Shown here piece after piece: positions 1-64,000 of a DNA stretch of 64,000 bases. The first letter of the stretch is position 1; each line of letters begins with the position of its first letter. The DNA lies in assembly GCA_001953115.1 (NCBI GenBank), contig LSSL01000161.1, positions 132,458 to 196,457 on the forward strand, in the 5' to 3' direction. A model generated the notes under the pieces. It ran no database searches. It was given only the letters and a program-made list of their open reading frames with translations, and was not told the DNA's origin. The DNA is from Smittium mucronatum (taxonomy: Eukaryota > Kickxellomycota > Harpellomycetes > Harpellales > Legeriomycetaceae). Position numbers and translations under genes: made by a program.

Positions 1-3000
1 TTTAAAATAAATATAAAGATTGTTTAATAACTTTTTTTTTAAATCACTGAATTTTATTATAAGATAAATTTATTAAATTATATATAATTTTAAAAAATAA
101 TTATAATTAAACCACATCAAATTTGTTTTTTTTTTAGGAAGAAAATCACTAATGAAATTTAATTAAATTCAATAAATGAGTATTTCATGAAGAGGATCGA
201 TTGGGATGAATAATAGAAATATGAGAAGTGCGTTAATACAGTAAATCAGTGATAAAAAAAAATTCGTATAAAAATATATATAAAAAAACTTAATTTTCTT
301 AAAAAAAGAAAAGAAAATGGAGTTATTTTAAAATAAGAATAAAAATATTCACTCCCACCCGCTTAAATTTGGTGAATTATTTGAATAAAGCCATAAAAAT
401 ACATTTGAATTTTACAAATATTCTTTTTTTTTTCTATGAATAGTTCGCCATAATAATAAAATAAGATCAATTTTCTTTCTAAAAGTCAAAATTAATAGAT
501 ATAAATATTGAAGGTTTTGACATCAGACATCCAAAATATATAAAAAACAAGTGAGCTTGATAAAAAAACTAGACTGGAGAACAGGGTTTAAATTTAACCA
601 CTATTTAGACTAAAAGCTTACTCAAACATCCTGAGAACTGAAACTGAAATTTCAATCCTATTTTAGGCTTTCTTTTAATTTTTTCTAGTAGATGTAGAGG
701 TGAATATTTTTTTTTTACAATTGTATATAATTTATATTAATCCTACTGATAGTACAAAAAAATCGAAAGTCTTTAATACCAGTGGATTGATCTTATTCTA
801 GATTTAGCATATGTATCACTTTAATTAATCTCAGTATAACCATCCCTTAAAAAGATGACTGTTTACAACTATGAAGCGAGGAATTTTATTTTTTTGCAAA
901 TAAAACCAGTGGAAACCAGAATTATTTTTTTTGCATTTTGCTCAGGTATTAATATTTTTGTCTATAGGCCAACATGCTAATACCTTAGGAAGTTTGGTTG
1001 GCATATAGTATCTGAATACTAAATCAAGTATTAAATTTTTTTAAACGAATGGCTAGGTATCCATAGATTTAATTCGATATTTTTTATAAAAAGATAACTT
1101 GTTTGAATTTCTAATTCTTTATGACATTTTAATAGAATTAATAAAAATAATTCCTTCATTAAAAAAGTCTAATTTTCCACCTTCAATTTCATATAAAATC
1201 AGCCAAGGTTTGAAGAACTCCATAACAGCAAATTTTTGGATGGTATTTAAAGTATTTTATCAGAATAAAATGGAATATAATCAGCTAGTAATTTACTTAT
1301 TCTCCTTTTTCTAATTAATTTAACAACGGATCACTCGGATATACTTCCATCTCCCCTAAACTAGGATTTACTATTTTTTTTTCAAAAATAATTATAATCT
1401 ACCCAATAGCATGTAGTGTTTTCGCACTTGAAAAAAACTGCGGGTAATAAAAAAATTTTCGTATGAAATAGTTATCATGGGCCAAATTTAAAGTATAATT
1501 AGTAAGAATTTAAATAAAAAAATTGGGATGATTTTATGAATTATTTTTTACATATTATCACACCCTTTTTTTAAAATTTTAAAAGTGGCAATATTAATTA
1601 TTTACCTCCAACTTTATTTAAAAATTAAAAGAATATTAGAATAAAAATATTGGGAAGAGGTATATAGATACTTGAATATATATATATATATATAGGTTCA
1701 GGAAGAAATGTTCGGATCCTTATTATTTGGGCCAAATATTTTGAAATGTCTTATCGTCACTACATTGCAAATTATCACTAAAAAAATAGGAGCGGCATTC
1801 AGTGCTTTCATTAAAATTTCATTTTGTTTTTCTATTCTTTTTTGGTAAATTGTAAAATCGAGTCAAATCAAGTGAATCTGTACCAAATAGTGTTTATGAA
1901 AATCAAACATTAATTTATTAGTCAAATTAAGTTAAAAAATCAATTTTGGTAAAAATTAGTAAATTTTATATCAGATTAAGTAAAAAAAGTATAATAACTT
2001 GACAGTAAAAAGGAAATATAGGTATCCAAAATTTAAAATTATGCAATTTTATTGGTCTATTATCAAAAAAATAATTTTCCTTAACTCTAAAAAGATGGTT
2101 ATAATGATTTAATTAATACATATTTTTGAAATACGGATTAATAATCATTAAAGGCTAAAGAATTTAAATAATAAATTTCAATATAATATAATATTAAATA
2201 ATTTGCACCCATAAATTTTTAAATAGTTTCAATAAATTCTAACCATTTAATGGGGTTTTAAATGAACCTAATTATTCGGGTACAACCTTGCCTGGAGAAA
2301 GGAAAATTCACTCTTTTTTTAAAATTAATCTGCAAATAACATTATTTTACTTAATTTGATTTAAAATTTACCAATTTATCCATAAATGAGTTTTTTAACT
2401 TGATTTTTCAAAAATATTAATATTTAGTATTTAAAATACAATAAGATTCAAATTTACTCATTAGATTTCTTTCAATAAATCTTGCACATTTTTATTTGTT
2501 ATTCTTTTTTTTTTTTGAGCAAAGTGTAGAAGAAAAGAAAGAAAAGTAATTAATACTTCCAAATTTAATTACAATAAAATTTTCTACAAAATACAATAAG
2601 TAAATTAATGAAAATAACTCAATATTATAAGATTCATTTATGAAAAAAAAATTCAATAAATTTTTTTTTAGGAGTTATGTAACCATTTAAAATCATGTTA
2701 GTGAATGTTTGTTAGAGAATCGGGATGAAACGAGAATAAGCTATAAGAATAAATGATAATACAAACATCATTACCACAGATTTAATAATTCCGAATCGGA
2801 ATTTATTACTTAGTTTTTTTTAGAGAATTCCATAAAAAAATAATTTTTACAGGAGATTTTCAAAAATATCTTTAGCTTTCCATGTTTAAATTCAGTCCAT
2901 TGATTATATATATATTGAAAAGTGACTTAGATTTCAAATTTACTGTTTTTCTCCAATTTCAGTGATTTTTCATAATTTCAGAGATTTACCATAGTTTTAG

Positions 3001-3420
3001 ATTTTATTTTTAAATATCTCAATTTATAAGTTTCGACATCTTAATATAAATAGTAGAACTCTTGAAGTATTCACTTTTAAAATTATCAAAAAATCTAGAT
3101 AAAATTTTTTTTATCATTATAATCAATATATGAGATTCGTTTGAAAGAAAAAACTTTGCTAATAAATTTTTACTACCTTACTAATTATTAAATCTAGGAA
3201 CGAAAAATCCCCTAAATTATTTTGGTGAATAAATCAATTAGAAAAAATTAGTTTGGTTCAATTGGCAGTAGGGTGAGTAGCCTAATTATTGAAAGCTAAG
3301 ACTAATAAATTTATTGGCTATATATTGCAATAAATCAGCCAAAAAGTCTAAGCTTTGATTAGCTAATGATTTTTTAAGTCAAAAAAAAAATCCGAATTAA
3401 AAATGAAATCCCCTTATATG
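1..3420. other. A+T-rich intergenic DNA, no gene recognised
   Basis: This stretch is made of A/T homopolymer runs, short TA tracts (for example 1676-1695) and isolated open frames with no recognisable motif. The longest (1099-1314, 71 codons) is rich in F, I, L and K, as expected from translated A+T-rich DNA. Nothing further is seen on either strand up to the tRNA pair. Confidence 0.7.
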
Positions 3421-3424
3421 AAAA
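3421..3424 (-). terminator. Pol III T-run terminator of the tRNA pair
   Basis: Read on the minus strand, the first run of four T after the 3' end of tRNA-Asn lies here, about 12 nt downstream of the discriminator base. No T4 run lies between the Tyr and Asn genes, so one terminator probably serves both. Confidence 0.5.
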
Positions 3425-3436
3425 TTAAATATTTTT

Positions 3437-3510
3437 CGCTCCCACCTAGGCTTGAACTAGGAACCTCCTGATTAACAGTCAGACGCGCTAACCAATTGCG
3501 CCATGGAAGC
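3437..3510 (-). tRNA. tRNA-Asn (anticodon GTT)
   Basis: The minus strand folds into a complete cloverleaf. The acceptor arm is GCTTCCA paired with TGGGAGC, followed by discriminator G. The D arm is GCGC/GCGC. The anticodon stem is TCTGA/TCAGG with loop CTGTTAA, giving anticodon GTT. The T arm is CCTAG-TTCAAGC-CTAGG, which also holds the Pol III B box. There is no intron and no encoded CCA. The 5' end lies one base from the 3' end of the neighbouring tRNA-Tyr, so the two are almost certainly transcribed together. Confidence 0.95.
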
Positions 3511-3511
3511 T

Positions 3512-3592
3512 TCCGAACACCCGGGTTTGAACCAGGGACCTAGAGATATCAGTTTACTACAGTCTCCCGCTCTACCGCTGAGCTATATTCGG
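3512..3592 (-). tRNA. tRNA-Tyr (anticodon GTA) with a 9-nt intron
   Basis: The minus strand shows acceptor CCGAATA paired with TGTTCGG plus discriminator A. The C1-G72 pair is typical of eukaryotic tRNA-Tyr. The D arm is GCTC/GAGC. The anticodon stem GGAGA/TCTCT encloses a 16-nt loop instead of 7: CTGTAG, then nine extra bases (TAAACTGAT), then A. This matches the canonical intron position between nucleotides 37 and 38 and leaves anticodon GTA. The T arm is CCTGG-TTCAAAC-CCGGG. tRNA-Tyr genes of most fungi and animals carry an intron here. It is the upstream member of a tandem pair with tRNA-Asn. Confidence 0.95.
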
Positions 3593-6500
3593 ATGATCGC
3601 CTGCAAGGTTACAAAAACCTACTACTCATAATTACGTTTTTTCCGAAAGGCATTCCCTGTCTCAGCGTTTTGTCTCAACCCCTTTTCCAACACATATTAA
3701 GCACCATATATTATTATCATTATATTTTATAACTACGCCTTACTATGTCTTTTACAAGATTAATATAAGGGAATTGCAATTCCATTCCAAAAAGGGACCT
3801 TCTCCAGCTATTGTATTAATTTTTGAATAGTTATCAAGAAAGCAAAAAAATAAACCTGTCTAAATTTTAATAGGAATTATTAACTTAATATTTCCTGAAA
3901 GTCGAAATTTTATTCTTGATATTAAAAGTTACGACACTTCTTTGTCCAAATTTAATATTGTTATAATATAGTTTTTTTCTCTCACGTGGGGGTTCAACTT
4001 TTTTAGAACGGAAAAAATTCCGTATTTTTATTTTTTTATAACTCGATAAATTATTCTAACTAGTTACAATAATCTTTAATATGAAATTATGATTCATAAA
4101 TACATTTCAAGGTGTTATTTCTTTATTTCTCACATAATTTTTAAATTTAAAAAATGAAATTTTACTTTTAAATTTTAAGATTGATGGACATGCTGAATAT
4201 TTTCCTTATTTTTGGGCTACAAAGGAAGAATACCACTATCAGGAATTACAAAATTTGCATCAAGGGATAGTTGAAAAATAATAATTTATGTAGATAACTT
4301 AAATACAACATTTATATTTCTCCTAATAATAAAACGGTTAAAAATCATAGTGATTTAGTGACATAAAACGAATAGCAAAAAAACTAGGCTTTATAGTATA
4401 AAGTGAAAACATAGGAACATATGCGTGCACTACTGTTTTTTTTAAAATAAAAACAGTCTTATCTAGGCTAGTATTTTTATAAAAAATATCGAAATACAGC
4501 GATTTGATGAAAAATAAAAAATCATTAATTTTTTGGTACAAAAGTGTAACTTTAATATGAGAATACATTGGAAATTTACTCAATAAACTATATCAGTTAT
4601 TATTATAGTTTAAAAGATCGATTTTTTTATATTTCAATAAAGCCTAAAAACAATATGCATATAACTATTATTTTGTGATAAGTTATGCAAATGGGGAAAA
4701 TATATTATAAATAAACTAAGATTTATCCCAAAATAATTAAAATGTTTTGAATTACGCAAAAAATGTGAGTTAATATCTTTAAAAATCAAAGAAAAGATAG
4801 AGGGTCTTTTTTTAAAAAAAAATAATGAGAGCATAATTTTTATGCTATCAAAAAAACTGAATTATTTTTTTTTTTCAACTATTAAATATATAAAAAGTGA
4901 GTTAATTAAAATTTTAATTGAAAACAGCTTTATTTTAATACACAAGGTTAGAAAACATAGAATCCCAAAATGAAAATTGGCATCATTGATATTATATTTG
5001 ATATATTCTCAGAATACAAATATTTATATTTGCATAAAATTTAAAATAATCGAAATAACTTGATACGGATAATAGTGTTCTTCACTTTATTTTTCTGAAA
5101 AAAATTTAACATACAAAAATAATGGGGAAATTTTTGGTATTAACATTTTTTTAATTAAATTATCAATAAATCTGCATCCTTTTGGATTTAAAAAAAAATC
5201 ATATAGGAATATAAAGATTTTCAAATTTATTTCAAATTAAAATAAAAAATATGGTCAGGTGGTATTTATAATAATATAATCATATCAAAAATTATTCCAC
5301 ATTGAAAATTTTAATCAATTTAGAAATTTTCATGAAATAATAAAATTATATTGATAAAATTACAAAAAAGACAGAATATTTGTTTAATAAAAAATAGAAT
5401 ATATCAATATGATAACGATTAATCAAAATTTTGTACCTATTTTCATATAAAATATAAATTTATAAATAATTGTTAGTATATAAGAATTTCTGAATCTGAA
5501 TTAACCCAGGAGTGTAAAAATGATGAAACTAATAGAGCCATATTTTCTCTTTATATAATAAGACATGAGATTGGATACATGATGTAATTTTTTTGATATC
5601 TATAATGGTGCGGATAATTGATTTATATATATATATATATATATAAACTTAATTATAAATTTTGGGTCTTAGGTACCTAAAATTTGCCGTTAAAATAGAT
5701 GATTTTGAAATAATAACTCATAAGGACAATGGTAAGTATTCTAGCCGATAAAAATAAAATAAAATAAAATATACAAGACTTTGAAAAAACATATGATAAG
5801 ATAAAGAAGATGAGCGATATATAAATATAATTTTTTTATTATATTACGAATCAGTGGTGGTTTCGGCTAAAAAAAGGCCAATAAGAATTTTCTGTTAGTA
5901 AATTTCGGGGATTAAACCTAAATAAAAAAGATTAAGGTCATAAAAATTTTTTGAATTTATTTTTATACAAAAAAAAAAAGGTTTGTATTAATTTTATTTC
6001 ATTTTCATGTTGAATTTTTAATAAATTGTAGGTTTGATTTCCAGTAGAGATCGAGAAAATCTCTGAACAAGGAAAAGTTATAAACATTTTGTTTCCGAGT
6101 TAATTATTTATTTTTTAAAAAATTAATTTTTTTGCAGATATATTGAATTTTTATCTGGAAAAAGTAACAGATTATTAAGATATATAATAGAATTAAAAAC
6201 ATCATAATTCGGATGGAACAAGAAAATTAAGTTTGTTATGGAAAGACAAAATTTAGCACATGATGTATTATATTGAAAAAACAAAGAATAAAACGGGCTA
6301 ATAAATGTTAAGAGCGTATACAGGCATTTCTTGAAAGCGGATACAGTTAAATTAATACTGTTTAAATATATTTGTATTTTCTTTGAGAAAACTCAAGGAA
6401 AATTTCTTTCCTAAGTAAAAAAAACCTGAGTTTATATAAAACCAAGGGGTTTTAAAACCTAGGATATATTTTAGAAATTTAAAAAAAATTCTCTAAAAAA

Positions 6501-9500
6501 AATCCATTAAAATTTTTTATAAAAATTTTAGCTAATTTAGAGAATTTTAAACGATAAAATTGCCTGAATGTTAATATATATTAAAAAACGAACATAATAT
6601 ATTTAATTATATTAAAATAAATTCTTTTCAATAAAAAAATAGATAATAAAAATAAAAATTAATTACCGGTATTTATGTGTTATAAATGTTTAATTTGGAT
6701 ACTTTTAGTAAAAAAGTTATTAATACACCCTTTTATTTTATCAATAGAAACATAATAAAACAAAGAATACCATATTTTTATTATAATATAAATTTTAAAA
6801 TGAGTTTCATATACTCTTTTTTTTTCACTCGCTTAATTCAAAAAAAAAAAAAAGATCATTAAGGGTTCAAATTCCATTTTGTTAATAAAATCATAAAGTG
6901 TAACATCCGGATCTTTTGTTACTATTTTTTTTTGTGATAAGTTTAATCCGAGAACTAATAAAATGGTTTTTAAGAAAATTAAACTTTAATTCAGACTGAT
7001 GCTCAAATAAAATAAGTCATTAACCCATTTCAGTCGCATAGATACTAATGATAGCTCAAAGAAGATAGGGAAATTAAAAATATATAATAAAAGCATAATT
7101 TTTTTTAATGAATATTCATTAATTTAATTTAATTTAATAGGGGTTTCATGGGCGAGTTTGGCTTGAGGCATGATAAGTATTAAACTGGGAATAATAAACT
7201 AATATTTTCGGTTAATATTAAAAAAATCTTTTCTTTATATATCTTTATTCGTATATCTTTATCTATAGTTTAATTGTTGTATAAATTTTGAAGAAATAAT
7301 GATTTAATCTAATATTAGTGGATTAGAAATATTATTAAAATTAAAATACTTTCAGTAATTATGCGATTAATCGATCCAATAAAAATATAACAATAACTCA
7401 AGTTTTTCTGTGATTAATTTTGGATCTTTTAGTCTATTCATCCTTTAAAAAAAACTTTTTTCGTGGGGTTTCTTTAATTTTTTGGAAAATTTTGGTTTGT
7501 AACTCTTGAAACCATAAACGGCTCATATTTTTACTTAATTCTCTTAAATAATTTATAAAATTAGCTAAATGTTAAAATAAATAAGAAAAAAACTTATACA
7601 GACCTTGTTGAGAATTACTATTGTATTCTTGTTAGCCGAAAGCTTGTTTAAAGTTTGATATAAGTAAAAAAATTGTTATTTAGTTTTTAATTGCCTATTT
7701 AAGCATTGTTAAGATTTTTATTAATTATAAATACGCCAAAAAAAAGTTACTCATAATGTAAAAATAGAATTGATATTAGATATTTTCCAATAAAAAAAGA
7801 TAATATATTAACATAAAACAGATTTTTGATAATATCAAAAGTGGCTACTAAGTTTAAATTAAATGCATTCTCAAAAATAATATAAGTGATTATTTCGTAT
7901 AAATTCCTCTTTAATAATAGAAATTTGCAGGAATAAACACAATTTAATTCGTAAATATACCAATTTTCACTTTTTTTAAATAAGAATATTAAATAAAATA
8001 TTTATATCAGACAAAATTAAAAATTTAACAAATTTTCAATAGAAACATTTTTGAGCTAATTGCAAAATGGTCATAATTTTAAAGTATTTTAAAAAAATAG
8101 TTAGTTAAATTAACACGATTTTAAAGTATTTTAAAAAAATAGTTAGTTAAATTAACACGATTTTAAATATAGCAAATAAGAGTGCCTGAGTATCTATTAA
8201 TATAAATAATATATCTCATAGTACAAATGTTTATGACAAACTGACACTTCGATAATCTATTTGCCTAAAATATCTTGAAAATAAATTCTCAACACGTTTT
8301 TATTTTTCTCTAAAAAAAAATTTCGTACCATTTTGAGGTTAAAGTTTTGATTTATCATATTTTAAGTTCATCCTACTGTATTGTAAAAAAATTCCATTTA
8401 GCTCTATATAAAATGAAAAATTTTATCAAAAATATGTCTCTTAGTTACTCATTAATATTGCTGCATGAGGCTTAGTTTTTTTGCGATTACTTATCCTTAT
8501 TTTTCTAGAATATATAGATGAATAAACAAAAATAACACCAAGCATCCTACACCTTACCATATTTCTCATCTCGAATCATATTTTTGAATGGATTCCATCT
8601 GAGTTTAATTTATCAGCCATGCTAATTTATTGAATTTATAAATAATTTCCCCCAATCGCCTTAGTTTCAACATGATAAATTTCAGAAAAAATTATCCAAT
8701 CATAATCAACCCATATTTAAACCTTCATGGTCTAGTTTACATTTAATTTAATAATTGGGAATTTATGATATTAAAATTGACATGTATAACTAATTTAGTA
8801 AGGTTAGGTATATATATCAACTATAGAAACAGATATTATTTCAACAATTTTTCAAATATAACCCGAAAAATTGAAATTTTAAAATCCAAGGTTACCAAAA
8901 ATTCATTTTAAAACCATTAAATTTTCTTAGTAAAGAACAACAAAAAAAGAAAATATTAAAAAATCTGAAGTCCGATTTAAAAAACACCAATTTTACAAAA
9001 GATACAAAAACAGCTACTATTTTATATTATAATATTAAAAATAAATATATAAATTTTCCATATAAAATTTTTCTAAGGGTTGAAATTTTTTAGCAACTGA
9101 GGACTTAAGTTAAAGTACACTGTGAAAATAATTACTAAAACACAGTAATATTTCATAATTACCTATCTTTATTAAATTTAAAAAGATCATTTTAGATTTA
9201 ATTATTCGAAAAGTCTATCAGTGGAATCACTATTTAGGTTTATTTGGTGGGAAAGATGTAGGTATAAATTTCTCCACTTTTAAGGATAATATAGTGAATC
9301 AGAATCCGAAAGCCTCTATTAAATTCAGTTTTTCAGATAAATAAAACCTTTAGATGAACCTCCAATGCTATATATCAAAAATTTGGCCCCAAAATATTGA
9401 CGAGTATTTTTTTATAGAGAAAAATGAAGAAAAAGATAGAATTTATTTCTCACGATATTTTGGTTCAATAGAAATTAAGAAGTATCAGTGTGCCATATAT

Positions 9501-12500
9501 TTTTTTCCTATAATAATATTTTTATATTAATCAATAATTATGCACTGTTATTAGATAAATTAAAAATCGGATTGATTTATTTGATTAATTCCGATAATTT
9601 TTTGGAAATTTGACCATTTAATAAATATTTTCAAAAAAATGACTATTTTTTTAATTAGTCTTTTTAAAATTAAATATTATTAAAAATGAACCTGAGTATT
9701 TTCTGTTAAAGGTAATCCCTCATATATTAAAGCTTCTTTTTTTACATTGAAATTATTTTTAATTGTTTAATATTCTTTTTTTTTTGTATAAATAAACTCT
9801 TTATTCATTTAAAAAAAAATTTGAAAAACATTATTAGAAAAAAAAAAATTAGAAGCACATTTATTTATTCGAGATGAATGTTAATTTTTTGATTTAGTTT
9901 CAAAAAATTAATATATATCTAAATTATTAGTGTTTAGAAATTATGTATTTTTTTTCTTCGAATTTAAGTTTTGATGGATAAAAAACCCACCAGATGCATA
10001 ATTTCTTACAATTAAACTTTAAAAGTACAAATATACTTGAAAATTAAATTATCACGTTTTTTTCTTTGTTACTCATATATTAAAAGTTTTAAAACAAAAA
10101 TTAAAAGCAAAAATATAATTTAGCATTAAAAAATTTCACATTAAAAAATCATATATATAGCTAATATGAAATTTCTAAAGCTTATTTCATAAATATTTAG
10201 CTAAAAAATTTCAAAATTATAGGAATAAATTAGTTATGTAAAATTTCCTATTTTATCTATGGAGAAATGTGCCAATTTTATATAAAAAAACTTGATATTA
10301 AATGTTATAATGATTAGAAATCATGAGTCATCTTTTTGAAAACACCATGAATGATATTGATTTTGGAAATTTTTCATTGGTGATTTTTTCTAATATAATA
10401 CGTTTCAGAATTTTAATAATGTTTAAATGTAAAAATATAGGCAAAATATATATTTTTTCAATTTATTTTGTGTATTATCAACTAAATATAATTTATAATC
10501 AGTTTTAATAATATTTTTTGTTCTATATTTCCACTGAATGAAGTATTTATAAAAATATATATCTTTTAACATGTTATTAACAATTTATCTAAAGTAAAAT
10601 ATATTAGGTATAATAAATAATGAAATCCAATAAAAATCGTAAGGTATTATATATCATACGCTCTAAATATCGACAGCCTAAAAAAAATACAACGACCTTA
10701 AAAAAATCTATAACTTACACTTCATAGATATTTAAAAAGTATAAACACGGGCGCGAAGATGTCCTTTCAAAGAGAAAAATAGAAGATATCTTTTCAAATA
10801 TCATTTATTTGATACTGAATTAGTATTGAGAGTTTTTATAATAAATAACAGATATTTATAAAAGTATTCAACATAATTGATCATATAATGACATTTTTTT
10901 TAGTTGAATATGTTTAAATTTATGGTTTTTTTAATTAATAGAAAAAATAATATATTTGTATAATACACTTTATAATAAGTATGGATTTAATTCATCTACA
11001 CTTTGCTAATTCGCTTCTATATTTAATTTTAATAAGTTCTTAATTAATTTTTTTTATGGAACATGTTATAAGGATTCAATCTAATTTTATTTGTTTTTTT
11101 TTAAATTAAATACGATTTGATTTCTATTAATTTCTTAGTTTTATCAAAACTTTTTTTTATGAAAAATCATGAAAAAAATAAAAATTTCGATATATTGGTG
11201 ATCTGAAATCGAAAAAACACCAAAAAACTTATTTAATAGATAAAATAATATAAAAATAAAGTTTAATCATGTATATATCTAAAATATAGAGCATATGTAA
11301 TAATAGCAATCGGATTAGATATATATATATATTTTTCATGTAATTGATGGTTTTCAGTAATTGAAATACAGGGTTATATGAATAATTATCTTTATATTAG
11401 TCATAATTATAATAAAAAAAATGAAAACTTAAAAATAATTTTGGATATTAAATTGTTATTTATTTTAGTTCGTGGAAAGGAGTACTAAAAGACATAAATT
11501 ATTTTGAAAAATTTCACTTTTTTATATAATTCTAAAAAGTTGAGAAATCAAAGCAACTAAAACTAGAAATTTTTATGATAAAACGGATGAAAGTTTTCAG
11601 TTTCTATTCTTTTGATACTTTAATCAAAATTTATTTATATTCAAAGGATATAAAGAAAATTTTCCAATAAATTAAGTCTAACCGTTGAAAACCTATATTT
11701 TTATGATTTTTTACTTAAAAGAAATTGTGGAACGGATCATATTAATTAGATAAAAAATAAAACTTGAAACTAGTTTGTTGAAAAATCAAGAAGAAATCCG
11801 ACATATTTCGTTTTCTCCAGAAATTTTTTACAGTAATTACTGATCCTGTTCCTAAATCATTGTATAATAATTACCAATAGCTTTTTTTTAAAATAATTTA
11901 TGTAAAAATTTGCAACAAGCTGGATTTTTTAACTTATCACCATTATTAGATAAAATGGGGTTTTAATTAAAAGCTCATCTTTTACTATAATAATATGTGT
12001 TTCTATAAACATAGGTAAGTCATTTAAATTTTTAAAGATGACCTTATAGCTTTTTTTCAAAGGTTAATGGGGGATTTTTCTTCAAGAAAAGTTTATTTAT
12101 TTAGTTTGAATTTTGTAAACCATCATCAAAAAACATTTTTTTGGTGATAAAAAGCTGAAATTGTGGGGATATTTTTTAAAAAAATAACTTACCCTAGTTA
12201 ACAGGGTCATTTGAAAAAAAAATAATAATAATAAAAAATGCTGTATAAAAGCAGCTGGAATTTTTCAATAAAAATGTTGTTGTTATTATTATTTAAAAAT
12301 CTATTAGGAAATTAACTTTTTTATTTAAGACTATAAAAAAAGCGAAAGAAATTCTGATATTTTTTAGGTGATGATGGTGTTTAAAAGTGAATTTTTGGTT
12401 GTAAATTTATTTAAGTTGAAGCAATAGTTGTAACTATAAATTAAAAACTAATTATTACATGCATGATATTTTGTTTAAATTATAATAATAAAAAGGAGGT

Positions 12501-13068
12501 TTGGGTGGAGTAGGCAAATAAAAATCATTACTATTATCTTAGTCTAATCGCTTTCCTCCACAAAGCAATAGGGTGTAAAAAATAGGATATTTAATACCTC
12601 ATGTGTTGGAAAATAAAAAGGTTTTCTAATAATTTTCAAGTGGAATCATAAAAATAAAAAATTGTGTATATGGAATTTCCTTGTGTTTCTCTTTTAATCA
12701 GATTTTTTTTAACAAGACGATAATCGTGGTTTCTTGTACCATTTAAATTTACTTTTAGAAGTGATTTTTAAGAATAAAACAATATTTTGAGTAAATTTTA
12801 ATACATTTTCATTAAGTGAGATAAACTAATTTTTTACGCTAAAAAAATCCTTTAATTGTTTTGCGATCGTATTTTTTTTTAAATTGGTTATTTTTTGAAT
12901 ACAAAAATGCACTTCCATCAAACCAATGATACTAATTGAGAATGTATTAAAGATTTATTACAATTTTTATAACAGTATAACAAAATAAAAAGATGATATT
13001 TTATCAGAAGTTATAAATAATAAAAATATTTTTACAACTTTACCAGTATTTGCGATCAAAAATAAAAG
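3593..13068. other. A+T-rich gene desert
   Basis: There are no protein-coding or RNA genes that I can support. The region holds A/T runs, TA tracts (5625-5645, 11318-11333), a perfect 42-bp tandem duplication at 8077-8160, and scattered short open frames (4338-4583, 4634-4834, 10323-10508) of low-complexity F/I/N/K/Y composition. The first 250 bases upstream of the tRNA pair are slightly less A+T-rich. Confidence 0.65.
8077..8160. repeat. Perfect 42-bp tandem duplication
   Basis: Two identical, abutting 42-bp units (8077-8118 and 8119-8160) begin ttttaaagtattttaaaa and end attaacacga. They are followed by the first few bases of a third unit. There is no divergence between the copies, so the duplication is recent or an assembly effect. 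Confidence 0.9.
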
Positions 13069-13454
13069 ATGAAAATGAATTCAGCCGAAAATTTCCAAAA
13101 TTTGCCGAGACTTCCTGCTTCTGACCATTTTTTCCAAGCAATATCGAAAAGAAGCAGTTGTAAAAATATTAATAATCAGGTTATTTGCTTCTATTTCAAA
13201 AATATGGTGACAAATGAAACTTTTTGATATTTTTTAACTATTTTCAAATCTTTACTAATTTTTCAAGAGGTTTCAAAAACTAATTATTTTTTTTTATTAA
13301 AGTATAAATCAATTTTCTCCATTAATACCTTGTAAAGGTCAACTAGGCTAAAATGAAGAGTTTTGCCAAATTATGAAACAAAATAGATTATTAAGAACAT
13401 GATCTGATACTATTCGAGGAGCTCAAGCAAACCAAGAAAATTATTAAGGAGTAA
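13069..13454 (+). CDS. Possible small multi-exon gene, convergent with EED (unrecognised)
   Basis: A non-low-complexity open stretch starts with ATG at 13069 and reads M-K-M-N-S-A-E-N-F-Q-N-L-P-R-L-P-A-S-D-H-F-F-Q-A-I up to codon 37. A possible donor (GTTATT at 13180) follows, and a branch-like TACTAAT plus TTTTTCAAG lies downstream. A second exon-like stretch at about 13396-13454 reads HDLILFEELKQTKKIIKE then a TAA stop, after an acceptor-like ATTATTAAG. A middle exon near 13300-13337 (INQFSPLIPCK) matches the phase of the last one, but I could not make it join the first in frame. Composition differs from the surrounding desert and is protein-like. Family not recognised; the model is incomplete and could be wrong. 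Confidence 0.3.
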
Positions 13455-13554
13455 AAGACATGTTAAAAAGAGCCACGTGTTTATAAATGAGAATATAACA
13501 AATAATTATAAGCAGTTGTATTTTCACAGTTTTCAATTATGTTTACTTATTGAT

Positions 13555-16086
13555 TTATTTATCTACTTTTGGGGCTTTTTCTGGCTCGATATAGTCAAAT
13601 CTCCATATAAAAGCACTGTCACTACCATATACAATACTCCTAATAGATTGAAGTTAGATAGAAATGAATTTTTCAATCATCGCATTTATCTAATAAAAAA
13701 AGATAAATATGTGTACAAAGAAATAATGAATGTACCTATTGTCTTCTGAAAAAACACAGCATGTTATCGGGCGGATGGATCTTTTATGTTGAATTCTGGA
13801 TATTGTTTTCCCACTCTCGATTTCAAATATATAAATAATCCCTCGAGAATTCCCTACGCACACAAATTTCCCATCTCGGCTATAAATATTAAGTACGTTT
13901 TAAATATGGAAAATTGCAAAATGATTGCTATGATCTGACATTTATCAACATTACCTAATATCAAATTTACACACATTTTCATCATTGTGCGGAATACTAA
14001 AAGTATTTTTAATCTATAAAAAGTGTTAAAAAATAAGTTCTAAATATTTTTCCCTTTAAAATTTATGCAAAAAGGTAAAATTACCTTATTATCAATGGAG
14101 TTTATTAAATAAAATTCTCCACCAATGCTTTTAGCAAGTATATCATCAGATATGAACCGTATACAATCTTAATGATTACAAAAAGAAACAGCAGACCATT
14201 ATTAATGATTTTTTTTGGAGAATAAAAAAGCAATTTTTTTAGTTTTTGTTTGGAAAAGAATCCGTTCCCTCCCAAGAAAAATAAAACAGGATTACCATTT
14301 TTCGAAAAAGAATATTTCTTTCCTGGAGCGATCAAACGGCTTTGATCGATTTTAACAGTTTCTATCTTTCCATCAATATTTGATTGGCTTGGTTTTTTTG
14401 TTGGGGTACATTCTAAATATTCAGTATCAAATATCGGCCAAATCCTGATCTCACCATTGGAAGAACCTGTGCAAAATTCCAAGCCATCGCTTTTAACACA
14501 CTATAAATTAATTTGACGAAAAAAACGGATATTACTTTAAAAAATTCAATTTAATGTCTTTTAAAATAAATATTTACTATTGCTGTAGCCTCATATTCGT
14601 AAACTGCCAATAATTTTTTTAGTTTAACATTCCAAATTTTTATAGTTTTATCATAGGAAGAAGTGAGTATGGTATTTTGGAGAAATGGATGTTGGGCAAC
14701 CGTGGTAATTGGCTCTAAAATATATATAATGTGTTAGAATATAAAAAATATGAACTTGAATTATTGTCGATTTATAGGTGAAGACGCTATTGATTGTAAC
14801 TGGTTTAATCTCATTTAAAGTTACTTTTGTGGGCATCTATTATAGCAACTTCTTTATTCCAAGATAGGCTGATAACTCTTATCTTCCCCTCGCTATCACC
14901 TACAGCAAATAAAGAGTCTTCTTTACTGAACACCCAACATGCGGTGTTAAATCTAAGAGAAAAAAATTCATCTTTTTGAAGTTTAATAGGATTATATGGG
15001 TAAATTAGGTCTTTTTAAAATGTCATAATAAAAAAAATGGTTTCTAGATAGAAATAAATAAAAATAGAATAGTTACTTAGAATCCTTAACGTAATAATTA
15101 GACATAATATCCAAATGGTCTCCGCAATGCTCATTATCATAAATGGATACCTAATTTATAGCGAAAAATATTTGATATAGGTGAGGAAATAAATCTGTAT
15201 TAAAAAAAAATCTTTAATGAGGATGATACCTGATTTCTAGAACAGCTAAGCAAAACGTTATCATTATAACAAAAATCAGTTTCATCTGAGACTGATTTTG
15301 AATATTTGCCATAGAATGAATCACTATTTTTTGAGCTATAAATTGGATGGAACTCTGAAGCCTCTTGATTTGCAGTATTATTTGAAATTTCACGATTATC
15401 ATCGTGGATGTTATCATTTAAAGCTTTTCCAGTATCTGAGGCCTCGGATTCTTGTACATTTTGCCTCGAAAAATTAAACAAGACAGACAATATTGGGGTG
15501 TTGTGATTTTCTTTTATTATTCGCCTGAGATGTAAATTTTTGAATAATTCTACATAATCATTTTTTTTGGGCTTGGACTTGTAGAAATCTTTCTCAGAAA
15601 TTTGATCGGATTGAGTTGTATCATGTGAAGTATGATCTTCATCCAAATCCATTTTTCTTTCTGTACAAGTAAAGTTTTTGTTAGATAAAATATTTGCAAA
15701 CTTGATTTTCAATTTCTAAAATTTCTCCAAAATGTCCTGATAGAGGTATTTAATACTATTCACTTTACCTTCATTCAACTTATCATTTTTTTCTACATTA
15801 TATCGTGTTTTTAAGCATATAAGATCTATAAGTCGAAGAATATTACTTTTAAAGGCATTTCGCATCAATAAAAATGTTTTATTGTTGAAGTCTATTTACC
15901 TTCAGATTTATTTTCAATTTTGATTTCTTCAGAATTCAGTACAGGGGAAATTGATATTTCTTCGATTCTGGGATTTTTTGCAGGGGCTTTAAATAGCTGT
16001 AGAACATCTAAATTTGTGTCTGATCGAGGGCGTTTGCTGACGAAATCAAAATCTTCTATTACCCCTTCATCATCTCTATGAACCAT
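13555..16086 (-). CDS. EED: EED/ESC homologue, WD40 subunit of Polycomb repressive complex 2
   Basis: Eleven exons join in frame to 529 codons plus TAA: 16086-15900, 15825-15769, 15660-15230, 15150-15077, 14952-14825, 14714-14578, 14500-14296, 14167-14085, 14013-13955, 13879-13736, 13639-13555. All introns are GT-AG, 71-128 nt. After an acidic N-terminal tail the product is a WD40 propeller matching EED blade by blade: KENHNTPILSVLFN (131-144), VSIYDNEHC (226), FNTACWVF..LFAVGDSEGKIRVI, ILTSSYDKTIKIWNV, FCTGSSNGEIRIW, DCIRFISDDILAKS, DGKFVCVGNSRGIIYIFEI, and the C-terminal AFIWRFD. EED binds EZH2 and SUZ12 and supports H3K27 methylation in the nucleus. Two oddities are an acidic insertion of about 68 residues (148-215) in the first blade, and non-aromatic residues at the H3K27me3-cage positions. 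The family call is firm; exon 2 and the first exon are the least certain parts. Confidence 0.9.
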
Positions 16087-16654
16087 ATTGGATAGATTTT
16101 GTAGATTTTATTTGAAAATATAACTTTGAAATTATTTTAACTGTTGATAGATAAAAACGGGATGCCAGATTTTGATTATTCTTTTTATGGGAGATTCCTC
16201 GATAATAAGGCACTTTTTACTAGATTTTTTATTTGCATTTTTAATGTTGTAGATCATTGGTTTATAATATTGACATATTATCCAAATTAGAAAATATGTT
16301 TATTTTATTGGCCTATTATTTAATTCAGACAGTTTTTATATTCTTTAAAAATTCTGTATAAAAAAAAGTTAAGTTTTAAACTTCAAGGATAAACTAAAAT
16401 ATTTGGCCCTAATGATTTTAATTGTATATAGTAATTTAATTTATTGATAAATACAGGGAAATCTTACTATTGGATGATGAATCCTATAGTTTTTTAAACC
16501 ATAACAAGGTCTGCGAATAACCTTTAAAATGAGTAATGCCAATATATATTCTTACTAAATAGAGTATGTATTTTTTTGGGTATATTTTGAATACTGGATA
16601 ACCAGATTATAAATTTATATTATGATAGTTAAGCATTTTAAAGGAAAGGAATTG
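16087..16654. other. 5' flank of EED, no feature recognised
   Basis: This is A+T-rich sequence between the EED start codon and the oldest retroposon copy. It presumably holds the EED promoter, but I recognise no motif. Confidence 0.5.
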
Positions 16655-17240
16655 TTTTCTTTTCGTATCAAAGATTTTACTCTAAAAATACGAAATTAAA
16701 AACAATATAAAAAAAATGACGAAAGAATGTCTATTATCCTAAATACAATAATATCCTTTGCAGTGCTACAAGAAACGTTTCTTCGGGAAAAGGGAGCAAT
16801 CTGACAACCGAAATGGGTGCTCTGGAGTAACTTTAATTAGTACAGATAACTAAATTGCATACAATCATGATTTGATCTCTTTAACAACGAAAGAAAGCTC
16901 GGTAAGATTTTTTATCTCCTGGTTAGGGCCCACATCGAATAGGATTAATAAAAAATGCGCACTTCCCCAAAAGCAGTATCTGATCGTTATAAAAATCTTA
17001 CAATAAGCTGATAGAATTGTGTATTGAAACCGCACAGTATTTACAGAGCTGATTTTCACCCCTCGTATTGTTGTGGACATCCTCTCGAATCTTATCCTCC
17101 AAATCTCTGTTCGCTGTTTCCTTCTATTCTCAGCCAAAAACAGTGCAATTAATGTTAAATCATCGTATCATCTACTATGAATTCTCAATTTTCATTTCCA
17201 TTAAATCACGGCAAGGCATTTCACTCTTAGAGGAACAGAA
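16655..17240 (-). mobile_element. Retroposon copy D (old, diverged)
   Basis: This is a diverged member of the family represented by copies A, B and C. In plus orientation it shares, in the same order, ctattatcct, gggaaaaggg..caatct, aataggattaataaa, a pyrimidine-rich ctctcgaatct..tcctcc block and the end block ggcaaggcatttcactctta. The A-rich 3' end on the minus strand (GATACGAAAAGAAAAC) is eroded, as is most internal sequence. Two open frames inside it (16865-17137 minus, 17068-17304 plus) have no support elsewhere in the family and are not genes. Confidence 0.7.
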
Positions 17241-18419
17241 TTATGTTAGTTGTGCATTAAATAGTTATATTATATATATGTTATATAAATTTCATTTATT
17301 ATAAGAATGTATTCTTTATACATTTTTTACAGGAGAATAAGTGGCCTAAAAGACCTCACCATTCCATATTAAAATTTGAATAAAATTGTCTTTTTTTTAT
17401 TCTTAAAATGATACTGATAAATATATATATAACTATTAGAAGCTTCAAATATTCAGATATTAAAAATAAGCTTATTTATGTGAAAATTGTAAAAGCAATG
17501 ATATTATAAATGGGAATTAATAAAACTTTTTTTCTTAGGAATTTATCTAGAAAACTGTAAAAAAATAGCTGAGTAATAAAAAATATCCATCATATCTATT
17601 TTTACTATTATAAACAGAACTGCCTAGCTCGTTTATACAGCGAGTTCAGCTGCTATTATCCCAATTTTTAATTATATTAAGTCAAAAGGATCACAAACAT
17701 AAAATTTTACTTAAAAAAAGTATCTAATTCTAGATATGAGCTAGTTTAATAGATAATATGCCTTTAAGTGAAAAATTTTATGCCAATATAATCAAAAATT
17801 TCTATACTTATACATTATTAGAAATAATAGCTTTTAATGAAATGGTGAAAATGGCTAATATCTCGAAGACGCATAAAAATGAATAAATACATAATACATA
17901 AAAAATACTGTGTGTATTCTACATTAGAAATTTTTTCTTTGTAGATGGCACCTTACAACATATTTTAAAGATGATTTCTTCTCAAAATATAATAACAAAT
18001 AACCCCATATAGCTAGAGGTATTATTGAATAGGATACCGAAAATAATTGAACAAATGAGCTCAATACTCCAGCCAGTCTTACAGTTACTGAAAACTCCTA
18101 TATATTCTATCTAGGACCCAGTGATGGGGTTTTTCTATTTTTCCAGAATTTATAAAACTCAAAAAAGTGCATTAGAATTATTGATACACGTTTCCATAGA
18201 ACAATGAAGAGAAAGATTTGAAAATCAAAATCTATCTCATATCCGAAGAAATAAGTCAAATACTACCAAAATTTAATGAAAATGTGGCGTCACTAGCGAA
18301 GACAAATTATAACCATATTCATCATATTTGATATGAGTCTGAGAAAATAGCAAATGAAATACAATACTTCATAAATCAGAGGTTCCAGTATCGTTAAATA
18401 TTTTCAGAATATCCTGTTA
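17241..18419. other. Intergenic; possible unrecognised coding relic at 17940-18410
   Basis: The first 700 bases are featureless A+T-rich DNA. From about 17940 to 18410 the sequence is less A+T-rich and one plus-strand frame reads EEISQILPKFNENVASLAKT and onward before a stop, then continues with NEIQYFINQRF. It looks like decayed coding sequence, perhaps gag-like, but I cannot place it in a family. Confidence 0.35.
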
Positions 18420-19049
18420 TCCCCTAGAGTGAAATAACTTGCGGTGTTTTAGGGGTTAAGTAGTCTAATTTTCGAAGTACACTAAACTAAAATTTCACAC
18501 AGTGTTGTACTATTCTTGTTTGGGAGTAGTGGAGACAACGCACAGCGATTCGGATGACAGCGATTCCAGAGGAGGATCATCTCTAAACAGGAGGAACCTA
18601 TCTTTTAGCAAAGCTGAGACATAATCTAGTGCAAAAGTCCAGCGTTCGACAGCCAGACGGATCTCAGCGTCTAACAGCTATTTGTAGGAAAGCAATTTCG
18701 ATCAAACCCAAGTTTGGGTAGGAGCCTAATTTTATCAATCCTGTTAGAAGTAGGCTCTGATTAGAAGCTCAGTAGCTTCAATGAGCTGTTTTTCATTGAC
18801 AAAGAGCTTAATTCTTGACTGCATGTAACCTCAGTCATACACCTACTTGAAGCAATACCAGGGGGGGGGGGTCTTTCGGTTGGTAGATTGCACCCTTTTC
18901 CCATAAATACGCAGCCGGTAGTCCGGCAGAAGAGCTTATTGTATTTAGGAAAAAAGTTTTTTCTATACGTCTTATTATTTTTTTCATGTTTTTTTAGTAT
19001 AATATTTAATGGCGTTATCTTACAACAAAATTCCGTGATACAAAAAAAA
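18420..19049 (+). mobile_element. Retroposon copy C (full length)
   Basis: In sense orientation it runs from the shared 5' end cccctagagtgaaata to the shared 3' end ttccgtgatac followed by eight A. The internal blocks match copies A and B: cagcgattcggatgacagcg, cgttcgacagccagacgg, atctcagcgtctaacagct, cctgttagaagtaggctctga, acacctacttgaagcaat. No open reading frame is shared between copies. A run of about 12 G (18861-18872) replaces the GGGGGC/GGGGGT of the other copies. The left arm of the 5' hairpin is degraded. I could not find a convincing target-site duplication. Confidence 0.85.
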
Positions 19050-22000
19050 TCTATTTTTCTTAATTCTTATCTGTAATATCAATCGATTATTATTAGCTAA
19101 ATACCTAAAATTCTCTATTTTTGACTTTATTATGCGACTTCTATTTTATTTATTCCATTTTATAATCGCTTAAATAAAAATTAATTCAGTAAACTTAAAA
19201 TTAAGTTTAATGTTGATCATATATTATAGCTGAGAATATCGTTTTATTTCTCCGATTATTATTTTTTTAAAAATTTTTAATATTGAGGTTTTCGCATTAA
19301 GATACTACATATTGAAGGATAATTTTTTTCTTGGGTTAATCTATGCTTCTTTTAATTTTTCTAGCTTATCCTTGATGGTTTTTGTCAAATTATTTGAAGA
19401 TTTCTTTGTTAAGAGAATAATATATTTGATTATTTTATGTATTTTAATTTGTCGCACTTTCAAATTTTATTAAAAGGAGAGGAAATATTGTTACCATTTG
19501 ATTATTTTTCAAATCCTTTCGAAATATAAATGCTCTTTTATACTTTTCTGGATTATAATTTCATCTAGATCCATTAATTAACTCGTGAGCTAATTTTAAC
19601 TGTATGTTATATTTAATTTGTTTAATAATTTATTAAGCGAAAAATCCGTGTTCATCCAAGAGATCGATTGAATTTATTGAAATAATTGACTATAATTTTT
19701 AGTTTAATCAAATAAAAAGCCTAATATAAAAAAATGAAAATAGGAAATTATTTCAAGTTAATATTTGATAATATTTTCAATCCCTTTATTTTTTATTTTT
19801 AAAATATCTGCCGATATGAATTTATTTATCACTTAGTCAATAAAAATTGGCATGAAATACAAAATCTATCAAGATCTAGCTTTTTTTCAATATAAGATTT
19901 TTTCTGAAATCCCAGTACTATATTACTCAATAATTTTATGCTTTATCAGTTAGATATTTACAAATTAGAAAAGCCGAAAAAAATTAGACTAGATATCATA
20001 AATATGAGTTTTATCATATTTATGGGTTTAACTTATTAATAATATTAATACTCGCTTCAGAGCATGATATTTTTTGAATCCATAGAAATAGTTGCAAAAT
20101 AATTTGAATTTTCTTAAATTGGCGTGTAAAAAAAACTAGATTTTTCGAAATATCAGGTGTTCCATTTGCCAATTTTAGTTATTAAAACGGTTTTTATTAA
20201 AAGAAAAAAGTCCCCTCTATTTGTAAAAATATATAAATTTTCTTAGAAAAAAGCACATGAAAAATCCGATAACCTCTTTTCATTTTTATTGATATTTAAA
20301 ACAACTGTTTTATATATAAACTCAAAAGTTTTGACCCTATACTTTAAGTAATACTGTTTTAAATTTTAAAAACCGTCAGTATGTTTTTGTTATTAAAGCT
20401 AAGTCTTAACGGTTAGCTTTATCCAAAATTTATTTTGAAGATTCAAAGAATTATTTTCCTAGAAATAATGGTTTTAAATTCTACAGTTATGACTTTGATT
20501 ATAAACTTTTGGAAAAAATCTCCAAACTAAATTAATTTGTTTATATACTGATAATAAAAAATTTAATAAAAATTGGATATTAGACAAATTTTTAGAGTTT
20601 AGAGAGTAAATACTTGCGTCATTTACAGCAAAAAAAAAGTACTTAAAAATTATTTTTTAGGAAATTGAAATTCAAATAGCATAAAAATCATAAAAAATCA
20701 GCTGTTTGTGTTTTTAATATGATTCTAAAATAAAATTGCACAATTTTTCATGTATTATTTTTACATTTGCTAAAATTGGCTCTAATATATTAAATAAATA
20801 AAATATAAGTACGTTCATATTGTTTTTATTTCATTTTATTAGTAATAAATCAATTTTAAAACTATTTATACTCGTATTTTTGTTTTTAACTATTATTTTC
20901 TGATACCCTTCAAAAATATATTTTTATTAAAGATTTATTCATATATAGCTATCTTTTTAATAAGGCTAAAAAAATTGTAAGCTCAAGCATTTATTTTTCT
21001 TTAGAGAATTTAGAAAAAAAACTTATCAGAAACTCATCTGGAAATTGTATTTTTTGGATGAATAAGTGTATTTATCTACAAAAAAACTTTTAAGTGAGTC
21101 TAAATTTACAAAAATATATATATATTATTAAATTCGATATAAGTCTGAACCCAAGATGATCCAAAAAGGTTTCTGCGATATTATAAATTCAATATGGTCT
21201 ATCATTTTTAATATTATATAGATAATATATATATATATGTATATATAGTTATTTTACTTTATTAAATTATATTTATTCCTTGATAATGAAATAAATTGGA
21301 ATTATTTAATAATTCTTTGGATATATCAACAAAATTGATAAAACTAGAGAAATTTAATCTAATAAAAATATCTTTAATTTTTTTAATTATACCTTTCAAA
21401 GATATTTTACGTTAAATTATAAGAATAAAATTCCATTAAAACCTATTTTGGCTTTTTTTTTACAAATATCTTTAGTTATTTTATAAATCAACTCTTTTAA
21501 AAAATGAAAATTTTATGTTACAAATTTAATGTTTTCTTTGAAACTTTAAAAATTTCAGGGATAATCCTCGTTTTAATTATATATATGTATATCCAATAGT
21601 AATAATATAAAATTTCTATATTTTTTTCGATACTTTTGAAGAAATTAAAAAACTGTTGTTTCATATAAAATTTCTCACATTTTTGATAATGGTTTCAAAA
21701 TTTTCGGAATTGAATTTTCGATCAAATTTTCAACTATAATAATAAGTTTCAAGTAAGATTTTCTTTTTTTATCGTTTCAGATATCCTTCCATATTTTCTA
21801 ACCGATGCTATTTTCACTGTGTTAAAAGTTTGATTTATGACCGGTATCCCCAAAAAAATCTCAGGTTATCTACCTTTTACAAGTTTAAATATGAAATAAA
21901 TGCGAATTTTAGAAGCTAAACAAAGGTATCTAAATAGTTTTTCGTAAGCTAATTTAAATTTTTATAAATTTTATCCTACGATTATTCTGCTAAATAAGAA

Positions 22001-22737
22001 AAATTAGGATCTTAGAAATGATATTTTTTGTGTGCTCCCTTTCGATATTTCAGTATTATATCTTGTTTAATTATTAAATATTTTAATTATAAACACATGT
22101 AACTTAATAATGCGAGTCAATTCAGTTTTAAGATTTGGCGCATCCAGTTTTAAGGATATTTTATAAGGACTTAGATCATCTTCACTGTAGCCAATAGCTT
22201 TATCTTTAAAAACTCTAGAGATATTTTTTATCAGATTTCACTTTATTTAGGTATTGATCGAAATTTTGATTTTAATAATAGTTATACGTTTTAAAATAGT
22301 CTATAAAGCCATTAATATTGAAATTTACAAGGTTTAATTTTGTAATTTTGTATTTTTTAAGGAGGGGTGTTGGATATTTAGTCCCCGCTCTCTAATCGTT
22401 TCTTTCGAGATCAGATATTTCTGTCACAATTAAATATAATATTCGCTTTGTAATTTGACTTTTTTTGAGCTGGATAAATGCCTAGAAGCAATATAGCTAG
22501 CAGTAATAACAATATATTTCAGATCCGTATATTCTATCACCATTTAATGTTATTTAGTCAATTCAAGTGTATGTCTCTATTTTTTTTGAAAAAACCTCTA
22601 AAATTTTGGACCCCATATACGTTTTGCTCGAATTTTGCTTGATCAAAATTGTATCATATATAAAATAAAATAATATTCATAATTTAATTTTCTAAAAACA
22701 ACGATATACATTATGTTTTGAGAAGGAAAAATAATAG
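19050..22737. other. A+T-rich intergenic DNA
   Basis: No gene, RNA or repeat can be supported apart from TA tracts (for example 21112-21125 and 21215-21247). The block separates retroposon copy C from the old DIRS-like relic. Confidence 0.65.
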
Positions 22738-25700
22738 GTGATATCGTCTTATTGTATTATATTAAACTAAAATTAAAATCCATTAAAATCTATTAAATTA
22801 AATTAGCTAAAAACTAATAAATAATATTATGCAAAATACGTGTTTACGAAATTCTTTCCATTTTTTTTCTGCTAAGGTTCTCTAAAATTTTTAAAAAGAA
22901 CTTTCACATGAAATTCTTTAAAATTAAAGATAAATTATGACCGAAAAAAAATGTTCCAGAATTCTGGAGCTTGCGGATTTGGTAAAATAGCTACCACTTC
23001 AAAAAGTTCCCCAGATGAAGAATAGGATCCTCATGTCACAACTTTCATCAATTAAACTGGTTGTATTTTATATTCAGAACTCATTTAAACACATTTCTCA
23101 ATATTTAAAAAAAATAATTAAGGATATCTATTTAGGAAGAGAACCTCAAGAATGAATTTAAAAATTTCCAAGAACCAGTTGTAAGAGCTATAATTTTCAC
23201 CCAATGAATGCCGCAACTTCTGCTGCAGTCCGTAAAATCTATAAATTTGTTCCTGCATTATAGTCAACTCTTGACCAGAAAACTAGATATATCGATATCT
23301 ATGATCACATAAGGACCCAAGAAAATACATATGAAATTATCTCCAAAACCCCAAAATTGATTTTTTTCAAAAATTATGCTAGTTCTGCTATCTTATATGA
23401 CCCCTTATATTACCATAATAGGGGTTGGACTATTAATGAGGGAATTTAATCCTAATGATGAGTCCAAAAGACAGTTTGAACTGATATCAGGCCTATGATT
23501 GACAAGTATACTTTTGATTTGACATAAATATTATGAAAACTGATATCAAAAAGAAATGTATCTATATTTTTTGTAAGAAATAAAAAGTCGCTGGTCTCAC
23601 AAAAAACCTCAATCAACAATGTCGCTCCCGGGAAAAATATTAAGATACATCCGCATTGATACCCAACAGTAGCCTCTAAGGAATTATACAAAATTTTAGT
23701 GGAATTGGCTGAAGAGCCTAGCCTATTAATTTGTAAAATGGATCCACAAATAGAAGAACGCCTATAAAATTCAAAGAGATCTGTAGCAGTTTAATTGAAG
23801 TGCCGGATCAGTGAAATTTCAGTAAATGATTCATAATAACACGAAGGATTAATAGTATATCAAGTCTAATACTACTTATATAAAAAATAATGCTAGCGCT
23901 GAAAGCAAAAAAGGACTTCGTAGAGATGGTAACATGCTGCTAGTAAATTTTGTGATGGAATAAGTTCAAACGAATTCCACAGTGTTTTACATAAATATCT
24001 TATAATGTCCAAAAATACAGGAGGACTAAGAAATCTGCTAGATCTGAAAAGCTTAATTTTAATTTGGAAGTAAAATAATTAAAAAAGATTGTTTTGGAAA
24101 AAAATACGTAGAATATCTTTCAGGAAGAACTTAATTATTTCCAAGGATTTTGAATTTGCTTTCACACACGCCTTGATCAACAAGTAAACAATAATTGCCC
24201 CATATTATGTTACATAGAAAGTATTACCAGCTCTGAAGCATCGATTTTGGGCTATTAACCAGTAAAAATATTTACAGCAAGGTGCTCCGGCCGTTACTGG
24301 TATCTGCTCGATTTCTAGGAATCAGAATCTTCTCGTACCTAGATGACCCCTTTATTAAGTGGGAGTCAAATAAGTTACGATTCTACAAACGAATATGAAA
24401 TACTCCAAGCTAGAATAATTGAGGTACAATACCAGCTCAAATAGTTTGATCATAGCTTTTTCACAAGAAATTTTAATTCAGGTATTTTCATGCTATCAAG
24501 AGACTTGACTCTGAAGGCACCACCATCCAAGGTCAGTTATCCACTCGAATAAGGCGTCATGCTTCTAAACTCTGGGATCACAACATTGAAAACCCTATAA
24601 AACTTCATTGAGAAAATAAAAGAGATTTCCGCGGCGCTTTTACCGGCTTTTTAATTTTGATGAAGTCCCTAGAACTGAAGAAAACATTTTTTGAGGTCAA
24701 TATGTTGGATAAAACCATTAATTTTAACAATTTTGGCAATAAAGAGCTTAAAATTATGGAGAAAACAGATGAAGACATGGAATGAAATTTCTTTCCTTTT
24801 TTTTATTTACTGGAAATAGAGATATTCATAGACTTCAGAAACAGCCCGTTGGGGCTAATAGTTGTATTTAACTTCTACTCTGGGATATAAAGTCTCTCGG
24901 AGGAATTGATGCAAATAAATTCCAAGGAAATTTTAAAGATCTTATACGCTTATCAGATAAGTAAACTTTTGGGCAGATCAGTGCTGATTTATTTAGAAAA
25001 TAATAACTCCCTGGCCCAAAAAAAGTGAATTTGGGGGCTCATTATCTGAGAAATTTATATATATAGGAAATTCTTCGGCCGCTTTATATAGCCACCATAA
25101 TTACGACGCAATTTATATTATCCAAATCATTTCTAAATTAAATAGACGCTCCTCTCAGAATTACAACCCAATAATAATGCTTTATACCTAGGGTTTTGTA
25201 GGCTAGCTTAACTCCTTATCCTTATCCGAAGATATGGATCTGTTTGCCTCATATCTGGACAAGAGCTTAGAGTCATATAATGATTTTTTTCCTGACACTG
25301 AAGATCAAGTATTGAACTCATTGTCTTTCAGCTGGCCAAAATGAAGAAAAAATTACTCATACCGCCATTTAATCTTATCTCCCAGGTGATCTGGAATTTC
25401 AGGAGGGATATATTAATTATGGTGCTCATATCTTCGCTGTGAAAGTGTATATTTGGCTTATGGGCTCTAATTTGTTTCTGCGATAGAAATAAATCACTAT
25501 TGCAGACTAATAATGTAGTATCCAACCCCCAAAATAGAAAAATTCTTCACCGAGAACAGGAATTGTATTATAATTTCATGGATGATCAGAATTGAGTTCT
25601 CAAAACTTAAGTTATCTCGATTCTTGTCATTCACACTATTTTTTCCAAATTAAGATTTAACAAGGTTCTATTCTTATGCGATAATAAAAAAAAATGGTTT

Positions 25701-26890
25701 TTGAGTTATATAACCTGTAAGAATATAACTTACGCCATATATGCATCTCAGATACTAGATTATCTTGCAGAAGTTTAGAAGGATGGGAAACCCATGGCTT
25801 ATATATTTCTGGGATACATGTATACTACATTGATAATATTGGAAAATCTAAAAAAGTTGGATAAAATTCAGGTATTTAAGGGGTTTTTTGGAGCCCTGAA
25901 CAACGCTTCATCAACTTCTTTCATTAGTCCTTTTATCAACATAACTCTAAATATTGCCTAAATCAGAGCTTGGGGACCAACTGAAGAAATTAATCAAAAA
26001 GACTTTGCATCAAAACTCTTTTGATTGCTAGCTGTAACCGAATTTCATCTTAAATATGAATTTCACCCGAAAGACGATCCAAATACCTTTATTTACCGTG
26101 GAGATTTAAATTTGGTGAATTTTTTAATAAAAGGAAATGGAATGAACACCCGATAATACATCAGATTCAGATATACAGATTCAGAATTAGATTATGTGAC
26201 CAGTGTGCACTTATGGGGTATAAAAACTAAGAACTCCTTGGGATAAATTTCTAAGCCTAAACACAAAAAAAAGCTCTCTTACTGATAAAAATTTGCTGAG
26301 ATATTTAAATTAATGTTCTAAAACAATAAAGATGAATAGTATCACAAGATACACAATCGGGTCACAGTTATTATAAGATATCCATTGAACACTTCAATAT
26401 CGAATACATTATTGATTGTAGCAACTCTTGCGCTCCAAGCTGATGTCTCAGCAGAATACATAATTACACATACCTTCTGGCCAAACTATACATTTCTGAT
26501 AGTAATATAGACTTTGAAGGAGTTTAAATAGAAACTTAGCGGAGTCAATTTTACTGTTGGAGTAACCCGATATACCTCCTCATCGAAGATAAAGTAAAAT
26601 TTATCGAATTTTAGGTTCAAATATTAATCCATATTATACGAAAGGGGGAGAAATGTTAAGTCCCATAATTCTCTCATTCCGCCTTTTCTGAAAGATTATA
26701 AGTATTTCACAAATAAGCGCTTTAATCTATAGTCATTTAAAAAACTTGGTAAATTTTATTCACTAAATTCCATTGACTTGTAATTTTCGTTTAATATTAT
26801 CAAATAAGATGGTAACACTTAATATGATGCCTCTTCTGGTGTAATATCGATTAGTTTTATGCTCTTCGAGTTCAATCAATTCTAAAGTAT
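22738..26890 (+). mobile_element. Old DIRS-like retrotransposon relic
   Basis: Sequence order mirrors the younger element that follows. A left terminal segment (22738-22885) aligns with the younger left ITR, for example gcaaaatacgtgtttacgaa against gcgaagtacttatttatgaa. A reverse-transcriptase fragment around 24280-24385 reads KVLRPLLVSARFLGI then RIFSYLDDPFIKW, keeping the YLDD catalytic box. An RNase H fragment near 24790-25010 includes INSKEILKIL. A tyrosine-recombinase stretch lies at 25950-26540. The right ITR is at about 26650-26835, with the well-kept aagatggtaacacttaa, followed by a right extension to about 26890. Reading frames are riddled with stops and indels, so it is long dead. 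Small open frames inside (23452-23691, 25328-25525, both minus) are shadows. Confidence 0.8.
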
Positions 26891-26958
26891 TAAATTAACG
26901 TGAATTACGAAACATTCATATTCTTATGAATCTAACTCAAAAAAAATATTATTCTTCA

Positions 26959-27121
26959 GAGAGGAGACTTATTAAGTGTTACCATCTTTATTGGATAAAT
27001 ACAAACCGAAATTAACAAGCCAATAAAATTTCAGATAACAAAAATAATGAAAATTTTTAATTATCTAAATAGCGAAGTACTTATTTATGAATCCTTATCA
27101 TCTTATTTTTCGCAAAGGTAC
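26959..27121 (+). repeat. Left inverted terminal repeat of the younger DIRS-like element
   Basis: It begins agaggagacttattaagtg and ends cgcaaaggta. Its reverse complement is present at 30995-31130 and, after interruption by retroposon copy A, at 31771-31807. Shared blocks include acttattaagtgttaccatc, tttattggataaa, accgaaattaacaagcca, aattatctaaatagcgaagt and tatttatgaatccttatca. Confidence 0.9.
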
Positions 27122-27168
27122 TCTACCAGCTTAAAAGATGTTCTTTTATATAAAAAAAGCCAAAACAA

Positions 27169-27990
27169 ATGCCTGAAGATACTGAAGTCAAGCTTAACGA
27201 GCTTACCGCCTTGGTAAAGCAACTTTTGAGCAAAAGGGAACCCCAAATCGTAGAGGAAGATCATTTTATAACTACGAGAGCCCCAGCAACAGATATCCAG
27301 GTCTACCCAGAGCTCATCGAAACTCTCTCTTCAATCGAAGAATACTTCTTGCGCACACCTCTGACGGAAGAAGAACGAAAGGACGCCATTTAAGCATAAT
27401 ATAAGGGTAGTTCCATGAACTACCAGCCACCGACACCGAACGACTCAGCATCAGCAGTAGTGAGGAGGGAGTACACCACCATACATTGGATTCAATTAGC
27501 CTTAGCACAGGCCACCAGACAGATCGATTATTACGTGTACCGCCGGATCCAGGATTCACATTAGATGATCTTCATGTTCTTTTCGCAAACACCGTGTGAT
27601 AATATCGTTCAATATTGCCTCATCTGTCGCTCAAAGAAGCTTGGAAAACCTCCATGAAGGTTTGGACCTACCTTGAAAGCCACAGTAGCTTGTAGAACCC
27701 GATAAAAAGCCGTCGATGAATCAGGAAAACCCCAATGCATTGTGGGCTGCCGAGAAGACCGAGAAGAAGCCCAGAATCCGGAAAAACTTTCGAGGGCGCC
27801 AGTGAACCGGTAATCAAGGCAGTAACCTCAGCAAGTCTGCGACGGCGCAAAATTCAGAAGCCTCAATCCCTGATATCGCCACAAATAACCACCCGCAGAC
27901 ATCAAATTTTAGCGATCGAGGGCGAGACCGGGGAAGGAGATCCCTTTAAGGACCCATTCAGGCCTCCCAGTAGGAGGGCGTCTCGCGATG
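27169..27990 (+). pseudogene. gag-like gene of the DIRS-like element (broken)
   Basis: An ATG at 27169 opens a 74-codon frame with acidic, charged sequence and the block YPELIETL..LRTPLTEEERK, which I recognise from gag-like proteins of DIRS elements in early-diverging fungi (memory only). The TAA at 27391 is followed in the same frame by a further TAA and then by more protein-like sequence (NYQPPTPNDSASAVV, IQLALAQATRQIDYYVYRR), so the stops are secondary. A frame change is then needed to reach the basic R/P/S-rich part near 27735-27990. The function would be nucleic-acid packaging of the retroelement. Confidence 0.65.
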
Positions 27991-27994
27991 TTTC

Positions 27995-29335
27995 GATTTG
28001 CATGGAAAAAACTCACAGACAACAAGTGGATCAGTAGCATCATCGAGAAAGGGCTCCAGATCCCATTCAGGAATCAGGAGCCGATAGTCCCGTCTTCCGT
28101 TCTCTTTCGAAGATGGGACTTCCCCGCGCGCAGCGACCCGCGGGACCACCGCCGCTGAAGTTTCATCCGAAAAGTCACAAGCGAAGGATCTCCGAAGAAG
28201 CCCAAAAGATCTTGATGGAGGAGGATACATCTTTTCTAGTCAAGAACTCCATAGAATAAGTGAAATACAGAGACAAAGTGTTTTACAGCCATCTTTTTGT
28301 AATATCAAAGAAGTTGGGGAGACTCATACCTGTCTTAGACCTGATGAAATTGAAAGAAAACGTATAGGAATGCAACTTCAAGATGAAGTCCCTAGCATCC
28401 ATCTGCAAGCTGATACGCATAAAAGATTACATGACCTCACTGGATCTGGAGGATACATTTATGCACATCATAATCCACATGTCTTGAAAGAAGTACTTGC
28501 GGTTTTATTGGAACTGTTCAGCATTCCGGTTCAAGGTAAACCCGTTCGGTCTATCCCTCAGCCCTCACACGTTTACCAAGGTGCTCCGTCCGATATTGGC
28601 ATATATCAGAGCACTCAGCATACGAATATCAGCCTACCTGAACGATATACTAATCATTGGAGAATCGAAGGAAATTTGCAAACGAAATACAGATCTATTT
28701 TTTTCCAAACTAACGGAAAAAGGGTACAAGATCAAGATTGAGAAGTCGATGATGACTCCATCTCAATCAATAACACATCTTGGTATGATCATCAACTCCA
28801 GGAACATGAGCCTCAAGGTCTCATCATTCAAGGTCAGAGACCTATGCCAAGAAGTGAAGAAGCTTTTGAAAGCTGGATAGATGACTTTGAGATACCTGGC
28901 GAGCTTCATAGGGAAAACACAGGTTTTTTTAGTAGTTCTACTACCTGGAAGATTAATTCTGAGACGACTATTAGACCTGAAGAATGTTGCACTGTCTGCA
29001 TCGAAGACATGGATGTTGACAGTGAAACTTACCGAGCCTGAAATAAAGAATCTCAAATTCTGGAAGGATAAACTAACAATATTGAATGAAAATTGTTCCT
29101 CCCAGAGATCCCGGAGCTGGAGATCTTCACAAATGACAGCTACACAGCTTGGGTGATAGTTTTGGGATCCCGCTTTTACTCCGGTTTGTGGACTCCATAT
29201 GAGGCTTTGATGAATATTAACGCCAAGAAATTACTGACAATAATATTTTCATTCCGACTCCGAATTATCGTTGGTCGCTTTGTGTTGGTATATTCCGACA
29301 ATATCACAACACTGGCATACTCGAGAAAATTTTGA
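27995..29335 (+). pseudogene. Reverse transcriptase and RNase H of the DIRS-like element (broken)
   Basis: The domain starts near KLTDNKWISSIIEKGLQIPF (about 28006). The palm carries SLDLEDTFMH, NPFGLSLSPHTFTKVLRP and RISAYLNDILI, followed by THLGMIINSRNMSLKV (28497-28880), the thumb motif of DIRS and Ngaro type enzymes. The usual YLDD catalytic box reads YLND. The RNase H part (29093-29335) shows PELEIFTNDS, INAKKLLTI and LVYSDN; where the family has TDAS and INAKE there are TNDS and INAKK. Several stops and frame changes separate the pieces. The enzyme would have copied the element RNA in the cytoplasm or nucleus; here it is dead. Confidence 0.85.
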
Positions 29336-30049
29336 GAGACTAATTCTCCCAAATTACTAGAAATTTCAGAGAAAATATGATATCACTAACTTAGGACGAA
29401 TACACGACCTCAGGTAACTTACGTTCCCTCAATAGTAAGTCCAGCAGATGTAAATAGAAGAATAAATGCACAGAAAGAGTGTTCACTATCAAACCAGGCG
29501 TATTTAATACCGAAATCCCTGTACGGGACACACGATGTAGAAATTTTCGCCTCGAAACAGAACATGAAAACGGAATATTACTACAGCTGGTTCCCGGACA
29601 AACATTCGGTAGGTCAGAATTCCTTGAAGGCCAATTTGTTGAAGTGGAAAAATCCTTACTGCTGCCTCCCCGTGGAACCTGATTTTGCAAGTAATAAAGA
29701 AGATCAGAAGAGAGCTATTGACAGTGAAATTGGTCATACCACTTTGGAAGTCAGTGATCTGTTTTCCAGACCTGAAGAAACTCTCCATCTCATAACTATT
29801 ATTACTAATAGCAACGACTGTAATATTAGACCACAAAACCGGCAAATCTCCGCTTTTGAACAACAAGAAATGATGTCTAATTGCATATTGGCTCAGCAGC
29901 GTTTCCTCAAGAACCAATATCTCTCAGATATCGCTATTGAAATTTTCTTTTCCAAAGAACGATGTAGAAAGTGTAGATCTAGATACTATGACACACAGCA
30001 GCGCTTTCTAGACTGGATCACATCAAGCAACATCAACTCTGCCATTTAA
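29336..30049 (+). pseudogene. Connection region after RNase H of the DIRS-like element (broken)
   Basis: After a stop and about 200 bases of scrambled frame, an open stretch from 29564 to 30049 reads YYYSWFPDKHSVGQNSL, LKWKNPYCC and ends QRFLDWITSSNINSAI. This W/P/Y-rich linker joins RNase H to the recombinase in DIRS polyproteins of this group, and the last block is the N-terminal start of the recombinase. Its own biochemical role is not known to me. Confidence 0.65.
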
Positions 30050-30895
30050 GCGACCTAGATATTAAATTACGTTGCCGAGGTATATATTAGCTGTAAACTT
30101 AAGATTGGTACGTTACGTGCATATTAAAGTGCAATACTGTTGCTAGTGGATGGCCCAGAAGAAGTAGATAACCAAAAAGTGTTCAAAAAATTCTTTACAT
30201 TACTGAATGAAACTTCAATAAGATCATTTGTAAATTAGGACATCTATATAACTCCGGTTATACTTCGAATTAAAAGTTGGTGTCCAACAGAAGGTTTAAA
30301 CGATAAAGAGATTACCAGCAAGCTATACTGGCTTCTAGCAGTCGCAGGACTCCTCCTGGCCTACGACATACACCGGATCGACAAATCAAGATCCAGGATT
30401 GTACAAGGTACACTAAATTTTGTTATAATAGCCCACAAAGAAAAAAGGAGAGGATGCCCTATTGAAAGACACTGTCAAATAAGTATACATTAAAGGCAAA
30501 TAATATGCCCACCACACTGTTATGATATATACAAGAGTATAATTGCAAATGCCCCGTGCCCTATACCGCACGTTAATAAAAGCTCGCTGATTTTCAACAG
30601 GTTATTTAGATATTTAAAGGAAAATACAAAACCTTTAATGTAGATAGTATCACACGATACATACTCTCATTGTCGAAACTTATTGTCTGACCACCGAATA
30701 CTTCTATCCTCAAGGCTTGTGCTATCGGTGCCACACTTGCATCCGCAGAGGTTATAAACGCAGAAGACATAGTGACACAAGCATTCTGGTCAAATTGTGC
30801 GATGTTTGTCTCATATTATCGATTATCGAGAGGGAAAAATTCCAACTTTGCTGAATCGATATCACCTTTGGAATAACTTAATGTGTCTCCTCTCT
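30050..30895 (+). pseudogene. Tyrosine recombinase of the DIRS-like element (broken)
   Basis: Fragments in successive frames read KVFKKFFTLLNETSIRSFV, SKLYWLLAVAGLLLAYDIHR, LNFVIIAHKEKRRGCPIER, NRLFRYLKENTKPL, then LKACAIGATLASAEV and TQAFWSNCAMFVSYYRLSR. This is the catalytic half of the YR family, with the C-terminal Tyr (YYRLSR) retained. The position where I recall an invariant Arg (PKAR) reads KAC (TGT). The recombinase would join the circular DNA intermediate to the genome without a target duplication. Stops and frame breaks make it inactive. Confidence 0.75.
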
Positions 30896-30984
30896 GGGGA
30901 ATAATGTTAGAATTAATCTTCGCTCTATGATCTCTATTAATTTGTATTATTCTAATATAGGAGACATATTAAGCCTCACCCACC
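30874..30984. repeat. Internal complementary region (ICR) of the DIRS-like element
   Basis: The first half (gtctcctctctgg..gaataat, about 30884-30906) is the reverse complement of the extreme left end near 26945-26971. The second half (ggagacatattaagcctcac, about 30960-30979) is the reverse complement of the extreme right end near 31785-31807. The middle (gaattaatcttcgctctatg) is a direct copy of the right extension at about 31815-31840. Complementarity to both outer ends is the diagnostic ICR arrangement of DIRS elements. Confidence 0.75.
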
Positions 30985-30994
30985 CAGTTTCCAT

Positions 30995-31130
30995 TTACCT
31001 TTGCCGAAAAATGATAAGGATTCATAAATACGTACTTCGCTATTTAGATAATTAAATTTTTTCATTGGTTTAGTTAACTAAAATTTTACTGGCTTGTTAA
31101 TTTCGGTTTGTGTTTATCCAATAAAAATGG
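30995..31130 (-). repeat. Right inverted terminal repeat of the DIRS-like element, inner part
   Basis: It reads tacctttgccgaaaaatgat at its inner end and tgtttatccaataaaaatgg at its outer end. It is the reverse complement of the left ITR with scattered substitutions. It is interrupted at 31131 by retroposon copy A and resumes at 31771-31807 with aataaagatggtaacactta. Confidence 0.88.
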
Positions 31131-31770
31131 GGGGGGGGGGTATTTTTTTTGTATCACGGAACTTTATTTTAAGATAACATCATTAAAAACTATACTAAAT
31201 AAATATGAAAAAAAGAAAAATATGTATATAAAAGACTATTATCCTAACTACAATAAGCTCCTCTGCAGGACTACTGGCTGCTTACCTTACGGGAAAAGGG
31301 CACAATCTACCAACCAAAAGACCGCCCCCTGGCATTGCTTCAAGTAGGTGTATGACCGAGGTTACTTGCAGTCAAAAATTAAGCTCTTCGTCAACGAAAT
31401 ATAGTTCATTGAAGCTACTGAGCTCCTAGTCAGAGCCTAATTCTAACAGGATTAATAAAATTAGGCTTCTACTCAAAGGTGGGTTTGATCGAAATTGCTT
31501 TCCTACAAATAGCTGTTAGACGCTGAGATCCGTCTGGCTGTCGAACGCTGGACTTTTGCACTAGATTATGTCTCAGCTGTGCTAAACGATCGATTCAGCC
31601 TGTTTAGAGATGGTCCTCCTCTGGAATCGCTGTCATCCGAATCGCTGTGCGTTGCCTCCACTACTCCCAAACAAGAATAGTACAACACTGTGTGAAATTT
31701 TAGCTTAGTGTACTTCGAAAAGTACAATATATTCCACCCAACCATGGCAAGGTATTTCACTCCTAGGGGC
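31131..31770 (-). mobile_element. Retroposon copy A, inserted in the DIRS right ITR
   Basis: On the minus strand it runs from GCCCCTAGGAGTGAAATACC to AATAAAGTTCCGTGATAC followed by an A-rich tail, with AATAAA placed like a polyadenylation signal. It is flanked by a 14-bp duplication, tccaataaaaatgg (31117-31130) and tccaataaagatgg (31771-31784), 13 of 14 identical, which is ITR sequence. No shared ORF exists. A run of about 12 G (plus strand, 31129-31140) sits between the tail and the target duplication. Layout, tail and duplication indicate target-primed reverse transcription by a LINE-type machinery encoded elsewhere. The frames 31108-31347, 31566-31790 and 31705-31887 are not genes. Confidence 0.88.
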
Positions 31771-31807
31771 TCCAATAAAGATGGTAACACTTAATAAGTC
31801 ACCTCCC
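31771..31807 (-). repeat. Right inverted terminal repeat of the DIRS-like element, outer part
   Basis: aataaagatggtaacactta and onward is the reverse complement of the outer left ITR (26959-26995). It continues the repeat that was cut by retroposon copy A; the first 14 bases are the insertion duplication. Confidence 0.85.
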
Positions 31808-31850
31808 TTAAAATAATATGAATTAATCTTCGCTCTACGAGCTTGATTAA

Positions 31851-32274
31851 TTCTAAAACTTTTTGTTATTACCGTAATTTCTTTCATATTATAATGTGTG
31901 TATTTATATTACAGATATTTTCTACTTCTTCATTGGAGATTTTCTTTTTTTTTTTTCTAACCAAAGAGTTAATAAGGAAATATCCATTCTCAAAGAGAAT
32001 CTTCCAAATATCTGGTTCGCCAAATTATCACCCATAGAATAGGTTAATGCTTATTAACGAGTTTGATTGGATATTGAGGTTAAATAGAGAGCGAATTGTA
32101 ATAAACTTTTTAAAAAGTAAAATCGTGCAAGGAAAAACTACTATTTTAATTTATATCCGAAATCGCTCTCTAGACAAATATATATAAACTCAAAATTGTA
32201 TAGTTAGATCAAATTGTCTCAGGTTTTATAACCAAATAATCTTTAAACTTATAAGCATCCACTTCCTGAGATAA
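31851..32274. other. Flank between DIRS-like element and TDP1; contains a 46-codon ORF
   Basis: This is presumably the TDP1 promoter region. A short ORF from ATG 32047 to TAA 32187 reads MLINEFDWILRLNRERIVIN and onward, with protein-like composition. It could be an upstream ORF of the TDP1 mRNA or a relic; I do not recognise it. An overlapping frame 31843-32037 ends SKRIFQISGSPNYHP and is also unrecognised. Confidence 0.35.
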
Positions 32275-33947
32275 ATGCTAATAACTAAGCGATTAATGTG
32301 TGGTATTTTTCTATCTAAAAATATAAAATTTATTGAAAAGGCTATAAATTCGAATGCTCCAGAGACCTACGAAATGACAAAATCTTCTACTCCACAAAAA
32401 ATTAAGAAAAATCTAAATGAAGGAAAATGCCAACTAATATATATTTCCGATGACGATGATGCTAATGATCAAGAATATACCAACAGAAGCAAATTTATTA
32501 ATTTAGATGATCTTTCTGATAAAGGTAATAAATGAGGCTCAAGCGATAAATTTGCTTTTTGTTTTATTATTAATTAGTTAAAATTTAAAAATTCTTTATA
32601 GATTGCACAATAATCCAAGGGCCCTTAACTAAAAAAAACGGTGGGATAGATATTTTTGGAGACTCTAAAAATTCAAAAAAAAGATCTTTGAATTCAAAAA
32701 TTAGTGATTTAAAAGAAACTTTAGACAAAAAAACTAGGAAAAACAAAGAATCATCTTTTCAATTCGAGTTTGGAAAAGTTCTGCTGGTAGGGGATGTTGG
32801 AAATTCAAATGATGTTTCTATGAAAATAAGCGATCTTATGCGCCATCAAAATAAAAGTCCAATTAAAGCTATTTTGACCACATTTGTGCTAGATTACGAT
32901 TGGGTTAGATCTGTTATTGGGGAATCGACTAAAATATGTTTAGCCTTCCATTCTGAAAAATCCCCAGAATATAAAAAAGGAGCTTTAAAATTGGATTCTA
33001 AAACTGTGATAATCAATCCACCGCAACACCAAGGCAGATACGGAATTTTCCACCCAAAGCTATCTATATTATGGTTTCCAGAGTTCGCCCGACTCATAGT
33101 AGCATCTGCAAACTTGGTTCCTTTTGATTATGAATGTATTAATAATATATTGTATGTCCATGATTTTCCTATACAATGTAAAAGTGATACTAAACACAAA
33201 AATGATCATCTAAATTGCAATTCAAATAAATCCCGTTTAGTCAAATTTTTGAGTGAGATTGGATTCCCTTCACAGTCGTTGGATGAGGTTGAGAATATAG
33301 ATTTTTCTAGTTTTGAGGGCGAACTAATCTTTTCTTGCCCCGGGTATTATGATACAGAGTCTACTGAATATGGGTATCGAAGTTTAAATTCAGGAATAGA
33401 AAAACTTTATCCAAACCCTAACTCCACCCAATATACCAGGTATCACTGTTCATCTCTTGGATTTATGAGTAAAAAATGGATTGGGGTTGTCTCAGAATAT
33501 CTGAACCTTCAGAATGAAATACAAATATCTTTCCCCACTAAAAAGCAGGTAGAAGAAAGCACCTTAGGGACGGACGGAGCTGGATCTATAATTTTATCAA
33601 AGCCAAGTTTCTTTTCAAACGATTTCCCAAAAAAACAATTATTCAAACATCAATTTACTACGAAAGGTTCTCTCTCCCATTCAAAAATATTTTACACCAA
33701 ATATCTAAACTCTGACCTCGGTTGGATTTACTTAGGCAGCCACAACTTCACAAAGTCTGCTTGGGGTAATACAAACAGAAATAAATATTCGGTAGCAAAT
33801 TTCGAGATGGGAGTTCTTTTAAGATGTAAGTTTGAGGGGAATTCGATTTATACTGTTAAGGACTCCAAAAAAACAAGCCGAATACCTCTGCCCTTCTCAA
33901 CTGAGTGGGAGCCATACAATGAATACGACACCCCTTGGATGCTCTAG
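32275..33947 (+). CDS. TDP1: Tyrosyl-DNA phosphodiesterase 1
   Basis: There are two exons, 32275-32524 and 32602-33947, joined across a 77-nt GT-AG intron to give 531 residues, close to the yeast and human enzymes (about 540-610). TDP1 hydrolyses the phosphotyrosyl bond left when topoisomerase I is trapped on DNA and cleans other 3' blocks in the nucleus. Both phospholipase-D-type HxK motifs are present: FHPKLSILWF (His234, Lys236) and LSHSKIFY (His443, Lys445). The second is followed by GWIYLGSHNFTKSAWG, a TDP1 signature; ASANLVPFDYE follows the first motif. The N-terminal 110 residues are charged and probably disordered. The ATG at 32275 directly follows an in-frame TAA; a later Met (residue 34, MTKSSTP) is an alternative start. 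The gene converges on MCM10 with 241 bp between stops. Confidence 0.93.
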
Positions 33948-34188
33948 AAATATTTCACTGCCCTAGATTGCATATGCTTTCGAGATGTGTATTTAGAATT
34001 ATTAAAAAAGCATTAAAATTAATTATTTTCGGTAGTACTAGATTTAATTCATTTCAAATATGTTGGTTATTACTTTAATAAAAAATGTATTTCCGAAATA
34101 GAAATTCCTTTCACTTCTAGCGACCAAAAAAATTCGAATCTGGTAAATCGAAGAGTCAAAATCCTAATCTTGGATATGCAAATATATT

Positions 34189-35477
34189 TCAGGAGTCTAA
34201 AGTGCTAAAAGGGATTTGTACAGTTTCCAGTTTAATTTTCTTAATCTTTTCTGGTTGGAGAACATGAGGGGTGGTGCTATCTAAGAACATGTTCCTTTTT
34301 CTTCTAGATACTTGATATGCGTTTGCCAAATGAAAATCACATACATTGGACATATTTCTATATGTAATAATTTTTTTTAAAAAATGAGATAGGTATGATG
34401 CATAATTATTATAATTCGATAATTTCCTTACATATTTATCATTTCCTGGCATGGCTTGTCATCTTGAAGTTTTCCTTTGCAAAAAATAGCATCTCTTGAT
34501 TTTCCAACCAGTAAAATCTGAGATTGGGATTTTACATTTAAGAACACGACTTCCTGGCTCTAAAAAAACAATTAAAAAATACATTTAATGGATTTCTATT
34601 GAATTTTTTTCATCAAAATAAAATAATGGAATTTGATTGCATATTTACTTTAACTTTTCGAGAAAATGTTATTACAGGGTTAGAAACAGATATTATGTAG
34701 AAGGGCTTTAATTTACTTATAAATTCACTTCCATTAGAGAACAAGAGAATCACTACATCCCTTCCAGATAAATCAGTGGCTATAAGCCTATAGCATTTTT
34801 TTCCCTTCGAGCTCTCAATTTCAACTGGATCTTTTTTTAAAACAACAAATGTAGACCAAGGAGCTTTTTTGGCTATATCCTGCTTTTTTTCTTTTACTTG
34901 CTCTATGATTTCGCTTAGTTTAACATTTTCGAATCTTTTCATGAATTGGTTCACTTGTTCCAAAGTTGCAATTCTGGTCCTAAATAAAAAAAAAATCACT
35001 AAAATGAAAAGAAATAAATAGAAAGGTGTAAAGAACATATAATATAAATGAGGAATACTAATGATTAATGTTATAAATTTAAGATTAATACAGTAAATGC
35101 TTAAATACATACGCTAAATTAAGTTTACTGTATGGTTCATATTGAGGATTGGAACAATTTGTAACTTCTTTAGGATGTACCACTTTAAAATCATAATCTT
35201 TAGAATTATTTGATACAGCCAGTCGCGCTTTCCTTGAATCATTTTGAACTTTTTTGTTTTCTTCAAGAGCTTTCTTAAACATCGATCGAATAGGTTCAAA
35301 ACTATAATACAGAATTTTTTTTGACAGTAGCTGATATCTTATAAATAAAATAAATATTTGGGCTTATATTTTCATATTCTATTAAAGTAATTGCAACTTG
35401 ACTACATACTACGATTTATACGAAAATATGCCTAAACTATTTAAATCGTCGCCTAAAGCTCTATAATCCTTTTTCAT
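34189..35477 (-). CDS. MCM10: MCM10 replication factor (short form)
   Basis: Five exons join in frame to 293 codons: 35477-35413, 35301-35113, 34979-34649, 34559-34432, 34357-34189. MCM10 binds the CMG helicase, Pol alpha and single-stranded DNA and is needed for origin firing. After YEPYSKLNLATRIATLEQVN, an OB-fold domain spans about residues 90-205 (WSTFVVLKK, RLIATDLSGRDVVILLF, KPFYIISVSNPVI). A zinc finger of spacing C-x9-C-x11-C-x2-H follows (Cys222, Cys232, Cys244, His247), the same spacing I recall for vertebrate MCM10. The protein ends about 45 residues after the finger, so it is much shorter than yeast (about 570) or human MCM10. The OB-zinc finger core is firm; the first exon (MKKDYRALGDDLNSLGIF) fits splice phase but is less certain. 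A foldback element lies 92 bp upstream. Confidence 0.88.
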
Positions 35478-35568
35478 TGGCAAATATATTCACTTTTTGT
35501 AAATATAAACGCCCAATATTTCAAGATCATATTGCACTTGAGGTTCCTATTTGTTAATTCTAAACTAA

Positions 35569-36416
35569 ACCTTTTCATTAGCAATTTCAAAAATAGTGAA
35601 AGCAGATACAAAAGTAGTAAATTCTAATTGGGTGTAATGCAGTTGAGTTCAAGAATAGTGAAAGTTGGTTCGTAAATAGTGCAAACTAATTGGATGTAGT
35701 GGGTTCAAATTCAAGAATAGTGAAAATTGGTTCGCAAATAGTGCATGTTAATTGGTTGTAATGAAAATATATTCAAAAATAGTGATAATTGGTTGGTAAA
35801 TTTACAGTCTAATTGGTAAAAAGTGAGACCAATTTGGCAAAATGTAAATTCTAATTCGAAAAACGGTATATGAGAGAATCTTAGACAGACCAGACTCTTT
35901 TTTACATATAGGATTATGTGCCAATTTTATTTCTTCATACTATTGGACAAATAACTATGTAAAGTTTTCAAATATTTGACTTGTTTGCTTGCTTTAGGCA
36001 TTTAGGAATTATTATTTGTTATTGCCACTATTTCCAACGAATAAATAATTAAATATCATTAGCCAATGTTTTTACTCAAAAGGAAATATGAAACTCTGTG
36101 AATCAAAACGTCTGATAAGTCAAAGAATCACCCATTTACATCTTTTCGAATTAATACTTACATTTTTCGAATTAGAACTCAAAATTTTCCAATTAGAACT
36201 CAACATTTTCCAATTAGAATTTACCATTTATGAACTAATTTTCACTATTTTTGAATTTAATCACACTATTTTCGAATTCATTTGCACTAAATCCAAATAG
36301 GTTTTACTATTTACCAATAAATTTTCTCTATTCTTGAATTTGATTGACTACACCCAATTATAATTTATTATTTTTGAATTTCCTTTCGCTATTTTTGAAA
36401 TTGCTAGTGAAAAGGT
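35569..36416. mobile_element. Foldback element with ~280-300-bp inverted arms
   Basis: The ends are perfect complements (ACCTTTTC..GAAAAGGT). The left arm (35569-35866) and right arm (36138-36416) are imperfect reverse complements over their whole length, for example gcaatttcaaaaatagtgaa against ttcgctatttttgaaattgc. Each arm is built of degenerate subrepeats of the type ttcaagaatagtgaaaattg / ggttcgcaaatagtgc. About 270 bp of unrelated A+T-rich spacer lies between. There is no transposase; the ORF at 36088-36300 (repeated FELxLxxFxLE) is a translation of the subrepeats. Arms made of short repeats point to a foldback or MITE-like DNA transposon moved in trans. The target-site duplication is unclear. 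Confidence 0.8.
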
Positions 36417-36485
36417 GTAATAGTTGAATGATATAACCAATTAAAATGTACAAAAAAATAATAAACATGATATTGGTCCTACACC

Positions 36486-37117
36486 TTTTTTTTTTACATC
36501 ACGGAATTTTATTGTAAGATAGCGTCATTAAAAACTATACTAAAAAAATTTGAAAAAAAGAAAAAGTCGTATAGAAAAGACTATTATCCTAACTACAATA
36601 AGCTCCTCTGCCGTGCCATCAGCTGCATACCTACGGGATAAGGGTGCAATCTACCAACCAAAAGATCACCCCCTGGCATTGCTTCAAGTAGGTGTATGAC
36701 CGAGGTTACGTGCAGTCAAAAATTAAGCTCTTCGTCAACGAACTATAGTTCAATGAAGCTACTGAGCTCCTAGTCAGAGCCTACTTCTAACAGGATTAAT
36801 AAAATTAGGCTTCTACTCAAACGTGGGATTGATCGACATAGCTCTCCTACGAACAGCTGTTAGACGCTGAGATCCGTCTGACTGTCGAACGCTGTACTTT
36901 TGCACTAGACTATGTCTCAGCTGTGCTAAACGATCGGTTCCTCCTGTTTCGAGTTGGTCCTCCTCTGGAATCGCTGTCCTCCGAATCGCTGTGCGCTGTT
37001 TCTACTGCTCCCAATCAAGAATAGTACAACGCTGTGTGAAATTTTGGTCTAGTGTACTTCAAAAAGTACACTATTAAGCTCCTAAACCTTTGCAACTTAT
37101 TTCACTCTTATGGGGTC
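36486..37117 (-). mobile_element. Retroposon copy B (full length, with target-site duplication)
   Basis: On the minus strand it runs from GACCCCATAAGAGTGAAATA to AATAAAATTCCGTGATGT and a run of about ten A. The flanks repeat gtcctacacc (36476-36485 and 37118-37127), a 10-bp target-site duplication. It aligns along its whole length with copy A with scattered substitutions and small indels. Near its 5' end (plus 37050-37073) there is a perfect 10-bp stem with a 4-nt loop, tagtgtactt-caaa-aagtacacta. No coding frame is conserved. It sits only 69 bp from the foldback element. Confidence 0.9.
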
Positions 37118-37127
37118 GTCCTACACC

Positions 37128-37461
37128 TGTGATTCTTTTGGGGTCTGTTTCTTGAATATTTTAGTTTCAAAAATGATTTGAAGGCAAATGCAAATGCAAT
37201 GAGATTAAGATACGGAAAACTCTTTCATTTTTTTTTTTAGTAAATTTTTATTTCAAACTATTAAAATTCAATCATAGGTCAAATTTGAAACATCATTCTT
37301 TTTTAAGTTGAAAATTTATTAAATGCATATAAAAGAAAATAATATATATATATATATATATTTATTTATTTTTTACGCAGAATTTATTTTTAAACTTGTT
37401 ATAAATGAATAAAAACACTATTAAAAAATTTAAAAAAAAATTTCCTACCCAACTCCACTCC
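37128..37461. other. A+T-rich intergenic DNA before the gap
   Basis: This holds low-complexity sequence and a TA tract at 37341-37361. No gene is seen. Confidence 0.6.
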
Positions 37462-37493
37462 GCCGCTCTAGCAGCTCCGTACCTACTGGGCAT
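37462..37493. repeat. 32-nt sequence at left edge of the assembly gap
   Basis: This G+C-rich sequence (begins gccgctctagcagctccgta, ends ctactgggcat) is repeated exactly at 38049-38080 on the other side of the run of N. It stands out from its A+T-rich surroundings. Confidence 0.95.
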
Positions 37494-38048
37494 NNNNNNN
37501 NNNNNNNNNNNNNNNNNNNNNNNNNNNNNNNNNNNNNNNNNNNNNNNNNNNNNNNNNNNNNNNNNNNNNNNNNNNNNNNNNNNNNNNNNNNNNNNNNNNN
37601 NNNNNNNNNNNNNNNNNNNNNNNNNNNNNNNNNNNNNNNNNNNNNNNNNNNNNNNNNNNNNNNNNNNNNNNNNNNNNNNNNNNNNNNNNNNNNNNNNNNN
37701 NNNNNNNNNNNNNNNNNNNNNNNNNNNNNNNNNNNNNNNNNNNNNNNNNNNNNNNNNNNNNNNNNNNNNNNNNNNNNNNNNNNNNNNNNNNNNNNNNNNN
37801 NNNNNNNNNNNNNNNNNNNNNNNNNNNNNNNNNNNNNNNNNNNNNNNNNNNNNNNNNNNNNNNNNNNNNNNNNNNNNNNNNNNNNNNNNNNNNNNNNNNN
37901 NNNNNNNNNNNNNNNNNNNNNNNNNNNNNNNNNNNNNNNNNNNNNNNNNNNNNNNNNNNNNNNNNNNNNNNNNNNNNNNNNNNNNNNNNNNNNNNNNNNN
38001 NNNNNNNNNNNNNNNNNNNNNNNNNNNNNNNNNNNNNNNNNNNNNNNN
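37494..38048. other. Assembly gap (555 N)
   Basis: This is a run of N with the same 32 nt on each side. Open frames that cross it are artefacts of reading through N. Confidence 0.99.
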
Positions 38049-38080
38049 GCCGCTCTAGCAGCTCCGTACCTACTGGGCAT
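38049..38080. repeat. 32-nt sequence at right edge of the assembly gap
   Basis: It is identical to 37462-37493. It may be an uncollapsed contig overlap or a true direct repeat; see findings. Confidence 0.95.
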
Positions 38081-38503
38081 TGGTTCAAGGGGGCTGATGA
38101 TCTATTAATACTGGAAAGTATTAATAAACGGGCAACACGAATGCCATCTAAAATGCCTGTTAAGTTTAATCTTAACGGAATTTAAAAAAATATATATGGG
38201 GATAGAATTTTCGAATTTAATATCTATAAGCGATATTCTTTACCATCACGTAAAATACTAAGATTATTCGGATAATTGAACTTCTATCTATTTATATGAT
38301 GCGGCGAAAGTAGTAGAGGGTGATAGTAACAAATAATTTCAAGCGCAATAGGAAAAATTTGGGCATCTGGGGAGAATGAAGAATGAGATTAAAAAAGATT
38401 ATTTGGATAAACCAAATCTTAGGGTGAAAAGAAATTACAAATATATCTTTGCTAATGGTAGATATATGTGTTTTTAGATTTATTATAATCAAAGTAATTC
38501 AAA
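38081..38503. other. 3' flank of the LIM gene with two hairpins
   Basis: A perfect 10-bp stem with a GGAA tetraloop lies at 38103-38126 (tattaatact-ggaa-agtattaata). A 6-bp stem (gttaag..cttaac) lies near 38159-38176. The open frame 38292-38492 (minus) is low-complexity and lies just downstream of the LIM stop codon; I do not consider it a gene. Confidence 0.55.
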
Positions 38504-41500
38504 CTAGTTCGGTAAATATCGATGTTTAGAAAGTGGGGAAGATACATTTGGTTTGTTTGAAAATATGGGATTAAAGGGTGGAATATTGGGGTTTCTATTA
38601 TCGGCTCGTGGGCTATTGAGAACTCTGTTAGAATCATTACCAAATGGATTGAAAGTCGATGTAACGGAAACACGACCATCAACGGTTATGGCTTGGTTAG
38701 TTTTGATCATATTTCGATTTTTTTCGTCAACCAAATTTAAATTATCAGCAATAGATGGGCCACGAGATGCCAATTGAGATGGTCTGGCACGAGTTTGGTT
38801 GTATATATCACTATTTTCTGGATTATTAATGCTGGGATCTAAATGTTGAAAATTACTAGATAATTCGGAAAAGACAGGTGAAGATATGGGCCTCATCGGT
38901 AAGGGTTTTGATCTATATTGACTATCACTATTTATATTGGTATGATTCACACCATAATTGTTTTTAGACCTAGAAAAAGAAAGATCATTAGTAGGGTCTA
39001 ATGGTTTACTTCTTTTTGGACTAAGTAATTTACTATGACGACGCAATAAGGGAGCAGCATGGTTGTTACAATATATGCCATCACCTATTTGCACGGCAGT
39101 ATGAGGCCGTAGACTACTTTGACATTCTTTACATTTCAAACAAGGTCTGTGATACTGATACCCTTCAAAAGATATCTTATCAGTAGGATATACAACTTTA
39201 TTACATCTAGGGCATAAGGGCTGATTGTACCCATTAATAACTATAGATTCGTTTCTAATTGAGTTATAGTCTCCAAGATTTGATTCATTATGACCTGAAT
39301 TTATTTTAATAGGAGGGTTTTTGTCAGTATAAGGATTTGAACCATTCTTATTGAATGTTGGAGAACTGAGCATAGTTTTTTTTTCTAGTACATGGGTCTT
39401 GTGCTCTTGTCTTATCTCCCTCTCAGTAAGCCACTCGGTTCCACTAGGGGTTTGGGTTCTTTCCTGCTCAGATATTTTTTCTTTCTTATTGTCGACGTTC
39501 CCTGTAAGCTCAAAATAATGTTTCATAGCATTGTCGGTCTTATCAAAGTAGTTTTTCTTATTATGCATATAATCTACGAAGTCGCTGATATTCTCAAATG
39601 ATTGAGATGGGAAGATATTTGTATTCTGCTCACCAAATCTCCATCCAGAAGAAATAACTGGACTTTTTAAACCGCCACCGCCCCTTATAGTAGGTTTAGA
39701 TGTGGTGGGGGACCTAAGGTTATTGATGTTTGTGGATTTAGCCGGACTGATAAAATCGTTCGAGCTTATATTATTTGATATTTCATCTTTAGAAATATGA
39801 TTTTCAATACTATTACTAAATGATTTGCGGCTATTGGTGTATTTGTTCCCCAAGTTTACAATTTTTTCTTTACAATCATCACATATCATACGATTAGAAT
39901 AGATGCCTAAATTCTGGCTGCTTGAATTTAATTTTTTGGAGCATGAGTTACAGAAAAAAGCCTCTTCATTTTTAGCTTTGATAGCAGGGTTTGATTCTAT
40001 GTACCTTTTAAAATATGCACTTAGTAATTCGTCGCGATAAGGAACAGAAGAGATTGATTCACTTGGAGCGATAGAACAGGCTGAATTAACATCGGAAACT
40101 TTGAGACCTCCACCCTTCAAATCGGGGATAAGTATAGATTCGGATCCGTTGACTGGAACGGTATTTACAGGAAATTTAGGAGAGTCTGATACAAAAGAAG
40201 AACCTTCCTGGTCCTCCTTTGGTAAGCTCAATTTCCCTCTTCTATAAGCATCCATCAATGTAGATGTACTATCTCTATAATTAGATGAAATGCTTGAGTA
40301 TGAAGTTTTAGCCTCTGGCAAAACATTAGGTTCCGGGTTTACCAAATTTTTGGCTGTAGCGCCAGGGGGTGGAGAGGGAAATTTCCCAAAAACAGGGGTT
40401 GGAGGCTTGGGAAATTCGATCTCTGAGCTTTGCTGATCGTTGGGGACAGAAGATGAGATCTCGTGTGATGAGGGATTGACGGAGTAGTTGAAATTGCGAG
40501 TGTAGTTTCCAGGAGTTTCTTTAGAATCAAGAGGGGCACTTTGATTTTCAAAAGATTGTTTACTGGTAGGAGGATTGTTCAAGTTTGTCTCATTAAGGGG
40601 TGCGTTCATTTTTACCGGAAAATTCTGTGGCACTGGGCTTTGGGCATTAGAGGGAGTGGAGGGGATGCTTTTATAAAATCTTTGATACTGTTGTTTAACT
40701 TCTTCGAAATTTGGATGATCACTATTTACAGAATACGAAGAATCTTGTGCACTGATACCTCCATTTAAAAGAGGAGATGAAGGAAGCTTATTGTTCATGG
40801 GATTGTAATACGACGAAGGATCATTTTGACCATTTTTTAATATACTAGCTGAATCAGATCTATATAATTGCTCTTTTTTAGAAGAATAATTATCTTGAAA
40901 AGATATACTGGATTTTTTAGATATTATTGTACCATCATCTTTAAAGTTTGCTAACGTATTAGTTTTCTCAGTGAATTTTGGAGGATTTTCGTTAATGAAA
41001 GGCGATTGCGGTTCTAAAGACAATCTAGATGGTGTAAGACGAGTGCTAAATATAGGAGCTTGTACTGATAGAGATGAACCTTCTCTTTTTTTGTTTGGTA
41101 TTTTTGGAAGTGGTCTAAAACTAGCTGATGAAGATGTTCTAGATGAATGATGCAACTGAGGAGAGTTGGGAAGACTTGGACTGTTATTTTCTGATTTTTG
41201 TAAAATGTTTGAAGGAAAATTGGTCATAAAATTAGAGTAATCTAATAGGGCAGGGCTACTACGTTGTTTGTTTAAACTTCTTTCAGACCCACTGCTGGAA
41301 GCATTCTCTTTCAAGTTTTCATATTTATAAGCGCCACCCTTCAAATTAGAGATGGATTTTTTGACGTCTGGATTGATTTCGAACTGAGAAGGCGTATTGT
41401 TCATAGAATCAGAACCAGATGGAACATTTTGGTAGGCTTCAGAATTTTTAGCTTTCGAATTATTAGATTCACCGTCCTCTAAAGATGGAGAGTTATTTTG

Positions 41501-43310
41501 AGCATCTATACCAAACGTCGAGCCACGATAAAGAGATTTAAATTCCCCTCTTAAATCATCTATGTTTGACATGTACACGGATTTTGGTGTTTCAGATAAA
41601 ATACGAAATTCAGACTGAATATTTAAAGGTTCGACTTTAAGGCTATTTGGAATATTCCAATCAAAATTAGTGTTAAGATTAAAATTTTTGTTTTTAGGAC
41701 TAAATCCATTGGTGATTGAGTTTGAAGAGCCTCCATCTAAATTTTTAGATATGGGCTTATTTTGATGCTCATGATTAATATTTTCTTTCTCTTTGATAGA
41801 ATTCCTAGAATCAGATTTAGGAACAGGAGAAGAATTGGCGAAGAAATACTCTTTTTCAATAAGAACTGGCTTGGATTTGGATTTTTTGAGAGATAATCTG
41901 GATTCTAGAATGGGGGATGGGCTTGGAGTAAGCTGAGAAGGATAAGGTTGATTGTAGTATAAGCCATTAGAAAATTTTGGATCTACCCAGTCAGTTCTAC
42001 TAAGCACCTCGCTGAGTTCGTTCTCTGGGTCAGAGTAAGGCATGGGGTATTGACAAGCTTCTTTCAAACTCATTTGTGGAGTGTGAGGAATATCGCTAAA
42101 ATCGTCATTTATCGGTGCGGTTTTAGAAAGTACATCATCCAACTCCGATTTTTCACGATCAATAAATCTGTGCTTTTGATTAAGGACTCTTAAATATTCT
42201 TTTAATTCATCTTCATCAAAATATTGCTTAAGTAAACCATCAATTCGATCTGAAAAAAGATTTAGAGACGTCTTATTCGAAGTGCTATCAATGTCAGATG
42301 AAGCAGAAACATCGATGTTAGAACTATCAGCATCACCTCCGCCATTTAAAATATCCTTTATAATCTGATTATCGATATCAATTTTGTCAGCCAAAGATTG
42401 AATATCGGAATTTTCAAAGGGAGATTCTGATTTAAAAACGCTGTTGGGAACAGATCTACTTATAGATCTGATAGATTCGCGGACGAAGTTATCTAATTTC
42501 TTACGGATAGTATCCTTATCAAGATCACCTGTTTGTAAAAGAGAAGAATCGATTTCGGGATCTAAAAAAATTTAATTAGAATATTAATACCGATGAAATT
42601 ATACATTACCAGCTAAATTTATAATTTTAAAGGTACCTGAAAAGTTCGTCAAGAAAGGTTTTTGAGATACGTTTTTAACGTTGAATAAAGGATCTTCTTT
42701 GTCAGAAACATCCTTATTTATAGAACTAACACTTGCAACATCAAATTGTTTACCACCACCGACAAGCTCCAGCTTTGGCTCTTCTGCAATAACCGACGAT
42801 GAATTATCTACTGTAGAAGTTACCTGGAGATTTTCATTCTCCAATTCTTTAGGCGTAATGTTTGAATGATTGGTAATATCAGCTATTTCAAGCTCGATGG
42901 CATGATCTTCATTAAAATTTCCACTAATTGATGGACTACTCCCATTTGAAAAATTTTTACTTCCAGTTTTGATAGTTGATAAAGAACTGCCATTGTCAAA
43001 CCCCGATTCTTTATTTTTTCTGAGCTAAATTGGGTAAAAATAAATAAATAGAAATTTTCTAACATTTATGGAAAAAATTTCAAGTGCAAACTTTTATTAT
43101 ATTTTTAATGGGATTACCTGTATGAACACCTTTGTAACACCGGACTTTCCACTCCCGTCTTTCAATTCGCCTGTTACTCGAATATCATAGGAATATGGCG
43201 CCTGTATATGCGCAGAATCGATCTAAAAGAAAATGATCAAAATAAACAAAGTATTAGTACCATATTGCAAGAATCCTAGATAAAATACATACGTTATTGC
43301 TTTTTAGCAT
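38504..43310 (-). CDS. Large disordered LIM-domain protein (~1531 aa)
   Basis: Four exons join in frame: 43310-43293 (MLKSNN), 43222-43118, 43024-42610, 42561-38504. Introns are 70, 93 and 48 nt, GT-AG. The N-terminus (AHIQAPYSYDIRVTGELKDG, about 10-29) looks folded and is unrecognised. Most of the rest is Ser/Asn/Pro-rich and disordered. A four-Cys zinc site CNSC..CDDC lies at 1050-1076 and one LIM domain at about 1296-1347 (CPRCNKVV, HRPCLKCKEC, CNNH). LIM domains are zinc-dependent protein-binding modules; long fungal LIM proteins with disordered N-termini (paxillin-like Pxl1, Rho-GAP Rga/Lrg) work at sites of polarity and the actin ring, but no GAP domain is present here. A repeated ELxxVLSxT motif (319-327, 361-369) and several GG motifs are notable. 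Family beyond LIM is not assigned; the six-codon first exon is the least certain part. Confidence 0.85.
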
Positions 43311-45200
43311 TCCAAGAGCTAAAGTTCATTATTTTTTCAGTGATTGATCTGTTTACAAAGATTCGATTTATGCTCAATATAGCAGGTTATACTTCTTTTT
43401 AAAAATGATAAAAAAAAAGTGGATTTTGATATTTGCAGCTAACGTGGAGGTGTGTATAATATAACTGAGCGTATTGACAAAATGAATATTCTGAAAACTT
43501 GCTCTTGAAGAAATACTAAATATTCTTTAAAATTATTATGTAATACAAAAGAGTGATGGAATTGCGGCTGATATATAATTGAACGGAATATATGTTAGAA
43601 TGGTATAAAAAATTTTGAACACAATAACAAGTCTAGACAGAAAGGTAGAGGTGTAAATCTCATAACAATTTGCTATTATCGAGCATAATTTACTTTTGGT
43701 CGTACATTATCTCATAATATACGTATTCGCGCCTCTCAAAGTCCCTAGGCCCCTCGTTATAAGTCATCATTACTAGTGTATGGTCACGGCTTGACCAAAA
43801 TGAATGGCATTATTAATACTTTTTCAAATAGGTTGTATCCAAAATATAAACAACTGTTTGACACGAACAATTGAATCAAACACGTTTCCCATCCCTGCCT
43901 ATTTTTAATATTTCCTTATTCATCTTTTGACAAAGAAGGGTTGGCAAAAAAAATACCTTAAAAATATACTTTGAAATTCTATTCGGCAATGCTGTGTACG
44001 TTTTCCTAAACACTATCAAAAGGTTATCATTGAAAATATTGTATTATTATTTTATTGGCTCAAAATTTTGATATTTTTATTTTTTATTGGTCAATAGCTT
44101 TGAAACCATATATCACCGGTTTCACCAAATAATAACGAGTCCCAAAATAAGTCAATTAGAACATATCTGGATCCACTAAATAATTGCAGTAAGTAGACAT
44201 TGTTAACAAATATGTACGACTAATAATTGTCGAGTGATACAAAAAAATAAAAATAAAGATAAACTATTAAGTTGATAGGTTGATGGTGCAAATAAAAACT
44301 TTTGGCCACAAGAAGATAATTTATGGATCAATGATCAATCTTCCTTCTAACATTCTCGCAAGGATCAAGAAAAATCCACCCCATTAGGCTGCTACAATTT
44401 TAAACCGAAAAAATCGGTATATCAAAACCCTCGATATACCTATTCGCATTCGAGTTGCCAAAAAGCTATTTTTTTTCGATATCTTTCCCAAATGGCAAGA
44501 TATATCTTAATAGTTCACAAAAATATTTATAAATCATCGCTTTAACCTTTTCCGGGTCCAAAAATGAATTGAATTCCTTTTTGTTAAATTAATCATTATC
44601 TATTCGACAATATGAAAATCAACCCCAATTAAAAACGTTAGATTCTAATAAAATGTAAGAGACAATCGAAAAATGAATTCCATTTTTGTACATCTGGCCC
44701 TGAAGGGATAAAGATCAATTTCCATTATTAGCTGACATTTATACCAAATTCAAGCTAAAATATTCTATGGACTCATTTTTATTTAATTCCATTTGCTAAG
44801 AAGTGCTCCCTCTGATTGAAAGCTAAATACTACCCTATATGACTCTTTTTTCCCAAGTACAAATTCATATACTAATACCAACCCCCATAAAGTTTGTGCA
44901 TTTTATCTAAACCTTTAGGAAGGTATATTAATTGCGCTAAGAAGGTATTTATTGGCGATAAATTGTATCTTTTCATATTTTTATGCCAATTACTATTTAT
45001 CCCCCTTTACTAAATAACCCAAATTGTAAAATTCATCAACGGAAAACGAATTTTCCCGAAAAAAACTGGGAAATTCTGCGAGTCATGAAAAACTACCAGA
45101 CTAATATTCAATGGCATTTTTTATGATCAGAAAAAATCCATATAAAACATTATTTAAAAATACCGACAATCAAATTTTATTTGGTATTTCTAATACTTTT
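43311..45200. other. 5' flank of the LIM gene, moderately A+T-rich
   Basis: This is less A+T-rich than the DNA to its right but without a supported reading frame. It probably contains the LIM gene promoter and perhaps old decayed sequence. No repeat or RNA gene is recognised. Confidence 0.5.
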
Positions 45201-46739
45201 ACTAAACTATTATAATAACCAGAAGAATTCATTTAAGAATATTTAAGAATTATAAATGCCAAATTAAAATGAAAGAGTACTTCATTATATCTTCACTATT
45301 TTTCAAGGGTTCGAAAATTTTTAAAAAGTATTAATATTAACGTTGATCTGCTTCTAATAAAATTGCTCTGAAATATTGGTAAAAATAATGGGAAAGGATT
45401 AATGTTGCGCATTTCCTCTAAAATTTGACTAAATTTCGGGACTTTGTATGTATATTTATGGACTATTGTCCAGAAAAACTCCAGATAGTCGTGAAATTCC
45501 CAAACACAGAAAAAAAGATAAAAAAATATAAATATAAATATATATAAATTTTTTGAAAATTTGGCTTTTTTTTTAAATAAACTTGAATGATTTATAAAAA
45601 AAATTGTTACTGTTTTTTTTCCAGAGACAGTATTACTATCTGAAAAAGCAATCTTCGACATTGAATATAGGATAGAAAAAAATCTGAAAAAAAGATAATT
45701 GAAACATGGAATATTTGGCGTAAATCTGAAATTCTATTATGTGAGATGAATAATTTTTGGAAAATCAATTCAAATAAAATATCTGCCCTATAAAAACTAA
45801 AAAATAATTATGTTAAAATCTACATGTTTTTTTTTTTTTGTGTTTTCGAATTCCATTCAGTATTTTTTTTTATTTAAAAATTTGATAGGATAACAAGAAT
45901 TTAAAATTATAACTAACAACAACGATAGTGTATGTTTTCGATTTCAAAATATATCTAACTTTTATATTCAAATAAAAAGTTAAAGGTTTAATCACGATTT
46001 TTTAACTTTTTACTGATATAAATACAGAATCTGTGGTTTAATAAACAGAATACTTGTCTACATTAAAATCATCCATTAAATAATTACTTTAATTTTTATA
46101 CCAATACCAAAAAATTGAAAAATCTGGTTCGAAATATTTGAAACAGGCTGTGTAAGAATGCTTCAGAGCATGAGAGTTTATTTTACAAAAAAACTAAAAA
46201 TATAATAAAGTTTCAGGGCATTTTTTTGTAAATAAAAACATAAATAAATGCAATTGGGATTTTAAAATATATGATTTTTATGATTCATAAAGAAATAATA
46301 ATATTCAAGCCCATATTTTGACCAATGTGCATTATCTAATGTCGGAATAATTAAAAAGATGATTCTGGGATACGCCGAGAGTGTATAACTTCGATTTCAG
46401 GTTTATAAAAATTCTAAATCGGAAAAAATTGATATCGATATTTAATCAATATATTCTGTGTGAAATATAGAAAAAGAAGACTAAAAACTTAGATATTTTA
46501 AACAAACAGATGCTGAGGAATTTTTTTTATGATTTCCTAATTTTAAAACCGAGCTTTATTTTGTGGCATATTTTTCATTTTTTGAATATAATAAATTTTT
46601 AGTTAAATTTAAAAAAATTATCGAAAAAATCTCCTTTTTATCAAAAACCCCATATCTATTCTACACTCAATATTTAAAAAGAATTTTTCCTATAGTAATA
46701 GTGGGAGTAAGAAACATCAATCAGAAATTATGTTCAGTT

Positions 46740-46990
46740 TCAATATTTCAATGAGTAGAGAATACCATTAGTGCTTCAAAAGGATTTTGGAATCACTACC
46801 AAATGGAGTGGATAAACTTGTTTATAACCCGTCTTTGGATAATCTGGTCTCCTATTCAGCGCCTCCTATAATAAAAGCTCTCAAAAAATTTCTAATAGGA
46901 ATTATCAGGTCAAAATTTTGGCTTAGCTTTTCGAAGTATAACAAGGCTATATTAGGTCAATTTACACAAGCTCGGTAACATTAATACCAA
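46740..46990 (+). other. Small G+C-richer island with a 63-codon open frame
   Basis: From 46787 a plus-strand frame reads MESLPNGVDKLVYNPSLDNL, then YSAPPIIKALKKFLIGIIRS and on to FTQAR before the stop. Its residue mix is balanced, unlike frames in the surrounding desert. It may be an isolated exon or a transposon relic; not recognised. Confidence 0.3.
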
Positions 46991-48279
46991 TATTTTTGAG
47001 GGTGTAAATAGTTTCCGACAGAAATATATTCAAGGTCTAAAAATATATATATCAAAGTGTATATGCTTCGGATTCATTTCTTATATTTTAAAAAGAATAA
47101 ATAAAACCCACTTCAAAAAAAAAAAATCATTTTTAAGGATATTTTATATCTGGCCCATAGTACAAAAACCCCTTGGAAAGATTTAATAGAATTTTTAATG
47201 AGAATTTAATAAGATAAAAATAACCTGAAACCATAGATTTTCTTTATATTCATTATCAATGCTTTGATATCACGAGAAAAAAAGTATTTTTTTGAATCAG
47301 TAAAGCGGAATTCAATGAAAATTTAATCTAAATAAATAAAATAAACTTTATCACATCAAAGAAAACGATGAATACTATATTATAAGAATTTTAGATGAAT
47401 AGTTATCGGAATATCCGGTCAAAAAATTATCAAGATTAATAGATTCTCTCGATTTCAAATATTTTTATTAATTTAATATTTTTATGCATGATAATGTATT
47501 CTTAAATTTTAAGTGATATGTATACATCACAAATTCGAAAAAATTTTAAAGGATAATAAATACATTATTTTGTAAAAAATTATGTTTAAAATATAAGAAC
47601 AAACTTTATAATATTAAATAGCTATTAAAAAGAAAATGAGAGTTAATTTAAGCCTTTTAAAATAATTTTTTTAGACACATTTGCAATTTTTTCTTAATTT
47701 TTTATCAATATTCATAATGATGAAATCGACTTCTCTCTAGTTCATATAATAATAACAATCAATTTTTTTTTCATTAAAGTGTAAAAAATGAAAAAGATCT
47801 AAAATTAAAATTTGAAAAAGATTAAGAAAAAAAATATTTACATAATATAATGAAAAATATATTAATAAATAAACACTAGCTAAGTAACTCTTATAAACAT
47901 TATATTATTTAGGAATATATATATAATTTAAATTGTAATCAAATTAAATTAAAAAGAAATTTTTTAAAGTAAAAATATTATTGTGTCTATAGAAAAATCA
48001 ATGGTGCATTTTCGATATGTTAGACTGGGTTTTTTGAGTAGAGTTTTATCTATATTAAAATGAAGTTTAAGTAAAGTAGTGGGAAAAATTAAGCTTTTAT
48101 GATTTTTTTTATAGGAAATTTATTTATAAAATTTAAATACTAGAAAAAACTGTTTTTAGTAAAAAAAGATTCGATAAAATATCATTTAAAGGGTAATTTA
48201 TTCAAATAAATTCTGCAAAAAAAAAAAAAAAAGCGTAATATAACGCTTTTTGTTAGATCCTTAATTTATTCTAGTTTAT

Positions 48280-49020
48280 TTATTTATTTTAGAGGTTTTA
48301 AAGTTGAAAAGATTAATTAGGTTGGGATTAAGGGTGCTCAAAATTTTATTGTTAATCTGTTTAAAAATAATGTAGTTTTTTGATATGTTAGATATAGTTA
48401 AATATCGCGATTAAATGTGAGGTAGTAAAAGTCTTTGTGGTTAAATGTGTATTAAGAGTTGAAATATTGAAATAATTATATGTGCTGATTTAGTTTTTGT
48501 GTTCGATTTAGTATGACCTTTATTTAGTTTTTTTGATTGAAGAGGTTTAAGATAATGAAGATAATGAAATTTTTTGATGTGTTTGATGAGTTTGAGTAGT
48601 TTTTTGTGGTTGATAAAGATAAAACAGTTTTTAAAGTAGGTTTTTTGAATCAGTTATTGATTTATATGAGTTTAGTTAGGTTTTTGAGGCAGATTATTTT
48701 TTGATGTTAATGAGGTGGATTAAGTTGTTGAGTTTATTGAGGCAAATGACTCTTTTGAGATTTGAGATGGTGTTCTGGTTAGTTTTTTGATAATTTAATG
48801 AGGTTGAAGAGACTGAAGAATTTAAGAAATTGGAAGAAGTGGAGGAGGGTATATTTTGAATATCTCTAAAAGCTAATGTGTTTAAATGATCCTTAAGTTG
48901 CAGAAAATAAAAAGTTTGCATATATTGAAGATTTTGGATAGATAAAAAAGATGGAAAATGTTATCGAAGTTGTTTTAGAACTTTTTATTGATAGTTTGAG
49001 AGTTTGATGTGTCTACGTTT
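48280..49020. other. Strand-asymmetric block, plus strand almost free of C
   Basis: In 48541-48840 I count 8 C against 76 G on the plus strand. The asymmetry begins near 48280 and fades after 49020. A minus-strand frame (48694-48921) is correspondingly rich in S, N, T and L and has no recognisable motif. It may mark a transcribed non-coding unit or strand-specific cytosine deamination. Confidence 0.6.
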
Positions 49021-52000
49021 TAAATAGTGTTATTACTAAGTTTTTTTATTTCATTATTATTTGAAGCTATTTATTTCAATTTTAATCAATTATAAAGCCC
49101 AAAATATCAAGACAGCTTAATAATCCCCATTGTTACTTTAAATTTTAATTAGGAAATTTTTTTTGATTGTATTTTATAGAAGTTGCTTACAGTTCAAAAA
49201 AAATCACTAAAATTTCAATAAAGCTGATCATCTTAATTTTTTTTGGATATAATTAAATATATATAATTTCTTTGATATAAAAAAGTATTCATGTAATTAG
49301 CTCTCTGAATTTCAGAGCATAAATTATTTTTCCTGAAATAACACCCTTTTTATAGATTCCATACAATAAATGAATCCAAAAATAATGGCGCATAAACTTC
49401 AACTCGGTTAAGCAAAGATTTAAATATTGTGTTTTGCTTTATTTACTCATATTTTTTTCTAGGAAATATTTTCTAAAACAGCACATTCGAATTTTTTTCA
49501 GTTTTTTTTAAAAATAAAACGGATTTTTGCCAAAGATATAAGTTTTTCAAACGGGGGTTTTTATCCATTTAGTGTTTAAACTTGAACAAATATATACCAT
49601 AGATTATTTTTTCAGTATTTTATCTAGTTTGTTAAATAAAATACCCCTTTTTCAAAAAAAAGATAATTATACCCATATAAATGCATCAAAAAAAAAAAAA
49701 CTCCCTGATATGTGGAAAATTATGTAGAAACTTAAATCGAATAAGGAAAAAGTACGATCTCATAAATATAAAAAATAAAAGTTTTGAAAAATGTATCTAA
49801 CGCAAAAATTAATCTATTTTTATTCCTTTTCCGCTAAAAATTTATAGTGGTTTATTGATTTCGATTAAATTTTATATATTTTTTCATATAATAAATATTA
49901 TTAGGCTTGAATTATCTTTATCCAGAAGTATAATTATATATAAAAGTTTTATACCTGTATAAATATAATGGTTCAATTTTTAATAGAGGAAATTCTCTGA
50001 AATTTTACGTATAGATATATGAAAAAAAAAAAATCAAAATCAAAAAAAAGTTTATTTTTCTATTTTTATTTTTTAAAATGATGTCTCAAAGTGTATTTCT
50101 GTTATTTTATGGTTTTATTAAAATTAATACTGTTATATTAAACAATAAAATTTTAAGAAAAAGTTATAAAAAAATCGAAAACAACTGGAAAATTATTAAA
50201 GTTCTTTGAAAGTAAAAATGTGATGAATTTTTTAGCATTAGGGTTTAAGGCCGTGATTTATTTTTAAAAAATATCAAAATTTTTGTATAAATACAAAAAT
50301 ATGTCTAATGTAGGATATATAGAGTCAATTATATTTGATGGCCCTCAAATAAAACGCCTCTATATTTTTATTTATTTTTAATTTTTTGAAACTCAGCATA
50401 ATTAAATTTTTATTAAATAATACTAAAAATATCTTTTGGTTTTGAAATACCCTTAGAAAACATGGAAATTTTAGAGAAATTATTAAAAAAATAAAACATG
50501 TGATTTAATATCAAGCTAAAAAAATAAAAATAAGGAAAATTAAATATTGAAATGACCACTGAATAGTTTGAGTGTTTTATAAAAAATAAAGAAAATACAC
50601 TGAAAAAATATTTAAGTGTTTATGATATTTAAAAAAAAACTATCGATTAATGAAACTATTATGGAATACGTATTTAACTCTTATTTTATTTTTTTCAATT
50701 TTTTTTATTTCAAGTTAGAGTTATTTGAAAAAAAATTATCTATAGATAATAGTTTCAGTGCCTGATATTTTAGTATTTGATGAATAACTAACATAGAAAA
50801 AAGATTGGTGTTTTTTGTTTCCATTTATAAATTTATTATAAGTAGAAGAAAAAAAAGATTTTTTTCAATTTATATAGAATTTTTTTATTGTTTTTTTATT
50901 GTTTTTTTAGAGAATGTATATATAATCCGTACCTATAAGCTTAATTATTAAATAAAAATAATAAAAACATAAAAAGAAAGGGGAATCCTAAATAGTGTTA
51001 ATATTTGGCTCTAATTTGTTATATTTGACATATGTCATTAAAAAACCATTTTAATTGAATTTATTATTTATTTATAAAAATTTCCAAAACGAATATATAA
51101 ATTAATTACTCGCAGTTTTCAAGGAAACCCCTTTTTTTTTCTTTTGTGAGATATTAATAAAAAAGCCAAAGATCTAAACCGCTAGCCCAAATATACCATT
51201 TTTATTTACAGTTATATAAAAAAATGAAGAGATATTGATTTTTTAATGCAATTTTCACAAATATTACAATTTTTTTTTACCCAGTTTTTATTTCGACAAG
51301 GAATTTTTTAAAATTAAAAACTCAAAGAAATAATAACAATATTTTATTATTATAGAAGATAAATGATTTTTTCTGCATGTAATATGTAATATATACAATA
51401 TATATAAATATAAAAAAATCTTAGTAGAATTTTTTTTTGTGAATTTTGTTGATTTATTTTTACCCAGGTTATATTATATTTATTTACATTTAAGGTATAA
51501 ATTTGAACTCAAAATCATGAATTTAAACGTAAAAAAATAAATTTGCACAAATTTATCGCAAAAATGGTTGAAATACAGAGTGCTATGATTTTATATAGGA
51601 TATATTTTCGCTGTATAACTATATATGAGTAAAATAGATTAATATTACGTCTAATTCATACTGCAAAAGATGATATATATTGAATCATATTCTAAAACTA
51701 TTTAACATATGAATAATTTCAATCACTGTTTTACCAATTAATAATATAATAAATCCAATAATTTTTAATTATATTGGTTAAAAAAATTACATAAAATAAA
51801 TCATGAAATTTTTTCGCTGCAGTTTTGATTTCATCAAAATTTGATATTTAGATGAATTATTTATGTTTGAATCTAAATTTTTTTTCATTTAAATCTAAAT
51901 ATTATATAAAATAAAAACCGCGCATAGTTATTTTCTGAAAAAAATTGAATAAAAGAACCTTTGTTATATTCTTTTAAAATAAAAATTCCCTATTTCGTAA

Positions 52001-53523
52001 AAACAGATTAAAATTAAAGTAGCGAGCAAATACATTTTAAAATTCAATAAATTCAGGAAAAAAATCAATGGAATTATTAAATAAAAATACTAGGATATAA
52101 ATTTATTAATTATCGGAAAATGAAATAATTATACAGTTTATCAATGTAAATTGTCAAAAAAACTTATAATATCTATGGTTATTAATATCTCAATCATAAT
52201 ATTATATGAATAATTATAAATATTTGAATATACTAATACTAATTATATTCCACTCTTTTTTAATGCTATTTTTAAGTAAAATCTCACGATTTTTGGATAA
52301 AATAATATATAAAAAATATATTCCATAAAAAAAACAGTAATTTTAATAAGATTTTTTTATAAGATTATATCTTAATTTTTTTTAAATCAAAGATGAAAGA
52401 TGTATATTAAAAAAAATTCCGATTTATTTATTTAGATTTTTAACACAGATTTTTTTAGCTTATTTAAGTGAAAAACTCCATAAAAACATGTTTCATCGGA
52501 AAAAAAAAGTAACAATATAAAAAATTATATAATTATTTATATTTCGTTGACACTTTTATTAATATTTCACTCTATATTTATATTGTTTAGAAAAATTTAT
52601 TATAGCATTTTATCAAAATTATATAACATTAATTTTTTTTTCTTTTTTTGTTAATATATAGCATTTGAAATCATATTTGAACCTTTTAATTCTAAATTGG
52701 GCTTTATTTTAATCCATTTGAGATTTATTAAAATAATTTGAACCATTTAAAAATAAGAATTGAAATATTTATAAATGAAAATAAGGATTTTTAAATATTC
52801 AAAATTGAACTTTTATCATTCTAAATTTAAAAATTTCGGAAGCTTTTTTGAAATATTTACAGAAAAAAAAGCAACCATAATATGTTTTTTTAATAAGAAT
52901 TAAGAATTTTAATGCTTAGAGATGCATTTTTAGTTCTTTTTTTATTAATGGGGAATATTTATTTGTTTTATTAATATTCTTCTAGCTTAATAAAAACTGT
53001 TCATAAAAAATGATTAATCGGATTTTGGATTTTTTATATTTTTTATACCACACATCTCTCGAACCGCAATCGATAAACATTTTATTTTAATAAAATTTTG
53101 AATTATATATTTATTAAAATGTATATATATCATTTTTTTATAATTGTGAACACATAATATATAAAGAAACATTAAAAATTGTTTTTTGATGCTAAAATAT
53201 TACAATTTAAGTCCCCAATATTCTTTAAATACCATGTTATTCTTCATTTTTTTGTAAATCTTTCAAAATAATTTTAAAAAAGTTTAAAATTGGAGTTTAA
53301 TAGGTTGAGTTTTGAAGTGCAAAAATATCAATTTTTTTCAAATAGGGTTCTTTATAGTTTATATAAAGCTTAAATAAATTTAAATAAAGCCTAATTTTAA
53401 ACAAAAAATTTTTAAATATGGTTTAAAACACCATATGTAAAAACAAGATGTTTAATTATGTTAAAATTAATTTTTTACGTTGATAATTGCTTTTAATATA
53501 TTGTAGATTATTTCTTGGACATA

Positions 53524-53613
53524 AATAACAATAACAATAACAATAACAATAACAATAACAATAACAATAACAATAACAATAACAATAACAATAACAATAA
53601 CAATAACAATAAC
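53524..53613. repeat. (AATAAC)15 microsatellite
   Basis: This is fifteen uninterrupted hexamer units, followed by a few AAT units. The minus-strand frame through it (repeated YC) is an artefact. Confidence 0.97.
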
Positions 53614-56600
53614 AATAATAATAATTTAGATAGCCCATTTTAACCAATATATATATATATAGATATTTTTTTTGTTTAATAAAGTAAACAAGGGTTTTTT
53701 TAAATTAGTTATATTAAATGTTTAAATATTTTTTTTAATTATTTATACCAAATTATCAAATGCATTTTAAAATTATTTTACGTATCAATTTTGAATTCAT
53801 ATTTGATTCACTTATAAACATAACCCATTTTTAATGGAATGGAGCCACATTTATAGGTCTTATTTTTTTTACTGATACGGATATTTTCAATGTTTAAATG
53901 TTATTACTTAATTGTGTTACTTATTCTGATTTTTATTTGGCGTAAAAACTCGAATTTATTTTTTTTTTAAAGAAAAAATAAAAATAAACCATTTTTTATA
54001 TTAATTTTAAAAATTTAAATAAATTTAAAGTTTTTTTATTATTTAAATGTGTCTTATATGTAAAAGGAATGAATTTAAGGGAGGTACACAAATACGTTAA
54101 ACCATTTTAGGAAAATGATAAAATGATAAAGATGTAGAATAAGATGTTTTTAGATACACATTTTACACAATTAAGAAATGAAGTGTTTAAGTAACATTTA
54201 AAAATGCATATTAAATTATTTTTATTTATAGAAATTTAAATATTTTTCAGATTTTTAATGTTCGTGTGGGAAAAGAGCTTAATTTTATCAGCTTTAATAA
54301 ATATAAGTAATAAATTTAAACAACAAAAGGTTTTTATAAGCCCCAAAAAAAGAAAATCATGTACCCGTATATAATTAATTTTTTAAGATTCCCAAAATCT
54401 GGATCGAATTTCTGGAAATTTATAAATTTTATCTTCGTGTATATTAATATTAAATTATTTGTTGGTGGAAAATAGGGTGGGCTATTTGGTTTAATTTAAG
54501 CCTATCTCGTAAATAAATACCTATAATTAATTATTCTCAGTTACAATAGCTTTTAATTTTTATATTTAATATATATATTTCATTCAATTTAACACTTCAG
54601 ATAACTTGGAAACCAAGATAAGACAGAGTAGCAAATAAGTAACTATAATAATTTTCAAAAATATTTTAATTCCAGTAAAAAATTCAATATTTTTTACATG
54701 TTTTTTAGCATTTTTTTAAAAAAATATCGTTCTATCGAAACTGGTTCTATAATTACCATAAAATTTACATTCTATTTATTTTTTTATAGATGCAAATGAT
54801 ATTTATTAAAAAAATGCATAATTTTTCTTTGCTTTTATATGAGTTTACACTTAATATCCCAATTCCAATCACAATACACAAATTTTTAACATTTTTTCTC
54901 AAGCTAATCAGTTCTATAATTTCCAAAAATCATCACTGAAAGATAATTTTTAGGTTTAAATTACTATATATTCACAAAAATTAAGATTATATGCATGCTT
55001 TTTGTGTGTTTTTATATCTTTAACTAACATTTTATCTATATAATATAGTTTTTCCATGATTTCTAATATTCTTACAGGATTTATTATTATTATTGGGGAG
55101 TGGGGTTAAAATAAAAGAGAATTATTGAAACTATTTTTTATTATTATTACTGAATTTAAATTTTAAAAAATCACCAAAAATCTCATAAAAAACATATACA
55201 ATTAAAGATAATTTGAATTTTTTTATTGGATTAAAAAAATCCCCAGATTTTTTTTCTATTTAAAAAACAAAAAAATTTGGTCAATTAAATGCCGATAAAG
55301 GCAAAAATTTCTATATTTGATAAATTCTAATCTTTTTAACGATCTACTTTTCTTTCTAAATTCTTTTAATTAAGAAAATAAAAGATAAAATTTACTCAAA
55401 GACTACGCATCACTTAATATCCAAAATCTCAATAATTAAAATTTGGCCTCACTTCTCGAGTTCAATACTAAAATATCTCATTATATGGCTAGTTCAATTT
55501 CGATTTAATATATACGTATATTTTATTATAGCTTGTAATTAATTTTTTTTTAATTATAACATCCAGGGATTAAGAAAATTTGTTGTAACTGAGTCAATTC
55601 CAGAAAAAAAGTTATGAATAGTAAATTATTTATGAATTGTTTTTGAGGCCCAAATTTAAATTTAGCTCCAAGTAAAATTTTAATGCTCACAGGAATTACC
55701 CTTATAAAAAAATATGTATGGATTTTTTAAAATTTTTTTCTTTCACAATATTTCCAAAGTATAATAAATATTAAAATTTAGAGAGAAATAATATAAGTTT
55801 GAAATTTAAATGTGCAAAATAGTTCAATTATATAATTTTATTATGTTTTTATAACAAAAAATCGACTTTTATCACCAATATAAGCGATTTTAATGCCCCT
55901 ATAAATTTTTATGGTAGATATTATAAAATTTTAGACGATCTCTTTAAATTTTAAAACTAAATCAGATCCAACTAAAAAAATTTAAAAAATTAAGTAAAGA
56001 GTAAAATGCTTAAATGTTGAAATTTTCAAAAATTTATTCTTTTTAAATTATTAAATCATTTTTTAAAACTGCTGCAAAAATAATTTTGATACTTATAAAA
56101 ATATCTTTGTTATGAAAAAAATAAGACGAATATATTATGAAATTATAAACACGCCTTCTTTTATTTTTTTGATCTAATACATATATTAATATTAATTTGT
56201 ATAATATTTTATTAAATTTATGGAGTTCAAAATAATTTTCCTAATTAGAATTTCAAAAAAGCTGAATATTATTATTTTAGTTTATTAAGTGGTATATAAT
56301 ATAGCCATCACAACATTATAAACCCGAATTTTCACTTTTACAAATTTATAATTAACTCAGTTGAAAATATAACAACATATATATTTTTTTAATCTTCTAA
56401 TTTATAAAAAATTGACCCTGATTTATCTATTGATTAATAACATAACCTTTTTATAAATAAAAACAGAAAATTTAATTCTATTTATTAATTTAGGAATTTT
56501 TAGGAAAGCTTTAATATTTCATTAGAACTATTAAGCTAATAATATGGAATTTCATTGAAAAACTATCAATATACTTTGATAATTATAGCACCTAAAATTT

Positions 56601-59600
56601 ATATTATAATCATAAAATACCATTTTTTTTGTATTTAGAGGACTCATCACTTGATTTAAATTTTATTAAATAATTTTCATTATTGGATTTAGTAAATTCA
56701 CTCTATAAATAGATAATAAAGAGTTACACTAATAATATATGGTAAAGCGTATAAATTTCGGTTTTATAGGGCACTGAAGTGGATATGGTTTCTTTAGATC
56801 ATGGTAAGAAAATCAGAAAAAATTTCATGTTCACTGATTTAAAATAAACGATAAATATATTGAAAGAATTTTTCAAGCTGAAAAAAATTTAAAGTTTTAT
56901 TTTGAATTCTTTTTTATGGAATTGAAACATATAGAAGCAGGTTTAAATTAAGATTATTATTTTTTCTTCTATCAGTAATGGCCTAACTTTAAAATCTACC
57001 GAGATTATTAAATCTTTATAATAATATAATCCTTTATAAATAAATATTAAATCAATCTAATCAAAATCAGAGAGCAATTATACTTTTTTCGGATATTTTT
57101 GCCTTGTTTATTCACATCTTCGTCAATCTTTGATTCATGTTTATTATTTTATTATTTATATATAATTTATTATCTCATCCTTTTTCAATGTTAAATATCC
57201 TTTTTAATATAATTTATTTAATATGGTGTTTTTTATAGATCCAATATATATATTAACTGAATTGTTTTTTTCTTAGATTTTTGAAATCAATTTTTTCCAA
57301 AAAGAACTTTCTAATGAGATCGAGGAATAAGTTTCTGAAAATTCTATATTATATAATTAAAATATTTTATACCGAGATCCTATAGAAGCGCCGTACTGAA
57401 GAACATTTTAAGTTGAATTTTCATTATTTTAATATATATTTTTTAGCTTTAAAGATTTAAAAAACGAAAACAATTCTTTATATTTTATGAACATAAGATA
57501 TTGTATTTTTTTAAATTAAAATTAGTTCCGTTTTTTAAAAAACAACCAATAATAATTTTAGTTAACAGATGAGTTCTCCAATTTATATTTATTTTTTGGG
57601 AATTAGTTTTTTTTAGTAACTTCCAAGCTATATTAAAGTTGTTTTTGAAACTATCTTCGAATATAACACTAATATATAGAATAATTTTGAAACTATAAAA
57701 AACAGGGAAAAAATGTTTTTTAATAAAATAATTAATGAATTATATTTTTTAAAGGAATTTTTATCATTTCTTTTAAAAAAGAATAAAAAAATGAGATAAA
57801 AAGAGGTTAATATTTATTTTTTTATTTTTTCAGTTTTCAGTTTCCAGTTTTCTAATTTCCAATTTCTTATTTTTTCACATTTAAAGATCTTTATAGGTTA
57901 TATGGGTGTTCATTTTCAAGCTAAGCAGGTTTAATATACTTTAAAAAAATTAAATAAAAAAAATTTCAATTCCAATTAATAATATAAAATCAGATGAGGC
58001 GAAAAACCAATGATTTTTCATTTTTTTTGAAAATTAATGTTTATTGAGAGATATTTATATGTATTAACCGAAGTTTTAAAGATTATTATTGGCCATAAAT
58101 TCAAAATCGGTATTAAATTTTACTTTTTAAAATAGTCGTTTTATCGATTTTTTTGAACTGGAATTTACTACCTTAAAATTACGTATATTTTCACTTATGA
58201 AAAGATAGCAGATTTTTTTGGTAATGGTATGATTTTTATTTTTATCCTGTGAATGGATATAGAAAATATATTCAGAAATATTCTATTTCTATCCATATCT
58301 TTACAATATAAGAATATTTTAAAATTATGCCTGATATTTGATAATAAGACATTATTAACATCTTATAGTTAATATTTTACCTTAGAAAATATTTTTCTGA
58401 ATTCATTTAAATCAGAGAAATTTATTATTATTGGATATATTGATTTTACCTAATTTTCAAATATCTTTTAACTGGAAAAATAATATGATTTTTAAATTTT
58501 TTCTTATATTTAAATTTGAGAAATTAAACCGTTTATTTCAAAATTTTCAATTTATTACCTGATATTGTATTAGAATATTTCAAATAGCCTAGATTTTGTT
58601 ATCAAAATTATTCTAAATCACTGCTCAGTTTCCTGAAATTTCAAGCTTATTATTTTGGCTAATTTATTTTATAGAAATATGAAACCAAACTCCATTATTT
58701 ATAAATAAAATAACAAAAAATAGATCTTTCCTGAATTTTTTTTGGATTTTTTCCCAGACACCTGATTATAATCTCTCTAAAAAAATCTTTAAAGGCCGAG
58801 GGCTAGATTTATAAAATATTAATATTATATAAACATTTAAATTCCTTTTTTTTTAAATCTTTATCCTAAATTTTTCTACAAAGTTTCAATTCAGTGGCAT
58901 TCTATTAAATATACGGCCATTTTTATTCAACCCAACTAATTAATTTGAAAATTTGAAAATTATTTTTCAATATTTTTTCTTATATACATCTAAAAATTAT
59001 CTAAAAATTATCTTAGAACATGTTTTTTTTTTAAAAAAGCAATTTTATCTTAGTATTTTATTTGCAGAATAAATATATAAAGCGTTAACTAAAGATTTTT
59101 TTCATCTATTAAAATTTTAAGACTGAAAGCACTTTTACTCCATAATCATTCTTGGTAAAAAAATATAAAAAGCCGAACGATAAACCTTTGAATAAATAAT
59201 TAAATAAATTTAACTCTCTGTTTACCGAATAAAATATTAAGTTAAGATTATAAAGCGATTATTAATATTATTTTTAATTTTTTTTTAAAAATGCATTGAT
59301 AATTATCAATTTTTTGCTATGAAACTTTAAAAAAAATTTTTTATTCCATTATAAACAAATTTTTTCAGCATCGAAATTTTCAAATTCTATTGTTTTCTTG
59401 CTGTTGGTTCAATTTTTTTAAATTTTTTTTTTAAAAAAATGTTAAATTTCATGTGCTCCTCATTAATCTAATCTCTAGAAAATTCATTGAAAAAATACAG
59501 TGTGGAATAAACTAGTTAAATTTGTAGTCGAAATATATAGAATAAACCATCTGTGAATTAATTGATAAGAATAGATAATCATACATTCTACATCATTTTT

Positions 59601-61988
59601 TTTTACTTCCATTTTTTTAACCTTATGTGTAAGGTCCAATCCATCTATCCAAACTCCATTTTTTTTGCTGATTTTTAGTCGCAATAAATAAAGGTTGCTA
59701 TTAATATATTTAAAGCCTATTCAGTAAAATTTCCAGCATAAAGCTATCTTAAAACATTCAAATATATACATTTCTTTGATATAGGGTTTTTTAAAATGAA
59801 AAATATTATTTCTCAGATAGTTATGGATTTTTTTTTTTAAGATAAGTTATTTAACCAAAATTAGTGCAAATTTTGATAGTAAGATAAAAATTTTCAAATC
59901 ACCGATAGAAATACTATTTGCACATACTGGTATATTTTTTTATTCTTTCAAAAATGGTGGAAAATGTGCAATCTTGTTAATCGGATTTTTTTTAGTATTT
60001 ATATTAGTTTAGTATTAAATTCATAAAAGCGCTTTGGATGAAACTATTTAAACATTTTTTTACACATGATATCGATTTTTACATCAAGTGAAAAGAATGG
60101 AAAGAATAAAAATCCATAACTTATTAAAAGGAATATTATTTTAAATATACTTAAACATCTTATTTATCTATATAATATTAAAAAATGATTAAAACTTTAA
60201 AAAAAAAATTTCTTTTTTATTAGTAGTTTTATTTAACTAAAAAAAAGATATAAATCAGTAATGAAATATCTTAAAAAATCAAATTTGTTAGATTTTTTTA
60301 TCTTATACGAAAATCAATAGATTGTACTAAGCTATTTTTCAGAAAATATTTCAAATTTCAAATTTCAAATTTCAATATAAGAGCAACAATACACTTAGAT
60401 TTATAAATTAATGGAATTTTTTTTGCTATTATTTAAACATATTCGAAATTGATTTGAGTTTTTAATTTGACAAGTATTTTTTTCAATTCTATGGTTATAA
60501 GAAAAAGTAAGCTGAATGTGTTATACATTTTAAAATATTAAAATAAAAAATTGATGAAATATTAATTCGTTATAATGGGACTTAAAACACCAAAAAGGTC
60601 TAAAATAGATCCAATAACTACTCAATCAATTTATTATATTAGTAATATCCCAAGAAAGTACAATTTATAAATGAATTTAACTTTAATTCCTATTTTGAGC
60701 TTTTTATAGAAATCAATTTTATGATATAACTTTTTTTTTTAATCCACTATTTATATCATCTCTAGATTAAATTTATTTTCAATATAATGTATAGTTTATA
60801 AAATTAAAGACTCCAAAACCAGAAAATTTTGAAACTAGTAATATTTTGGAATTGTGATAAATGAAATAAATTTTATTATATATTATTAATCAATGATAAA
60901 AAACTCTCATTTCCTGAGAACATCTCACCTATACTATAAAAAAAATTTCTGCTCTATGTTTAATTTAATTTTTGAAAAAATTATAACAAAGTATAATCAT
61001 CCCATAATTTTATTATTTTCAATTTATAACCAAAAGAGATTTATTAAAAAATAAGCGTTTTCTCTATAGTTCCAAAATTTAAATCAAATAGGAAGCAAAT
61101 TCTATTATTTTCTTAAAAAAAGTGATAATTCATTGTATTCAACAAAAATTGGGCCACATAAGTGAATAAAGTATTTATATAATATATCTTCAAAAAAAAA
61201 ACATCACACACACATAGAGATAAGCCAGATTAAAATTAAGCTAGTTTTTCTTGAGAATAACACCAAATGAGCAAAAATATAGATATTAAATTATTATTGT
61301 TTAATTTCAGTATAATTAAAGTTTTTAGATCATTTATAAAGGTTAAAGGTTTTATATTTTAAGTTTTTAAATAATATTTAGCATAATTTTCATAAGTTTG
61401 TATCTTTTTAAAAGCTAAATTATTTCAAAAATATTAAAATTCAAAAATTATAAATTTAAATTTTTTTTTATCAAAATTATATAAAACTAAACTTACATAA
61501 TAAAAATAACAAACAAAAAATTCCGATACCTTTTCAAAATACTGTCCATGTGATAACAGTTTTAGGGGAAAAAACTATTTTCCAATCTAACATAAATAAA
61601 ATATTAGTATAAACTTAAATTAATAGGGCCCGTTTACCGATAATATTTTTCTGTATCATTATTATATTTTTGATTTTAAAAGCCAATTTTAACCAATTTT
61701 AAGCTTATTTAGAAAAAAAGAGGTTTTTTCAATATTGATTTACATATACTTAAATTATTTAGAATAATTTCATTAAATTTATATATTTATATATCAATAA
61801 TTTTTGTATTTACTAATTTTTATATTTAAAAGAAATTTGCATTCGATAAATGAACTGAATATATTTTTTTTAAAAGAATTAAGTTATGTTATAGGGGAAA
61901 TATAAATTAAAAAATGATTATTTATTCGAATTTTTAAAATTATCATATATATCTGCATTTAATGTTGCGTATTTTATTTAATTTTTAA

Positions 61989-61994
61989 GTAATA

Positions 61995-62025
<31 letters not shown>

Positions 62026-62027
62026 TA
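61989..62027. repeat. (TAA)n microsatellite
   Basis: This is a near-perfect AAT/TAA trinucleotide run of about 39 bp in A+T-rich intergenic DNA. Confidence 0.9.
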
Positions 62028-63376
62028 TAGTAGTATAAGACTAGCTAACTGCTTCATATATTGTAACAGTATACCATTTTAATTTTTAATTTTGATTAAT
62101 AATATTCTTCGTTTCATTATTTTCATAAAATTAAATAGTTAAAAAATCCATAAAGCTCGAATGATTCTTCATAAGGATAGGTATATTTAATACTGAATTG
62201 ATTTAGACGCTAAATAACTAGTAGGAAATTGAAATTTCTCAAAATAACTTCTACAAAAAAGATAGATATAATTTTTATCTTATATTCTTAAAAATTTCTT
62301 ATAAAAAAGTTTAATAAAATATCATTTTTTTAAAAAACCATAGTTGGATTCATAAAAAATAATCCATTTAGCGAGTATTCTCAAAATTTACATGATTAAA
62401 GTATCTAACCTTTTTCATAATATATTATATAGTTTCAAAGGTAAAAATACCTATTATAAGTGAATTTTGATGTCAGTAAAGATATTAGATGCAGTAAAAT
62501 TGATATTATAGCTCGATAAGATAACATTTAGGTCTTAATTAATCTCTTGTTTCATTATAAAATAATAATTCATTAAATGTTTTTTTAACATAAAATAAAT
62601 ATTTAAAATCAATAAAAAATAACTATAATCATCTGTAAGATATAATAAATGACGTTAAATTTGATATAATTTCTCTAAAATTAATAATTATTGCTTTTTC
62701 TGTTTTATTTTTATTAATTTTATTTTAATATAGCAAATTTTTAATATATTTAAAGCGTATGTAGATCTCAATTAAAAAAATAAGAGATGAAAAATTCCAT
62801 CAGAAATATTCTGATGATAAAATAAATACAACTAATTACAATTTTATCTTTTTTATTTTAAATATATTTAGTATAAATTATCCTCGATTTTTCATGTTAT
62901 TTTAAAATGGTTAAAAATGGTTTGACAAAAAATAAATTTTAAAAATACAAAATTAAGTAAATTTATACATTTTTTGTTTACAAATTCAAAATTAGATAAT
63001 GGCTGATTATTTTGATACAAAATCAATATTTTCTATATATATAATTAAAATATAAAATTATTGGCTGAATAAAATTATTTACGACGAAATGAAGTTTTTC
63101 TTTTCAAAAATAGTTTTTTTCGGTGAGTTTTGTTATTTTGTTATTTTGTTAATTTTTTAATGAATTTTAATAATTTATCTCAAAAAAAATTGACTGAAAT
63201 TTCATAATGAATTATTATATTAGATTGGTACTGTGCACTAAATTCTCGGTTTGAAAACTATCTCTTTTATTTCTTATAAAGAAATTTATTTCAGTGAATT
63301 CTATCATAAATATAAAAATTAATTGGGGTTTTGGTTGTGATACATCTTCCTTATAAGAAGATGATATTGCTTCGAG

Positions 63377-63520
63377 AATGAGAAATATCTTTGGAAGAAG
63401 TCTCAAAGGATATCTTCAAACAATTTACCGCTGCGAAAATAAAAAAAGCTCTTTCTTAAGGCTCAAAATAGAACATATTTATACGAAAAAAAATTCTAAT
63501 AGGATTTTATTCATTCTGAT
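63377..63520 (+). other. 5' region of the MULE relic
   Basis: The sequence becomes less A+T-rich from about 63215. Overlapping short frames are present on both strands (63215-63406 minus, 63378-63590 plus), none recognisable. It is probably the 5' part or terminal region of the transposon whose transposase begins at 63521. Confidence 0.35.
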
Positions 63521-64000
63521 ATGTGTATTTCTTCTCCTGCAACTCAAGACATTAGGAAAAAGGTTATTGACCTTTATACTAGCGGAGTGAAACGTCCTTG
63601 GGAAATCAAAAAAAATATAATCAATATAAGATTAAATATTAGTAGCAAGAATATACACAGTATATTGTGCAATTATAATAAGAAGATAAAAAAATCTAGT
63701 ATTACTACTTCAGAGCTGTCTGGATTCGTTTCAAAAAAAATATTTCGATAAAATAGAAGATGAAAAAGCATATATATGAGGCTACTATATTGTTCCCGGT
63801 AATATTTTATTTTATATTTTTGCCGGATTTTTAAATTTTATACAGCTTAAAATAATTTTTAATAAACCATTTTTTTAGGTAACATCAGAATTTTACTGAC
63901 ATCAAAAAATTTAATAAATTACGCAAAAAAATCTGAATGTAGCATATTGACGCAACTTTTAAGCTTATATATTTAGGATGCCCAGTAATAGTTGTTGGGG
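63521..64000 (+). pseudogene. Mutator-like (MULE) transposase, decayed, runs off the window
   Basis: An ATG at 63521 opens a 76-codon frame, MCISSPATQDIRKKVIDLYT and onward, whose first 55 residues look like a DNA-binding helix-turn-helix. After a frame change near an A8 run (63733-63740) the text continues YFDKIEDEKAYI, then TGA at 63777, then GYYIVPG. A 77-nt GT-AG intron-like segment (63803-63879) leads to NIRILLTSKNLINYAKKSEC. A one-base frameshift then gives IDATFKLIYLGCPVIVVG at the window end, the MULE DDE-domain entry motif (DATFKL, first catalytic Asp). The enzyme would cut and paste the element; this copy carries at least one stop and two frameshifts. The rest lies outside the window. 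Confidence 0.7.

Follow-up and report, generated by a model that had tools for sequence, protein, structure and literature searches.

Question raised by the locus

The window analyzed here is a 64-kb stretch of the Smittium mucronatum (Harpellales, Kickxellomycotina) genome. It contains a gene for an EED-like WD40 protein with non-aromatic residues at the sites of the aromatic cage. Does this protein serve as EED in a PRC2 whose H3K27me3 feedback was lost, as a sequence-only reading of the locus had suggested? Our analysis revealed that the gene belongs to an old clade of EED-like WD40 proteins, here named EED-B, which is separate from canonical EED.

Structure of the Smittium gene

The protein is encoded by a single gene on the minus strand of the window (16086..13555). 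The gene is split into 10 exons by nine introns, all of them GT-AG and 71-239 bases long, and the exons form one open frame of 510 amino acids. All coordinates below refer to this strand unless stated. Exon 1 (15900..16086) carries the start codon at 16086. Exon 2 (15230..15660) encodes the N-terminal tail, the KENHN block, L120 and the blade-1 insert, and exon 3 (15077..15150) contains a hallmark loop of the family, YDNEHCGDHLDI. These three exons encode the first 231 residues and are 100% identical to the public Smittium mucronatum protein P0059 (AYI68_g511). This public model of 231 residues ends where exon 3 enters intron 3 (window 15077-14953), and the gene has seven further exons. Exon 4 (14825..14952) encodes N233, and exon 5 (14578..14714) a WD repeat region. 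It is followed by exon 6 (14296..14500) and exon 7 (14085..14167), the latter with a DCIRF...ILAKS segment that corresponds to DCVRW...ILSKS of EED in the family profile alignment. Exon 8 (13955..14013) encodes N428 and V429. Exon 9 (13736..13879) and exon 10 (13555..13639), which includes the stop codon, complete the gene. Residue numbers are 19 lower than those of the sequence-only reading, which had a model of 529 residues.

The aromatic cage is absent

The cage of EED is formed by F97, Y148 and Y365, and W364 packs beside it (PMC8404197). An L-INS-i alignment of 17 canonical EEDs (human and 16 others) and 29 EED-B relatives placed L120 (codon 15488..15490), N233 (14946..14948) and N428 V429 (13972..13977) on human F97, Y148, W364 and Y365, respectively. 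The human reference is identical to PDB 6c23_L at 441 of 441 positions. A profile-profile alignment with hhalign, from which the window row was left out, gave the same register at the cage sites for the orthologue P0002. The flanking framework is retained, as indicated by KENHN/KEDHN, PxxxVxFN, FxTxxW and KF/RF. The sequence-only reading had quoted three motifs with non-aromatic residues at the cage positions amid a preserved EED-like framework. The motifs are present as quoted, and both alignments agree with their placement on the four human residues. Revised exon boundaries, which that reading had named as a way to restore the aromatic residues, were not found among the acceptors tried: three others for exon 4 and one for exon 8 led to stop codons, as judged by eye from three-frame translation. 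The remaining five Harpellales rows likewise lack aromatic residues at the cage sites, apart from an F at site 97 of S. culicis P0001. Because the cage is absent while the EED-like framework is kept, the alignments suggest that H3K27me3 reading through this site is unlikely.

To compare the two groups, we scored F, W or Y at sites 97, 148, 364 and 365 as aromatic. Among the 16 ungapped canonical rows, 14 have aromatic residues at all four sites and two at three. Of 28 ungapped EED-B rows, 20 have none, including the window protein, seven have one and one has two. The two gapped EED-B rows have one each. Site 364 is aromatic in 0/30 EED-B rows and site 365 in 7/30. The alignment with EEDs of related fungi, a check named in the sequence-only reading, confirmed the non-aromatic register and indicated that cage absence is general in the EED-B clade. 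Two ascomycete canonical EEDs, Xylographa P0164 and Neophaeococcomyces P0165, share with the window protein an N at the Y148 site and have F at the W364 site. Unlike the window protein, they retain aromatic residues at three of the four sites and group with canonical EED. The N at site 148 alone is therefore uninformative.

EED-B is a separate clade

Two database searches identified 46 proteins that form a compact family; the first search contributed 38 (of 51 matches) and the second eight more (of 72). The weak tail of both lists consists of generic WD40 proteins. The members with a species name belong to chytrids, Mucoromycota including Glomeromycotina, and Kickxellomycotina. No member from Dikarya was returned by the searches, which require shared 5-residue words and which distant members could escape. 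Row sets of 30, 29 and 26 were drawn from the 46 matches, with fragments, near-duplicates and mis-fused rows excluded. The canonical set consists of human EED and 16 of the 94 matches to it, from a search that scored the 7997 candidates sharing most words. No prior description of the family was found in the searchable literature, with subscription papers and preprints outside its reach. EED-B is a cage-less EED-like clade undescribed in that literature.

A 45-row tree, calculated after removal of coral P0111 and Polychytrium P0037, separates EED-B from canonical EED with 100/100 support. The tree is unrooted, and a long branch lies between the two groups. The window protein is sister to S. culicis P0001 (100/99). 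The six Harpellales rows form a group (100/100), which joins Coemansia (95/95). Joining the window row to canonical EED was rejected (p-AU 6.6e-6). An origin of EED-B by duplication inside Glomeromycotina was also rejected (p-AU 6.7e-70). Holding EED-B together with all fungal canonical EEDs gave a p-AU of 0.068, and with those of Glomeromycotina alone 0.039; in an unrooted tree with long branches, neither value decides between a sister position to fungal EED and an older origin of EED-B.

The two types of protein coexist in Gigaspora rosea. A search of longer proteins with human EED returned canonical members from this species, Funneliformis geosporum and Scutellospora calospora. The canonical EEDs of Glomeromycotina (P0133, P0136 and P0137) have four aromatic cage residues each. 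Gigaspora rosea also has cage-less EED-B (P0018 and P0030), and a second Funneliformis species, Funneliformis mosseae, has EED-B (P0021). In the proposal that cage loss reflects a PRC2 without H3K27me3 feedback, the absent cage and the kept framework stand. An identity as EED in a PRC2 deprived of feedback is not supported, since the protein belongs to a separate clade, the cage is missing throughout that clade, and Gigaspora rosea has a canonical EED with the cage in addition to EED-B.

EED-B is related to EED

EED-B is related to EED at the family level. In phmmer searches of the PDB with single sequences, repetitive WD40 proteins outranked EED, since repeats add up. With the EED-B family profile EED ranked eighth, again from summed repeats. 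Because summed repeats favor repetitive WD40 proteins, we compared scores of the best single stretch. Against the canonical profile, 24 of 30 EED-B rows (maximum 176 bits) outscored all 29 generic WD40 proteins, the highest of which reached 70.4 bits. The six Harpellales rows fell below this value, the window protein at 62.5 bits, and the kinship with EED therefore rests on the wider family. Against the EED-B profile, all 17 canonical EEDs (59-132 bits) outscored all 29 generic WD40 proteins (57 bits at most). By these scores, EED is the nearest profile for the EED-B family. In a Pfam scan of the window protein, the 25 models listed were all of WD40 or beta-propeller type, most of them under the cut-off.

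A structure model of the orthologue P0002 was built from 26 EED-B sequences. It predicts a seven-bladed propeller of the EED type. Among the matches listed, EED/PRC2 entries occupy ranks 1-43 in Foldseek and 1-41 in VIA-align, the latter including Chaetomium Eed. They are followed by WDR5 in Foldseek and by DCAF2, COP1 and WDR5 in VIA-align. Judged from this model, EED is the nearest fold to EED-B, with a lead of just about 3 Z over DCAF2, COP1 and WDR5. EED-B thus shares with canonical EED/ESC, such as human EED and Gigaspora rosea P0133, the seven-bladed propeller (in the orthologue model) and a full-length family profile alignment. Common blocks are KE-D/N-H, DC-V/I-R...LSKS and IWRWD/IWRYD. 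Unlike canonical EED, EED-B has no aromatic cage, forms its own clade and connects blade 3 to blade 4 by a shorter turn. The YDNEHCGDHLDI loop is present in none of the 17 canonical rows.

A near-invariant loop is predicted on the bottom face

The YDNEHCGDHLDI loop is intact in the window protein (residues 210-221, 15106..15141). In a 31-row alignment, 11 of its 12 positions are invariant and the twelfth is conserved in at least 90%. It is carried by 29 of 30 EED-B rows. The exception is the S. megazygosporum annotation P0003, where the absence perhaps stems from a missed exon. Variants are found in Coemansia P0004, with N for H, and in Syncephalastrum P0052 (outside the 30-row set), with I for C and L for I. 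The c-d loops of WD40 proteins sit on the bottom face of the propeller. DSSP analysis of the predicted P0002 model indicated that the loop connects strands c and d of blade 1, and by general WD40 topology it would lie on the bottom face.

Loop limits for the conservation analysis were set by hand from DSSP. Conservation of the blade-1 c-d loop is 1.00 in EED-B and 0.28 in canonical EED. The mean for all bottom loops is 0.59 in EED-B versus 0.41 in canonical EED, or 0.51 versus 0.44 when the blade-1 loop is excluded. The mean for top loops is 0.54 in EED-B versus 0.59 in canonical EED. A frozen loop together with decay of the top face fits an adaptor with a decayed reader face and a changed docking loop. 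We propose, with a probability of roughly 60%, that EED-B is an EED-derived WD40 docking adaptor outside PRC2, with a degenerate reader face and a frozen loop on the bottom face. The EED propeller is kept and the cage on its top face is gone, which should leave no H3K27me3 reading of the EED kind. EED-B would dock a partner other than E(z), which may bind the bottom face at the near-frozen blade-1 c-d loop. It would occupy a position outside PRC2.

PRC2 components and alternative roles

Alternatively, EED-B may be the EED subunit of a divergent early-fungal PRC2, or may serve there as an alternative subunit next to the canonical one. It would then be a scaffold free of feedback, with another reader if any. 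The nearest fold and the nearest family profile, both EED, are consistent with this. In addition, the invariant loop would lie on the face where EZH2 docks, which in EED is opposite the H3K27me3 pocket (PMC8404197). E(z) is reported in some chytrids by one survey (PMC9692433), and chytrids are among the carriers of EED-B. However, that survey reportedly encountered no E(z) among its Mucoromycota and Zoopagomycota, where EED-B persists, and the YDNEHCGDHLDI loop differs from all 17 canonical rows. We consider a divergent PRC2 unlikely. The presence of canonical EED in Glomeromycotina sits awkwardly with the lack of E(z) in Mucoromycota reported by the survey (PMC9692433).

The genome searches also argue, weakly, against a divergent PRC2. 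No CXC, VEFS box or E(z)-type SET domain was found in the S. mucronatum genome, a weak negative since the SET1 control was missed too. This positive control was found in the genome neither by the SET-domain query nor by the EELT[FY]DY motif, for which split exons or an assembly gap are likelier causes than loss. A pattern of E(z) motifs had 0 matches in the genome, and is equally weak as the SET1 control motif was missed. Co-occurrence with SUZ12 and E(z) was not observed, neither being found in the genome with VEFS and CXC models that matched in no control genome. A survey of SET domains in the genome gave eight matches from 10 candidates. By eye, five of them are of the SU(VAR)3-9/Clr4, SET2, SET3 and (two) MYND types, L013, L014 and L016 are unsettled, and none of the eight is E(z)-like. 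The EZH2 CXC-SET query gave three matches (C1208, C349 and C2370), which by eye are of the Clr4, SET2 and SET3 types. Its CXC part had no match in the genome. A second, canonical EED was not found in the genome either, a weak result because exon-wise queries with human and Gigaspora EED missed even the window gene.

The sequence-only reading had drawn an analogy to fungi in which another PRC2 subunit reads the mark. In Cryptococcus PRC2, the chromodomain subunit Ccc1 reads H3K27me3, the complex contains both E(z) and Eed1, and a latent affinity of Eed1 for H3K9me2 has been proposed (PMC8788455). That complex has an H3K27me3 reader besides EED, whereas no such complex is shown for the Smittium protein. 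A chromodomain search of the Smittium genome gave 21 matches. A motif filter applied to 15 of 20 loci passed one, L036, which is CHD1-type by eye. No Ccc1-like reader was identified among these 15 loci, and the evidence so far gives no reason to postulate a chromodomain protein as substitute reader.

It is also conceivable, and in our judgment rather improbable, that the altered top face of EED-B reads another ligand, for example a peptide held by asparagines at sites 97 and 364. In EED-B these two sites most often carry N (16/29 and 23/30 rows, respectively), and conservation of the top-face loop d6-a7 is higher in EED-B (0.72) than in canonical EED (0.38). However, the window protein and four of the five other Harpellales rows have no N at site 97, and site 148 is highly variable in EED-B, unlike a pocket under selection. 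A canonical Smittium EED with recent, lineage-specific cage loss, the picture of the sequence-only reading, is very improbable. In its favor, the window protein has substitutions at each of the four cage sites, and Harpellales rows vary at these sites (S. culicis retaining F at 97) and score lowest against the canonical profile, as expected of faster-evolving rows. Against it, the cage is missing clade-wide, grouping with canonical EED is rejected (p-AU 6.6e-6) and the hallmark loop is intact.

Implications of the proposed docking adaptor

EED-B could be a paralogue of EED that dates back at least to the fungal radiation and survived the loss of PRC2. It would have been retained in fungi lacking E(z), with the methyl-lysine reader dismantled and a new invariant interface on the bottom face serving an unrelated complex. 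We put this forward tentatively, at somewhat less than even odds. If true, a Polycomb scaffold would have been reused in an unrelated complex. EED-B would offer a natural test of the role of the EED scaffold without H3K27 methylation, and its frozen YDNEHCGDHLDI loop is a direct handle on finding the partner. Surveys infer PRC2 from EED homologues, and such calls could be misled by EED-like proteins with no cage from fungi reportedly without E(z). EED orthologues are described as hard to delimit in one survey (PMC10638273).

Neighboring genes in the window

The Smittium simulii annotation P0009 fuses an MCM10-like gene to EED-B. In the window, MCM10-like exons are found on the minus strand at 34300-35113 (Pfam match below the cut-off), with about 18 kb between them and EED-B. 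The EED-B/MCM10-like neighborhood seems conserved. The 64-kb window showed no synteny with the IF3 gene to which two Smittium annotations fuse EED-B. A tyrosyl-DNA phosphodiesterase gene (PF06087) is located on the plus strand at 32589-33947. The minus strand also contains an open reading frame of 1355 amino acids with a LIM domain near its C-terminus (38504-42571) and two adjoining tRNA genes (3437-3592).
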